DNA of 64,000 bases from assembly GCA_002104935.1 (NCBI GenBank), contig MCGT01000005.1, positions 310,001 through 374,000 on the forward strand. The letters are read 5' to 3'. Numbering within the stretch: position 1 is the stretch's first letter; every line of letters starts with the position of its first letter. A program made the position numbers and the translations under genes. This document shows, in pieces, positions 1 to 64,000 of the stretch. A model generated the notes under the pieces. The model ran no database searches. It saw only the letters and a list, made by a program, of their open reading frames with translations, and was not told where the DNA came from. The stretch comes from Hesseltinella vesiculosa. Its lineage: Eukaryota > Mucoromycota > Mucoromycetes > Mucorales > Cunninghamellaceae.

Positions 1-1023
1 TCAACGATCATAACAAAAGAAAATGCAAAGAGAAGCCTCATAGGTCTTATCGCTGAATAAAGAATAGCCGTGCTAAGAAAAAATCTCTGTTTGAGCCTCA
101 CGCACATCGCAGTATTTGAATTTTTATTTTCTTTGTGTTTGATCGGCTTTTAAGCGGGGGAGTCTGAGGTGATCCAACGCCAAGTGGCATGGTATTTTCT
201 GCATCAATGCATTAGAGATGATTGGTCACATCAATACAATCACTCAGCAGCGCGTTGGGTCATTTCCAGTTTAAAGACGGCAGGAAACCTAGACAAAAAA
301 CATCGGCTGCCCAAGCTATTCTGCTATTTTTCGTCGCTTGCCCTCCCTTTAGTTCTTACAGTTTTTCGCATCATTGTTTCTCATCGTGCACTAGTTTTAG
401 ATGCCATTTGGCGGTCAGACCAGGTTCCATGGTCCTTCCATAAACTGAATCAGCCATGCAAGCCTAACATGGAAAATAAAAAAGAACCGCCGCTCCCTCC
501 TTTTTTCTTTCTTTCTTTCTTTTTTTTTTTTTACCTTTTCCTTGCTGCGTCTTCATCCGCTGGGGGGATATGGTTGATGGGTAGATGGGTAGGGATGGGC
601 AGCGTCATTACCAATGGCGGGTGAGAGGCTATTGGTACGTGATGGGATGGCCAATGGACATTTGGGATTGAAGCTGATCGTGCTCACTTTTTATAGATGC
701 TTTGGAAGTAAAACATGAGGTTTGCCGCGATCGGCCAGCCAATGTCCAGAATGGGTGCTGGTGGTCAGTGCTGTACAGGAAGAGGCCATGCGTTTAGCAA
801 TGGTGCAGCCTGAATGGGCAGGCAAGAATGCTTGTCTCTAATGGCGTCCGGCTGCTTTTTGAAATCTCACGCAGGTGAGGCGGAGGCAGGTGGAAAAATG
901 AACTTGGATGAAAACGATTGGCACACACAGAAAAGAGATGGACGACCTTGGAAGCTCTAGGACAAACTGGTTTTTTTTTTTTGGTAGGTCAAGTAGAAAG
1001 CCGCCAGTTTGGGGAGGTTCTAA
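1..1023. other. Gene-free stretch, nothing recognised
   Basis: Mixed-composition DNA with a T-rich run near 510-535 and a short T run near 970. The open frames here are short, overlap one another and show no family motif. I see no gene, RNA or defined repeat end. Confidence 0.5.
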
Positions 1024-2347
1024 TTGGCGGTGGGTGTTGGCTCGATGAATAAAGCTCTCCTGTGCGAACATGACTGGGACCTGTACCTGGATTCGGCGCT
1101 ATGGGCACTGAGAATTCGGAAACACGCAACCGTAGGATACAGCCCATTCTACCTGGTATATGGAAGAGAACCTGTACTGCCTGGTGATGCTTTGAGACCA
1201 TACACGGAAGCTCCTTTGGATAAAGACCAAGTCGCAAGATGGACTGCTGACGAACTGGAAGCACTAGGACACGCCCGTGGAGCAGCTGAGCACCGCTCCA
1301 AAACAAGATTCCAGCAAGATGCCGAGCGATGGAACACGGTGGCTAACCATGTCATATTCAACGTGGGTGACTACGTATTACAGCGTGTGGAGCAGAAACA
1401 TAGCGGCCTGGAACCCCAATGGGAAGGACCATATAGAGTGTTCAAGAAAAATATCGACTCTGATACGTATTGGTTGGAAACTCTTGGTGGTGTGCTCGTA
1501 ACGATTGGGTGCATGTACATCGTCTAAAGAAGGCCAAGACACCGGACGAACTAGCATTGACTAGACCCTGGCACGATGTAGTGGCTTCAAGAGCTAGATG
1601 GCCTGCTGGTCCCCTAAGAGACCGTTCTATTCTGGAAAAAGATGACCCCACTGCAATGGACTCTCAAAGAGCAATCGTCAGTAATCCAGCCTCAAACGTT
1701 GTGGAAACCATACCCGTGAATTACATCGTATAAAGAAGGCCAAGACACCGGACGAACTAGCATTGACTAGACCCTGGCACGATGTAGTGGCTTCAAGAGC
1801 TAGATGGCCTGCTGGTCCCCTAAGAGACCGTTCTATTCTGGAAAAAGATGACCCCACTGCAATGGACTCTCAAAGAGCAATCGTCAGTAATCCAGCCTCA
1901 AACGTTGTGGAAACCATACCCGTGAATGAGTCAAACCCATCTTCTGAAGAAGACGCACCATGGCAAGAAATAGCACCTGTGAAAGACTCAGAAGAAAAAA
2001 AAAGGGAAGAAAAGCAATCCCCGGAACCATCTGATTGGCCCGTTGTGATGCAGGATCAACCTCTTCTGTCTCAACCATTAGAACCCCCTGATTGGCCCGT
2101 CCTGACGGAAGATCAACCCCTGTCACCTCAAACCCTGGAACAACCTGATTGGCCAGGAAATTGCCCAACGCCAAATTTGGATGAATGGCCCATCGACCCC
2201 AACAAGACTTTCGACGTGGACATGGACCCTGCTGACGAAGACAATGGATATCAATTTAACAGCAACGGATCATCGCAGGATGTCGACCAATGGAGTGGCT
2301 GGACAACAGTCGAAATGGGCGGGGAAAAAAAAGGGGTACGGATGTGA
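1024..2347 (+). pseudogene. 3' remnant of a Ty3/gypsy LTR-retrotransposon pol gene
   Basis: The first frame (about 1050-1490) reads as the end of an LTR-retrotransposon integrase: a W-x-x-x-L stretch, then the conserved G-Y-S-P-F-Y-L-V-Y-G-R-E-P-x-L-P-G block, then a chromo-like/GPY segment (W-E-G-P-Y-R-V). The catalytic integrase core, RNase H and reverse transcriptase are missing, so the copy is 5'-truncated near 1050. The frame breaks near 1490, where the next part (WVHVHRLKKAK) lies in another frame. A 206-bp tandem duplication breaks it again. The last open part (1763-2347) has three imperfect P-D-W-P repeats and an acidic tail. A polypurine tract follows, as expected just upstream of a 3' LTR. 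The element is dead; the family call is secure, the exact clade is not. Confidence 0.8.
1516..1927 (+). repeat. 206-bp tandem duplication inside the pol remnant
   Basis: Two nearly identical units run 1516-1721 and 1722-1927, each starting TACATCGT and ending CCCGTGAAT. 206 is not a multiple of three, so the duplication shifts the frame and adds a stop near 1731. The units differ at one or two bases at the start, so the event is recent relative to the decay of the element. Confidence 0.9.
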
Positions 2348-2350
2348 ACA
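2321..2350 (+). other. Polypurine tract and possible 3' LTR start
   Basis: A pure purine run GGGGAAAAAAAAGGGG lies at 2321-2336 directly after the last pol frame. A TGTGAACA at 2343 could open the 3' LTR, since LTRs usually start with TG. I could not find the matching LTR end or a second LTR in the window, so the LTR boundary is a guess. Confidence 0.4.
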
Positions 2351-2577
2351 ATGAAATCAACGCTCATAGACGTAATAAAGTACTCTGTGATTTGGTTGGT
2401 TCTTAATGAGACGATGGGGCGCCGAGACTGTGAGTTCTGGCTGAAAAATGAATGCTGGACGAGCTGTTGCGGGAAAAACGACACTTACAGAAACAATGCC
2501 AACCACCTTTTTTTATTTTTTGTTTTGTTTTTGCAGAGCATTTGTTGCAGCTAGGATTCCATATAAATTCTCGGATT

Positions 2578-2880
2578 CTAAAAAGATGTAATTTGTGAAA
2601 TGGAAGTGGAATGGGAAGTGGAATAGAAAGTGGAATGGATATATGGATGTGAAATGGGATGTGAAATGAGCTGTGAGGTGGTGAAGTGGTGAAAGGTTGC
2701 GGAGTTTAATAGCATAGCATCGAGATGCTAAAAGGATGTAATTTGTAAAATGGATGCGAAGATGTGAAAAGGGAAGTGGAATGGGAAGTGGAATGGGAAG
2801 TGGAATAGAAAGTGGAATGGATATTTGGATGTGAAATGGGATGTGAAATGAACTGTGAAGTGGTGAAGTGGTGAAGTAGC
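2578..2880. repeat. Two 150-bp tandem units with an internal 10-12-bp minisatellite
   Basis: Unit A starts at 2578 (CTAAAAAGATGTAATTTGT) and unit B at 2728 (CTAAAAGGATGTAATTTGT), giving a period of 150. Inside each, the motif GGAAGTGGAATG is repeated two to four times, followed by GATGTGAAATGGGATGTGAAATG. The reverse-strand frames (Ser/Phe/His rich) are products of this low-complexity sequence, not genes. Confidence 0.8.
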
Positions 2881-2890
2881 GAATAAAAAA

Positions 2891-4708
2891 ACCCGCCGCA
2901 CATTTTTTTTCACATCTCCTTCAACATTGGTCTCCAAGGTCTCGTTCCAAGTGCCTTCGACAGGGATTCAAGAGCTGATTCTAGTGACTACGATAATGAA
3001 TGGTGCCATATTGATTTTTGAAAATAAATTTTTAATAAACTAGCTGGAGCACATTTAGATTCCTTGAAGCAACATGCTGGTTAAAATTAGGAAGGCTTAG
3101 GGTTAGAATTGCAAGCACAGGTCCAATGTTCTGTTTTCTATGTGATGGAGAGTAGGAGGCTAGGCTATTGACTTGTCAACGACGACGCAATTATGCATAA
3201 AGTCGACACCAGCCTTCAGCCAAGGTTGGACTGCATCCTTGCGTTTGGCAATGGTGTCCTTGCGGCTTCGTGAAAAGTAATGAGATATGAGTCGAACGTG
3301 AGGCATTTCATGTACCTTTTCACAGATCGTTGCAAAAGCAGAAGATTAGGCGCCCATGGAAAAAGACGACAGACCTGAAAAAAAAAGAAAGCAAATGCGC
3401 GGGAGTTGAAAATGAACAATCCCTACGTTTTGTAAAAAAAAAAAAAAAAAGGAAACACTGCACAGCACTTTTGGGTGGTCAGGGCGATGTGGTATTTTGT
3501 AAAAACACTCAAGGCAATAAATGATGTTGACCCTGAAAAAATGACGTCGATTGGAGAAGGTTGCTCAGCCAATATTTGATCAGTTTCGTGTCGACTCCCC
3601 CGATTCACCAGCTTAAAAAATGAAAAAATCGGCCATTTTCACCAGGGGGTCCCCAAGCGATCAGAGCAACAACCGCAGTTCGCTTTCTAACCATGCGTAA
3701 TTTTACGCCAGTTCACTGATATTGAAAGTGCTCTGCAGAAAATGGTTGCTTTTTCAGATTGGCAAAGAGAAAAAGAGAACTTGAATAGGAAAACAGATCT
3801 CTACTCCACTTTCAAAAAGTGGCAAGTCAGTAGGCTGCTATTGGTTACAGACTTTGGATGATGGCGGTTACACATAAAGCGAGAACATGGCTGGGCTTTT
3901 TTTCACTGTCACTTTTTTTTTTTTCTTCACTCATGGCAGAACAAGCGGCAGACCTTTCCCTCTTCGAATTGGCAGTGCATTGCTTACCTGGTAATGATCT
4001 AATGATGTTTTTTTTTTAAAAAAACAAGTGCGCATGACACCTTCCAACCATGGCCAACGGAGACAAGAACAGGAAAGATCGCAGACGTGATCTTATGAAG
4101 TCCATTCCTGTCGTCTTGATCATCGTTATCTCCAGCATTACGTACAACATCTCTTCATATTGCAAGCCATCTCGACGCCATCCCTTTATGCTCGAACACC
4201 GAAAAGAGGTTTCGGCAGAAACGTGCTACATCATCGACTTCCAAATCTGTCAGCAACAGTCTAGGAGGCTCTCCCTTTGCCGCCGCTTGTGGCCCTGTCT
4301 GCTTTTTTATCCGGATGTCATCGATCGCTTGCCTCTCATCCTCTGAATCAAGACCCAACAATGCTGCTTCCGTTGTCTAATGCAGGATGTGCATGACAAC
4401 ACTACGAGGCAGCGGGTGGAAGAAAAGCTCAATGCTGCACTGTCTATTCTCATGGCACTCCAAGAAAGGCAAAGAGAATCTGCGTCACTAAACACGCCAC
4501 CCCATATACCACATCACCATCACTGGCTCCCCACGATAGCCAGACTGTCCAGCATGACCGATTGGCTTTTGCCAGCGAGCGTGTTCAGCTTCACAAGGAA
4601 ACCACTGGGTTGACAAGGGCGTCTATACCATGGGCAGCAATTTACTCGTCAGGGAAAGAGCATAGCTTTTTCCAAGCATTCAAGAATGGAAACTCGATGC
4701 GCACCGTA
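2891..4708 (+). repeat. 1.8-kb dispersed repeat, copy 1
   Basis: This segment aligns by eye along its length with 12402-14272 in the same orientation, with many substitutions and small indels. Shared landmarks include CACATCTCCTTCAACATTGG near the start and AATGGAAACTCGATGCGCAC at the end. Both copies keep a short frame on the + strand reading R-Q-R-V-[ED]-E-[KR]-L-N-A-A followed by L-Q-E-R-Q-R-E-S, which suggests decayed coding sequence of an unknown element. No domain is recognised, and both copies are interrupted. Copy 1 contains a fold-back-family repeat at about 3425-3700. Confidence 0.75.
3425..3700 (+). repeat. Fold-back/TIR family repeat, copy a
   Basis: The copy starts with a poly-A run, then a CACTGCACAGCACTTTTGGG box, a CTGAAAAAATGACGTCGATTGG box, GCTCAGCCAA and ATGAAAAAATCGGCCATTTT. 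The same order of boxes recurs at about 8408, 12965, 23400, 24003 and 35085, and in reverse at about 14560-14860. It is non-coding. Confidence 0.7.
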
Positions 4709-7359
4709 TATTATCGATACTAACTCCCTTCCAGCCAATGTTAGCAGCTTTGGTTTTTTTTTGAAGGGTAGCGGAACATTCAGGTCATGGTTAAAGCTAT
4801 TTTTTTACAAAAAAGTAAGCTCGTCCCTTCCCCGATAGTGATTCTCCCATATCACCTTCAATATTGCTCTGTTTTTCGTGTTCTTTGGATCTATGGATAG
4901 CTGTGAATGTTAGCTTTCTAATGGTGAGATCGGAAGAGATGACATCAGGGCTTTCCGTGCAAAGAGAAGAGACACATTCCAAAAAAAGAAAGGCTGAGAG
5001 ACCGCCAGACTCTGGCATGCTCCTGTAGTCACATATCGAGCAAGGTTAGGATTTTGGATACTAGCCCCAAAGGTCACCAAGGACTAGCAGGATGCACAGT
5101 TTAGAGTAGATTGGTGGAGGCTGGTCTTGGATTTTCGGCTTGCAACAACACAGCTCTCATGCCAGCAGGCTTGCATCCACACCCGGCTTTTTTTTATTTT
5201 ATTTTCCCGCCATACTAACTTAAGGGCGATCTGAGGTGTCAAGCCTATATCGTTCACATGCTGGCTGCGAAATCATTATCAGTCAACATGTTTTTTTTTA
5301 GCAACAAGCCTCCTTCTTTCACAAAAACTTGGTCCCCTACAAAAGTTTAATCGGACCTACACAAAAAGAATGTCAACGCATTCACGTTTTTTTGTTCAAA
5401 GCAATGGCCCATCAAGGTTTTGCCATGAACTATTGCATAGCCACCAAAATTCATACACAAACAGCACGTGATGAGGCGTCTCTGTTCAGAACTTTTGCTG
5501 ACACTGCGATGCCAAGTTGTGTGACATCGTCGTTGAACCACTTCCATCAACTCATTTTTTTTTAAATAAAATCAATTCTGATTCAGAAATGAAACTTATT
5601 TTTGGTCTCATGTCTTCCATAATTCCGTGTTTGAACACATTCGGTCACATCTGCTTTTCGGTGCAATCGATCTCTCTTTGCAAGTTTATCTGGTAACACA
5701 GCACAGGGTGTACGATGATGTTTCTGCTGGTAAAATATGGATGAACGCAGATGAGGTGGAGCGGCAATAGCAGAGATCAGGAACAAAGATGCCAGCAGGT
5801 ATAGCTTTGGTTTTACCTTGTTGTTGGAGACTGGCCAGCTGTAAGCTCAACCTGAAAATAGGAACATGTAGTTGATAAGAGGCTGAGCTTGTTTTACTGA
5901 GCTCGTTCTACTGTAACTATCAGTGCCAGGCACATCAAGAAATAAAAAAGTTTCTGACTTCTGGACAAACAGGAGGCCGTACGTGCTCCGCCTTTCATTT
6001 TTTTTTCATATACACTACTGGCCCTAGCGACAAAAATCCTGGCATCCCTTTAAATTGGTAGCAAATTTTTCGTCATTTCTTGTATTGTTACCATTTAAGT
6101 TTTTCATTTCTAAAACTTTCTGGCCAGCAAAAAGTAGTGCGCACGGTCGTTGGCACAACCTAGGAATGCTTCCCATTGGCTAAATGTAGCGGTTCATTTT
6201 TTGATATTTTTTTTTCATTATCGAACAAAAGCCTCGACTAAACATTGATAACCATTATATATTCGAAGAAGGATGCCTATTTTCTTCGCATATGTACGTT
6301 GTTATCATCATCATGTGTGTAGTTTTCATTTCGGACGATGATCTTCATTGCAAAAGGGAAGCACCGCGCACGGACACTTACCCCACATACGGGAGTGCTT
6401 CCCATTGGCTAACGGCGACAATTTAACTTATTTTTTTTCATTCATCCTCTTCTTATAGGAAGATCACCCACTCAACAAATCCTGGGAGTAAATTCCGTAT
6501 TAGAAGAAAAATGATTTGCTTCAGTACATTTTCGTATCCTCAACGTCAGTTTGCCTTCATATTTTATTTCAGATCAGCACTGCCAAAGGCCATTCACAGT
6601 CCGCCCCAATGTCCGACAAAAAACAGGGTCAAACCGACCTTTTTTTTCATTTCCTTTTTTTTTTTCCTTTTTTTTTCCCTCCCGCCTTTTCACCTATTTT
6701 TTTTGTTTAATTTGTTTTTCCATTTTTGCTCGTATTTGTTGTTTGTATTTCTTTCGTCATCTCTGATACATTTTAAAGATGAATGCTAATTACAATGCTG
6801 AATGATGTTAACGAAATCATGTTAAAACAGTTCCTTTGGAAGACTTGTCTTCAAACACGCTAAAAACAAGCAAAAAGAAGTCACAGAATCTTCTATTACA
6901 TCAAAAAAAGGTCGTTATTCGAATACAATTCTTTTAGTTGTATGTCTATGCCATGGAATGGATCCGCTACTTCTCTCATAGGCCTTTTCCGCCTTCAAAC
7001 CACGCACCTGGTCTTCAACACCACCGAGGACAAGTTATTAGAAGCCAAACCCAAAAAAAAAGAAGGTTCCCCGCAAAAACTGGCGGTCTTTTAAATAACC
7101 GATCCTGATCGAAGGATCCAAGTCACACCCGAAGAAAGGGTGAATTTTATCACCCGCTCTCTTTTAATTGGCTGACGCATACCAAGCTTATCCTTGCTTT
7201 TTTAATACCCACTGTCTGTTGGCCTGTGGTCTTTTGACTCAACGGCGTATGATAGGAGGGCGGTGTACAGCCCTCCCAACCTCAAGTATCTGTAAGTTCC
7301 CATAAAAAAAAAAGAAAAGCTAGATTTTTAGCACCTAATCTGGATTATTTTAGCGGTGA
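4709..7359. other. Gene-free, AT-rich intergenic DNA
   Basis: No convincing gene. Open frames are short and mostly made of Phe/Ser runs from poly-T tracts (for example near 6640-6780). The only structure seen is a pair of diverged direct repeats at 6131-6450. The rest is unassigned. Confidence 0.5.
6131..6450 (+). repeat. Two diverged direct repeats of about 85 bp
   Basis: The units at about 6133-6216 and 6364-6447 share GCGCACGG near the start and then TGCTTCCCATTGGCTAA, each ending in a T-rich tract with TTTCATT. They are separated by about 145 bp. The ATTGGCT core resembles an inverted CCAAT box, but no gene lies next to them, so a promoter role is not supported. Confidence 0.5.
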
Positions 7360-8407
7360 TGTTATTTACTTGGTGTGGTGTTCTCGGCATGCTGCTCTTG
7401 GTGTGCTGCTTTAGTTGAAAAGCCTGTTCGCTATGGCTTTATATTGTCAGCATGTCTTGGCTGGTCTTCAGTATCACCTGCATTGGTGATGGGCGGGCGG
7501 TGGGCATTCCTTGCAAACTCAATTCTTGGTAAGTAGCCCACAAAAAAAAAATCTTGGCTTTAACTTCTGCTCTCGTTGTTTATTGGCCAAATCTTAGCGG
7601 TGATCTTCTTGGTGCAATGCTGGGTCGGCACACGCATCTTGCAGAATACCCAGGGAGGAACTCCCATTTTCTTGGTTACGCTTGAAAAAGTGTGGCCATG
7701 GGGGAAGCTTATCTTTTGATAGCCACTCACTATCCACGGATAGTCACCTCTGCAAGATGCTGTGCTTCTTGGTGCTGTGCTGAGATGTCACTTCTGGTGT
7801 TGCGGTGTCTCGTCTTGATGTTGCGGTGTCTTGTCTTGGTGTCATGATGTTTTCGGTGTATTGCTCTCGGTGTTGCGGTGTCTTGTCATGATGTCATGAT
7901 GTTTTCGGTGTGCTGCTCTCAGTGTGTTGCTCTCGGTGCAAAGCCTACTCTCATACGGCTTTTGGCTGCCAGCATGTCTTGGCTGGTCTTCAGTATCACC
8001 TGCATTGGTGATGGGCGGGCGGTGGGCATTCCTTGCAAACTCAATTCTTGGTAAGTAGCCCGCAAAAAAAAAAAAAAAATCTTGGTTTTGACTTCTGCTC
8101 TCGTTGCTTATTGGCCAAATCTTAGCGGTGATCTTCTTGGTGCAATGCTGGTGGGCACACGCATTTTGCAGAATACCCAGGGAGGAACTCCCATTTTCTT
8201 GGTTACGCTTGAAAAAGTGTGGCCATCGGAGAAGCTTATCTTATGATAGCCACTCACTATCCACGGATAGTCACCTCTGCAAGATGCTGTGCTTCTTGGT
8301 GCTGTGCTGAGATGTCTCTTCTGATGTTGTGCGGTGTATCGGCTTGGTGATGCGGTGTCTCGTCTTGGTGTCTTGATGTTTTCGGTGTGCTGCTCTCGGT
8401 GTGTTGT
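7360..8407 (+). repeat. Dispersed macrosatellite copies (left of palindrome)
   Basis: Two consecutive units of the family that forms the large array at 18-23 kb. The landmark CATGTCTTGGCTGGTCTTCA is at 7451 and 7973, a spacing of 522 bp, matching the short unit class of the main array. The units include the AGTAGCCC-polyA-TCTTGG segment and the ACTATCCACGGATAGT hairpin. The segment ends abruptly near 8407, where a fold-back-family repeat begins. Confidence 0.85.
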
Positions 8408-8690
8408 GTTGAAAAAATCAGGTCTATTGGGATAGGTCGCCCAGCCAAAATTTGATCCTTCTCGTTTTGACATCTCCGACTGCCCAGCTAAAAAAGATGA
8501 AAAATCGACCATTTTCGCCAGGGGAACCCCAGGCCATCTGATCAAAAATCACAGTGAAATATTGCCCTAAACTAATTGATCCTAAATTTTGCACATCGGT
8601 TGAAAGTGATAAGAAATGCCATTGATTAAAATTACAACCCAAAGAGATGCCGGTAAAGCCTGACAAGCATATACTGATTTTTTTTCCTGG
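8408..8690 (+). repeat. Fold-back/TIR family repeat, copy b
   Basis: Contains GAAAAAATCAGGTCTATTGG, GCCCAGCCAA, the CAGCTAAAAAAGATG box, ATCGACCATTTTCGCCAGGG and GATCAAAAATCACAG in the same order as the other copies. The poly-A/CACTTTTGGG start found in other copies is missing, because the copy joins satellite sequence at its left edge. It is non-coding. Confidence 0.7.
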
Positions 8691-8981
8691 GTGCCTTCCT
8701 TTCACGACATCCTAGTTATTTTGTGGGAAAGATTTTACATTATTGATACTGATCTCTGGAGGGCTCTACTAGAATAAACCTATGAACGAGGTTGACCATG
8801 ATAATACCCCTCATGCAATTTGGATTCAATTATCAAGGTTGCGCCTTTTTTTTAGGACAATGTTTGCCATACTTCACTTTGATTGATAATGAATGTAGCA
8901 GATAAATAAAAAAGATAATTATATTTACTGCACAAGCAAAAAAAAAAAAAAAAAAAGTGGAACAACAACTAAAAATTAAGC

Positions 8982-9392
8982 CTAATGGCGGCGGCGACGG
9001 GTGGCATGATTTGGGCGGTTTCTTGCCAAGTGGCAGATGCCATGTTGGTGGGGTTGGCGGTGGTATTGGACTGGGTGACCACGAACACGGGCAGGGCTGA
9101 TGGTCATACGACGCCCCATATTCGTGGTCAAGAAGCTGGTCCAGCGTGAAGGGTGCGTAAAGAAGAAGTGTGCACTTTGTGGCGTCACAAAGTGCAAACG
9201 CAGAGAGTCTCCATGTTGTTGAATATGGACTAGACCAGCAATTGGAGGCACCACCGACAGAAGTAGTCGCCACCAATGGGCAAGAGACAGGCGGTTGCCA
9301 GCAAGATAAGGGCTGTGCACCAACACTTGCTGGCAAGGGAAGCGACACCCACGACAGCGTTGGGGATTTCGACGGTTACGGTTGTTGTTCAT
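8982..9392 (-). CDS. Arg/His-rich ORF, left copy in palindrome
   Basis: A 136-residue frame starting with M-N-N-N-R-N-R-R and ending R-R-R-R-H. It is identical to the right-arm copy at 9951-10361. A C-x2-C-x4-C pattern sits near the N terminus (CRGCRFPC), and the C-terminal third is rich in Arg, His and Pro, giving a very basic protein. The region has clearly higher GC than the AT-rich DNA around it and mostly C/T at third codon positions, as a real gene would. Two other frames over the same DNA are also open, one of them antisense, so coding status is not certain. The frame can be extended upstream to 9467, but the added part is hydrophobic low-complexity. I recognise no family. Confidence 0.4.
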   Translation of the reverse strand: MNNNRNRRNPQRCRGCRFPCQQVLVHSPYLAGNRLSLAHWWRLLLSVVPPIAGLVHIQQHGDSLRLHFVTPQSAHFFFTHPSRWTSFLTTNMGRRMTISPARVRGHPVQYHRQPHQHGICHLARNRPNHATRRRRH

Positions 9393-9535
9393 TTTTAAAA
9401 TTGCTAATGTTGTGTAAATATAATCAAAATAAAAAAAGCAAAGAGAAAGAAGAGAGCGTGAAACCACTTTTTTTTTTAAAAAAAAGCTAATTTCTGGGAA
9501 TGAGGCTGAGTCGGTGATTCAAATTTTGTTGAAGA

Positions 9536-9882
9536 GCAGCGCGCGCTGAAGGATTTCCTCAATCCCAGAAATTAGCTTTTTTTTTAAAAAAAAAGTGGTT
9601 TCATGAGAGCAGCGTGCGCTGAAGGATTTCCTCATTCCCAGAAATTAGCTTTTTTTTAAAAAAAAGTGGTTTCATGCAGCGCGCGCTGAAGGATTTCCTC
9701 ATTCCCAGAAATTAGCTTTTTTTTTAAAAAAAAGTGGTTTCATGCAGCGCGTGCTGAAGGATTTCCTCATTCCCAGAAATTAGCTTTTTTTTTAAAAAAA
9801 AAGTGGTTTCATGAGAGCAGCGCGCGCTGAAGGATTTCCTCATTCCCAGAAATTAGCTTTTTTTTAAAAAAAAAAGTGGTTT
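9536..9882 (+). repeat. Five 67-73-bp tandem repeats at the palindrome centre
   Basis: Units start at about 9536, 9609, 9676, 9744 and 9817. Each holds a GC palindrome (CAGCGCGCGCTG, sometimes with one change), GAAGGATTTCCTCATTCCC, AGAAATTAGC and then an A/T palindrome (T8-9 A8-9) followed by GTGGTTTCA. Length differences come from an extra GAGA and from the A/T run. Unit 1 reads CTCAATCCC instead of CTCATTCCC. Confidence 0.9.
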
Positions 9883-9950
9883 CACGCTCTCTTCTTTCTC
9901 TTTGCTTTTTTTATTTTGATTATATTTACACAACATTAGCAATTTTAAAA

Positions 9951-10361
9951 ATGAACAACAACCGTAACCGTCGAAATCCCCAACGCTGTCGTGGGTGTCG
10001 CTTCCCTTGCCAGCAAGTGTTGGTGCACAGCCCTTATCTTGCTGGCAACCGCCTGTCTCTTGCCCATTGGTGGCGACTACTTCTGTCGGTGGTGCCTCCA
10101 ATTGCTGGTCTAGTCCATATTCAACAACATGGAGACTCTCTGCGTTTGCACTTTGTGACGCCACAAAGTGCACACTTCTTCTTTACGCACCCTTCACGCT
10201 GGACCAGCTTCTTGACCACGAATATGGGGCGTCGTATGACCATCAGCCCTGCCCGTGTTCGTGGTCACCCAGTCCAATACCACCGCCAACCCCACCAACA
10301 TGGCATCTGCCACTTGGCAAGAAACCGCCCAAATCATGCCACCCGTCGCCGCCGCCATTAG
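9951..10361 (+). CDS. Arg/His-rich ORF, right copy in palindrome
   Basis: Mirror-image copy of the frame at 8982-9392, with an identical 136-residue product as read. Start chosen at the ATG of M-N-N-N-R, which follows an A/T-rich leader containing a TATATTTACA box at about 9922. The protein is basic, with a short Cys cluster at residues 13-20, and no recognised domain. The identity of the two copies means either very recent duplication or ongoing gene conversion across the palindrome. An alternative frame (9995-10417) overlaps it. Its function is unknown; a DNA- or RNA-binding role would fit its charge but is only a guess. Confidence 0.4.
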   Translation: MNNNRNRRNPQRCRGCRFPCQQVLVHSPYLAGNRLSLAHWWRLLLSVVPPIAGLVHIQQHGDSLRLHFVTPQSAHFFFTHPSRWTSFLTTNMGRRMTISPARVRGHPVQYHRQPHQHGICHLARNRPNHATRRRRH

Positions 10362-10474
10362 GCTTAATTTTTAGTTGTTGTTCCACTTTTTTTTTTTTTT
10401 TTTTGCTTGTGCAGTAAATATAATTATCTTTTTTATTTATCTGCTACATTCATTATCAATCAAAGTGAAGTATG

Positions 10475-10698
10475 TCTTTAAGACAAACAAAAAACGAAGA
10501 GCGCCTGGACTCTCGTTTCATGCCTGGTTACTGAGTCTGTGATTAAAATTTTGTTGAAGAGCAGCATGGCAAAAGCTATGTCAATAATAGATTAACTTTC
10601 AGTAAGAATCTTCAATGTTGTTTAGAGTAGGCCATTAAACAGTTCTTTAAGACAAACAAAAAACGAAGAGCGCCTGGACTCTCGTTTCATGCCTGGTT
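10475..10698 (+). repeat. Pair of identical 55-bp repeats with a hairpin
   Basis: The copies at 10475-10529 and 10644-10698 are identical. Each starts with the palindrome TCTTTAAGA and holds ACGAAGAGCGCCTGGACTCT followed by CGT, which folds into a short hairpin (ACG-A-AGAG paired with CTCT-CGT). Copy 1 abuts the right edge of the large palindrome. Between the copies, GTGATTAAAATTTTGTTGAAG matches the palindrome centre (GTGATTCAAATTTTGTTGAAG near 9513), so the two structures share parts. Confidence 0.8.
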
Positions 10699-11229
10699 CA
10701 GCGCTCGTATACTTCGATAAGATCTTATCATTGTGGGCCTTATGAACAATGCTACCGTATTAATGTGATGTTGTCTGATACCAAATGCTGTATATCTAGA
10801 ACAAGAAAATGTGCTTCACTTAAATTGAATTCCTGGCGCAATAACAAGCAAGCGAAAGTCCTGACGCTCGTTATTCCATTGTTATCCATTATTTTTCTTG
10901 AAAGCAATGATTTCGGTCAAGCAATCGTTAAATGACCTGCTCAAAAATGCATTGAAGAAGCATACAGCAAAGTAATCTATTAATGGCATGATTTAATCTA
11001 CATTAATCATGTAAAAGACCATGAACTACATTAGCAACGCACTATCTATCTATCTCTTTTTATTTTGTTTATTTGTCTATTTTTTTTTTTTTGTTAGGAC
11101 AAGAACATATCATCTGGGCCTTAATGGACAATGTTACATTAATAAGTTTTTGCCTGATGTTAACTGAGTCTAGCACATGAAAAGCCCAAAGCTACATGGT
11201 TTTGTTAAGCTGCTTTTCAAGTGAGCATT
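10699..11229. other. Gene-free AT-rich stretch
   Basis: No gene seen. A weak hairpin-forming stretch lies near 10840-10875 (AATAACAAGC ... GCTCGTTATT). The rest is AT-rich and unassigned. Confidence 0.5.
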
Positions 11230-11950
11230 GCTGTAATGTCACAAGTGGGACATGCATCTTGCAGAATACCCAGGGAGGAACTCCCATTTTCTTGGCTACG
11301 CTTGAAAAAGTGTGACCATGGGGGAAGCTTATCTTATGATAGCCACTCACTATCCACGGATAGTCACCTCTGCAAGATGCTGTGCTTCTTGGTGCTGTGC
11401 TGAGATGTCACTTCTGGTGTTACGGTGTCTCGTCTTGGTGTTGCGGTGTGTTGACTTGGTGTCATGATGTTTTCGGTGCATTGCTCTCGGTGTTGCGGCG
11501 TCTTGTCTTGGTGTCATGATGTTTTTGGTGTATTGCTCTCGGTGTTGCGATGTCTTGTCTTGGTGTCATGATGTTTTCGGTGTATTGCTCTCGGTGTGTT
11601 GCTCTTGGTGCAAAGCCTTCTCTCATACGGCTTTTGGTTGCCAGCATGTCTTGGCTGGTCTTCAGTATCACCTGCATTGGTGATGGGCGGGCGGTGGGCA
11701 TTCCTTGCAAACTCAATTCTTGGTAAGTAGCCCACAAAAAAAAAAAAATCTTGGCTATAACTTCTGCTCTCGTTGCTTATTGGCCAAATCTTAGCGATGA
11801 TCTTCTTGGTGCAATGCTGGGTGGGCACACGCTTCTTGCAAAATACCCTGGGAGGAGTTGTAGGATGAAACTTCCCTTTCAGTGGCTCGCCCATGGTATA
11901 CCTTTTTTTTATAGGAAATTATCTATGGATAGTTTGCAGCCTGCCTTGGT
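11230..11950 (+). repeat. Dispersed macrosatellite copy (right of palindrome)
   Basis: One unit plus flanks of the 18-23 kb satellite family, with the CATGTCTTGGCTGG landmark at 11644, the ACTATCCACGGATAGT hairpin near 11347-11362 and the AGTAGCCC-polyA-TCTTGG segment near 11727-11755. Satellite copies therefore lie on both sides of the palindrome (7.4-8.4 kb and 11.2-11.95 kb), which suggests that it sits inside a disrupted older array. Confidence 0.85.
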
Positions 11951-12401
11951 TTAATTGTCTCTCTGTATCATTCTGGAATGTAAAATATCGTTGCCCATGA
12001 TCACAAGCTTTTGCAAAACCAGTGCCACGCCCAACAAGCTTTCCTAGCCATGTCTCCGCAACCAGTCATTGTATGTACAACCCTATCAAAACTATGTCCT
12101 CGCTCAGTCACCCTGCCTCTATGTTGACCAGCCTTAAACTCGTTATTACCTTCATCATTCCTTCACTGCCATTTTTTCTGTTGACGTTTTCCTTCCAAAT
12201 CGGGAATTGTACCTTTCACCCGTCGTCACAGGTCAAACCCTGCAATTGTAATTCGATCCTTCTGAAAATTAGGTTGTCGCCTACAAAGCATATCTTTTTT
12301 TGTATCAAGCAAAATATGTCATGGCTCTCCTAGATCAAAAAGTCGATGATTTTACGGTTCTAGGCTTGGTCACCAAACTAAGCTGTCAGGTAAATATAAA
12401 G
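11951..12401. other. Gene-free stretch
   Basis: No gene or repeat recognised. A 103-codon open frame at 12022 is Ser/Thr/Phe-rich without motifs and lies in AT-rich DNA, so it is not called. Confidence 0.5.
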
Positions 12402-14272
12402 CCCGCCCGCAATTTTTTTTTTTTCGTTTCTTCTCTTCTCACATCTCCTTCAACATTGGTCTCCAAGGTCTGGCTCCAAGTGCATTCGACAGGGATTCAA
12501 GAATTGGGTGTAGCGATCATAGCAATACATGGCGTCATATTGATTTTTGAAAATTAGTCTTTAATAAACTAGCAGGAGCACATAAAGATTCCTTGAAGGA
12601 GCATGCTGGTTAAAATGAGTTAGGCTTAGCTTTTGAATTGCAAGCGCAGGTTCCACGCTTTGTTTTCTAAGTGATGGAGAGTAGGAGGTTATTGACTTGC
12701 CAACGAGACGCTGTTATACATAAAGTCGACACCAGCCTTCAGCCAAGGTTGGACTGCACCCTTGCGTTTGGCGTTGGTGCCGTAGCGGCTTCGTGAAATT
12801 AATGAGATATGACTAATACGTGAGTCTTTTCATGCACCTTTTCACAGATCATTGGAAGTCGCTGGTGGATGGATGACAAAGACAAAAAGCAGTAGATTAG
12901 GCGCCCATGGGAAAAGACGGGAAACCTGAAAAAAAAAGAAAGCAACTGCGCGACAATCTCTTCGTTTCGTAAAAAAAAAAAAAAAAAAAAAAGAGCAAAC
13001 ACTGCATAGCACTTTTGGGTGATCAGATAGATGTGGCATTTTGTAAAAGTACTCAAAGCAATAAAGGATGATGACCCTGAAAAAATGACGTCGATTGGAG
13101 AAGATTGCTCAGCCAATTTTTGATCAGTTTCGTGTCGACTCCTTCGATTCACCAGCTTAAAAATTGAAAAAATCGGCCATTTTCATCAGGGGTCCCCAAG
13201 CGATCAGAGCAACAACCGCAGTTCGCTTTCTACCCATTCGTAATTTTACGCCGGTTCATTGATATTGAAGTGCTCTGCAGAAAATGGCTGCCTTTTCAGA
13301 TTGACAAAGAGAAAAAGAGAACTTGAATAGGAAAACAGATCTCTACTCCACTTTCAAAAAGTGGTCGAGTCAGTAGGCTGCTATTGGTTACAGGCTTGGA
13401 TGATGACGGTTACACAAAAAGCGAGAGCATGACTTGGCTGGTTTTTTTTCACTTTCTTATTTTCTTCACCTTTCACTTTTTTTTTTTTTCTTCACTCATG
13501 GCAGAACAAGCGGCAGACCTTACCCTCTTCGAATTGGCAGTGCATTACATACCTGGTAATGATCTAATGTTGTTAAAAAAAAGAACCAAGTGCGCACGAC
13601 ATCTTCCAACCATGGCCAACGAAGACATGAACGGGAAAGATCGCAGGCGTGATCTACAAGCCCATGAAGTCCATTCCTGTCGTCTTGATCATCATTATCT
13701 CCAGCATTAGTACAACATCTCTTCGCATTGCAAGCCATCTCGACACCATCCCTTTATACTCGAACACCGAAAAGAGATTTCGGCAGAAACGTGCTATACC
13801 ATCGACGCCAGATCTGTCAGCAACATCCTTGAGGCTCTCCCTTTGCCGCCGCTTGTGACCCTGTCTGCTTTTTTATCCGGGCGTCATCGATCGCTTGCTG
13901 CTCGTCCTCTGAATCAAGGCCTACCAATACTGCCTCCGTTGTCTAACGCAGGACGTGCGCGACAGCACTGCGAGGCAGCGAGTGGACGAGAGGCTCAATG
14001 CTGCACGTTCTATCCTCATGACACTCCAAGAAAGGCAAAGAGAGTCTGTGTCGCTAAACTTGCCGCCCCCATACATCACGTCACCATCACTGGCTCCCCA
14101 CGACAGCCAGACCCTCCAGCATGACCAATGGATTTTGTCAGCGAGCGTGTTCAGCTTCACAAGGAAACCACTGGGTAGACAAGGGCGTCTATACCATGGG
14201 CAGCAATTTACTCGTCTGGGAAAGAGCACGGCTTTTTCCAAGCATTCAAGAATGGAAACTCGATGCGCACCG
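12402..14272 (+). repeat. 1.8-kb dispersed repeat, copy 2
   Basis: Direct, diverged partner of 2891-4708. This copy has a longer open frame on the + strand (about 13955-14350) with the conserved stretch R-Q-R-V-D-E-R-L-N-A-A and L-Q-E-R-Q-R-E-S, which may be the last trace of a protein with a coiled-coil helix. No complete ORF and no recognised domain. It contains fold-back-family copy c. Confidence 0.75.
12965..13240 (+). repeat. Fold-back/TIR family repeat, copy c
   Basis: Same box order as copy a: poly-A, CACTGCATAGCACTTTTGGG, CTGAAAAAATGACGTCGATTGG, GCTCAGCCAA and AAAATCGGCCATTTTCATCAGG. With the inverted copy d at about 14560-14860 it could form the ends of one 1.9-kb element. However, copy 1 of the surrounding duplication has no equivalent of copy d. 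Confidence 0.7.
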
Positions 14273-14559
14273 CATGAGCACATTAAAATCCTTTACATTC
14301 GTCGCATAGTGCACTTGCCACTTCTTCACTCTCTTTCTGTTACAATTTAGCCTGAGACAAATTTCTAATCTGCACCTTTTGCGCTACTTTTCACCAATAA
14401 TCGGCAGACGCATTGTGTCATTTCTCCTGGTCAACGCGTATTTAACCATTTTCAAAAAAGTCAAGTCAAGTTAGTGTGAAGTCATTTTTAATGCAGATCC
14501 TCTAGCTCTTTTCTCCGGTGTCTAAGATAGGTACAGATTTAATCAAGATCATTTCTTAA

Positions 14560-14860
14560 CATGTTTTATTGGTATGCAAAATTTGGTGAAGTGTAAATTT
14601 GCACTGTGATTGATTTTTTTATCAGATCGCCTGGGGGTATCCCTCCGATTTCTTATTTTATTTTAGCTGAGGAACAAAACGAAACTGTTCAAAAGTTGGC
14701 TGGGTAGCTTACATTATTCGACCTATTTTTTTCAGGATCTTTATCATACAAGCATTTCAGCCTGCATACAAACTTGCGTATCGATTCAATCACTCCAAAG
14801 TGCAGTGTAGCAGTTGCTTTTTTTTTTTTTTTTCAGAATGAAAAAGAATTTGGATGACCA
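14560..14860 (-). repeat. Fold-back/TIR family repeat, copy d (inverted)
   Basis: Read on the reverse strand it shows the family order: poly-A, CACTGCACTTTGGAGTGATT, CTGAAAAAAATAGGTCGAAT, CCCAGCCAA, AGCTAAAATAAAATAAGAAAT and CGATCTGATAAAAAAATC. It is clearly diverged from the other copies. It is non-coding. Confidence 0.65.
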
Positions 14861-17800
14861 CATTTAACGTCCGCCCAGTCCTTACGATTCCTGGCCTGCT
14901 AATCAGCGTTTACTGGCCTGCATGCTAAAACGTAATCCAAATGTCGAAAGTCTAAAAACTATTTGCAAACTATTCCTATATTGACGTTTCTTCTTTCCAT
15001 ATCGTGCATGGTCCAGTGACGTCGATGCCTTGCCTCAGGGCAGGTCAAGAATATTGGTCATTGGAACGGTGCCACCTTTTGTTCCTGGTGACCAACTGCT
15101 TGACCGGCACGCGCAAGAACGTGACTTTTTTTTATCCACTTACACGGAATCATCATACGAAATACATACATGTGATTGGGAATATCTGGAAAGTACTGAT
15201 GGGGGATAATCAGCACACTTCCCTGTGCATAGCCGGCCAAGTTTCATAAGCTTGCCGTTGAATCAGACCATTACTCCTTTATTTTCTGTGCTGGTGTGTG
15301 CGCCTTCTTCCCTAAAAACTAAACTCATTAGACCCCTGCGCTCACCGTTTGATACCTAAAGTCTAGCTCACATCTCCACTTCATCGCGACTGTGGCAAAC
15401 CAAGGGCTGAGCTGTTCTGGACTTGATTAGCCATGTTTTCTACAAATATATCCTCGCTACTTCGATAGTTTCTGTCGCATATGGGCCTGCAAAGAACAAG
15501 AACATCCTTTTAAGATCAGTTTCGTAATAAACTTTGTAGCTTTCACTATTGCCTTGCTTCAATTCAGATGCAATCGCCATGGATTCAGGTCGGCCGAAGA
15601 CGGAAAGATGTAAGATCAACAAGATCTGTTGATTTCTTGGTGAGATCATTTGGCATTGCGACTAAATTTGCTTTGCTTTTGTTGCTTTTGTATCGTTATT
15701 GTCAAAGGAGAGGCCTTTAACAGTAGGAGGACAGGAAAAAAAGAAACGAAGAGGTTCCAAGAAAAAGAACGATTGAAAAAAAAAAAAACGCCGAACGAAA
15801 AAGGAGGCTGAAAGAAAGGGAAGTGCGAAGCAGGTTTGGATATTTGATTAGCTCTGTTTGGAAATTCAACCGGCAGTTTGGTGGAGCTGGTCTGTGCACA
15901 ACAAAGCGACCATAATCAACGTTCTAGGTTGCCATCCATCCAGAAAATCACTTCTTAGAACAAGCAAACGCCGGCCGACACTTTAATGGTTCCGCAACAT
16001 TCCCAGGCTCCTAAACGTCCTCGTTTCTCATCGGTTCCTACGTAAAGCAGCCCTTGAAAAATGAAAATCAAAAGGACAAGTTCCTTCCTTTGTTTCTTCT
16101 CTTTTTTTTCTTACCTTGGTATGCCTTCCCTTCGCTTGGGCTGGTTTCTATTCGCTGGTTCGCTGTGTTATTTTTTTCCTCTCCCCCGAGGCTTTTGTTT
16201 CTGTCGCACGCTTGAGAAACGAGTGCTTTTTTTTCAATACTGCAAAGCTATGCCGGCTTTTCATTGTTTGTAATTGAAGAATGTGTTACAAGATGCAGCA
16301 TCATTTAGTTTATTTGATGATAAAAGAGATACCTTGTCTCAATAACTAGCAAAGAGCAGAGCTCTATTGTGCGAGCGTCTGTGTCTCTTTTTTCTTCAAA
16401 AAAGCTGAAGAATTTCGGTAACACAATAACTTGAGAGCCCTTTACTCTGTCAGTTTTAATACTTTTCTTACCCTCTGTGTGCCCATGGAAGGTCTAGGTT
16501 CCAATCTTTAAAATGAAACCAAGAACGCCTTTTCAATGTCATTTCACTGTCGATTTATCGTAAGAAACAGAATGGGGCACCAAAAAACATGAATAAATCG
16601 ATGGGAAAAAAGGGACTTGATCAACATCGATCGTTGCCTATTTTGGGGACATTTTCACATGATAGAACAATCGGTTTCAGTTCCCCCGTTTTTCCCACAA
16701 CTTTCTCGATGTTTTTATGGTTGTCCCGTTACTGTTTATTGCGATTACACGACAATGGGATGATAATGCCTTGGCGTGTTTAGATTCATTTCAAAGCTAC
16801 GAACCATGGCTATCCGTAGGGAAGCATAAAATTAGAAAAGCAATGAATCTAGCCGAGAGACATGCTCTCAAGTTGTTGTGTTACCAAAATTCCTCTGCTG
16901 TTTTTTTGTCAAAACGACCAAAAACTAGCAAAATGGAAGCAGGAGCTTGCTACTGTTCACTATCTTTTGAAATGAAAGATATCAAGCACAGACCAGGAGA
17001 ATGTAGATCACGATTATGTCAAACATAGTTAATTTAGCTCTGTTTGGAAATTAAACCGCAAATTAATTTTCCATTTGAAAAAAAAAAAATCTTCTACTTT
17101 TCCCTTTTTAGTTTGGTGCCTTTTTTTGACCAGCTGACCACAGTTCTTTTTTTCAGGGTCAAAGGCATGTTTTTTGGTTTTTCCTTTTTTTTCCACTTTT
17201 TTTTCTTCACTCAAGAACCGGCCCAGCAAGGTGCCATAAGGACCAAACGATGCCAAGAGGCTTTTCCTACAAGAAAAATGTCATGTCATTGATGGGTATG
17301 CATGTCAAGTACCTCCACGTGGTCAAACCTGGGTAACTTTATTTATGGTTTGAATGACCAAGCAAACACAAGACCTCGGGAAACAAGTCAAAGCTTGGTT
17401 CACTTTTGGCAGGAAACCCAAAGCCCGGTTCTCGGCTCTATTCCAGGGTTCTTTTTCACGGTGGCCGTTGGTTAGAAGGAGGAGGGATGGAAAGGAGGAA
17501 GGATGGAAAGGAGAGAGGGTGGCACAGTTTTTGTCTTTCCTCGAGGAGCTTTATGTCTTTACCGGCGAAGAGAAACGTAAAAAACATAAATGGTTTTCTT
17601 CGTCTTCCTCAAGTGGGCTATGCTTCTCTTCCTGTAAAAAGCGGTCGTCATGAGGGTGTGTAAGCCAACCACTTCCACGTAGTCACACCTGGGCAACCAT
17701 GAAAATGGGCTAGGAGTTGGCATTCTTTCTACTTTCTTTTGAGAGTAAAATTTGGTCAACAGTATCACCTCAAAGGGTGTTGGATGGGTGGGCAATGGGC

Positions 17801-17999
17801 CTTTTTTTTCTAGGCTAGGCAAGTTAAAAAAAAAAAAGAAAAAAACCTGATTCTTACAACCCATCTCATTTGATATGCATGCTAGCACTTCAATGCCATT
17901 TTTCAGAGTTGCTCTTGGCTCTGGACACTCCTGGCCACTCCATGGTAGCCTATTGATGAGGGATGGGCGGTGGGAAAGGGGGTATCCAACCAATTCTTT
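14861..17999. other. Gene-free stretch of about 3.1 kb
   Basis: No gene with recognisable motifs. Open frames are short and low in complexity (poly-T derived Phe/Ser, poly-A derived Lys). Two small direct repeats are visible: TTAGCTCTGTTTGGAAATT at about 15849 and 17036, and a diverged ACCTCCACGTGGTCAAACCT / ACTTCCACGTAGTCACACCT pair near 17310 and 17670. The right end (from about 17850) grades into the satellite family. Confidence 0.5.
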
Positions 18000-20900
18000 G
18001 GCATCAAGCCTACTTTCCTACGGTTTTTGGCTGCCAGCATGTCTTGGCTGATCTTCAGTATCACCTGCTATTGGTGATGGGCGGGCGGTGGGCATTCCTT
18101 GCAAACTCAATTCTTGGTAAGTAGCCCGCAAAAAAAAAAAAAAATCTTGGCTTTAACTTCTGCTCTCGTTGCTTATTGGCCAAATCTTAGCGGCGATCTT
18201 CTTGGTGCAATGCTGGGTGGGCACACGCATCTTGCAGAATACCCAGGGAGGAACTCCCCTTTAGTGGTTACGCTTGAAAAAGTGTGGCCATCGGAGAAGC
18301 TTATCTTATGATAGCCACTCACTATCCACGGATAGTCACCTCTGCAAGATGCTGTGCTTCTTGGTGCTGTGCTGAGATGTCACTTCTGGTATTGCGGTGT
18401 ATTGTCTTGATGTTGCGGTGTGTTGACTTGGTGTCTTGATGTTTTCGGTGTGCTGCTCTCGGTGTTGCGGTGTGTTGACTTGGTGTCTTGATGTTTTTGG
18501 TGTATTGCTCTCGGTGTTGCGATGTCTTGTCTTGGTGTCATGATGTTTTCGGTGTATTGCTCTCGGTGTGTTGCTCTTGGTGCAAAGCCTTCTCTCATAC
18601 GGCTTTTGGTTGCCAGCATGTCTTGGCTGGTCTTCAGTATCACCTGCATTGGTGATGGGCGGGCGGTGGGCATTCCCTGCAAACTCAATTCTTGGTAAGT
18701 AGCCCACAAAAAAAAAAAAATCTTGGCTTTAACTTCTGCTCTCGTTGCTTATTGGCCAAATCTTAGCGGTGATCCTCTTGGTGCAATGCTGGTGGGCACA
18801 CGCATCTTGCAGAATACCCAGGGAGGAACTCCCCTTTAGTGGTTACGCTTGAAAAAGTGTGGCCATCGGAGAAGCTTATCTTATGATAGCCACTCACTAT
18901 CCACGGATAGTCACCTCTGCAAGATGCTGTGCTTCTTGGTGCTGTGCTGAGATGTCACTTCTGGTGTTACGGTGTCTCGTCTTGGTGTTGCGGTGTGTTG
19001 ACTTGGTGTCATGATGTTTTCGGTGCATTGCTCTCGGTGTTGCGGTGTCTTGTCTTGGTGTCATGATGTTTTCGGTGCATTGCTCTCGGTGTGTTGCTCT
19101 CGGTGCAAAGCCTACTCTCATACGGCTTTGGCTGCCAGCATGTCTTGGCTGGTCTTCAGTATCACCTGCTATTGGTGATGGGCGGGCGGTGGGCATTCCT
19201 TGCAAACTCAATTCTTGGTAAGTAGCCCGCAAAAAAAAAAAAAAAATCTTGGCTTTAACTTCTGCTCTCGTTGCTTATTGACCAAATCTTAGCGGTGATC
19301 TTCTTGGTGCAATGCTGGGTGGGCACACGCATCTTGCAGAATACCCAGGGAGGAACTCCCCTTTAGTGGTTACGCTTGAAAAAGTGTGGCCATCGGAGAA
19401 GCTTATCTTATGATAGCCACTCACTATCCACGGATAGTCACCTCTGCAAGATGCTGTGCTTCTTGGTGCTGTGCTGAGATGTCACTTCTGGTGTTACGGT
19501 GTATTGTCTTGATGTTGCGGTGTGTTGACTTGGTGTCATGATGTTTTCGGTGCATTGCTCTCGGTGTTGCGGTGTCTTGTCTTGGTGTCATGATGTTTTT
19601 GGTGTATTGCTCTCGGTGTTGCGATGTCTTGTCTTGGTGTCATGATGTTTTCGGTGTATTGCTCTCGGTGTGTTGCTCTTGGTGCAAAGCCTTCTCTCAT
19701 ACGGCTTTTGGTTGCCAGCATGTCTTGGCTGGTCTTCAGTATCACCTGCATTGGTGATGGGCGGGCGGTGGGCATTCCTTGCAAACTCAATTCTTGGTAA
19801 GTAGCCCACAAAAAAAAAAAAAATCTTGGCTTTAACTTCTGCTCTCGTTGCTTATTGGCCAAATCTTAGCGGTGATCCTCTTGGTGCAATGCTGGTGGGC
19901 ACACGCATCTTGCAGAATACCCAGGGAGGAACTCCCCTTTAGTGGTTACGCTTGAAAAAGTGTGGCCATCGGAGAAGCTTATCTTATGATAGCCACTCAC
20001 TATCCACGGATAGTCACCTCTGCAAGATGCTGTGCTTCTTGGTGCTGTGCTGAGATGTCACTTCTGGTGTTGCGGTGTATTGTCTTGATGTTGAGGTGTG
20101 TTGACTTGGTGTCTTGATGTTTTCGGTGTCTCGTCTTGGTGTTGCGGTGTGTTGACTTGGTGTCTTGATGTTTTTGGTGTATTGCTCTCGGTGTTGCGAT
20201 GTCTTGACTTGGTGTCATGATGTTTTCGGTGCATTGCTCTCGGTGTTGCGGTGTCTTGTCTTGGTGTCATGATGTTTTTGGTGTATTGCTCTCGGTGTTG
20301 CGATGTCTTGTCTTGGTGTCATGATGTTTTCGGTGTATTGCTCTCGGTGTGTTGCTCTCGGTGCAAAGCCTTCTCTCATACGGCTTTTGGTTGCCAGCAT
20401 GTCTTGGCTGGTCTTCAGTATCACCTGCTATTGGTGATGGGCGGGCGGTGGGCATTCCTTGCAAACTCAATTCTTGGTAAGTAGCCCACAAAAAAAAAAA
20501 AAATCTTGGCTTTAACTTCTGCTCTCGTTGCTTATTGGCCAAATCTTAGCGGTGATCTTCTTGGTGCAATGCTGGGTGGGCACACGCATCTTGCAGAATA
20601 CCCAGGGAGGAACTCCCCTTTAGTGGTTACGCTTGAAAAAGTGTGGCCATCGGAGAAGCTTATCTTATGATAGCCACTCACTATCCACGGATAGTCACCT
20701 CTGCAAGATGCTGTGCTTCTTGGTGCTGTGCTGAGATGTCACTTCTGGTGTTGCGGTGTATTGTCTTGATGTTGCGGTGTGTTGACTTGGTGTCTTGATG
20801 TTTTCGGTGTCTCGTCTTGGTGTTGCGGTGTGTTGACTTGGTGTCTTGATGTTTTTGGTGTATTGCTCTCGGTGTTGCGATGTCTTGTCTTGGTGTCATG

Positions 20901-23271
20901 ATGTTTTCGGTGTATTGCTCTCGGTGTGTTGCTCTCGGTGCAAAGCCTTCTCTCATACGGCTTTTGGTTGCCAGCATGTCTTGGCTGGTCTTCAGTATCA
21001 CCTGCTATTGGTGATGGGCGGGCGGTGGGCATTCCTTGCAAACTCAATTCTTGGTAAGTAGCCTGCAAAAAAAAAAAAAAAATCTTGGTTTTGACTTCTG
21101 CTCTCGTTGCTTATTGACCAAATCTTAGCGGTGATCTTCTTGGTGCAATGCTGGGTGGGCACACGCATCTTGCAGAATACCCAGGGAGGAACTCCCCTTT
21201 AGTGGTTACGCTTGAAAAAGTGTGGCCATCGGAGAAGCTTATCTTATGATAGCCACTCACTATCCACGGATAGTCACCTCTGCAAGATGCTGTGCTTCTT
21301 GGTGCTGTGCTGAGATGTCACTTCTGGTGTTACGGTGTCTCGTCTTGGTGTTGCGGTGTGTTGACTTGGTGTCATGATGTTTTCGGTGCATTGCTCTCGG
21401 TGTTGCGGTGTCTTGTCTTGGTGTCATGATGTTTTCGGTGCATTGCTCTCGGTGTGTTGCTCTTGGTGCAAAGCCTACTCTCATACGGCTTTGGCTGCCA
21501 GCATGTCTTGGCTGGTCTTCAGTATCACCTGCTATTGGTGATGGGCGGGCGGTGGGCATTCCTTGCAAACTCAATTCTTGGTAAGTAGCCCGCAAAAAAA
21601 AAAAAAAATCTTGGTTTTGACTTCTGCTCTCGTTGCTTATTGACCAAATCTTAGCGGTGATCTTCTTGGTGCAATGCTGGTGGGCACACGCATCTTGCAG
21701 AATACCCAGGGAGGAACTCCCCTTTAGTGGTTACGCTTGAAAAAGTGTGGCCATCGGAGAAGCTTATCTTATGATAGCCACTCACTATCCACGGATAGTC
21801 ACCTCTGCAAGATGCTGTGCTTCTTGGTGCTGTGCTGAGATGTCACTTCTGGTGTTACGGTGTCTCGTCTTGGTGTTGCGGTGTGTTGACTTGGTGTCAT
21901 GATGTTTTCGGTGCATTGCTCTCGGTGTTGCGGTGTCTTGTCTTGGTGTCATGATGTTTTTGGTGTATTGCTCTCGGTGTTGCGATGTCTTGTCTTGGTG
22001 TCATGATGTTTTCGGTGTATTGCTCTCGGTGTGTTGCTCTCGGTGCAAAGCCTTCTCTCATACGGCTTTTGGTTGCCAGCATGTCTTGGCTGGTCTTCAG
22101 TATCACCTGCTATTGGTGATGGGCGGGCGGTGGGCATTCCTTGCAAACTCAATTCTTGGTAAGTAGCCCACAAAAAAAAAAAATCTTGGCTTTAACTTCT
22201 GCTCTCGTTGCTTATTGACCAAATCTTAGCGGTGATCTTCTTGGTGCAATGCTGGGTGGGCACACGCATCTTGCAGAATACCCAGGGAGGAACTCCCCTT
22301 TAGTGGTTACGCTTGAAAAAGTGTGGCCATCGGAGAAGCTTATCTTATGATAGCCACTCACTATCCACGGATAGTCACCTCTGCAAGATGCTGTGCTTCT
22401 TGGTGCTGTGCTGAGATGTCACTTCTGGTGTTGCGGTGTATTGTCTTGATGTTGCGGTGTGTTGACTTGGTGTCATGATGTTTTCGGTGTGCTGCTCTCG
22501 GTGTTGCGATGTCTTGTCTTGGTGTCATGATGTTTTCGGTGTATTGCTCTCGGTGTGTTGCTCTTGGTGCAAAGCCTTCTCTCATACGGCTTTTGGTTGC
22601 CAGCATGTCTTGGCTGGTCTTCAGTATCACCTGCTATTGGTGATGGGCGGGCGGTGGGCATTCCTTGCAAACTCAATTCTTGGTAAGTAGCCCACAAAAA
22701 AAAAAAAAATCTTGGCTTTAACTTCTGCTCTCGTTGCTTATTGACCAAATCTTAGCGGTGATCTTCTTGGTGCAATGCTGGTGGGCACACGCATCTTGCA
22801 GAATACCCAGGGAGGAACTCCCATTTCGTGGTTACGCTTGAAAAAGTGTGGTCATGGGCGAAGCTTATCTTTTGATAGTCACTCACTATCCACGGATAGT
22901 CACCTCTGCAAGATGCTGTGCTTCTTGGTGCTGTGCTGAGATGTCTCGTCTGGTGTTGTGCGGTGTCTCGTCTGGTGTTGTGCGGTGTCTCGTCTGGTGT
23001 TGTGCGGTGTCTCGTCTGGTGTTGTGCGGTGTCTCGTCTGGTGTTGTGCGGTGTCTCGTCTGGTGTTGTGCGGTGTCTCGTCTGGTGTTGTGCGGTGTCT
23101 CGTCTGGTGTTGTGCGGTGTCTCGTCTCGGTGTCTTGATGTTTTCGGTGTGCTGCTCTCGGTGTGTTGCTTTCGTTGCAAAGCCTACTCTCATACGGCTT
23201 TTGGTTGCCAGCATGTCTTGGCTGGTCTTCAGTATCACCTGCATTGGTGATGGGCGGGCGGTGGGCCTTTT
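18000..23271 (+). repeat. Macrosatellite array, about nine units of 522-679 bp
   Basis: The landmark CATGTCTTGGCTGG/A occurs at 18038, 18617, 19139, 19719, 20398, 20975, 21502, 22080, 22604 and 23212. Spacings are 579, 522, 580, 679, 577, 527, 578, 524 and 608 bp. Each unit has a conserved half (TATTGGTGATGGGCGGGCGG, AGTAGCCC, a poly-A run, TCTTGGCTTTAACTTCTGCT, the ACTATCCACGGATAGT hairpin). A variable half is made of minisatellite words (GGTGTTGCGGTGT, TTGACTTGGTGTC, ATGATGTTTTCGGTGT) whose copy number sets unit length. Short frames of 60-110 codons recur in every unit as a result of repetition and are not genes. Confidence 0.95.
22944..23119 (+). repeat. 22-bp minisatellite, eight exact units
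   Basis: The unit TCTCGTCTGGTGTTGTGCGG plus TG is repeated eight times without change, with a partial ninth at 23120. It lies in the last satellite unit. Because 22 is not a multiple of three and the unit has no stop in several frames, long frames run through it on both strands; none looks like a protein. Confidence 0.95.
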
Positions 23272-23399
23272 TTTGACTTCAAGTCTTTGGTATGTCAAAA
23301 ATAAAAAAAAAAAAGAAAAAAAAACCTTCTTCTTACACCCCATCTTGTTTGGTATGTATGCTTGCTCTCCAACTTTTTTCAATGCCTTTTTTCAGTGTG

Positions 23400-23770
23400 G
23401 TTCTTGGCGCTGGACACTCCTAGATCAATGTGCAATTATGCAAGAGTGCCCAAACCAATGAATGATTATGATCCTGAAAAAATTGCGCCGATTGATGATG
23501 ATCACTCAGCCAACTTTGGCTCACATTCGCTTTTACACTTCCGACCCACCAGCTAAAAAAATGAAAAAATCGGTCATTTTCATCAGGGAACACCCCAGGC
23601 TACCTGATCAAACATCACAGCGCAAAATTGATCTAAATAATCCCCCCCAAATTTTCCATGCTAGTACAAACTGATGAGATATGGCTTTTGTTAAAGTTTT
23701 AACTCTCTCAGGCAGCGCAGGGAAGAAAACTAGGCTGGCAAACATGCACTCAAAATGATTTCGCTACCCA
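23400..23770 (+). repeat. Fold-back/TIR family repeat, copy e
   Basis: Aligns over about 330 bp with the copy at 35220-35490, including GATCCTGAAAAAATTGCG, CTAAAAAAATGAAAAAATCG, ATCACAGCGCAAAATTGATC and GGCTGGCAAACATGCAC. It starts a short distance after the last satellite unit. It is non-coding. Confidence 0.75.
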
Positions 23771-24002
23771 ACCATGGCATGGCAAAAAAAGCAGATCCAT
23801 ATGTAACAAGAGAATGTTTGTGTGGTTTTGCTAGAGCCAGTTTCACGGGTGACTATGATGGGATCGTTTGCTTTTCCAAAGTTCCGATTTGATGAAGAGA
23901 GCTCCAGCTTTCGCTGACTACAATTTGTCCTGAGTGCCCGGCCAGGAACGAAAGGTCTGTGCGGATGCTAAATTAGCAAACTATTTTGCTCTAATTTGTA
24001 TT

Positions 24003-24376
24003 GTAAAAAAAAAAAAAATACGTTGCAAGCACTTTTCAATCGGATCGACGTGAATTTTTAAGCGAAGGCGCAAATGCATGATGGACGACGGCGCTGAAAA
24101 AATAAGGCCAATCGGTGAAGGGTTGCCCAGCCAACGTTTGTGACCCTTCGCCAGCTCGTTTATTTTAATTTTTGACCAGATCACCCTGGGGAACCTCTGA
24201 CATGTTTTAGCTGGAGATTCGGAGTTGTCATAACGAAGCGGTAAATAATTGGCTGGACAACCTTCACCGATTGACCTGATTTTGTCATCATCATTCGTGC
24301 GCTTTGGAGCCCATGTAATTTTTCACGTCGATTCATCTGTTTAAAAGTGTTGAGCAGCATTCATCCTTTTTTTTCC
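24003..24376. mobile_element. Palindromic fold-back MITE, complete copy
   Basis: The left arm (about 24003-24200) and right arm (about 24200-24376) are imperfect reverse complements. The left arm has CACTTTTCAATCGGATCGACGTGAA, shortened here to its core ATCGACGTGAA, then AAGGCCAATCGGTGAAGG and CCCAGCCAA; the reverse of the right arm has ATCGACGTGAA, AGGTCAATCGGTGAAGG and TCCAGCCAA. Copies elsewhere in the window look like single arms, so this is the best candidate for an intact member of the family. It encodes nothing. The target-site duplication could not be defined because the ends lie in A/T runs. Confidence 0.7.
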
Positions 24377-24693
24377 AGGACGGAGAAAAAATTGGCTGGC
24401 GACATTCGACTTCCGAAGTGTGTTTTCGATTCTTGTCATCAGCCACCTCCAGGTAGCTAGGTACAGGGTCTGGGAGATATGTGATTTTATGAAAGAGCTT
24501 TTATCGTCACACTGTCCTCGTATGAAAGATCTGGGGCGAGCCAAGCAAAAGCACAATGCACACGAGGCAGCTGTGACCTATGCCTGACCGAGCAGTGGCG
24601 ACTGTGCGGGGTTCCAAAAGCAAAACAAAAAAAGCACGGCTGGCCAAGCCTTTTTTTTCTTTCTTTCTTCCTCTCATTTTTTGTCGATTAACG
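24377..24693 (+). promoter_or_regulatory. Upstream region of RPS18
   Basis: About 320 bp between the fold-back element and the RPS18 start codon. The T/C-rich tract just before the ATG (about 24652-24684, TTTTTTTTCTTTCTTTCTTC) is the only promoter-like feature. Such pyrimidine tracts are common upstream of fungal ribosomal protein genes. No TATA box is obvious. Confidence 0.4.
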
Positions 24694-25432
24694 ATGGTAT
24701 GTACTTTTGACACGAAACGCAATGAATCACAAGAGAACGATAGTATCATACATCAGAAACGATGGATGGATTGATGAACGACCGAGATGGCCATTGGATG
24801 GATGGATGGATAATCAGCTTGCTTTTTTTTTTTGGAACATGCTGACCCTGTCCTTGCCACATACTTCCATGGGACAGCCTCCGTTGACAGAGATGCGATG
24901 CTTTGGCGATGCCTTTGGCGATGCTTTGATATACCCACTGAACTAATCATGTCCATTTTTTTTTTGCTAGTCGCTCGTTGTTCCCGAACGCAACCAATTC
25001 CAGCACATCATTCGTCTCCTCAACACTAACGTTGACGGTAAGGACAAGATCACCATTGCTCTGACCTCCGTCAAGGGTGTGGGTCGTCGTTTTGCCAACA
25101 TTGCTTGCAAGAAGGCTGATGTCGACTTGAACAAGCGTGCTGGTGAACTCTCCAACGAAGAATTGGAACGTATCGTCACCATCTTGCAAAACCCTGCCCA
25201 ATACAAGATCCCCAACTGGTTCCTCAACAGACAAAAGGATATCGTCGATGGCAAGTACTCCCAAGTCATCTCCAACATCTTGGACACCAAGATGCGTGAA
25301 GATTTGGAACGTATGAAGAAGATCCGTCTTCACCGTGGTCTCCGTCACTACTGGGGTCTCCGTGTCCGTGGTCAACACACCAAGACCACCGGCCGTCGTG
25401 GCCGCACCGTTGGTGTCTCCAAGAAGAAATAA
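24694..25432 (+). CDS. RPS18: 40S ribosomal protein S18 (uS13)
   Basis: Cytosolic small-subunit ribosomal protein that sits in the head of the 40S subunit and contacts the P-site tRNA. Model: exon 1 is only the ATG (24694-24696) followed by GTATGT, intron 24697-24970, exon 2 24971-25432, giving 154 residues, as usual for the family. The protein opens M-S-L-V-V-P-E and has the helix-two-turn-helix part K-G-V-G-R-R-F-A, the [19 protein letters not shown] block and the [12 protein letters not shown] tail. An ATG closer to exon 2 (24950) is followed by poly-T and no splice donor, so it was not used. An intron directly after the start codon is common in fungal ribosomal protein genes. First gene of the dense region. 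Confidence 0.93.
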
Positions 25433-25872
25433 ATCATGTAAGCTTTTCTCATCCAAAAATCCAATGGCCAGGCCCAACTGATTTTCTCCTTTAGTTTCTT
25501 TTGCACTTCATCTCACCCGTTCAATAAATTCTGTTTTTTTGACGTTCTTTTATTTCATTGTTCCTCGGCCCCTGCGCTGAAGCCATGGGCAAGAAAAGAA
25601 AAAAAAAAGTGTCTTTCATGCAGCGTCGTCCCCTCTGCTCATCAATTGTCGTGCCGTTGCAGAATGATCACCTAGTTGATGACCAATGCAAATATCTCAC
25701 ACTGATTCATTGAGCTCAAACGTGCTGTGCCGTACACGCGCCATTTCATTCTGGGCGGTATTAACCAGGCTTCAGCATGATGTGGAACGACGGCGCAAGA
25801 GAAGCAAACTGAGCAAAGAAAAAATTGGTGATCGATGCATTTATTTATTTTTATTTTTTTTTGGAGTTGGAT
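25433..25872. other. Intergenic region between convergent genes
   Basis: Separates the 3' ends of RPS18 (+) and the Nup155-like gene (-). A TTCAATAAATTCT at about 25519 may be the RPS18 polyadenylation signal. On the other strand an AT-rich run with overlapping AATAAA words (about 25836-25858, reverse strand) lies just past the nucleoporin stop. No gene seen. Confidence 0.5.
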
Positions 25873-28535
25873 TTAAGCGTGGAACAAATATCTGATGTCA
25901 TCGCCTGCCAGGTCTTGTGCGCAGGCAGATCCTTCAAAAGTCATCAACACAGAGCTGTATGTCAGTGCCATGATCTTGTCTTCGGATCCGATAGGGAATC
26001 TAAAGGAAGAAAAACGAAACGGTCAACTTTGGCTGTCGGCAAGAGAGAAGAGCGCTTATTGCTCTTACGTTTTCAATTGAGCACCAAGATCCTTGTCGAT
26101 GACGGTGATGGCAAGCGTAATAACGTTGACCATTGCCTTGATCAGGTCGTCCAAGTGTTGGGTGGATAATTGCTCAGGTGAGTGAGGGTCTAATTGATTG
26201 AGTTGCCTAGTTACACAAAGAGGAAGATATTTAGTGCATCTGGTTATCTACCGAAAAAAAAAACATACAAGTGAGCGTGCAACTTTCTTAACGATTGCTG
26301 GATGCTGTTGAGCTGGCTCCTGCTGATGGCAGTTTCATATTTCTTTTGCTTGTTGACGAGACTAGAGAAAGAGAGGCATAAGCTCGTCTGTGATATTTCT
26401 TTTTGCTAGACCTACGCTGATTTGAAGAGGGGCTGTGACCAGATGGGTCGAATGAGTCGATGGATATACAAGGCAAGACCGTCATGGCGTGAGGAATATG
26501 TCTGGCCATTGCCGCAAGGGATCAACCCAGATTGATGGCCAAGCTGGGTCAAGAGATCAAAGGCAACTTTGCTGGCAATAGTGGACAATGCGAGCAGGCC
26601 ATTGGGCTGAGCAAACAAGTCGCGCGTTGGGGGGAGCGCTGGCTCGGTGCAAGCAATCAGACCATAGCAAAGGGCGGACACTTGGATAGGTCCATATTGC
26701 TGAAGGAAGGCTTGGTATTCAGGCGTTTGGGATGAGAAACGAGGGCCGGCACGGACAATCAGGTTGTACAGCATGTCGATAGGCCGTTGTTTGATCAGCA
26801 ACGTCAAGCCAGTTGCAGTCAACAACAGGAATTGACGCTTGGGCTCTGTGACAGCCAACGCCAGTTCGTTCAACTTGAAAGGTGTGCTGGACATTTCCGT
26901 CATTGCTAACACTGGCTCCGGTATCGCTTGCTGGTTCACCAAGTCACACAAGTAGAATCGACCGCCCTGTTCCAAAAAAAAAAAAAAAAAGTCAGGGACA
27001 ACCCATTCAAGTTAATAGCTCGATTACAAGTTGAGCCAAGGTGGCCATGTCGGGAGACATGGTATAAAGCGTATGGGCTTGGTTTGCTTCGGTGACCGTG
27101 ATAAAAGACCCATTGCTGTACAGGGATTTCTGGATGAGAGCAGATGGGGTGGATGGCGTCGAGGGTTGGCTATCCAAGACAGGTGGGGTGCGCACAAAGC
27201 ACAAGGCTAGGCCGGTTGGTCTGTTCTCCTTGACATTGTTGGTCAGATACAGTCGACATCCTAGGGTGGTGACGGCAACAAGTTGGTATCGTGCTGATTC
27301 AGAGGGGCCAGTGGCATAGATGGACTGAATTTTGAAATTGCTGGGTGTAAAGTGCATCGACGTTGTCTGGAGCATCGAAGCATCTTGGCGAATATTCTTG
27401 TTTGTGCAAATAAACCGGTAGTCTTCTCCTCTTTCGCCTAGGTCGATCACCTATATAATTTGCAAAACAAAATTAACCATCCATAAAAAAGGGCGCGAGA
27501 TCCTTACGTCGATCATGGACGAGTCGGTCAGTTGATATAAAACATGGCCATCCTGACTGAGTTCCATGCCAATGTAGCGTTCAGCGCCGAATTGGAAAAA
27601 GCCCATGCTGTTGGTCAGCAGCTTTTTATAGCAGCCCTTTGTAAACCATCCGTCTTCGCTCTAACATATCAACTGCGTCAGTCATGCCTTTTTTTTTCTT
27701 TTTTCTCTTACTTGGTAAAACAATTCCCAGATATTGCCATCATCTCCAAGCATAAACACGCGACCAGTGGGTGTGCCAAGAATAGATCGCATGCGGATAT
27801 CGACATTGGTGAATATGTTGGTCTTGTAAAACACGAGCGAGTCGGTGAGGTTGGCGTCGCATTTGTACTGCAGCGCAATGATATTGACGGTGCGGGTAGT
27901 GGCAATGATTAGGACGTGTGTGATTTCTTTGGCAAACAGATCAGGCCTGGGCTTGCACAGGCCTACGGCTACAATGTCATACTCTTCCTCGTAAACATTG
28001 TGCTCTTGTCTACAGGGAAAGGTTATTCAGCAAAGCCAAATCGGTCTGGAGAGAGAAATACATACCTTTCATTGTAGTTCCATAGGTAAAGTTTGTTCTT
28101 GACGACAAAATAGGCACGATGGATATCTGTCAGAAGACCAGCGGGTTCATTTGGGCCACCTAGTACGCCAATGCACAAATGAGTTCAGCCTTCTCAGCCT
28201 CGCAGAAAAACACTTTTTGCAGAAAAGCACTTACGCTTTTGGACCATTTCCAACGCAGCAACAGGCATGGTAAAGGTGGAGGCGGCAATGATCGTCTGAG
28301 TAATGCTATCTAGCGTTGGTGCATACTGCATGGGTGAATGCTGGCCTAAGAGTAAAAGAAAAAGTAAGAGACCGTGTGGTAGGTGTTTGGATCCATGCAG
28401 TCATTCGATTGGCTTACTGAGAGCATCGCCAAGGTCAGGAAACTGGTCATCCACATGAGAGATTTGATTCAAGGTCTGGATACCCGTCTTTGCTGACTGG
28501 ATACTGGAATGGAGCGATTGATTGGCAATCATCAT
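25873..28535 (-). CDS. Nup155/Nup170-type nucleoporin, shortened
   Basis: Scaffold nucleoporin of the inner ring of the nuclear pore. Ten exons keep frame: 28418-28535, 28235-28345, 28066-28159, 27712-28009, 27508-27660, 27028-27450, 26416-26966, 26269-26361, 26069-26206, 25873-25999. The product is 701 residues. The N-terminal beta-propeller region is well preserved (V-V-K-N-K-L-Y-L-W-N-Y, R-S-I-L-G-T-P-T-G-R-V-F-M), followed by the family-typical I-P-E-P-V-L, R-P-I-D-M-L, Q-Y-G-P-I-Q, S-R-H-D-G-L-A-L-Y and R-L-I-R-P-I-W blocks. Full-length family members have about 1300-1400 residues; here the frame stops in the early alpha-solenoid with Y-L-F-H-A, and AATAAA-type signals follow at once. 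Either the C-terminal half is lost, or it is encoded elsewhere. Shares a 346-bp divergent promoter with VPS16. Confidence 0.85.
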
Positions 28536-28881
28536 GAACCAAGAGGCAAGATCAAGAAAAAGGGAATATAACTGTTAATAACAAAATGGGTGGCTGGATG
28601 ACGGTCGCTGGTAAACGTTATGCTTTCGGCAATTGTTTCTTCTTTTTCTTTAATCTATCCACTTTAATGGTAGCAGGACGAGTACAGAACAACAATAGAA
28701 GAGAACAAGGAAAAAAGGCAAGAGAAGAAAAAATGGAAGAGAGGAAAAAAAAAAAAAAAAAAAAAAAAACATGCCCAGGATTTGGACGCGGTGCCTTTTT
28801 TGGTCTCACACACACAAAAGATTCAGTCACAGACAGCAGCTCTTCCTCTTTCTTTCACGTTCTCTTCTCTTCATCCTCCTG
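28536..28881. promoter_or_regulatory. Divergent promoter, Nup155-like / VPS16
   Basis: 346 bp between two start codons on opposite strands. It contains a long A-run (about 28745-28770) and CT-rich stretches near the VPS16 start. No specific operator recognised. Confidence 0.45.
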
Positions 28882-31800
28882 ATGACACCTAATCCAACAG
28901 CTGACTGGATCCAATTAAATGCAAGTACACCATTTGTTCCTTGCTCTATGCTTAATAGCGCTTTTTTTCTACCTTAGGACCGGTTTTATAGGTAGAGCTT
29001 TGACGCTCATTTTCAACGGAAAGAGCCATCACTCACTCTACTGACCTTAGAAAACAAGAAGTCTATTCCTTGGCATGGAACCAAACTGATCTATCCAAAT
29101 ACATGATAGCTGCCGCTCAATATGGTGGCCCCATTGGTATGCCCCCATGTCATTGTTCCTCAGAAAAAAAAAAAGCGATACACTTAACCCTTTCCCCTTA
29201 TCATGTGACCTCCACCCATAGCCATGATCCGTGACGATAAAAAAGTGCTTTTACTACAAAAACAGCAACCCATCAAGCCAACTATCTACATGTATACCGC
29301 CTCTGGCAAATTAATTGACCAAATCCTCGTAATGACTAACAACGCTGCGCTTCAACACTGATTTTTTTTTTAAAGTGGGACAGAGGCCGCATTGTTGCCT
29401 TGGGATGGTCTGACGAAGAAAAACTGGTGGTGGTAACAGAGGATGGTATTGTACGGCTGTACCCTCTCCATGGTGAACCCACCCACTTCTCACTTGGCAA
29501 GGTACAAAACGCGCGTGCCATAAAAAAGTCGTTCATGCGTCAATTATCTAGGATGCCAGTGACTTTGGGGTGGTGGACTGTCAGATTTGGGGCGGCGGCC
29601 TTGTGGCGATGCTCAGCAACCATCAACTTGTCTCTGTCATTGACTTTTGCGAACCTCAGCCTAAACACATGGCCGACACTGGCTTGTTTGAAATGCCTCA
29701 CAGCTGGACCGTCATCCCTCCGCAGTATACCTTGAGCCGGCATGTTGAAGTGCTCATTGCCACCGGCACAACCATCCTTGTGGTCGATAGCAAAGAAACC
29801 CAAGATCAGGTAACATCCTTTGGCCAGCCATTTTACTTTTCCTTGCTCACCCCTTCCTTCCGGGACTGATCAAGCTGCTGCAACAAGGCCCATTTACGAA
29901 GATGACGGTCTCTCCCAACGGCAAATTCCTCGCCCTCTTTACAGCCGAAGGCAAGCTCTGGGTCGTCTCCACTGACTTTGAAAAGAACCTTTCTGAATAT
30001 GCCACCAAGTCCAAAGTCCCTCCTCAACAACTGGTCTGGTACGTTACTCACATGAACGAAAAAAAAAAAAAAGAACTCACGCTATACTAATGTATGACAG
30101 GTGTGGAACAGACTCCGTGGTGATGTACTGGGACAAGATTGTACTGATGATTGGGCCCTTTGGTGACTGGATCAAGTTTTCCTATGACGACGCCATTTTC
30201 CTCTCCTCGGAAATCGACGGCATCCGCATCATGAGCAGTGACAAGTGCGAGCTGCTGCAAAAAGTACCAAGTAAGTCCCTGCCGCCCCTCACCCAATGCA
30301 CGCACTTAGCCTTTCCCCCACCGTAGCTTCCACTGAAGGCATTTTCAAAATCGGTTCTACTTCACCTGCTGCCATGCTCTACGACGCCCTGGATCATTAC
30401 GAGGTAATCATAGAATGGCTCCGCTTGAGCGATCGACTCACCCTGGATGTGTTTAATCTACAGAGAAAAAGCCCCAAAGCCGATGAAAACATCCGCACCA
30501 TCCGACCCGATTTACTGGATGCTGTTGATGGCTGCATTGAAGCCGCCGGCTTTGAATTCCACCACTATTACCAGCGCATGCTCCTCAAGACCGCCTCCTT
30601 TGGCAAATGCTTTTTGGACAACTACAACTCGGATCGTTTTGTGGAAATGGCCCAAGCTCTGCGTGTGCTCAATGCTGTTCGCTTCTATGACATTGGCATC
30701 CCTCTGACCTTTGCCCAGTAAGATATCTCGCTGATGGAATCTCTCTCTCTGAAGAAAATACCTGACCGCCTCTTTTTTCTTCTTCTAGATACAAACGCCT
30801 CACCCCGGAATGCCTAGTCGATCGCCTTGTGCAACGCCATCAGCACCTGCTTGCTCTTCGTATTGCTGATTACTTGAACCTGCCTGCTGATAATATCTTG
30901 ATCCACTGGGCCTGTGCCAAGGTAATGACCCCTTCAGCATCATACATGTCTCACTTTTTTTTTTTTTAACAGATCAAAAAATCCACAGACGATGAGGATG
31001 CCACCTGTCGGGCCATTGTGGAAAAGCTGGCCAAGCATCCCGGGCTCTCGTATGCCGAAATTGCAAAAACAGCCTACGACAATGGCCAATCCCGCCTAGC
31101 AACAAAGGTACGTCTCACTGCGTCGCTTTCAATGAGTCTGATCTTTTTTTTTTTTTTTTTTTTTTTTTCACAGCTGCTGGATTATGAGCCTCGGGCGGCT
31201 GATCAGGTGCCATTGTTAATGTCCATGCAAGAAGATGACATCGCCCTGACCAAAGCCATCGAAAGTGGTGACACGGATCTTGGTAAGAAAAAAAAGGAAC
31301 ACACCCTCGTCTGACACCTTTTTTTTTTTTTTTTGTAAGTGCACCTTGTGATTTTTCACTTGAAGCGCAAGCTACCGCTGGGTGAATTCTTTCGAATGAT
31401 CAATAACAAACCCTTGGCCTGCAGTTTGCTGGAAGTGTACTGCAAGGAACAGGATCAAGAACTGCTCAAAGACTTTTATTACCAAGATGACCGACGCCTC
31501 GACAGCGCCAATATGATTGCTGCCGAAGGATTCCATTTGGAGGTACTGTCCTAGCTGCAACGTGTACATTCTTACCGACCTTGTTTAGGATGTGAGTGAG
31601 CGTATTAGCAAATTGAAAATCGCGAACAAGACGTATCAAGACGACAAGAACAGCGTGTTTGAGGCAAAGGCCATGGATGAAGCCATCAAACTCTTGCAAG
31701 CACAAGCCCAGCTAGAAAAAGATACCCACCATCCCTTTACTGGCCTCTCCGTCAGCGAAACGATCTATAAATGCACCACCCTCGGCCACCACACCAAGGC

Positions 31801-32352
31801 CTCCAAGATCCGAAGCGATTTCAAGGTCCCCGATAAAAGGTATAGGCTATAAAATGATCCCACAGCACTTGCTTAAGCTTACGATCACCAACATAGATTC
31901 TGGTGGATCAAGCTGCGCGCACTCGTGGAAGTGCGAGATTGGGAACAATTAGAAAAGCTGTCAAAGAGCAAGAAGTCTCCCATCGGCTACGAGGTAACCC
32001 CCCCTTTTTTTTTAGCCTACCCACCTGACACCTCATGTGACATTCCTTAGCCATTTGTGGAAGAGTGTATCAAGGCCAAGCAATACCAAGAAGCAAGTAA
32101 ATATATCCTCAAGTGTGAACCAAGCAGCCGTCCCAGCCTCTTTGTCAAGATTGGCGCCTTCAAGGAAGCCGGCGAACAGGCATTCCTCAACAAGGACATC
32201 GACGGACTGCGGTAAACAACCTCCCACCGAATCTCTGCACATTCACTGACACCTTTTTTTAATTCTTATACAGCCAAGTCCGAGCAAAATGCACCAACCA
32301 CCTTGTCGCCCAAGAATTGGACGCCTTGCTGGCTCAGCTACATGCAAAGTAG
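28882..32352 (+). CDS. VPS16: Vacuolar sorting protein VPS16 (HOPS/CORVET core)
   Basis: Core subunit of the HOPS and CORVET tethering complexes for fusion at endosomes and vacuoles. Seventeen exons keep frame: 28882-28920, 28978-28991, 29051-29136, 29222-29328, 29376-29501, 29552-29809, 29875-30038, 30101-30270, 30327-30717, 30789-30921, 30973-31107, 31174-31282, 31340-31542, 31589-31839, 31897-31993, 32051-32211, 32274-32352. The product is 840 residues, the usual size. N-terminal Vps16 domain: A-D-W at 7-9, D-R-F-Y-R-K-Q, A-Q-Y-G-G-P-I-A, I-R-D-D-K-K. The C-terminal Vps16 helical domain is complete, with [10 protein letters not shown] and F-W-W-I-K-L-R-A-L. Intron 1 uses a GC donor (GCAAGT), which is the only choice that joins the N terminus to the D-R-F-Y-R block in frame. 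The next gene starts only 144 bp downstream on the same strand. Confidence 0.93.
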
Positions 32353-32496
32353 CACAAAAAATCACAGGCCGCCAAAGAATTAAAAAATTGCCCTCCCTTT
32401 TCATTGCTCCTCCTTTTTCTCGGTCTCTCCACAATTGAATGTATGGAACCCCCCTGTCTTTCTGAATAATCGCCTTTTTTTTATTGATAATACGAA

Positions 32497-34338
32497 ATGT
32501 GGTTCATACTGCCCTGTCATCTTGTTGATTACCTTGTGGGATTGTGCCTATTAACCATCTTTTTCTTTGCAATACCACGGTCATGGACGCCGCCTTCCGT
32601 CAACACCCTCCTGGCACAGTCAATAACACTCTATCACTGGTCATGGCAACAGTCTCTCACCATTGCATCCTTTGCCTACCGAGCTGCTCGTCATGGATAC
32701 AATGTAGCGAAGGTATTGACATCATTCAATGTGCCAAGACTCTTACTTGCTTCTAGATCCATGCCGGCTCGGCCCTTCCAGAAAGCGAAGAAACAAGCTT
32801 TGAAGAGCAGTTCAAATACATCATTGTTACCTCGTCTGCTCTCAAGGACACCAACTCATCGATACCCGACTGCTCTTCCATTGAACACCAGACACCCACC
32901 ATGAGGCTGGCCCTCTGGACCCTCACCCTTGTTTCCGTCGCATGCATCTCCATTGCCCACCTTGTTTGGGTGTCGTCCATTTTTATTCTATTCTGGGTCC
33001 ACTGTCTTCTTCTTCTTATCGTCTGGATGGTCCACAAACACATGGTAACCGTCTCCAATGGCTTTCCGAACCACTCAAGCCTTTTTCATTGTCTATAGCG
33101 ACGAAGGAGCATTCGCCATGTCTATGCACACTTGCTGCACCACCTACAATCCATTGTGATCCATACCCGACAAAGCGACTCTGTGCTCGACCAGCTCACC
33201 GGCCACATGCGCTACGTAGACATGATGGCCCAAGGTTACTCGCTTTACCCGGGTAAAATCGCTCTTCAACCGCGATCTGCACCCTCGTCTCGTCTCGTCC
33301 AAGAATGGTTCGCCACCGTCCACCTCTTTCTCCAGCCCTATGCCGATTTTTTAGATCACCTGCTAGCCCAGTCCGTGCCTCTCACCCACCCCACCAGCCT
33401 CAACTCTCTGCGCGACATGTACAACAGCACCCCCAGCTCCTCGCGGTCCTCTCTCTCCTCCCTCGAAGACATCAACCAAACGGCCGACTGCCCCCTCGAT
33501 CAAATCGACCTGTTGATCTCCACCATCCATTCTCGCCGACGCCAGTGGTTCATGCATCTTCTCGCATTGGAAATCATGACCCGTGGCCACGACTCTGCCC
33601 GCCCCGACTATGACACAAAACTCAATGCTGTCCATGCCATGATGCTTGACATGCGTACCCATACCGAGGCTCTTGCCCGGCACCTCGAGCACTTTATCTC
33701 CATGGATCAATGCAAGCTCACCCACTCAAGATCCATCCGCCTTCTCACCTTTTTTTTTTTTTTTTTAACTAGTCCAAGATTGCCTAGCCAAGCAGCCGGC
33801 TGCGCGCACTGACAACCCAAAACTGACCCATCGATCCCGCATGCTCTCTGCCAAGCTTGAACATATGGAAAAGCAAATCCGCCAGCTTCACACCAAACTC
33901 ACCCTCTGTCGACACGAAATCAAACGGCCCGGCATCCTCAGTCTCGAACGCGTCCACGACCGATTCGTCACCATGGACCACGACCTCTCCCAACTACGCT
34001 CTGTCTGGGACGAAGCTCTGACCTCCCTGACCGACACCATGCGCACCGAATCCTTGCCTTCCCCTCCTTACTCTCCTGCTGCCGTCCTCCAGGCGGCAGC
34101 CTCCAGTTCTCTCCTGCCAGAACTTCCCACTCCTACCGCTAGCAACCGTCAATCCTGGATGACCATGGCCACCAATGCCTCTTTTAACGAAAGCAGGCGC
34201 ATGTACCGACTCCACCAGCGCCGCCACGTAAGACACAGAAATGCTAAGCTGCCTTTTTTTGCTAATTATTTTTTTTTGCAGGACAATCCTTCGCAAGAAT
34301 CTCTTTCAAAAAGTACCTCTTCCATTAATTCCCCTTGA
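32497..34338 (+). CDS. Vezatin/Inp2-like membrane protein
   Basis: Five exons keep frame (32497-32712, 32757-33044, 33099-33711, 33773-34227, 34282-34338), giving 542 residues. An N-terminal hydrophobic segment (residues 9-25) precedes an F-E-E-Q-F-K-Y-I-I-V-T-S-S block. Two adjacent hydrophobic helices follow near residues 122-162. The rest is soluble and helical, with H-L-L-H-H-L and a coiled-coil-like stretch (K-L-E-H-M-E-K-Q-I) and a Ser/Pro-rich end. A paired membrane hairpin after an E-x-F-K-Y-x-I motif is what I recall for fungal myosin-binding proteins of the Vezatin/Inp2 group, which link peroxisomes to myosin V. That assignment is tentative. Intron 3 (33712-33772) appears to use a GC donor (GCAAGC). 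Lies between VPS16 and the TVP15-like gene with short gaps (144 and 69 bp). Confidence 0.6.
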
Positions 34339-34407
34339 TCTCTCATACCCCCCTTCTCCATCGTTAAATGTTAATAAAAATGTCCGTGTCCCTCCTCTCT
34401 CTCTCCC

Positions 34408-35055
34408 ATGCTTTCTCGAGAAAATAGTCAAACGGTCATTTTTTTATTTCTTGGTGCTTTGAACATCCTGCTTTATCTCCTGGTCTTTGTCGCTGCCATC
34501 CTCAAAGCGAAAGATGGCAAATTGGCCGAGATCATCCAGAGCGTCTATTGCATGCAAGTCTCTCTTCACCCTATTTCTACCCCATCTCACTGCCCTTCTC
34601 CAGGTTGATCAGCATCTTTTTAGCCATGAACGAATTCAAGACCTTCAATTTCAGCGATGTCTACTTGGGCTTCTTGGGGTTACACGTGGGAAAGGGCCTT
34701 GTCATGCTGTTGCAAGTTCCCCTCTTTGTTTTTCTTTCTTGCTTTGAGCTCACCGCTGCTTTTTTTACGCAGCCTCGGATGTGCAGTCATGTGTGAAAAC
34801 GCTTACAACATCATTGTTGCCATTCTAGGTTTTACCATTGGTCTAGGCTACATTATTGTTTCCTTTGTCCCACTCGCGCCCTTGCCAGCCGATCTCCATA
34901 CCCTTTGGAAAATCCGTCGGCGACCAGAAGACATCTCCGACCTTCCCTGCCAGTTCTATACCCCCAAAAAAGCCGATCCCTTCCCGCTTATCCAGCACCC
35001 TTCTTTCTTACCTGCCACCACTGTCCATCCCATGCACCTTTCTCCGCATTATTAA
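34408..35055 (+). CDS. TVP15-like COPI-associated Golgi membrane protein
   Basis: Three exons (34408-34553, 34604-34711, 34773-35055) give 178 residues. Four hydrophobic segments: about 10-30 (G-A-L-N-I-L-L-Y-L-L-V), about 49-56 running into F-L-A-M-N-E-F, about 69-90 with a G-K-G-L-V-M-L-F-L-G turn, and about 98-120. This order, with E-F before the third segment and a G-[KR]-G-L motif, matches the COPI-associated/TVP15 family of late Golgi membrane proteins. Only GC donors (GCAAGT at both introns) give this continuous membrane protein; the neighbouring GT donors lead to stops or unrelated frames. The C-terminal 60 residues are polar and Pro-rich. The protein probably acts in Golgi membrane traffic, by family membership only. 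Confidence 0.7.
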
Positions 35056-35084
35056 TTTTAATCATCCGCTCCAGCCCTTTCAAA

Positions 35085-35490
35085 AATGGCGTAGGATTTT
35101 ATCACTTGAAAAAAAAAGTAGAAAAAATAAAAAAGAAAACAACTGCGCGGTAATTGAAGATGGTAATCTCTTCGTTTCGTAAAAAAAAAAAAAAAAGGCA
35201 ACACTGCACAGCACTTTTGGGTGATCAGATCAATTTGCAATTATGCGAGAGGGCCCAAATCAATGAATGAGGATGATCCTGAAAAAATCGCGTTAACCAG
35301 CTAAAAAAATGAAAAAAAAATCGGTCTTCATCAGGAACGCCCTCTGATCAAAAATCACAGCGCAAAATTGATCTAACTGAATTTTTCCATGCTAGGACAA
35401 AATGGTGAGAAATGGCTTTTGTTAAAATTGTAAATCTCTCAGACAGCGCAGGGAAGAAAAAACGACTAGGCTGGCAAACATGCACAATGA
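35085..35490 (+). repeat. Fold-back/TIR family repeat, copy g
   Basis: Starts right after the TVP15-like gene with the left flank also seen at copy c (AACTGCGCGG, CTCTTCGTTTCGT, poly-A), then CACTGCACAGCACTTTTGGG, GATCCTGAAAAAATCGCG, ATCACAGCGCAAAATTGATC and GGCTGGCAAACATGCAC. It is the only copy of the family seen inside the gene-dense region. Confidence 0.8.
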
Positions 35491-36451
35491 TATCACACAT
35501 ACTTGATTTTGCTTGAAAATTTTAGCGGAAATCCGGTGTACATTAACAAAGCGAGCAGAAAAGGAAAATGTTCATACCCGGGAATTTTCTGAACCTCTTC
35601 GCTCATTTAAAAGCTCATCCAGAAGCCAGCTAATCACAGGCAGCTTTGGATGAGTTTTGGGACTAGGTGGATCACCCGATGCCTGGAGAGAAAAGAACAA
35701 AAGAAAGGCGCCAGCCATTTCTGAAAGAAAAAGTTCATGTCTTTGTCATCTGTGGTGGCCAGCCAGGCGGGGGCTGAAAATCGATTGGAATTAGGCTTTT
35801 GTCAGGGGTGGCCTTGAGGCGGCCCATGGAAATTAAACGAGGGGAACAGTTCGTACAAGAATGAGCCTGAGTTACCCACATGATTTAAACCCGAAAAAAA
35901 AAAAGCATTGGGGTCGTTGATGAATAGTGATTTGATCTGGTGGGTTTCAGAGTCTGCATCGCCCAATTTTTTTTTCTGTAGCCGGAAAAAAAGGTGGCAT
36001 AGGCAATTTGAAATTACGCAGGGACGAAAAGAGCATGTGCAAATGATTGGGGAGGCGCTACCAAACCATGATCTGGAACGTCTCTGATAAGAATAGGAGA
36101 GAGGCAATAGTCTGGATAGAGAAGGGTGAAACCTGATAGGAGTGGGCTTACCTTTCTCCCCTGGTCTCCTTTTTATTTTTATTTTTTTCATTTCATCTCC
36201 TCCTGTTGTCAAGCTTGAGCCCATTCTCCCTGCGTTTCTTATTAATACATTGTGAAAATGACGTTAAAAAAAGGCGTTTTATCAATGGCCTACGAGGCCA
36301 TTTAAAATAAAAAGGAACTAAAACTTCAACTTTATCAACAGGCGCTATGTAAATAACAAAAAGAAATATACGTGTGTAATGAGTAAAGGGGGAGGGATAA
36401 AATAAAAAAAAATTGTATGAGGTGATGGGCAGGAAATAAAGGAGCTTGGGT
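35491..36451. other. Gene-free stretch downstream of the 7-TM gene
   Basis: No gene recognised. Likely includes the 3' UTR of the minus-strand 7-TM gene (AATAAA-like words on the reverse strand near 36240-36310). Open frames are Phe/Ser-rich shadows of A/T tracts. Confidence 0.5.
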
Positions 36452-38609
36452 TTAGGCAGGATGGCCGACTCCTTTTGGAGATTGATGCAACCACATTGAG
36501 TCATCAGAGTTTTCACGTTTGACATTGCTGTTGGCGGGATTGCCCTTATCGGAAAAATCGAGGGAAAGTTGCCAGTTGGGGTGTTGGCGATTAGAGGAAG
36601 ACAGGCCAGATTCGTTATCAGAGTCGTCAAGATGACGCCTGTCTTCGGAGATACGGGACATGGTGAGGGAGTTGATGGTCAGGTCGCGCTGGGCCAGGGC
36701 AGCGGATTCGGGGGTGGGTTGCAGTGCATCGCCTTCCATGACATTGACGACGGTGTGCAGGTGCTCCTCGGTGATGGTATTGGTGTGGATGGCTGTGTGG
36801 TGGGGCTGAGGGTGTGGAGACTGCAGCTGTTGTTGGCACTGCTGGCACTGCTGGCAGCCGCCGACATTTTCAGTGAGGACAGATTCCATAGGCTGGGATA
36901 TCATGGGGTGCATGCGTTGCTGGGTCAGGTTGTTGACAGGCCGGTAAGGAGGCAGATGAGTGGTGTCATCGATCATGCTCTCGGTGGGGTCCATGGCAAA
37001 GGCGCCTTTGGTGCGGGTGGAGCCGGTGTGGCGGTTAGGTGAGGACACCAACGTGGCGGTGGAGGGTGTAGATGAGGCGACGGAGTTGTTGTGGTACATG
37101 CTGTCGGGAGGAGGAGGCAAGGGGCCGAGATGGTAGCCATTGCTGGCAGCATAGGCGCTGTCGATGGCGCCGTTTGTTGTGCCGGTGCCGCTCTTCGAGT
37201 ATTGCAGGTAGTCGCTGGAAGCCTGGGATGCCTCGGTCATCATGGCAGGAGAGCTGCCGTAGCCACCATCCGAAGTGGGTGGCTTGGTAGGTCCAGACAA
37301 GAATTCGTTGGTAGGGTTGATCATGCCTTGATTACCAGGGCCACTCTGAGGCTTGGGATGGAAAATCAAGATGACCAAGAACCACACAATCACGTTACTG
37401 GTATTAACTGACGCGAGAAACAAAAAACCAGTTAATTTTTTTTTCTCTCGCTTGGATAGTGGAGGCTTACTGTTGCAGATCATAAAATCGGCCGAGAATT
37501 TGTGGGCATTCAGGGTTTTTCTGCCTGTTAAACCATCTGCACTGAGGATGACAAAGGATGAGGAAGTGACAAACAAGACGACAGTCAAAATCAAGTTGAG
37601 TTCCTGGAAATAGCGGATCTTGTGGGTGATGGAGCGCGAGTAGTTGGAGTCACGTGAGCGGTTCAGCAGGCGATGGAAACGAAAGTGGGACACCACCCCT
37701 AAGCAGGCTACAATGAAGAGTTCTACGAAAAAGGAATGAGATATGTCCCTTACAAGGCAAAGGTGAACCTACCGATACCATAGACCAGTTCAGGCATGAT
37801 CTCCTTGTAGGTGGGATCATAGATGTCGCGGGAAAAGTTGTATTGGAGCACAGGGAACATGATGATGCTGATGAATGTCCACACAATGTAAAACAAGAAT
37901 TCACGGCTACTCATGAAGCTAGCTTTGGCCACAGAGTTGGCAAGGTAATTCCAAAAACATTGCAGCAATAGCAGAGTTCCACTATGAAAGAGGAAAAAAA
38001 AACAGGAGGTGAAAAAGAGAGTTGGGGTAAAAAAAAAAAAAAGTGAACCCCGGAGCCCAAAAAAGGAGAAGGATCGATTCGCTTCTTTTCGACACATACG
38101 TTTGAAATGAAAAACCAACACACAGACTATAATCTAAGAGAGTTGAGTGAGATGGCGTGTTTCAGAAGAGAGAATGGCTGCTTACTAGTTGGAACGACGA
38201 GTTCCTGATCAGCCTTGGTCCACATGGTTTCTGGCTTTGTAAACACATGGCCAAGCACGGTCGCGAATCCTTCTTCGTATTTAATTTTACAGGACATGAC
38301 GTCTACATATACATAACAAAACGGTCAATCGATATGGCTTGCAGAGCAAAAGCCGTTTACCATAATATAGCTGAAACGGTATCATGACCAATATAAGAGC
38401 CGTCACAACACTTTTCAATTCACCTTGTCGAAAACGTAGGGGTGTGAGGCATTTGAACCCATCTAGTTTCCATACCCGATAGACAAACCAAACGAGTAGG
38501 TATCCCAAGGACACCATGCGTTCTGAGGAGGGCAAAAAGTGAGTTGCAAATGGATCACTTTCTTTCCTAGTCACTTACGTAAAAAACTGTAATCGCTAAG
38601 ATGGGTCAT
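36452..38609 (-). CDS. Seven-transmembrane receptor-like protein
   Basis: Seven exons keep frame: 38579-38609, 38361-38522, 38186-38302, 38100-38133, 37773-37981, 37471-37722, 36452-37407. The product is 586 residues. Seven hydrophobic helices fall at roughly 13-28, 47-64, 116-133, 146-164, 185-200, 226-243 and 271-284, followed by a 300-residue cytoplasmic-type tail rich in Ser, Gln, His and Pro with a C-Q-Q-C-Q-Q-C cluster. Conserved-looking loops include P-E-L-V-Y-G-I-E-L and L-S-A-D-G-L-T between helices 6 and 7. The 7-TM plus long tail layout is that of a G-protein-coupled receptor, but I cannot place it in a named class. The last intron (37408-37470) is a multiple of three with no stop, so unspliced transcripts could encode a 21-residue insertion before helix 7. 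Confidence 0.7.
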
Positions 38610-41035
38610 TTATTATTACTCTGACACGGTGCAGAAGGGAAGTGGAAAAAGAAGGAAATGACAACACAAGAGCAAGAAGAAAAAGAAAAAAAAGAAAAAA
38701 AAAAGGATGAAGAGAAGTATGAGCCGGGCTTGATGTTTTTATTACAAAAAGTGTAATAGGAGAGAATGCTGTTTCTTAGGGAACAAATGGTGAGGTTGTA
38801 AGTTGAGGATGAGGGAATGGAAAACGGATCAATTGGGACCTTTTCTTTTTTTAGGAGACTCTCTTTGAAGAAGGAAAAAAAAAAAAAAAAGGGGCGGGGA
38901 GTGTGCTAAAACAATGGTTTTTGAGGAGTTCAACCTACTGGGCTTTTTTTTTTTTTCATTTTCTACTTTATGGTTGTTCATTAAGGAGCCAATTTTGTTG
39001 AGAGAGAGAAAGTACTCGCCCCTTTGCGTAAGAAAAACAAGCGGAGAGTTCCAGAGAGGAGAAAGGCGAGGAAATCATAACTCCGCCTGCCTTTCATTTT
39101 GCCCTGAACGATCGGTTTTTCATGCATCAAAAAAAAAAAAAAAGGAACGGGTGATCATTGAAAATGTCGATGCACGAAAAGAGCCTGAGGACATAGCAAA
39201 AAGTAGCCCGTTGCCACGGATAAAGCAGAAGGGTATTTCCTCGTGTCGGGATTTCTAAAGTTGGTCCGCCGAGAAAAAAAAAAAAAGGTTCCAGGGAGTG
39301 ACGACAAACTTCCGAAAATGTCCAGTAAAATAGAGCCTCGATAACAAAAAAGAATGGGACCATATGTTGTCTGATAAATAGGGAAAGGGTGTGAGGAAAA
39401 AAAGCAGGAACAGGTGCACAGGGTGCATTTATTGAACTTTTGTATGATCTTGATCTGAGCTTTTGACACTTGGTTTTTTTTCTGGGGATGAATAGGATCA
39501 TTTACTGCAAATGAAAGGAGCAAGCCAAGCAGAGATTCTCTTGTAGAAAACTATTCATCAGTAAAGAAAGTCAGGGATAAGCGGTTTTTTTTTCATGAAA
39601 AAAGAGGGACAGGACATAACAAGGTTTCACGATTGAACAAAGAACACGAGGTGAACCTTTTTTTTTTTTAGGTCTTGCCATTCTGGATGACAATGGCTGT
39701 TCAACAAAAAAAAAAAAAAGCGGGTGGAGAGGAGGGAGCAAGGAGGTTATGCTGGAGTTTTTTTTTTTTTTTTTCATGGAGCACCTTTTTTTCTGGAGCA
39801 AGCAGGAGACCTGATGACATAGCATGGAGCCCAGTTTAAAGGGAAGAGGGACACATCTTGACATTCCTGCTCTGGTGAGATGTATCCTTGTGGACCCGAG
39901 GACAACCGCTCATAGTACAAGTGACGGTGGGAAAAAGAATACTTTTGTCGAAAACAGAGGGTATCCTTTGAAAGGCGGGCAAGCATAGACCAATCATGCA
40001 TATTGGTGTATCCTTGGCAAAAGGCACGTGTGAGGAAAAGGTAAAAAAAAAGGGTGATCACTGCTGCTCATTGTTGAGCTGAATTTTTCTCCAATTCTCA
40101 ACGGATCATTGGACCCAAACAATAAACAAGAACACGTACCAGTGAATTATAAAAGCACATGTTTCGTTTGAATGACGTGCTTGACGCCCTTTCATGGGTC
40201 AGATCCGGTTCCTGTCTTTTTTAAAACAATAAAATTGTGCGGAGGTGCCACGCTGGTGACTGGGAACAAAAAAAGAAATGTTGTTGCTTGTCGTTACACG
40301 ATTTGATCAGGGCTTTTTCCTTTGCCATTATTTTCCCATCCGTGGGTTGATTTCTTATCAAGAGGCTTTCTTGAAAAGGTCTCTTTGCCATTCATTGAAA
40401 TGGTATGCTCTCGTGACACTTTCAGCTGTCCTAGTGCTTTCTATTGGCGTCAACGTGTCCCCATTCACACATGTAAAATGTCATAAGTAAATGTGGATGG
40501 AAAAAACTGTGCTGAGACTTGTGTCACTAAGGTTTTGTGTGCCACCCCCATTCCACTGCACTTGCATGAAGATGGCGCCACTCTTTGTTGCCACAGATAA
40601 GGCCATGATGGGTAAAGTAACAAGGCATTTGGTCCATAGATGAAGGTTTTTTTCAAACCAAAAAAATGTCAATCGGGCAGCCGAGTCATGGCCGAGAACG
40701 GCCGAGGATTTGGCGGCCCCAAACGGGTGATCCCTGTCAACAGCTTCCACATTGTTGTACAGCTGCGCATCCTTTTTTTTTTTTTTTTTTTTTTTGTTAT
40801 TGTTGATATGGCCTTCCTTAATTTGAGCAATTGAATGTGGAGAGCGAGTAAATAAATAAAAAGGTGATCACAGCCTTGATGACAAAAAAGGAGACGCTGG
40901 TGGAGTTTGAGCCAAAAAAGAAAGGCTGATTGCCCAATTCCAATCTCTTTCCTTTCTTATCTTTTTTTTTTTTCTTATTCTCGTTGCATTCTCGATTGCT
41001 TCTCATTGACAACAACAAAACAACAGCAACATAAA
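38610..41035. other. Gene-free stretch of about 2.4 kb between divergent genes
   Basis: Upstream region of both the 7-TM gene (-) and the C2H2 gene (+). Purine-rich and pyrimidine-rich tracts alternate, with many A or T runs of 8-20 bases. Open frames near 39127-39864 and 40278-40490 lack motifs and follow the tract composition, so none is called. The length is unusual for the dense half of the window; a non-coding RNA or long promoter is possible but not shown. Confidence 0.5.
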
Positions 41036-41873
<838 letters not shown>

Positions 41874-43241
41874 GGTGTCACATGGCAGCACAGCTTGTAT
41901 TTTTTTTCATTCCCTATTGTTTCGTGCCGTCGCCATGGCGATCGTACCTAACATTCTCTGTTCATCACTGATTCCCCCTCCTTTTTTGTTAATAAACTTT
42001 TTAACAGTCATCAATGACCTGCCAAAAAAATTGGCTCCCTTTTAGTTTATGCACGCAAAAAAAAAAAAAAAAAAAAAAACGAAAGACAAAGTGGACTGGA
42101 ATCAAACGCGGTCTTTTTTACCCCACCTTTTTTTTTGCGTTCACACACAATAAACCAAAAATTGGACCAGGTGATGACCAGTGTGTTACGTTTCGATCAG
42201 TAGCACCACGGTTCCACCTTCAAGATGTGCGATGGGTAGGCTTCTTTGGCGTGTGTATTTTTTTCCCTACCTCGAGTCAGCTCTCGTTTCACCCACCCAG
42301 TAACGGTACGTCGTTTGTTCAGAAAAACATATTTGACTACATTCAAAAGGTATTTAATAGGTATCAGGATGAGATGAGAGAAAACTAGAAAGGGTAGGAG
42401 TGTGACAGTGCGAGTGGGGTGAAGAAAAAAAGGTCTCAGGCTTTGCACAGCAATTTCCAAGCTTGTATTTTTTCCCATTTGTTGAAAGACGTGAAAATGA
42501 AAATGATTTAGGTTTTCCTCCGAAGAGGAATCAAGAGAGTGGAGGGACACGGAAGAGAAGGGCTAAGTGCCGCCCCGAAAGTGTCAAAGGCTTTAGCTCG
42601 AGAAGAGTTGGGTTTCTTGGGGCACATCCTACAAAAAAAAAACCAGAACGTTAGCCTCGTCCCAACAGAAAAGATGTGCTTACATAGAGTAATGACCCTT
42701 TTGACCACAATGAATACAACGACCATCGGACATGCTTTTTTTGGCTTGGGGTAATAGTTATGCTGAGCGTGGAAAGGCGATAAGAAAAAAAAAAAAAAAA
42801 AAAAGAGAAAGAAAAAAGCCAGGCTGCGGAAAAGAAAGGTTGGTTTAAATCAGCTTTTAAGTTCGTTCAACCCCCCCGCAACAACATTGGAAAATGAGCA
42901 AAAGTGATACAAATCGGCACTACCCAAAAAGAACTTTGTTTTTTTTTATCCATGCCGTCATCCACGTTATTTGGAACACAAAAAAAAAAAAAATGATGAC
43001 ATGCAATCTCCCCTTTTATCGAAAAAAAACCCTGTCGAGCCATTGTCAGCAATGCAAAAGAAATGAAACGTGAACCTTTTCTTTGTTTGTATACAAATCT
43101 ACAAGGGGTAAAGTTAAATTCAGCTGAATGGAGATGGTGAAATAAAAAGGGAAATGCGATTGCTCTTGAAAAAAGAGGGGGAGTGGTCACCACCAACTAG
43201 GAATGACCGAGGACCACAGATGGGGATAAACGCCGACGTGT
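41874..43241. other. Gene-free stretch between converging transcripts
   Basis: Holds the 3' ends of the C2H2 gene (+) and the ITPase gene (-), with long A runs at about 42058-42079 and 42785-42803. AATAAACTTTTTAACAG-like words near 41991 may be the C2H2 polyadenylation site. No further gene recognised. Confidence 0.5.
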
Positions 43242-44316
43242 CTAATTGTCTTGGCTTAACAGATAGGCCTTGAGTTTTTCCATGGCCCGGAATCGGTGAG
43301 AGATCGTGTTCTTGACATCCTTGTCCAATTCAGCATAGCTGTAAAAAAAAGCCTGTTGTGAGGAAAAAAAATCGTGTCATTGGGAAAACCCTTTTACGTC
43401 TGGTCAAAGCCTTCTGGTTCAAAGACAGGATCCCAGCCGAAATGAGTTGGGCCACGTGCTGTAACAATTCTTCCCTAAATAAGCAAAGTGAGCACCTATC
43501 ATATCCCATTTCCTACTGGATGAATAAAAAACCCTTTTTTTCTGCCTGCTCTCCCATTCTATTTTTCCAGGTTTTTGTTTGTCTCCTCCCCCCCCCATTT
43601 TTTTAATGTTACCTTGGTAATGCCTTCAAATATCACGGGTTCATGTCCTGGACCTTTGCAATAACCAAGGGTACACAGAGCATAAGCAGATTTGTCGTCA
43701 AAACCAGCCAGCATTTTGTTCAGCCCCTCTAATCCGCATCCTTCCAAGAACCATTTACTAGCATCACCCAAGAAAACGTAAGCCTATTATTTTTTTTTCC
43801 TTGCTTCATGGTGCTTACATATAAGGTCCAGGCAAGCCGTTCATAGCATTGAAGCATAAGCAAGTGTCTTCTGTGATGCATGGGCCCTGAAGCTATGATA
43901 AAAAAAGAGTCGTAAGCATAGCCGCTGGTTGCTCCGTGTAGATCTCTCCCGCTTTTCCGTCGACTTTTTTTTTTTTTTTTTTTTTGGCATACAATGTCAG
44001 CAGCCATTTTGCATTTTTGGATAGCAATGTCCTGCGTGGTTCCTTGAAGTTCAGGCACTAAAAAAAGCATATCAAGTCAATGGAACTGTAAGGATGTTAT
44101 GGGGGTTCAGCCTTACAATCAACCTTGTGTGAATCCACCTTGATCACGTCTTTGAAGATGGCTTGGACTTCAATCAGCTTGTTTTTGTTGCCAGTGACAA
44201 ACACTGCCAATGGCCAAAAATGAGATTGGATCCCATTCTTCTTTCAATTCTCTCTTTTCCTTTTTGCATCTTGCATTTAGAGTTTTACCTAGATTCTTTG
44301 GTACTTGAGCCGCCAT
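43242..44316 (-). CDS. HAM1: Inosine triphosphate pyrophosphatase (HAM1/ITPA)
   Basis: Hydrolyses ITP, dITP and XTP to the monophosphate and diphosphate, cleaning the nucleotide pool. Seven exons keep frame: 44289-44316, 44117-44203, 43993-44057, 43819-43886, 43613-43757, 43398-43474, 43242-43338. The product is 188 residues, the family length. The substrate-binding start [10 protein letters not shown] is at residues 10-19, followed by D-L-P-E-L-Q-G, the [21 protein letters not shown] motif, [16 protein letters not shown] and I-S-H-R at the C-terminal end, where the base-specific residues sit. All key motifs are intact, so the enzyme should be active. Confidence 0.93.
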
Positions 44317-44672
44317 CTTCAATCGAATACAGTAAAAAAAAATGAAAACGCAAACTCGGGATTCCTCCGCTCAATTTTTTTTTTTTTTTTTTTCAAATTG
44401 CATTTGTGGCACCGATTGACCACAAGCATTCATACATAGTAAGGAAGACCCTTTTATTTATTTAACAGGTGGTGAATGTTGTCTAAATGAAATTGGATGG
44501 TGGCTATCGCCATGGCATGGTCAGCATCCTAAAAAAATCCCGAGGTGAATCCCCCAGTTCTTATTTTTTCTTGTCCTACTTTGTCATGGCCGAGTCGGCC
44601 GAGAGTCCCAGCCAGTGGCTTCAGGTAATGCCGGTCCATCCAGTCTTGCCGTTCTTGATCCCAAACAGTTGT
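44317..44672. other. Short intergenic region
   Basis: Lies between the ITPase start and the end of the Ybp2-like gene (both minus strand). It has a T run at 44374-44393. Any ITPase promoter and the Ybp2-like 3' UTR must lie here; no motif stands out. Confidence 0.5.
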
Positions 44673-47032
44673 CTACAATATAAACTTGGTCAGCTGTTGC
44701 GCGCAAGAGCGTGGTTTCAGCTCCACCTTCTTGTCGTGCTTGTCCCATTGCAGAAGAAAGTAATAAAAGGCGATGGCCTGCAAATGGAAAGTGAGATTGT
44801 CCGCAAACTCGGCGCTCTGTGTTTCCACATGGTCAAAGATCACAGGGAGAAATCGGTCAATCAAGATCCGGGTGCCAAAGACGCTTTGTGGCTGTCGGCC
44901 ATGCTGTATCACCTGATCCTTCAATAGACCGATCGATGCTGTACGGATAGTCGCGTAAGGGCAGTTGGACAGCAATTCCATTAATGCATACAATCGCACT
45001 TGATCGTCGCTTTGTGTCAAACATTGAGCCAGCAATTGGTAACCATAGAAACGCAAATGGGGTCGGTCACACGTCGCCATGGAGGACGTCAGGATCTAAA
45101 AAAAGCCGGTTAGAGTTCATGCTGGAACAGCCAAGTGGGAAGCACAAAGGGCGAGAATCATTTCTGTGCGTGTGTGAGAATAAGCACCAACCACTTTTTT
45201 TCATATACCTGTAATGCCAACGTAAAGGTCATGCCCCCTTCAAGATCTTTGGTCATGCTGTCCAGGGATAAGCTTGACTGCTTTTGATCAAGGTTGTCAA
45301 CGACATACCAAAGTAAAACGAGAGCTTTGTCAAAAAAATGGGGTTGGAAGCTACGTCATTGTTTAAAAGGAAGGTTCGGAAGCGCGGACGCAAGTAAAAA
45401 AAAAATTGATTGACTAAATTGCCAAGATTACACCATACCCCCCCCCCAAACACCAGCGCCACGTTTTTTCTTCCCTACCTTTGACCCACGGGAAGGATCC
45501 GATAGAGAAAAGACTGAATCAGCCAGCATGGTTCAAGAATCAACGGTAGAAGAAAGGGCCGCCGGCTCTTGGCTTCAGTGTCAGAAAATTGATCTGGCAA
45601 GCTACGATTAACAACAAGGTAGGCAAGGTACACCACAAAACCTTTCTGAACCGACTCACATGTCATCCGTTCATGTCGTATTAATTTGTCCAAGGTGAAC
45701 CCTAAATATACAGCAACATCCTAAATAGCCCCATAAACAACGTTGCGCCCGGTTGCACATAGTCAGTCATTTTTTTTTTCTATTTCCAGCTCGACCGTTT
45801 CATACCAGGCACCGTGTGATGCATTCGCAGTGATCTTGCTGGTGATGCGTCACCTTGCCATTGGATGTGGTCAGTGCTGATTGTCGTACAGAGTGTTGTG
45901 GATGAAATTGTTCAAAGTAAGGTTTACAAAGATCCATGGCGGTCAACCCATACTTTTCAAACAGCTCCAGGTATAGGTCGATTGCCGTATCGGTTTTCTC
46001 GAGTGCCTAATACCACAACAAGTTAGAGCTGAGTTCATGCCGCCGCCATCCACTGAAGTTTACCTGCTCTGAGCCATAAAAACAGATGACATCCAGAACA
46101 CCATTGGTGATGGCTTGTGCCTCCACATAGCGGGACTCATCCATCAACCACGCCACCATCGAGAGCGCGGTCTTGCACACATTCGGTAGCCATGCGCCTA
46201 ACATTTCTAACGCCCTGTCACCCCTTTCCGCCAATGGCTCCAGAACTACAAAAATGAAGGTTGTGTCGGTGTATATGGCCACTGTGCGAAAGCTCCTTGT
46301 CTTTACCTGTCCTGCCAAACACTTGAAGCGTCACAAGCACAAGCATGACCCAGCGATCCATGGTGGCCAGATGTTGAGGCCAGTCGGCCAGATCACCTAG
46401 TTCTTGAATCACCCAGGCCTCGACTTCCCAGGGCTTACATGCTTGACCAATGGCCGTCAACAAATCTACAAGGCAGGTGACCATCTCACCTTGACGCGAA
46501 CCAGTCAACAGCCACGGCACAAGCACCGCCTGCAGTGCAGCATCATTGCGATTCATAAATGCCGTCTACGAAATAATAATAAAAATAAACGTGGCCGATT
46601 AGGACAATGTTTGTATCGATGCTCGGGTGACTTTACACCAAAGGTAGAAGCGGTCAATGTACGATGGAGACAATCGACAAGCTTTGTTTTCGTGCCGGCA
46701 GACGCCGTCGATGCCTGGTCCAGCGATGTTTGGATGAGCGCCATAAACTGGTCATACACCGGATCAGCATCATACTTGTCTTCTAGAGCTATGAAATGCT
46801 TCTAAGGAACCGTTGGTCAAAAAAAAAAAAAATGGTAGGTAAATAGACATGGCCAATGAGGTGGCACGCGTCCACGAATCGAAAAAGAAAAGGTCATAAG
46901 TACCTGGCATTTTTCAGCCTGATCCATTAGGGATTGTGTCCATACGTCAAGCTGGTGGGCTGCTTCCAGGCTATTCTCTTCTAATTCAGGCTGCGTACAG
47001 AGTGAAGACAAAGATGTCGTGAAGTACTTCAT
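44673..47032 (-). CDS. Ybp2/glomulin-type helical repeat protein
   Basis: Eight exons keep frame: 46904-47032, 46637-46801, 46307-46565, 46064-46245, 45806-46006, 45479-45720, 45209-45350, 44673-45095. The product is 580 residues, fitting the YAP1-binding-protein/Alf4/glomulin family. The sequence is helical throughout; the C-terminal part has the family-typical R-L-Y-A-L-M-E-L-L-S-N-C-P-Y and A-S-I-G-L-L-K-D-Q-V blocks and ends with A-F-Y-Y-F-L-L and a basic tail. In yeasts, members stabilise the Yap1 oxidative-stress response or act at kinetochores; the animal member binds cullin-RING ligases. Which role applies here cannot be told. The ATG at 47032 was preferred over an in-frame one at 47089, because the longer start adds only low-complexity residues. 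The gene is divergent from the RPA-interacting protein gene, 120 bp away. Confidence 0.75.
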
Positions 47033-47152
47033 TATAAGGAAAAAAAAGGAAGAGGGTAGAGAAGGAAGTTTTCTCCCCCCCCTCGTCATTCAAAGCGCGC
47101 TCTTTTTTTCTTTCTTTCCTTTTTGTGTTTTCACCCTCTTTTTCTCTGAAGA
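47033..47152. promoter_or_regulatory. Compact divergent promoter
   Basis: Only 120 bp separate the start codons of the Ybp2-like (-) and RPAIN-like (+) genes. The region is C-rich on one side (a run of eight C near 47075) and CT-rich on the other. It must hold both promoters, which makes shared control likely. Confidence 0.4.
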
Positions 47153-47927
47153 ATGACATCTCATCGACAGGCAATCAAGACTACTGCCACTGACAGACAG
47201 AACCACTGGCGAAGCAAATTCCACACACACTGTCGAGAACAAGCAAAAAAAGCTAGGCAATCCCAGATCGATAAGCGACGATTGGAAAGCGTAGGAGCCA
47301 TTGTTTTTCTTGGCATCGATAGTGACAGGCTCTTTTTCATGTAGACATGGATGTGGGAAGAATGGAAACAATTTCAAAGAGATCATCAAGCAGCCTTATC
47401 TCAAGAAAGTGCAGAGATATACCACGATCTCCAAGCCATGATCGAAGAGCACATTACCAGTAAGTCATGTTTTAGAGGGGCAGCCTCTAAGTCTCCTCAC
47501 TTTTAATTCACAGGCACAGACGACTTTAGCGATATCCTCTTTGAAGAGTATCAACAAGAGCAGCAACAACAGCTGGAAGAGAGTATTGCTCAGTACGAAA
47601 CCCTGCAAGCCCTGGCGTCCAAACCGTTGGTGATTTGCGCCAAATGCCACCAATCGCCCTATGCTCCCTCGCCTCTACACCCAGGTATCTATCAATGTGC
47701 CTCCTGTCAACACCAGATCCAGAGCAAGGTAAAGCCAGCAGGGAACGGGGGCTTTTGTCGATATATAACACAGCCTTCTTTTCTAGACATTTGACGCTGT
47801 GTGCTACACGCTTGAACGACATGCTGCGGATTGCCCAGGATCCGTTGGCCTCGGAGTGGATGCGAGCGACCCATCGTATCTCTTGGGAATGTGCCCGACC
47901 TGCGACCTTTGGGAACTCTTCTACTGA
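47153..47927 (+). CDS. RPA-interacting protein (RPAIN-like)
   Basis: Likely nuclear transport partner of the single-strand-binding complex RPA. Four exons keep frame (47153-47290, 47345-47459, 47514-47728, 47787-47927), giving 202 residues. Its three parts match the family: a basic N terminus (W-R-S-K-F-H-T-H-C-R-E-Q-A-K-K-A-R), an acidic/Gln-rich middle, and a C-terminal zinc-binding part with C-A-K-C and C-A-S-C-Q-H in exon 3 and H-A-A-D-C-P-G ... G-M-C-P-T-C-D-L-W-E at the end. The last pattern corresponds to the C-x-x-C-D-x-W ending typical of RPAIN proteins. Confidence 0.75.
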
Positions 47928-48039
47928 TACAGGTCACCCACGTCTCTTTTATATACCCACGGCGACATCGCTTCTTGCAATAAGAAAATAAACATTGCGT
48001 TTAATGCAGTAAGAGGTGGTAAGAGGATGAATTGTAAAC

Positions 48040-49872
48040 TAGTCCTGGAGGTATTTACGAAGCTTATGCGCAACAGAGTCCATCGAGGGACGCTGGAAGT
48101 AAAAAAAAAAAAAAAAAAAAAGGTGGATTAGCACATGCATTTTAACACTTGTTCAAAGGTACCCTCTTTGGTTCCGGGTCCCACATCGACTTCATTAACA
48201 GGATGATGGGACTGGGGTATGATTTTTCGAGGCTCTTCACCGAGGGTCGATAATGACAATCGCGCACTCTGTGGAAGAGAAATTCACGCGACTGTTCAGT
48301 GTAACCTAAAGAAAGAAAGCCAAAGGGCAAGGGGTCAGCCCGAACGATCATGAACCCAGTGAACTTACTTTGGTAAGGATAGCCTTTTTCACCCCATGTT
48401 AAGATTTCCCAAAACACAAGACCTAGAGAATAGACCTATGGTATTGTTTAGATTCCTCAATGATTTTCACACTACCCTCCTTTTTGTTTCGTTCTTACAT
48501 CAGCCTGCAGAAAAAAAACAAGGGGTCAGGATCTCGGAAACACTAAAAGCAGAGCGGGGTTACCTTTTCAGTGTAGCTGGGGTTGATCCTCCAGATTTCA
48601 GGTGCTTGCCAGTTGATGGTGCCACAGGAAGTGTGCATGACAGTGTTTGATCGTTCGCGGATCCTTGCCAGCCCAAAATCCGCCACCTTTGCTCGGTCAT
48701 CTGCGTCGATTAAAATGTTCATCGACTTTATGTCCTACAAAAAGGGTGATCAGAGTCCATGGGGGAGAGAGAGAGGACGAAGCAAAGAAAACAAAATTAC
48801 TCTGTGGGCAATGGGGGGTCTGCAAGAAAGGGGGAAAAAAATGTATAAGCCCATGGCACGTGAGGAAATAGGGCCTTGTTTTACCGTCGGCCATGAAGGT
48901 AGCTGACACCCCAGGCGATGTCGTACATGTAACTAATTTTTTGCTTGAAGCCAGGTGGATTATTTCGTGTACGTTGGAAGTAATGGTATAGGTCGCCTTT
49001 GGCACAGTAATCGGTCACAAGGCAGTATCTTGGCGAGGTGCAAAGACCGATGAATTGGATAATGGTGTCGTGACGAAGCTGCCTATCAAAGTTTTTAGTG
49101 GGTGAGTCCTCATGAAGCTTTTTTTTTTTTTTTACTGTTGGTTACTTGCATTAGCAGGCTGATTTCTTTCTTGGTTTCTTCCATATCTTGATCACTCAGC
49201 ATTCGGCTACGAATAAACGCAATAGCCACTTCGTTCTATCAACATAAAGGATGAGTCAACTCAGCAATGGAGGGAACCGGAGTTACCCCTTTGTAGTAGC
49301 CTGAGCGTGGAAAAAAAAAAGAAAAAAGTCAGCGGCGGGCGGTGGCGGTGGCGGCGGCGCCTTGTTGATCTCGTGCACGTTTACCTTTGTAGCAGTCTTT
49401 ATACGAACCAGTGCCTATAGGATCCATGATAGTGAGTTCGCCATATTGGATCTCAAGAGGATTGATGGTGACAGCGGGGGTAGGACTGACGTTTCGAAGT
49501 CGGTAGGTTCGAGCGGTAAAAAATCGGGGGTAGCGCACAGCAGTAGGCTTGCCTTTGGCATGTTCTTCGTCCTCCGAGTCCTCCTCTTCACTGATTTGGA
49601 TTTCTTGCAAGGTGGCCAATCGAGGAATGGAAGGCTGAGGAGCAGATTCTTGGCAGATGTACCACATTGCCAAAGCATTGATCATATCATCCATGTGCCT
49701 GGGTGTGTTCAACTCAAGTTTCTGGCATATTTGGACCAGCTGTGCATAATTGCAGCGTAACAAGGCATCCTGAACAAAAAGGGTGAGACTCAACCATGGT
49801 TATATTTGTTGCTTTACATACTCTTAGTTGTGGGTCAATACGATCAATGGCTGGAGGCTGTCTAGGTTGCAT
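48040..49872 (-). CDS. TKL-type protein kinase with altered VAIK motif
   Basis: Eleven exons keep frame: 49822-49872, 49385-49769, 49287-49300, 49150-49235, 48885-49082, 48801-48819, 48564-48734, 48499-48504, 48369-48435, 48163-48305, about 48040-48092. The product is about 397 residues. A 125-residue N-terminal region with an acidic E-E-E-D-S-E-D-E-E stretch precedes the kinase domain: glycine loop I-G-T-G-S-Y, A-H-R-D-I-K-S-M-N-I-L, A-D-F-G-L-A-R, Q-A-P-E-I-W and D-V-Y-S-L-G-L-V-F-W-E. The HRD motif is completed by a 19-nt exon and the A-D of A-D-V-Y-S by a 6-nt exon. Intron 4 has a GC donor. The usual VAIK lysine is alanine (V-A-I-A, residue 156), so activity is uncertain. The tyrosine-kinase-like features (S-M-N-I-L, W-Q-A-P-E) place it near fungal MAP3K/TKL kinases. 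The 3' end may be off by one base. Confidence 0.85.
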
Positions 49873-50109
49873 CGTTTCTTTGCCCAGCAATGAAAATGAA
49901 AAGAAGGGGCGGAGAAAAGAAGAGGGATGAATCGACGCTGGTTTGCTTTTAACAGTTTAGGCACATGACAGAGATTTTAGTAAATAAAAAAAGTTTATTG
50001 GTTATAAGAATAAATGGCGAAGCCAAAAGTCAATAATGTCGTAATAAATATTAATCGATGGCTTGAAGATGACGAGGTAACAGGTCCATGATCTGGAAAT
50101 GGTGGTATT

Positions 50110-51449
50110 CTATTGGGGAATTCTTTAAAAGGTGAGTTAAAAACGAGGGAAATGACATGGACATCGACACGTGACTCGGTGGCACCCCACTCACTTTTGG
50201 TTCAGCTCCTTCCAGTAACGTTCCACGAACAGCGTTTTTGCTTTCAAGGTCTTAGCCATCCAGTTGCCACCGACCATTCCGAATGGCAGCTGTGCCACGC
50301 CCTTTGACTTTTTAAAAAAAAAATAGGAGTGTCAATCTCGATGGCGGTGCCTTTTCATGTTTACCTTTCCATAGGTGACAAGCATGAGATCCGGTGATTT
50401 CTTGTAGTCTTTGAGTGTGGCGTTGGGTGACGCGATGAGGCGGGCAATGTTGCCAGCGGCGATGGAGGCATGGGCGGCTGTGCGGAAAGCCAGCTTTGTT
50501 TCTTGGAGATCAGCAACGTCTCCGATGACAAAGACGCGGCTGGACAGGAGCGGATGGTCGACTTGGAGGGTAGGCAAGACCTTGACACAGTGGTTGGACT
50601 GGATCAGTTCAGGGTAGCTGGCCTTGACAACGGTTGCCTCGGGGCGGTTGCCAAAGGCCAGAACGACCAGATCCACATCCTCCAGGTTAACATTCTTCTT
50701 TGTGGGAGGCAAAGGTGAAGTGGGCTTGAAAACAGAGGTGAGCTGATCGACGGGCGGCAGAGTCACAGAGTCGTCGAGACTGAGCTGCACCTTGGACTCT
50801 TTCAGCAGGGACTGGAGACGATCGCTGACTTTCAAAGGCATGTAAGAGGCTGACCCTAACTGGGGTTGACTGTGCACCAAAGTCACCTTCTTGTCCGAGT
50901 AGTGATCGACGATCTCACCGGCCATTTCCACACCAACGGGGCCACCACCGACGATCAGTACATGGTTGGCTTGCGACAGTTGGCGACGGATCGCTTGCAG
51001 TTCGGCCTGACCTTCTTTCAGCGTTGTCTTGTTCACACGTGCTGGTGCTGGGTAACGAGTGCCTGTGGCGAGCACCTTTCAGAAAAAAAGCAGAGGAGAT
51101 CAGGGCTGCGCTCGTGGCTTATTTTCTTTGTCGGCCTTACCAAGAAATCATAGGCAATTTGCGTGCCAAATTGGGAATGAGGGTCTTGCAAGTAAACATG
51201 GTCTTCATCAAAGCGGGCTACAGAGGCTTGGATGACTTTGTTGTTTGGTGAAGTAAACAGTTTGTCGTAAGGGATGAAGATTTGGTTGTCCCAGTCTTCA
51301 ATGGCACCGCGTAAGCCTGCGACACAATGGTAAAAATGGGTCTTCTTGTCGATCAGGATCACACGGACGTCTTTGAGTTGCTGCTTTTCAAGGGCCCTTG
51401 CCGTCCCAATACCGGCATACCCACCACCAACAATAACAATAGTCTTCAT
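50110..51449 (-). CDS. FSP1/AIF-like FAD-dependent oxidoreductase
   Basis: Member of the AIFM2/FSP1 (AIF homologue) family of NAD(P)H:quinone oxidoreductases. Four exons keep frame: 51141-51449, 50365-51075, 50195-50307, 50110-50122. The product is 381 residues, close to the family's usual 370. The FAD-binding G-G-G-Y-A-G-I-G is at residues 8-15, the N-A-T-G-type motif appears as L-A-T-G-T-R, the NAD(P)H-binding Rossmann motif is V-G-G-G-P-V-G-V-E-M-A-G-E, and the second FAD motif is R-V-F-V-I-G-D-V-A-D. The C-terminal block G-V-A-Q-L-P-F-G-M-V-G-G is the family signature. No mitochondrial targeting peptide is seen; the N terminus begins directly with the Rossmann strand. Confidence 0.9.
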
Positions 51450-52168
51450 ATTTTAAGAGAAAAGAAAAGGGGAGTTGAATATAAAAATAAAAGGTGTAGA
51501 TCAAAAAAAAAAGCAAGGAAAGAAACGCATCTGGCTTTCGATGATCGCTATTTATTTTCCCGGTTTTTGGGCACTGTGACTTTTTTCATGCATTTGTCAA
51601 AAGTTGGTCATCGGCCACGCCTGTCACAATCTGGTCAGCCAAGCTTGAGAATGATGAAAAATACAAGCGTCGGTGAATCTACTTCACCCGCCTTTTTCCA
51701 TTGGCTGAACCAAATGGATGTCCAAATATGGCAAGCCACGTTCCTTCCTTTTTGTCATGGCCAGTTGCCCTTTGCATCAGTGAAGCATTTTATGCTTTTC
51801 CCATGAAAACTGGACAGGGTGGTGAGTGCTCCATCCAGCAGAGTTATGCTTTCCGAAGCACCAACCTATCGTATGGCTGGGATATGCCTTGGCCGCTGTG
51901 CGCTACACTTTTATTGAAAATTGAAGTCGCAAATACACTTACCCAATCAAGAGAGGGTAGAGCAGGAGCGACGAAAACGAACAGTGAGTGCCAAGCCAGA
52001 TTTTTTTTTTTCATCCTCTCTCGATTCTTACCTGTATCGGGCAAAGCCCACACTTCAAACAGATGAAAAAAAAAAAAGTCATCCGTAACCAAGACTAATT
52101 GGTAGAATAAAAAAAATAAAAAAAAAACTCTAAATAAAAACATGAGTTCACATAAAACAATCAAGTTA
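51450..52168. other. Region downstream of Fanzor; possible guide-RNA locus
   Basis: 719 bp between the FSP1-like start codon and the Fanzor stop codon, without a gene. In characterised Fanzor and TnpB loci the guide (omega/fRNA) is transcribed from the 3' side of the protein gene, so this is the place to look. By eye I see only a weak hairpin (GGGCTTTGCCC, reverse strand, about 52040-52050), several A/T runs and no terminal inverted repeat. The FSP1-like promoter must also lie in the first few hundred bases. Confidence 0.3.
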
Positions 52169-55100
52169 TCAGATTTCCTTACAATTTTGCGGTGGGAGGG
52201 AGATGAGGGGGAGAGTCGGACGTCGATGATGTGGACCACCAGGAGCTGGTCGTGCGAGGGGAGCAGGCCGGGCCCCAACCTCCAGCGTTGAGAGCGCAGC
52301 CCAAAACATGTTGTTGGCTGCACAGGCATCTCGGCCCCAAAACATGCAGCAGGCAGTGCAGTGCTTCAGGCCAAAGATGCCTTGTTGGTTGTTGTTGTTG
52401 GCAACGGGTGACAATTGGCCTCCACAGACATTGCAAGCCTAGATATAAGAAGAAAAATCGTACATTTGTCACTTGTCTTCTGACTAAAAAAAAAAGCACT
52501 TGCTTGGCTGGTCAAGTATTCGTCTGTGTGCAGTAGCAGAGCAAGGGCACGGGACTGGCGTTCGAGTAGGTGATTTCGGACAGTATCCGTTCGTCCAACT
52601 GCATGCCCTCGGATTCTGGCCCCATCGCGACCAATCATTGCAGCACCAAACGCTACCAAGGATGGGCCTTGTTGCTGAGGGCGGGAGCCATGGTATCGTT
52701 TCTTCATAGGACTAGGAGGGGAAGAAAAAAGTGAGCACGATTTTTTTTCCAAGGGCGACTTCAGGTTTACTTTTTTGGGCTAAAAGAAGAGGTGGAATAG
52801 TCAGATTCCCTTTTTTTTTTATTCCATTTCCTACCTATGGTTCAGTTCCAGGAACTTTTGTTGCAGTTGTTCCTTTTGGTTTTTCAGGAGCAGTCGATGT
52901 TGTTCCAGTGTGTTGACCATGAGCTCGTGGGCGGTCACCTGTGTGTTCAGTGCGCTTTGGATGGCTTGGTTTTGTGACAGGTCGAGATCCATGATCCCGG
53001 AAACAATGGCATCCATGGCGGCTTCTTGGACAGCGATTTGGTTGTCGACATCAGCGATCTGGGTATCGACAGCAACATAGTCAGAACGAACAATCTGCTG
53101 CTTGATTGCCCGCTTTTCCTGGCTCAACTTGCGACGCCGGCGTCGGTTTTTCCTCGTCTTGGCTTTCATTCGCTTGGCCTTGCAATATTTGGCAGACCCG
53201 GTCAACATGATGTTGACACAGGCCGCGGCTCCTCGTTGCTGACCCTTCTTTGCTTCAAATCGGGCTTTCGATGAGTGGCTTCCATAAAATGCCATTGTCG
53301 ACGTCAGATGGCGGAGTTTGTGCGAGACGGCTTGCCGAAATTCAACTACGTCGCCTGTGGTCGTCGTCGGCGTTTCCGATTCAATCGTCGCCATCGTTGC
53401 CATAGTGCCGCCAGGAAGAGGTAAGAGCACATTGTTTTTCCTGTCATTCAGGTGCTTCTGACGTACGGTCTCTTTGGTTATCGTCTTGTATTCCTTGGCA
53501 GACACTCTACGTATGGGGTGTGGCTCCGATCCAGATCCAAAGGACGTGGTGACGACCGCTCGACGTCCAGGGTCTGTGCCCGACAGCGCATATTGGTGCA
53601 TGGGGTAAGTCGTATTGGCAAAGTCTTGTGCGTATAGTAGAGGTGGTTTTGGTCCTGTTGGCAGTCTTGCAAACACGACATGCATTTGGACACCGTCCGT
53701 GCGCAACACACCAGAAAACATACGACCATAATGCCATTCATTGTTCACATCATCCACACTAGAAAGTCATGTATAAAATTAGCCCACTTGCCCCCCCCCC
53801 CTTTATTTTTTTTGTCGCTGTGTCTTCTGAACTTGCCTTCCATAACCATATTTGTCAAGGCGGAAAACGTCCCAGAAGAGATTCATTTTTTCCATAAACG
53901 GTGGGACGCGACGGGGTGTTTGACGGCTTATTTGGTGGTGGGGACGGTTGACAAGGGAAGGTAGGTTCTCTGCTGTGATGGTGATAAAGCGTGGGCGGTT
54001 CGAGGGCATTGGGAGAAGCGTGAATGATGGCAATGTGACAGGATCATCGTCAGTCTCGGGCAGAGATCGATGATAGTCGTACACGTCGAGGATACTTCGA
54101 AGCAAGGGAAGGTATTTCGCTGGATCGGCATGCAATGTCTGTGTGGTGATGTCTTCTTCTGATGGCTTCATCTCTCGTAACTCAATGATCACATCATTCA
54201 TCAGACGTCGATGGTGGTGAGGGATTTCTTCGGGAATGGGCTGAGATGGATCTGGTTGGCGGAGCGCAAAGTTGTCGTAGGCATAGGCTTTGATGGCACC
54301 CATGGCACTGCTATTAGGCAACTAAAAAAAAAAAATGGAAGAGAGTCAAGCCCGGAAAAGTCAACCCATGCTTATTTTTTCACTTCTGCTTTACCTCGCC
54401 ATCGACAGCGAACCGGAATTTGATAAAGGCTTTCACCCGTCCTTCGAAGTTCTTGCTGATGTGGTTTTTGTTTGCCGTTGCTTGCTCTTTGCATGCCATG
54501 GTCAATTCCGCAGTGTGGCCCGGCTGGTCATAGGTGTCATAGGGGGCCAAGGTGACATGGTAATCATTGTCCCAATGGCGGAGCAAGGAAGCAGGAACAC
54601 GAGGGTCTTGGGCAGACTTGGTGACAAATTCATCACGGCGACCACGTATGAGCTGGGAGACCAGGTAGAGGCCGTTTTGGTGGAGCAGGAAGGGGGTTAG
54701 ATCAGAGGCATGGTTGGCGGCATAATCTGACATGAACAGTTGAAGGCGAGTCATGACATTCTTGAGATATTGAGATTTGACGGACACTGCTTGTCGTAAC
54801 TGGTCCACAAATGGCTTTCGCACGAAAGCTTCGAAGCTTTTGATTCGTGTGTATTGTTCATGGCCAGGCATGCGGCGTTTCATAAATTCAGCTTTGCTTG
54901 TGGGATGAAATGGGCAGGCACGATTTGCAGAGCTTGAATGTCCAGTCAGATGGCAGGTAGGACAAACTTCAGGCGGGTTTGGGTTGGCAGCTGCCACCTG
55001 AAATTGTTGGGCACCTTGCTGCACCATTCTTCGAATGTCAGCCGCGGTATCAGGGTCCCTAGCTGTCGTAGCGGTGATGGCTGACAAGTGACAAAAAATG

Positions 55101-55500
55101 AGGTCAGCAGGTTTTCACATGAAAATGAAGGCAGAAGTTTACGTCCTTGCTGACGGTCGTGGAATGGACAATCTCGCGACCTGCGAGTCAGGTGATGAGG
55201 AGATCCGCAATCTTGACACAATCGAAGAGCTTGAGAGGGTTTCAAGAAGATGAAAAGGTGAGGAAAAAAAAACTGAAGCAGTGTTATCCCAGATGACTTA
55301 CTTGATCTGTGTTTTTCAGCCCATGAGAGTACAAGGATGGCTTGCTCTTGTGTCAGGCCGTTGTTGGCTTGGAACTCTTGAAAGTTCCCTGTTAGGTTGG
55401 TGTAAACAGGCTCTGGCACATTTATCAAGGTGATATACAGTGCTTGGAGGTGGTGCTTTGAACCTATGTAAGGGCGGCGTTGCGGTTGTTCTCTCTCCAT
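52169..55500 (-). CDS. Fanzor (eukaryotic TnpB-like RNA-guided nuclease)
   Basis: Seven exons keep frame: 55302-55500, 55143-55229, 54395-55080, 53837-54321, 52835-53758, 52504-52711, 52169-52438. The product is 952 residues. RuvC-I is G-T-D-P-G-R-R (Asp548). A Lys/Arg-rich helical region with K-A-K-R-M-K-A-K-T-R-K and a long coiled-coil-like stretch fills 650-790. Then comes V-A-F-G-A-A, D-E-Y-L-T-S-Q at 857-863, a C4 zinc finger (C865-x2-C868 and C890-x2-C893) and RuvC-III G-R-D-A-C-A-A-N-N (Asp900). This is the TnpB C-terminal layout; the TnpB-type RuvC-II Glu is absent and Glu858 is the likely substitute, as I recall for Fanzors. The N terminus has two zinc-knuckle-like modules (C71-C74 and C135-C138, each ending C-P-F-H). 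Two introns have GC donors. A possible 9-nt exon (about 52772-52780) could be included without changing the frame. The start at 55500 was preferred to an in-frame ATG at 55539. Related proteins guide DNA cleavage with an RNA; here the function is inferred. Confidence 0.87.
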
Positions 55501-55638
55501 GTAGCAAGGAAGTTGGAAGGGTGAAAAAAAAATAAGCAAAAAGAGAAGGAAAAAAAAAAAGTCGCGTGCGAGGTTTAAAAATCACAATGAGCCGCTTTTT
55601 GCCATTTTTTTTTCTTCACCCACATCCAGCACGGCACA
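55501..55638. promoter_or_regulatory. Short divergent upstream region of Fanzor
   Basis: 138 bp between the Fanzor start (-) and the start of the truncated + strand gene. It contains A-runs and a T-run and a GTCGCGTGCGAGG stretch at about 55561. No transposon end (terminal inverted repeat) is seen. Confidence 0.35.
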
Positions 55639-55977
55639 ATGACAACCCCACCTCCTATCAACGGTCCTCCCGAAATACCTGGCTACTCCAATGCTGTTGA
55701 TCATTTGCGTACCATGCTGGATAGCCTGGACAGCATCCCCAACGCCGTGGTACGGGCCATCCTGCGAGAACTTTTGGCTGACTACCCCATGGAACCTCGC
55801 CTGTGGGTCCAAGCTATCCATTTAGAATCTCAAGAAGGGAAGCACGATGCTGCAAATGCACTTCTCATGAAAGTCATATACCATCAAGCGAACCTTACTC
55901 TTTTTTTTTTATTTGAAAACGCGGCTCCCTTCTTCACAAGATCGGCAATAGCGAATTCTTTCCCAAATGGTGAATAA
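55639..55977 (+). pseudogene. Truncated gene fragment, HAT/TPR-like
   Basis: The frame opens M-T-T-P-P-P-I and codes convincingly to about 55870 (good third-position usage), with R-A-I-L-R-E-L-L, then E-P-R-L-W-V-Q-A-I-H-L-E-S-Q-E-G-K-H-D-A-A-N-A-L-L-M-K. The L-W-x-x-A-I-x-L-E spacing resembles HAT repeats of RNA-processing factors such as Prp6, but the match is short. After that the frame runs into a T-tract and low-complexity sequence and stops at 55977. No good splice donor is present, so this looks like a 5' fragment of a gene cut off downstream, next to Fanzor. It could still be a short intact gene of unknown type. Confidence 0.4.
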
Positions 55978-56396
55978 ATTGGGCAAGGCAAAACGGTCCA
56001 TCTTCTCTAAAATCGGCAATACCCTTTCCAAATGCGGCAACGGCTTGCGACTTCGCCTTGCGAATTTGTTTTCAAAAAACACTGTAAAAGGAATCCCATA
56101 GCCGTTGCAGGAATGAAAAAAAGACATTTTTTTTTTCTTTATTTTTTTAATGTTAAAGCATGCGAAAGAAAAAAATAAAATAACGGCACCTAAACAAACG
56201 AATTGTACGAATGAAAAAAGAGTATAAAAAATAGAAAAAAAAAAAAAGGGGGGGTCACAGAATAAGGTAGAATGACATGAGACAAACAGGGTTCAAATAG
56301 TGTAAAATAAAAATAGAAAAAAAAATGAAATGGAATATAATGCACAAGATAAGCAATGCAATGAAAAAGTAAGAAGGGTGGGGAAGGAAAGCAGGT
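55978..56396. other. Gene-free AT-rich stretch
   Basis: Contains two related words, GATCGGCAATAGCGAATTC (starting near 55940) and AAATCGGCAATACC (about 56008), followed by long A/T runs. The 3' UTR of the Whi3-like gene (-) must lie at its right edge. No gene seen. Confidence 0.5.
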
Positions 56397-58037
56397 TTAC
56401 GAAGCATCCTTGGACGCTGGGCCTTTGATGAAGAGAGGGTTCTTGCTATAGGAGAGACGGATACCGCCCTTGATAGAGGTGGTGAGAGAGAAGCCCTGAT
56501 GTTCAGCAAGAGCTTGGGTGGCCAGAGTGACGTCCTCAAATTCGACAAAACACATGGGACCTTGAGGTTTGTTGCGGAAGCACATGCGTTTGTAGCCTTG
56601 GCAGGCAGCGAACAGTTGTCGGAGCTCCTCTTCGTTTGTGCTGGGTGGCAGGTTGCCGACATACAGAGTGTTGCAGGGAGGGTTTTGGTCGGCAGGGTTG
56701 GAGGGTCGGTGGATGGAGGCGACGCTGGGTGAACGGAGGTCGGTCAAGTTATTGGCCTGCATGGTAATGGAGTTCATGCGGTTGGAGAGGAGATCGTCCA
56801 AGAGGGGTGAGGTACCGAAGAGGCGGTCATTGGACACAGGCGATGACTTGGACAGGTAGCTATATGGGTCGTCTTCGGCAGCAGCAGCAGCAATGGTTTG
56901 GGAATGAAGAGGATGGTGTGCAATGGGATGAAGAGGATGCGGTTGTTGAGAATGAGTATGAGTGGAATGAGCAAGAGGATGCGGAGGATGAAGAGGGTTG
57001 ATGCCGTTGAGTTGGGATGGAGCGGTGGGGGCCTGAGGTGAAAAGGCGGAAGTGAAGGAAGAAGACAAGGGCGTGACAGTGGGCGGGACGACACCGGTGC
57101 CGAAATGACGCGGAGGTGACATAATGCCGAGGTCATTGGGAGGGCGAGCGTCGAAGGAGTTGGAGCGTAGGTTGCTGAACAGCGAGTCACTGAAGATGGG
57201 CGTGTTGGGCGTGGAGCAAGTAAAAGGGTCGTTCATGAATGGATCGACCTTGTGGTAGTCGGCAGGAGAGAGCAGGTCGGAGGGCAAGGGAGAGAAGGCA
57301 TCGTAGTTGGCGTGGGTCTGACGGCCGAGTTTCTTGGACAGCAGGCTGAGGGTGCCTTCGCCGACGGTGGTAGGAGGGTTGGTGGCGACGGGGGAGGAGG
57401 CGTTCAGAGCGGAGGTGGTGGAGCCATTGGCAACGGTGGAAGTGGAGGTGGGGGTCAGGGTGCCAGAGGTGGATGCCGTGTGTTGTTGGGTGGTTGGGGT
57501 AGAAGATGCCGTAGGGAAGGTATTGCCGATCGGGGCCACCGAGCCACGCTTGATATGCAAGTTTTTCTTGGCCATTTCCGCCTTGAGAATGGTGCCTTTT
57601 TCTTGATCGACTTTCTTGCCACTGAGCACGTCCACAGCCTCCATGGCTTCCAATCGAGACCGGAATCGAGCAAAGCCGATCTATGAGAGTTTCAGTAAGT
57701 TCGATGGATGTAAAGACAGGGCGGGGCTTACCATTTGTTTTTTTCCGCCAGTGGAGCTAATGGCTGTCTCTTCGTCTTGATCTTTTGAATGCCATTTCAA
57801 TGAAGCGGCTTCAAAGCCTGGGCAAAAGGTGAACATGTTCTGGAATTCTCGTTCGGTCATATCGTCAGGGAAACCCACGACAAAGATGGTGGTAACATCA
57901 TCGGTCAAAGGTATCGAGTTGGTGGAAGAGAAAAATGCATTGCTGTTGGGTGTTGCTGATAATGGGTGTATGCGCATATCCAAAGAGGTGGAGAAGAGGG
58001 TAGAGTTGGTCATATTCACAGGTTCGGTTGTCATCAT
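56397..58037 (-). CDS. Whi3-like RNA-binding protein with two RRMs
   Basis: Post-transcriptional regulator of the Whi3/Whi4 type, which in yeast binds cyclin mRNA and limits cell-cycle entry. Two exons keep frame (57732-58037, 56397-57680), giving 529 residues. RRM1 runs from about 40 to 145 ([12 protein letters not shown] ... I-G-F-A-R-F-R). A long Ser/Thr/Pro/His-rich middle with S-S-P-V and several H-P repeats follows. RRM2 is at about 425-510, with [29 protein letters not shown] and the family signature [14 protein letters not shown] at the end. The start at 58037 is chosen at M-M-T-T-E-P; the upstream in-frame extension looks like 5' UTR. Low-complexity middle regions of this family drive condensation, which fits here but is inference. 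Confidence 0.85.
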
Positions 58038-58614
58038 GTCAAGAAAGTTATTATGTATATAAAAAGAGGGAAGGGGATGGATGAAACAATAGTACAAAGG
58101 GAAAAAGCTGTTGAAGAAGTCTTTTCAACCTCTTTCTTTTTTTCTATTTGATAACAGAATGAAGAGCGTTCAAATAATGAACTAATGCAAAGCGAAAGAA
58201 AAAAAAAAAAAAGAGATAAATATGGTGAGGAGAATAATGGAAGGGATGATTATTAAGAGGAAAAAAAAAAAAAAAAGGAGGGAGAAAAGAGAAAAAGTCT
58301 TTTTTGCACAAAGGGGCCAATTTCAATCTCCATCGTTCATGTGTGGACGGCCTTATGACGCAATTTGTTTGGCCAGGTGGGAGTTCCTTGTCAAACTTTA
58401 ATTCCTCTAAATGGTTTTGTTCTTACCATGCTGACCATCCTTTTGAACTGACCCAAGGATGCCTTGGAAAAAGGAGCACTTTCAAGAAAAAAAAAAACCA
58501 CCAAAAAAAGCCCCAGCCAATGGGATGACCGGATTATCAGTTGCGGCTGATGGTTTTCGGGATTTGTGGAACATGCTTTTTTTTTTTGTTCTGTTCCCAT
58601 TTTCCACTGCCACT
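58038..58614. promoter_or_regulatory. Divergent promoter region, Whi3-like / uridine kinase
   Basis: 577 bp between two divergent start codons. A TATATAAAAAG on the + strand at about 58054 and long A-runs near 58200, 58262 and 58485 are visible. A T-run lies just upstream of the kinase gene. No gene here; open frames are short and fragmentary. Confidence 0.45.
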
Positions 58615-59725
58615 ATGTCGATTGATGCCTCTGCGTTCAAAGATCCTTCTTTATTCATGCTGTCATTGAAGACTCCCATGATTGTTGGTATTGCAGGAGG
58701 AGCCCAAGCCGGAAAGGTATTCAGTATGAAAAAAGAGCCAGCCACTAGAATGACTAACTTGTTTTTTTTTTTTCTTTCGTCGTTGCCCAGTTTCTCATGT
58801 GCAAACACCTCAAAGATCGATTGGCCAACTATCCAAAGACGAGAGTAGTCATTCTGAGCATGACTGATTTTTATCGAGACCTGACCAAAGAAGAACATGA
58901 CTTGTTTGAAAGTGGTGAATTAAACTTGGATCACCCCAGTATGGAGCCAGGTTGCCAATGGCGCGTCCGTCGACTCACACTTTTTTTTTTCATAGACATG
59001 TTTGACTTTGATAGTATGGAAACCACACTCAAAAACTTGCTGAAAAACGAACCTGTGACAGTGCCACAATGGGATCATCGTTCACATTCTTTGTAAGGGT
59101 CGCCATGTCAAAAAAAAAAAAAAGCAAAATGACCGATTGTTCAATGTAGAGCGTGCAAGCAGACAATGCAGCCGGCTGATGTGATTCTCGTCGAAGGGAC
59201 CTTGGCATTGTATCCAAAGAGTTTGCGTGATCTGATGTTCATGAAGGTGTTTATCGACGTGGATAGTGACCAACGCCTGACAAGACGAAGTAAAAAGAAA
59301 AGCGCTGGCATGCAAGACGATCTCACTTTTTAATAATAGCACAACATCTGGTCACAGGCGAAGGTCGTGTCGTGTCACTCAATCAAATGCTGAGTGAGTA
59401 TGTCAACTTTGTGAAGCCAATGTTCGATGAGTTTGTCCTGCCGGTAAGCGGATGACCCTGCTATCCTAGTCTCTCATCTTTTCTGGATCGTTCGTAGACC
59501 AAGAAGTATGCAGACATCGTCATTCCTCGAGGGGTGGAAAATCTAGTCGCCTTGCAGGTGTTGGAGAACCATTTAGAAGACCATTTGAAGAAACGCGCCA
59601 AGCTGTCCATTGACACTCAGTCCGTTGGTTGTCACGCCAACCCGCCTTCAGCCACAACCCCCAGCATCCGATCGGATGTGCTTGCTCAATCTGCTCAGAG
59701 TCCCTTTAAAAATATCCCACAGTAG
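58615..59725 (+). CDS. Uridine-cytidine kinase
   Basis: Phosphorylates uridine and cytidine in the pyrimidine salvage pathway. Six exons keep frame: 58615-58716, 58791-58938, 58996-59092, 59150-59289, 59340-59443, 59498-59725. The product is 272 residues, the usual size. Visible: P-loop G-G-A-Q-A-G-K at 28-34, S-M-T-D-F-Y-R near 57-63, L-D-H-P-N-M-F-D-F-D, P-Q-W-D-H-R-S-H-S, the E-G-T-L-A-L-Y motif, D-V-D-S-D-Q-R-L-T-R-R, and [23 protein letters not shown], all family signatures. One oddity: the residue after the P-loop lysine is Phe (G-K-F) where the family has Ser or Thr, which would weaken Mg-ATP binding unless the splice site is misread. Confidence 0.88.
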
Positions 59726-59985
59726 CTTTGTCAATTAAAAAACGATATCCTTTCCCCTTTTTTTGGCGTTTTTTTTTTTTTTTTTGATAAGCAATTCGCA
59801 TTTGTCATTGTTCTTCACCTTCTGAGCTTGCGGCAGATCATTCACCCTGAGTAGATTTGGCATGACGAGCTGCATTTCTTGCAACCCCGCCTTGCTGACA
59901 TTTGCAAAAATAAAAACCCCACTCATTTTCTTTCTTTTTTCTTGTTCCTTATCCTTTTTTATTATTTTGTTTTTGCATCTGCGAT

Positions 59986-61183
59986 ATGTCATTAGGAATT
60001 ATCGAAAAAGAAACACAGCCGACAACAGCCTTTGATATTGCTACACAAGTCACCTATCTTGGCACAACCGACCATGGCACGTTTTTGTATGCAGGCGAAG
60101 CTTCCAAGGTAAAATGAGCCTACCCCTCTGATTTTATGCTCACATCTCGATCTTTCTAGATATTTGCCGTTGGTAACATTTCCAATGTAAGGTTCTAAAA
60201 CGACAGAGTGGATTCACTTGACTGACTTTTTCTTTCTTTCCCACAGGGAGGTAATTGTTTGATCTGGCGCGATGTTGAATGTGTGTGCAAAGGGGGGCAG
60301 AAACCTTATTTTTTTATATATTAGGGTACACCGTGTCCATTGCACTAGAAGCGGTGCTGCAGCGGTATGCCGGCCGCTCCCAAGTCGACCCTATTGCCTT
60401 GAATGCATTTTTCTTACGAAAGACACTATTGACCCCTGTGGTGATCGAGGTGGAGGATCTGAAGTTGTCCCGCATGGGTTATTGCCTTTGCAAAGCATCT
60501 CTGAAGCAAAGAGCGGATGCGAAAGTGGGCGACGCCCGTCTGACTCGACTGGAAGACTATGATCCCAAGGATTATCTCGACAAGGTGGTATCCGTAGTGA
60601 CCATGGGCAACATTGCAAATGAAAAGGGTGTCACTCACTTCCACAAGCTGCCCTCCAGCCATGCCCTCGACAAGACCCGTGTGTACCAAAGCGATCCCAA
60701 TAACTTTTTACCTGGCGTCACTCGTATCAGCCTCGACACAGCATGTCACCGTGCAAGCTCCAGTACCGCACGTGATCCCGAGCTTCACCAGGTCGTCGAG
60801 TTTGTGGATCAACGACCCATGGACGCCAAATCCTTGCCGTTCTGGTGCGACATGTTTTCTACCCCACCCAGCCAACTCGGTACCTCGACCTGGGGCGGTC
60901 GACTCTGGGGTGCAACGATGCAAATGGAAGTCCAATTCAAACGTCGTCTCACTCCCGATGACAAACAGCTGGCTGTCAGCGTAACGACGCATACCATCGC
61001 CAACAGTCGCTTTGATATTGACGGCTTTGTATGGGATAAACAAGGTCAATTGATTTGTACTACTAGGTAAATAAGCCGACGCAGTAAAAAAAAAAAAAAC
61101 CAGCTGATCGCTCTCATTTTTCTAGGCATCAATGTCTTGCGTTGCCATGGGAACGCAACGTCAAGAAAGAGACCAAGCTGTAA
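59986..61183 (+). CDS. Acyl-CoA thioesterase-like protein (double hot-dog)
   Basis: Hot-dog fold enzyme of the thioesterase-like superfamily, probably hydrolysing acyl-CoA esters. Model: exons 59986-60108, 60160-60186, 60247-60250 (4 nt), 60325-61066, 61126-61183; the product is 317 residues. The N-terminal segment opens M-S-L-G-I-I-E-K, and A-V-G-N-I-S-N-G-G-Y-T-V-S-I-A-L forms the conserved N-G-G-Y turn, which exists only if the 4-nt exon GGAG is used. The C-terminal part has W-G-G-R-L-W-G, L-A-V-S-V-T-T-H and F-D-I-D-G-F-V-W-D. Substrate specificity cannot be told. No targeting signal (no C-terminal S-K-L) is seen; the protein ends K-E-T-K-L. Confidence 0.75.
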
Positions 61184-61657
61184 TACCATTCCCACCTTTT
61201 TCTCGTTAATCACTTTACTGCATTCATCATCAAGAATAAAAGCATACCTTTTACATCCGGAGCCTCATTTCTTTTGCGTAATGAACCGAAAGCCAAAATG
61301 TAGACAAGCCCTTGTACCCATGTTGGACCTTTCTAAAGGCATGAGAAAAGAACCAGGAGAAAAAAAAAAAAAAAAAAAGCCCACTTTTTTTTTGGGCACG
61401 GCTTTGCCAGGAATGGCCAATTGCCAAATTTTGAACTTTTTTTCTTGGCAGGGCATTGATTTGTCACTGGGTTTTTTTTTGCAAAGTGTGCCAAGGAGAT
61501 CCGCTTTCTTCCTCTTCCACTTCCTTGTGCTCTATTTTTTTTATTTATTACTGTCCCTTTATTAACATCTCAATCCCTTATTTCTTCTTGGCATTTATTT
61601 ATAGTTGGCCAAGTATTTTTCTGACATCATCTCTCTCTTTTGTACATATTTTCAATC
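61184..61657 (+). promoter_or_regulatory. Upstream region of PacC/Rim101
   Basis: 474 bp with several A and T runs, including a long A run at about 61360-61378. It contains a stretch of GCCAAG, CCAAG and CTTGGC words (61462-61495, 61590-61610). PacC proteins bind GCCARG, so the GCCAAG-type words (two or three, both strands) could be self-binding sites; this is inference. Confidence 0.4.
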
Positions 61658-63321
61658 ATGGACGACGAAGAAATCATAAAATGTCTTTGGAAAGACTGTG
61701 AACGCACTTATTACGATGCTGAGCAGCTTTATAGCCACTTGACAAACGACCATGTTGGCCGTAAATCCACCAACAACCTATGCTTGACCTGCCATTGGGA
61801 TGATTGCGAAGTCACTGTCATCAAACGAGACCATATCACCAGCCATCTACGAGTTCATGTGCCGTTGAAGCCTCACCGCTGTGGCTACTGTAAAAAAGCC
61901 TTTAAACGTCCACAAGATCTAAAGAAGCATGAAAAAATCCACACGGAAGAACATGTCGCCTCCTTGCGAAGCCATACTCGCTACCAACACCATCACTCTA
62001 CCACCCAATTCATTCCCCAGCAACCCGTCACTCCTCCTCGAATCGTCGATGGCTATATCAGTCCCATGACCAAGTCTTCCCCAAGGCACCCTGTTTCCCC
62101 TCCTCAAAGTGCTTGCTCTGAAGGTAAGGCGTAGAAAAAGAAATTGGCATTTTCTTACTCTTTCCTAAAGACCTCGGTTCCGGCATCGACATGAGTGGAC
62201 TGACACCGAACAAATACTACATGACCAACCCCTCGCCATCCACCGATTACTCCGATCAGTTTCCCGTGGATCCCAGCCGCCCAATGCCTGTCAACAACTT
62301 TGGCATGCCATACAACTTCAGTTCACCCGAAGATGCTCTTTCAGGGTTGATATTCCCAGGCGCCGACCAGCCTCAGTACAATGTCGACACCATCCAACGC
62401 CTAGAGTATCTGCAGAGCATGATGGATTCCGATGCCTTTGTCCCCTCCCAGCTCAACCTCCAGATCTCCAGCGAACAGCAGCTGGCTGACATGAATCAAT
62501 GGCTGGCGCAGCTCGGCACTCACATGGATCAAGTCGATGCCATGTCGATCACCTCACAACCCAACATGCTCCCCAATACCAACGGCTTCCCAGCCCCTGC
62601 TCAACAGGACTTTTATGTGCGTTCTGTGCCCGTCGAGCCTCATAACGGTGCCTTTTACCAGACCCCCACCGTCCCCTCCCAGCAAACCATCCCCCCCACT
62701 CAGGACGACTATTGGCAACAGCAACAGCAGCAAGACCAGTTGCTTTGGCAGCCATCTTCAGCCATGCCTTCTCAAGGCATACCGATGCCCATCACCGGTC
62801 AACGTACCCATATCGCCCCATCGCCCGACCTCATGCATGGCGTGTACCAACAGGACATGGTCACTGCCCTTAACTTTACAAAGAGCAACGACAGCTACAA
62901 ATACGACAACCCTGCCGATGGTCGTGTTGACAAGAAAGTCTTGGAACCTGCTCCTCGTCCCAAACTCGATCCCGCCGCCAAAACCGTCGATGAAAAACAT
63001 ACCATTGCCCATATGCTCAACGTGTTTACTGCCATTCCCTCTTCAGGCCAAGATCCCGTCAAATCAACGCCCGCTCAGCCTAAACCGACGGAAAAGCCTC
63101 CTGCACCTGTCAAGGCACCTGAAACCGATATTCAAAATCTATTGGTCAACTTCCAAGACATGGCATTGTCTGATCAACCTTCATTACAACCTCACACCAA
63201 GCCTTCAGCTCAGCAGCGCCATCGGCTCCTCCTGCAGGAGATCTCTAGGTGGCTTCGAGCTTCCTATGATCGAAAGCATCCTCCTGCTCCTTCCTCCAAA
63301 TCTCCATTAACGGTACAATAA
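61658..63321 (+). CDS. pacC: PacC/Rim101 pH-response transcription factor
   Basis: Zinc-finger regulator that is activated by proteolysis at alkaline pH. Two exons keep frame (61658-62123, 62171-63321), giving 538 residues. Three C2H2 fingers fill residues 6-110: C9-x4-C14 ... Y-S-H-L-x4-[14 protein letters not shown] ... I-T-S-H-L-R-V-H, and [17 protein letters not shown]. The linkers V-P-L-K-P-H-R and the [12 protein letters not shown] finger are the PacC/Rim101 hallmarks. The remaining 420 residues are Pro/Gln/Ser-rich, with a Q-tract (Q-Q-Q-Q-Q). The Y-P-x-[L/I] motifs that bind PalA/Rim20 in ascomycetes are not present, so the processing signal may differ. Confidence 0.9.
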
Positions 63322-63710
63322 CCCTTTTCTGTCCAAATATTTGGCTTTTTTCCCCCGTTCAGAGCAGCCTCCTTCCAATAAAGTGTGATATCCTTTTTTT
63401 GATACAAATCATGCCTCGTCCTCTTTTCGGGTGCTTTCCATTGACAATCCTGAATTCATTTTTTAGTCCCCCCCCCCCATTTTTCATCGTAAATATCAAC
63501 TGTCATTGTCCTGTGCATTCTTTGGGCCTGACTTTGAACTGCAATTGAAGATCACGAAAGAAGCATGTGAACCCACTGCCTGACCCCAACTTTTTTTCAT
63601 ACATTTTTAAATCACAGCGCATATTTATTTTTTTGCGAGCTCCCCTTCCTTTCTCTTTTCTTTCTTCTTCACACTTCACCCCTCCTTTTTTCTAATTTTT
63701 CATTTATATC
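63322..63710. other. Intergenic region, gene-free
   Basis: 389 bp between PacC and the next start. T-rich tracts, a run of nine C at about 63470-63479 and CT-rich sequence (TTTCTTTCTTCTTCACACTT) before the next ATG. No gene recognised. Confidence 0.5.
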
Positions 63711-64000
63711 ATGTCAGGTAAAAATACCAAGCAATGACCACGAGTCATAAGTAAAGAGTTTTCTATTGGGTCTCACCTTTTTTTTTTTTTTTTTTTTTTT
63801 TTTGCGGAAAAAGGCTCTTTGTTACCAGTTGCCGCTGCCGGTATTGGCGGGTTCATTGGTAGTATGTACGTCGATTCACGCTTGTTGCTGAGTCGAGATG
63901 CTCATCAGCTGAAGGCGGGTGTTCTCGCTAAAATCTAGTAAGTAACAGTTGGAAGCATGGCAAGAAAAGAGAGGGACAAAGGTGTTTACTGTTGGACCGT
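63711..64000 (+). CDS. 5' part of a gene running off the window
   Basis: Exon 1 is 63711-63717 (ATG TCA G), followed by GTAAAA; exon 2 is about 63814-63937. The protein begins M-S-G-S-L-L-P-V-A-A-A-G-I-G-G-F-I-G-S-M-Y-V-D-S and is followed by R-L-L-L-S-R-D, then ends at a donor TA|GTAAGT. The start is a hydrophobic helix, then D-S-R-L-L-L-S-R-D. An N-terminal membrane anchor before such a stretch is seen in fungal very-long-chain acyl-CoA synthetases/fatty-acid transporters, but 43 residues are too few to assign it. Incomplete at the 3' end. Confidence 0.5.

Follow-up and report, generated by a model that had tools for sequence, protein, structure and literature searches.

Structure of the Fanzor Gene

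The window, that is, the whole analyzed stretch of 64,000 nt of the Hesseltinella vesiculosa genome, carries on its minus strand a gene whose seven exons, when joined, form an uninterrupted frame of exactly 952 amino acids, as an earlier note on this DNA had proposed along with the in-frame phases. Exon 1 (55302..55500), placed by exon joining and spliced alignment, opens with ATG at 55500. Exon 2 (55143..55229) encodes the first CCHC-like knuckle (C71/C74/H78-79/C87), and exon 3 (54395..55080), the second one (C135/C138/H143/C151) and the start of the REC domain, the latter as placed by a paralog model. Exon 4 (53837..54321) ends at a GC donor; exon 5 (52835..53758) contains TDG (506–508), RuvC-I GTDPG with D548 and a long helical insertion. 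The VAFG strand and the putative alternative catalytic E858 are encoded by exon 6 (52504..52711), which also ends at a GC donor, while exon 7 with the stop codon (52169..52438) encodes the C4 zinc finger and R-D900. All residues named earlier, namely D548, E858, T861/S862, C865/C868/C890/C893 and R899-D900, are present as claimed. The earlier reading as an intron-containing Fanzor among host genes is also supported: a Pyr_redox_2 oxidoreductase lies on one side and an RRM protein on the other.

Intron positions were obtained with a purpose-written spliced aligner that took the window protein as its guide. The six positions (residues 67, 96, 324, 486, approximately 795, and 863) are identical in the four family-1 copies, i.e., the window copy (WIN), C32, C64 and C15, and the same six are observed, within the reach of each copy, in C35, C33, C32b, C64b, C7, and C62, at 40–50% protein identity. 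This recurrence in both close and distant copies puts the observation beyond chance. No frameshift or stop was needed in WIN, C32, C64, C35, C32b, and C33 (C32b and C33 begin at alignment residues 49 and 8, respectively); C15 has one in-frame stop, and frameshifts were needed in C64b, C7, and C62, with one extra intron called in C7.

The donor of introns 4 and 6 is GC in every family-1 copy, whereas the six distant copies use GT there. The public model of the window locus, P0001 (DM01DRAFT_1405059), assigns the last intron a GT donor four bases downstream, and therefore has frameshifted sequence in place of the zinc finger; in the public P0003 model, which represents a paralog of family 3, the finger is present in the frame used here. 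With the finger lost from P0001 at a GC-donor intron, a domain-based search would miss the window gene.

Assignment to Fanzor1

Judged by its sequence motifs, the window gene is a Fanzor1-type RuvC nuclease. In all four aligned copies D548-P549-G550, E858, C865/C868/C890/C893, and R899-D900 are invariant. In the available text of PMC10711439, DPG at RuvC-I is given as nearly exclusive to Fanzors, and an alternative catalytic Glu six residues ahead of the zinc finger, as a Fanzor1 trait; six residues also separate E858, the candidate alternative Glu, from C865. The same text assigns the TDG motif to the WED domain of Fanzor1; it is found as T506-D507-G508 in the window protein and in three of the four aligned copies overall, the fourth having SDG. 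In the profile HMM check that had been suggested for this gene, the zinc ribbon was recovered as a PF07282 match in all four Fanzor proteins (best E-value 4.4e-7), while the window protein itself fell below the cut-off (E 0.0027). The spacing D-X(125,275)-[TS][TS] of Bao and Jurka is exceeded, with 312 residues here, the remaining parts of their motif fitting; from the sequence, the longer spacing is a longer insertion in RuvC. When the predicted REC domain of a paralog was compared with known structures, the solved SpuFz, GtFz, and PpFz ranked above all other entries; across the RuvC part of the predicted structure pLDDT is below 50.

Direct sequence searches with the Fanzor protein yielded matches from Hesseltinella only (two among the best 8000 candidates, three in a second search), but such searches need shared five-residue words, so a lack of matches does not show absence elsewhere. 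No Fanzor was matched in PDB by sequence with either the window protein or the family profile as the query, and NCBIfam produced one weak, unrelated match to residues 486–952.

Element Ends and Genomic Copies

The gene is part of an element of 4179 bp (51906..56084, minus strand, oriented as the Fanzor gene), at the borders of which DNA identity to the copies C32 and C64 stops. The element is flanked by TA, the target-site duplication, at 51904..51905 on the right and 56085..56086 on the left. TA is observed at all seven intact left ends examined (WIN, C32, C64, C35, C12b, C51, and C3) and at seven of the eight right ends (the window, C32, C15, C30, C33, C35, and C12a); the exception is C64, whose right end is rearranged and, judging by the sequence, looks fused through a deletion between repeats. 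The left end CAGTGTTTTTTGAAAACAAATTCGCAA (56058..56084, minus strand) is inverted-repeat-like, and its alignment with the right end (51906..51932, minus strand) outscores 4989 of 5000 mononucleotide shuffles. The numbers of shuffles as good out of 5000 are 11 for the window copy, 21 for C3/C33, 118 for C35, and 973 for C32. The earlier note saw no TIRs; the element ends lie at 51906 and 56084, with TA outside both, and appear weakly and imperfectly inverted.

Scanning with the window protein identified 26 Fanzor loci in 25 clusters, one with two loci; this is a lower bound, with 48 of 361 candidates scored. Besides the window copy, these are two full elements at approximately 99% identity, one at 87%, and 22 further related loci or fragments. 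Ungapped whole-element identity to the window is 98.79% (4068/4118) for C32, 98.59% for C64, and 87.2% for C15. The C64 copy is itself inserted into another Fanzor element, of family 2, inside its right end; C33 has this sequence without the insert, broken at TA. TTTA occurs at six of eight left flanks (seven intact ends and the truncated C15 end), with a binomial tail of 6e-5 given that 588 of the 4980 NNTA sites of the window have it, for a pattern picked after looking.

Element ends of this kind are found in more than one of the Fanzor families of the genome. A search for the terminal pattern TACAST-N(6-20)-AAATGTCGCA gave 19 matches in the genome and none in reversed controls; judging by place and sequence, nine of these represent elements or fragments of the present clade, and two other types account for seven and three. 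The right end of the window copy is a variant of the pattern and is outside the 19. At least 164 matches to DDE_3 transposases are present in the genome; among those listed, none lies inside the window element and none is shown sharing its ends, and no transposase was recognized by eye in the left arm in the ORF lists of two family-3 copies. PF07282 has 125 genome matches at E ≤ 1, where one gene may match more than once. With high confidence we consider the carrier to be a non-autonomous TA-flanked DNA transposon of H. vesiculosa, assigned to the Tc1/mariner type on account of its TA target, with a Fanzor1 as cargo.

Several further observations concern other elements of the genome. One element of another type (L087 338-1459, C50:105301-107577) has a similar end, TA followed by CACTTTATTGAAGTAAAAATGTCGCA, with seven genome matches, of which one was examined; its Fanzor-like gene is highly diverged, with DYG for DPG and NEARTSMTC...C4...GRD, and is matched by Pfam OrfB_IS605 only at E 0.15. 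The C15 copy (L038, C15:273459+) has a 13-bp direct repeat, TAAAGCTAGGCTT, on its two sides; its left end is truncated, and 11 nt from the right flank stand before it, as though copying had repaired a break slightly downstream of the target TA. Next to a family-2 Fanzor element lies a fragment of an additional Fanzor family, with WGIDPGVTD (L084 5785-6503, C64:1-6900), and the 7.5-kb block containing both is common to C64 and C33. Short peptides recur in the ORF list for L084 1-1724, suggesting that contig C64 begins with a tandem repeat array.

Right End and Candidate Guide RNA

The 3′ non-coding end of the element (51906..52168, minus strand) is, by analogy with the position in published Fanzor1 elements, the candidate guide-RNA (omega RNA) region. 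In the window copy the right end is approximately 100 bp shorter than in C32, C64, C30, and C15, and therefore its own guide RNA may be impaired. A family-1 hairpin (51945..52026, minus strand) with arms at 52026-52015 and 51956-51945 is predicted from the corresponding stretch of C30, where it has z −2.54 with none of 200 shuffles as good; the window coordinates are those of the corresponding arms. By eye, this hairpin is not retained in C15 or in other families, and shuffled sequences fold as well as the right-end windows of C30 (z 0.34), C35 (z 0.18), and C33 (z 0.44). Two Rfam matches over 51800-56200 are both below the gathering scores.

Donor-like sites (C)AG/GTAAG and GG/GTAAGT are seen in the 3′ non-coding end at 52027-52036 and 51936-51944, and recur at similar places in three families. 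Possibly, judging from these sequences, they belong to 3′-UTR introns overlapping the candidate guide RNA.

The Small Divergent Gene

Upstream of the Fanzor start codon, on the plus strand, lies a small TPR/HAT-like gene (55639..55977), its conserved part being 55639-55896, while the 3′ part is decayed in the window copy. The earlier note had taken it for a truncated neighboring gene; it starts at 55639, inside the element, and constitutes its second gene. The two start codons are separated by 138 bp (55501..55638), a putative shared divergent promoter. Relatives of the small gene account for 33 genome matches at E ≤ 1. At 20 of the 26 loci of the lower-bound set the small gene is present, always upstream of and divergent from the Fanzor gene (at C62 the match is weak, E 0.077); the six loci without it are the fragments C14 and C2, the contig-start copy C32:289, C59, and the most diverged C55 and C33:210387.

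In families 2 and 3 the small gene has two exons and encodes 97 and 96 aa, respectively, with 54% identity between these families. The 97-aa product also appears in the public annotation (P0004), where the window gene is given 88 aa and a different 3′ end (P0005). For family 2 versus family 3, dN/dS is 0.21–0.23, in keeping with purifying selection between families, with dS of 1.8–2.0, i.e., near saturation; the window gene compared to family 2 also yields 0.21–0.23 at dS of 2.3–2.6, and compared to family 3 its synonymous sites are saturated. Within the family of the window the ratios are higher, 1.06 for the comparison with C4 and 0.60 for that with C32, the latter from three changes. The gene is truncated in L045, L051, L052, L053, and L059, and frameshifted in C64 and C15. 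From these sequence comparisons, we read it as an old element gene under real constraint in the past and now being lost in the family of the window.

The P0004 model comprises five helices in a row, with mean pLDDT of 80.8 and values of about 81–94 from residue 21 on. The structural neighbors of this predicted fold are mostly TPR and HAT proteins, spliceosomal and 3′-processing factors among them. With the small-gene profile, PRPF6 is the best PDB match, as a sum of many weak repeat matches, and Pfam matches are only weak. A direct sequence search of the word-based kind used for the Fanzor gave four matches, all from Hesseltinella. We also considered the host Prp6 as the parent of the small gene and discarded it, as no such match was recognized among the 33 genome matches.

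Discussion

The earlier note suggested that the window Fanzor had been captured (domesticated). Instead, two other copies are approximately 99% identical over the entire 4.2-kb element, non-coding parts included, identity breaks at TA, and one copy is inserted into another Fanzor element, whose empty site is found elsewhere; therefore, the window gene is a resident transposon gene. The locus does not show the pattern of a domesticated gene, that is, a single copy at a fixed site with no element ends, and we rejected domestication in view of the near-identical copies with the same ends. That the host kept this former transposon protein here for a cellular job is thus very improbable, even given the intact frame adjoining host genes and a shortened right end that might immobilize the window copy: the two other copies at approximately 99% are also intact, and WIN and C32 differ by just 23 coding substitutions (13 synonymous, 10 non-synonymous) in 952 codons, so there is no sign of a separate history at the window site. 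Fanzor dN/dS values are 0.19 for WIN–C15, 0.23 for WIN–C32, 0.30 for C32–C64, and 0.47 for WIN–C64, in keeping with purifying selection; between families, synonymous sites are saturated and pN/pS is 0.33–0.47. A recent acquisition from bacteria of a canonical, prokaryote-like TnpB is harder still to credit, as the PF07282 domain, which would agree with it, is accompanied by six introns, DPG with a relocated Glu, TDG, and a predicted REC domain matching three solved Fanzor1s.

The window copy may be a recent yet inactive relic, with the protein intact and the guide RNA and the small gene broken, a reading that we hold at somewhat under even chances: approximately 100 bp are missing near the right end and the small gene is decayed, but the protein frame and all hallmark residues are intact, and sister copies could supply the RNA. 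As to the small gene, we regard it as a long-standing passenger or partner of the lineage, now decaying in the family of the window. The chances seem to us evenly balanced that it is a mere passenger, a captured host fragment supplying a divergent promoter. Its truncation in several copies, its frameshifts in C64 and C15, and the WIN–C4 ratio of 1.06, suggesting relaxation in the window family, are in line with this, whereas between families 2 and 3 identity is still 54%, the two-exon structure is shared, and dN/dS is 0.21–0.23, albeit with dS near saturation. Alternatively, but only tentatively, as we consider it rather unlikely, the small TPR/HAT protein expressed from a shared divergent promoter may be a dedicated partner of an enlarged zinc-knuckle Fanzor1 lineage, e.g., linking the RNP or guide RNA to RNA processing. 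Compared to Prp6 and other HAT-repeat RNA-processing proteins, the small gene has only about two helical hairpins, and ordinary TPR proteins score equally.

Fanzor1s are RNA-guided nucleases whose RNA comes from the right end of the element, as described in the available parts of PMC10432273 and PMC11423790, and this RNA runs approximately 15 nt past the target duplication, according to the available text of PMC10711439. By analogy, the Fanzor protein of the present element would bind RNA made from its right end, with the first 15 or so nt past the right TA as the guide; for the window copy we infer the guide GCGCACAGCGGCCAA, which would be aimed at the empty site beside a TA-terminated motif. 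The element would be moved by a transposase provided in trans, and the Fanzor would cut the empty site left by excision, with repair copying the element back. The window protein may also act with RNAs of sister copies.

Among known systems, the SPu-1 element of Spizellomyces punctatus is 2.1 kb long and encodes the Fanzor1 SpuFz1 of 633 aa in a single ORF; in contrast, the window Fanzor has 952 aa, seven exons, two N-terminal CCHC-like zinc knuckles, the D-to-TS spacing of 312, and a second gene in divergent orientation. Parasitella parasitica, like Hesseltinella a member of Mucorales, also has a Fanzor1, PpFz1; its FRI has strands and binds cyclophilin, while the insertion here is modeled as long helices (a comparison by description). 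In the available text of PMC3627910, CRe-1 to CRe-3 of Chlamydomonas are Fanzor1s that have introns as well (5 or 10 exons, EST-supported), but reside on Helitron2 elements, whereas the window Fanzor resides on a TA-flanked one. The same source describes PGv-1, a TA-flanked Mariner Fanzor element also combining a Fanzor1 with another protein; that partner, however, is a GIY-YIG nuclease beside a transposase, and here we have a TPR/HAT-like protein and see no transposase.

TA-flanked Fanzor1 elements, Fanzor1s of Mucorales, elements lacking a transposase, and Fanzor1 introns are already published (available parts of PMC3627910 and PMC10432273). What is apparently new is the conserved small gene, the two N-terminal zinc knuckles, and the long RuvC insertion. 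In the available open-licence Fanzor texts, supplements being outside this scope, we find no conserved TPR/HAT divergent gene, paired N-terminal knuckles or long insertion. Hesseltinella is mentioned in none of these texts, although published survey tables in the supplements may include these proteins. Titles and abstract openings of the open-licence literature contain no report of this element or of a HAT/TPR partner of a Fanzor.

Within 27 Mb, the genome provides young copies that are intact, an empty site that was observed, Fanzors of more than one family with like ends, and a conserved second gene. The guide, the target motif, and the partner gene are therefore directly testable in one organism. 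If the tentative reading of the small gene as a dedicated partner is true, it would be a protein partner encoded alongside a eukaryotic RNA-guided nuclease.
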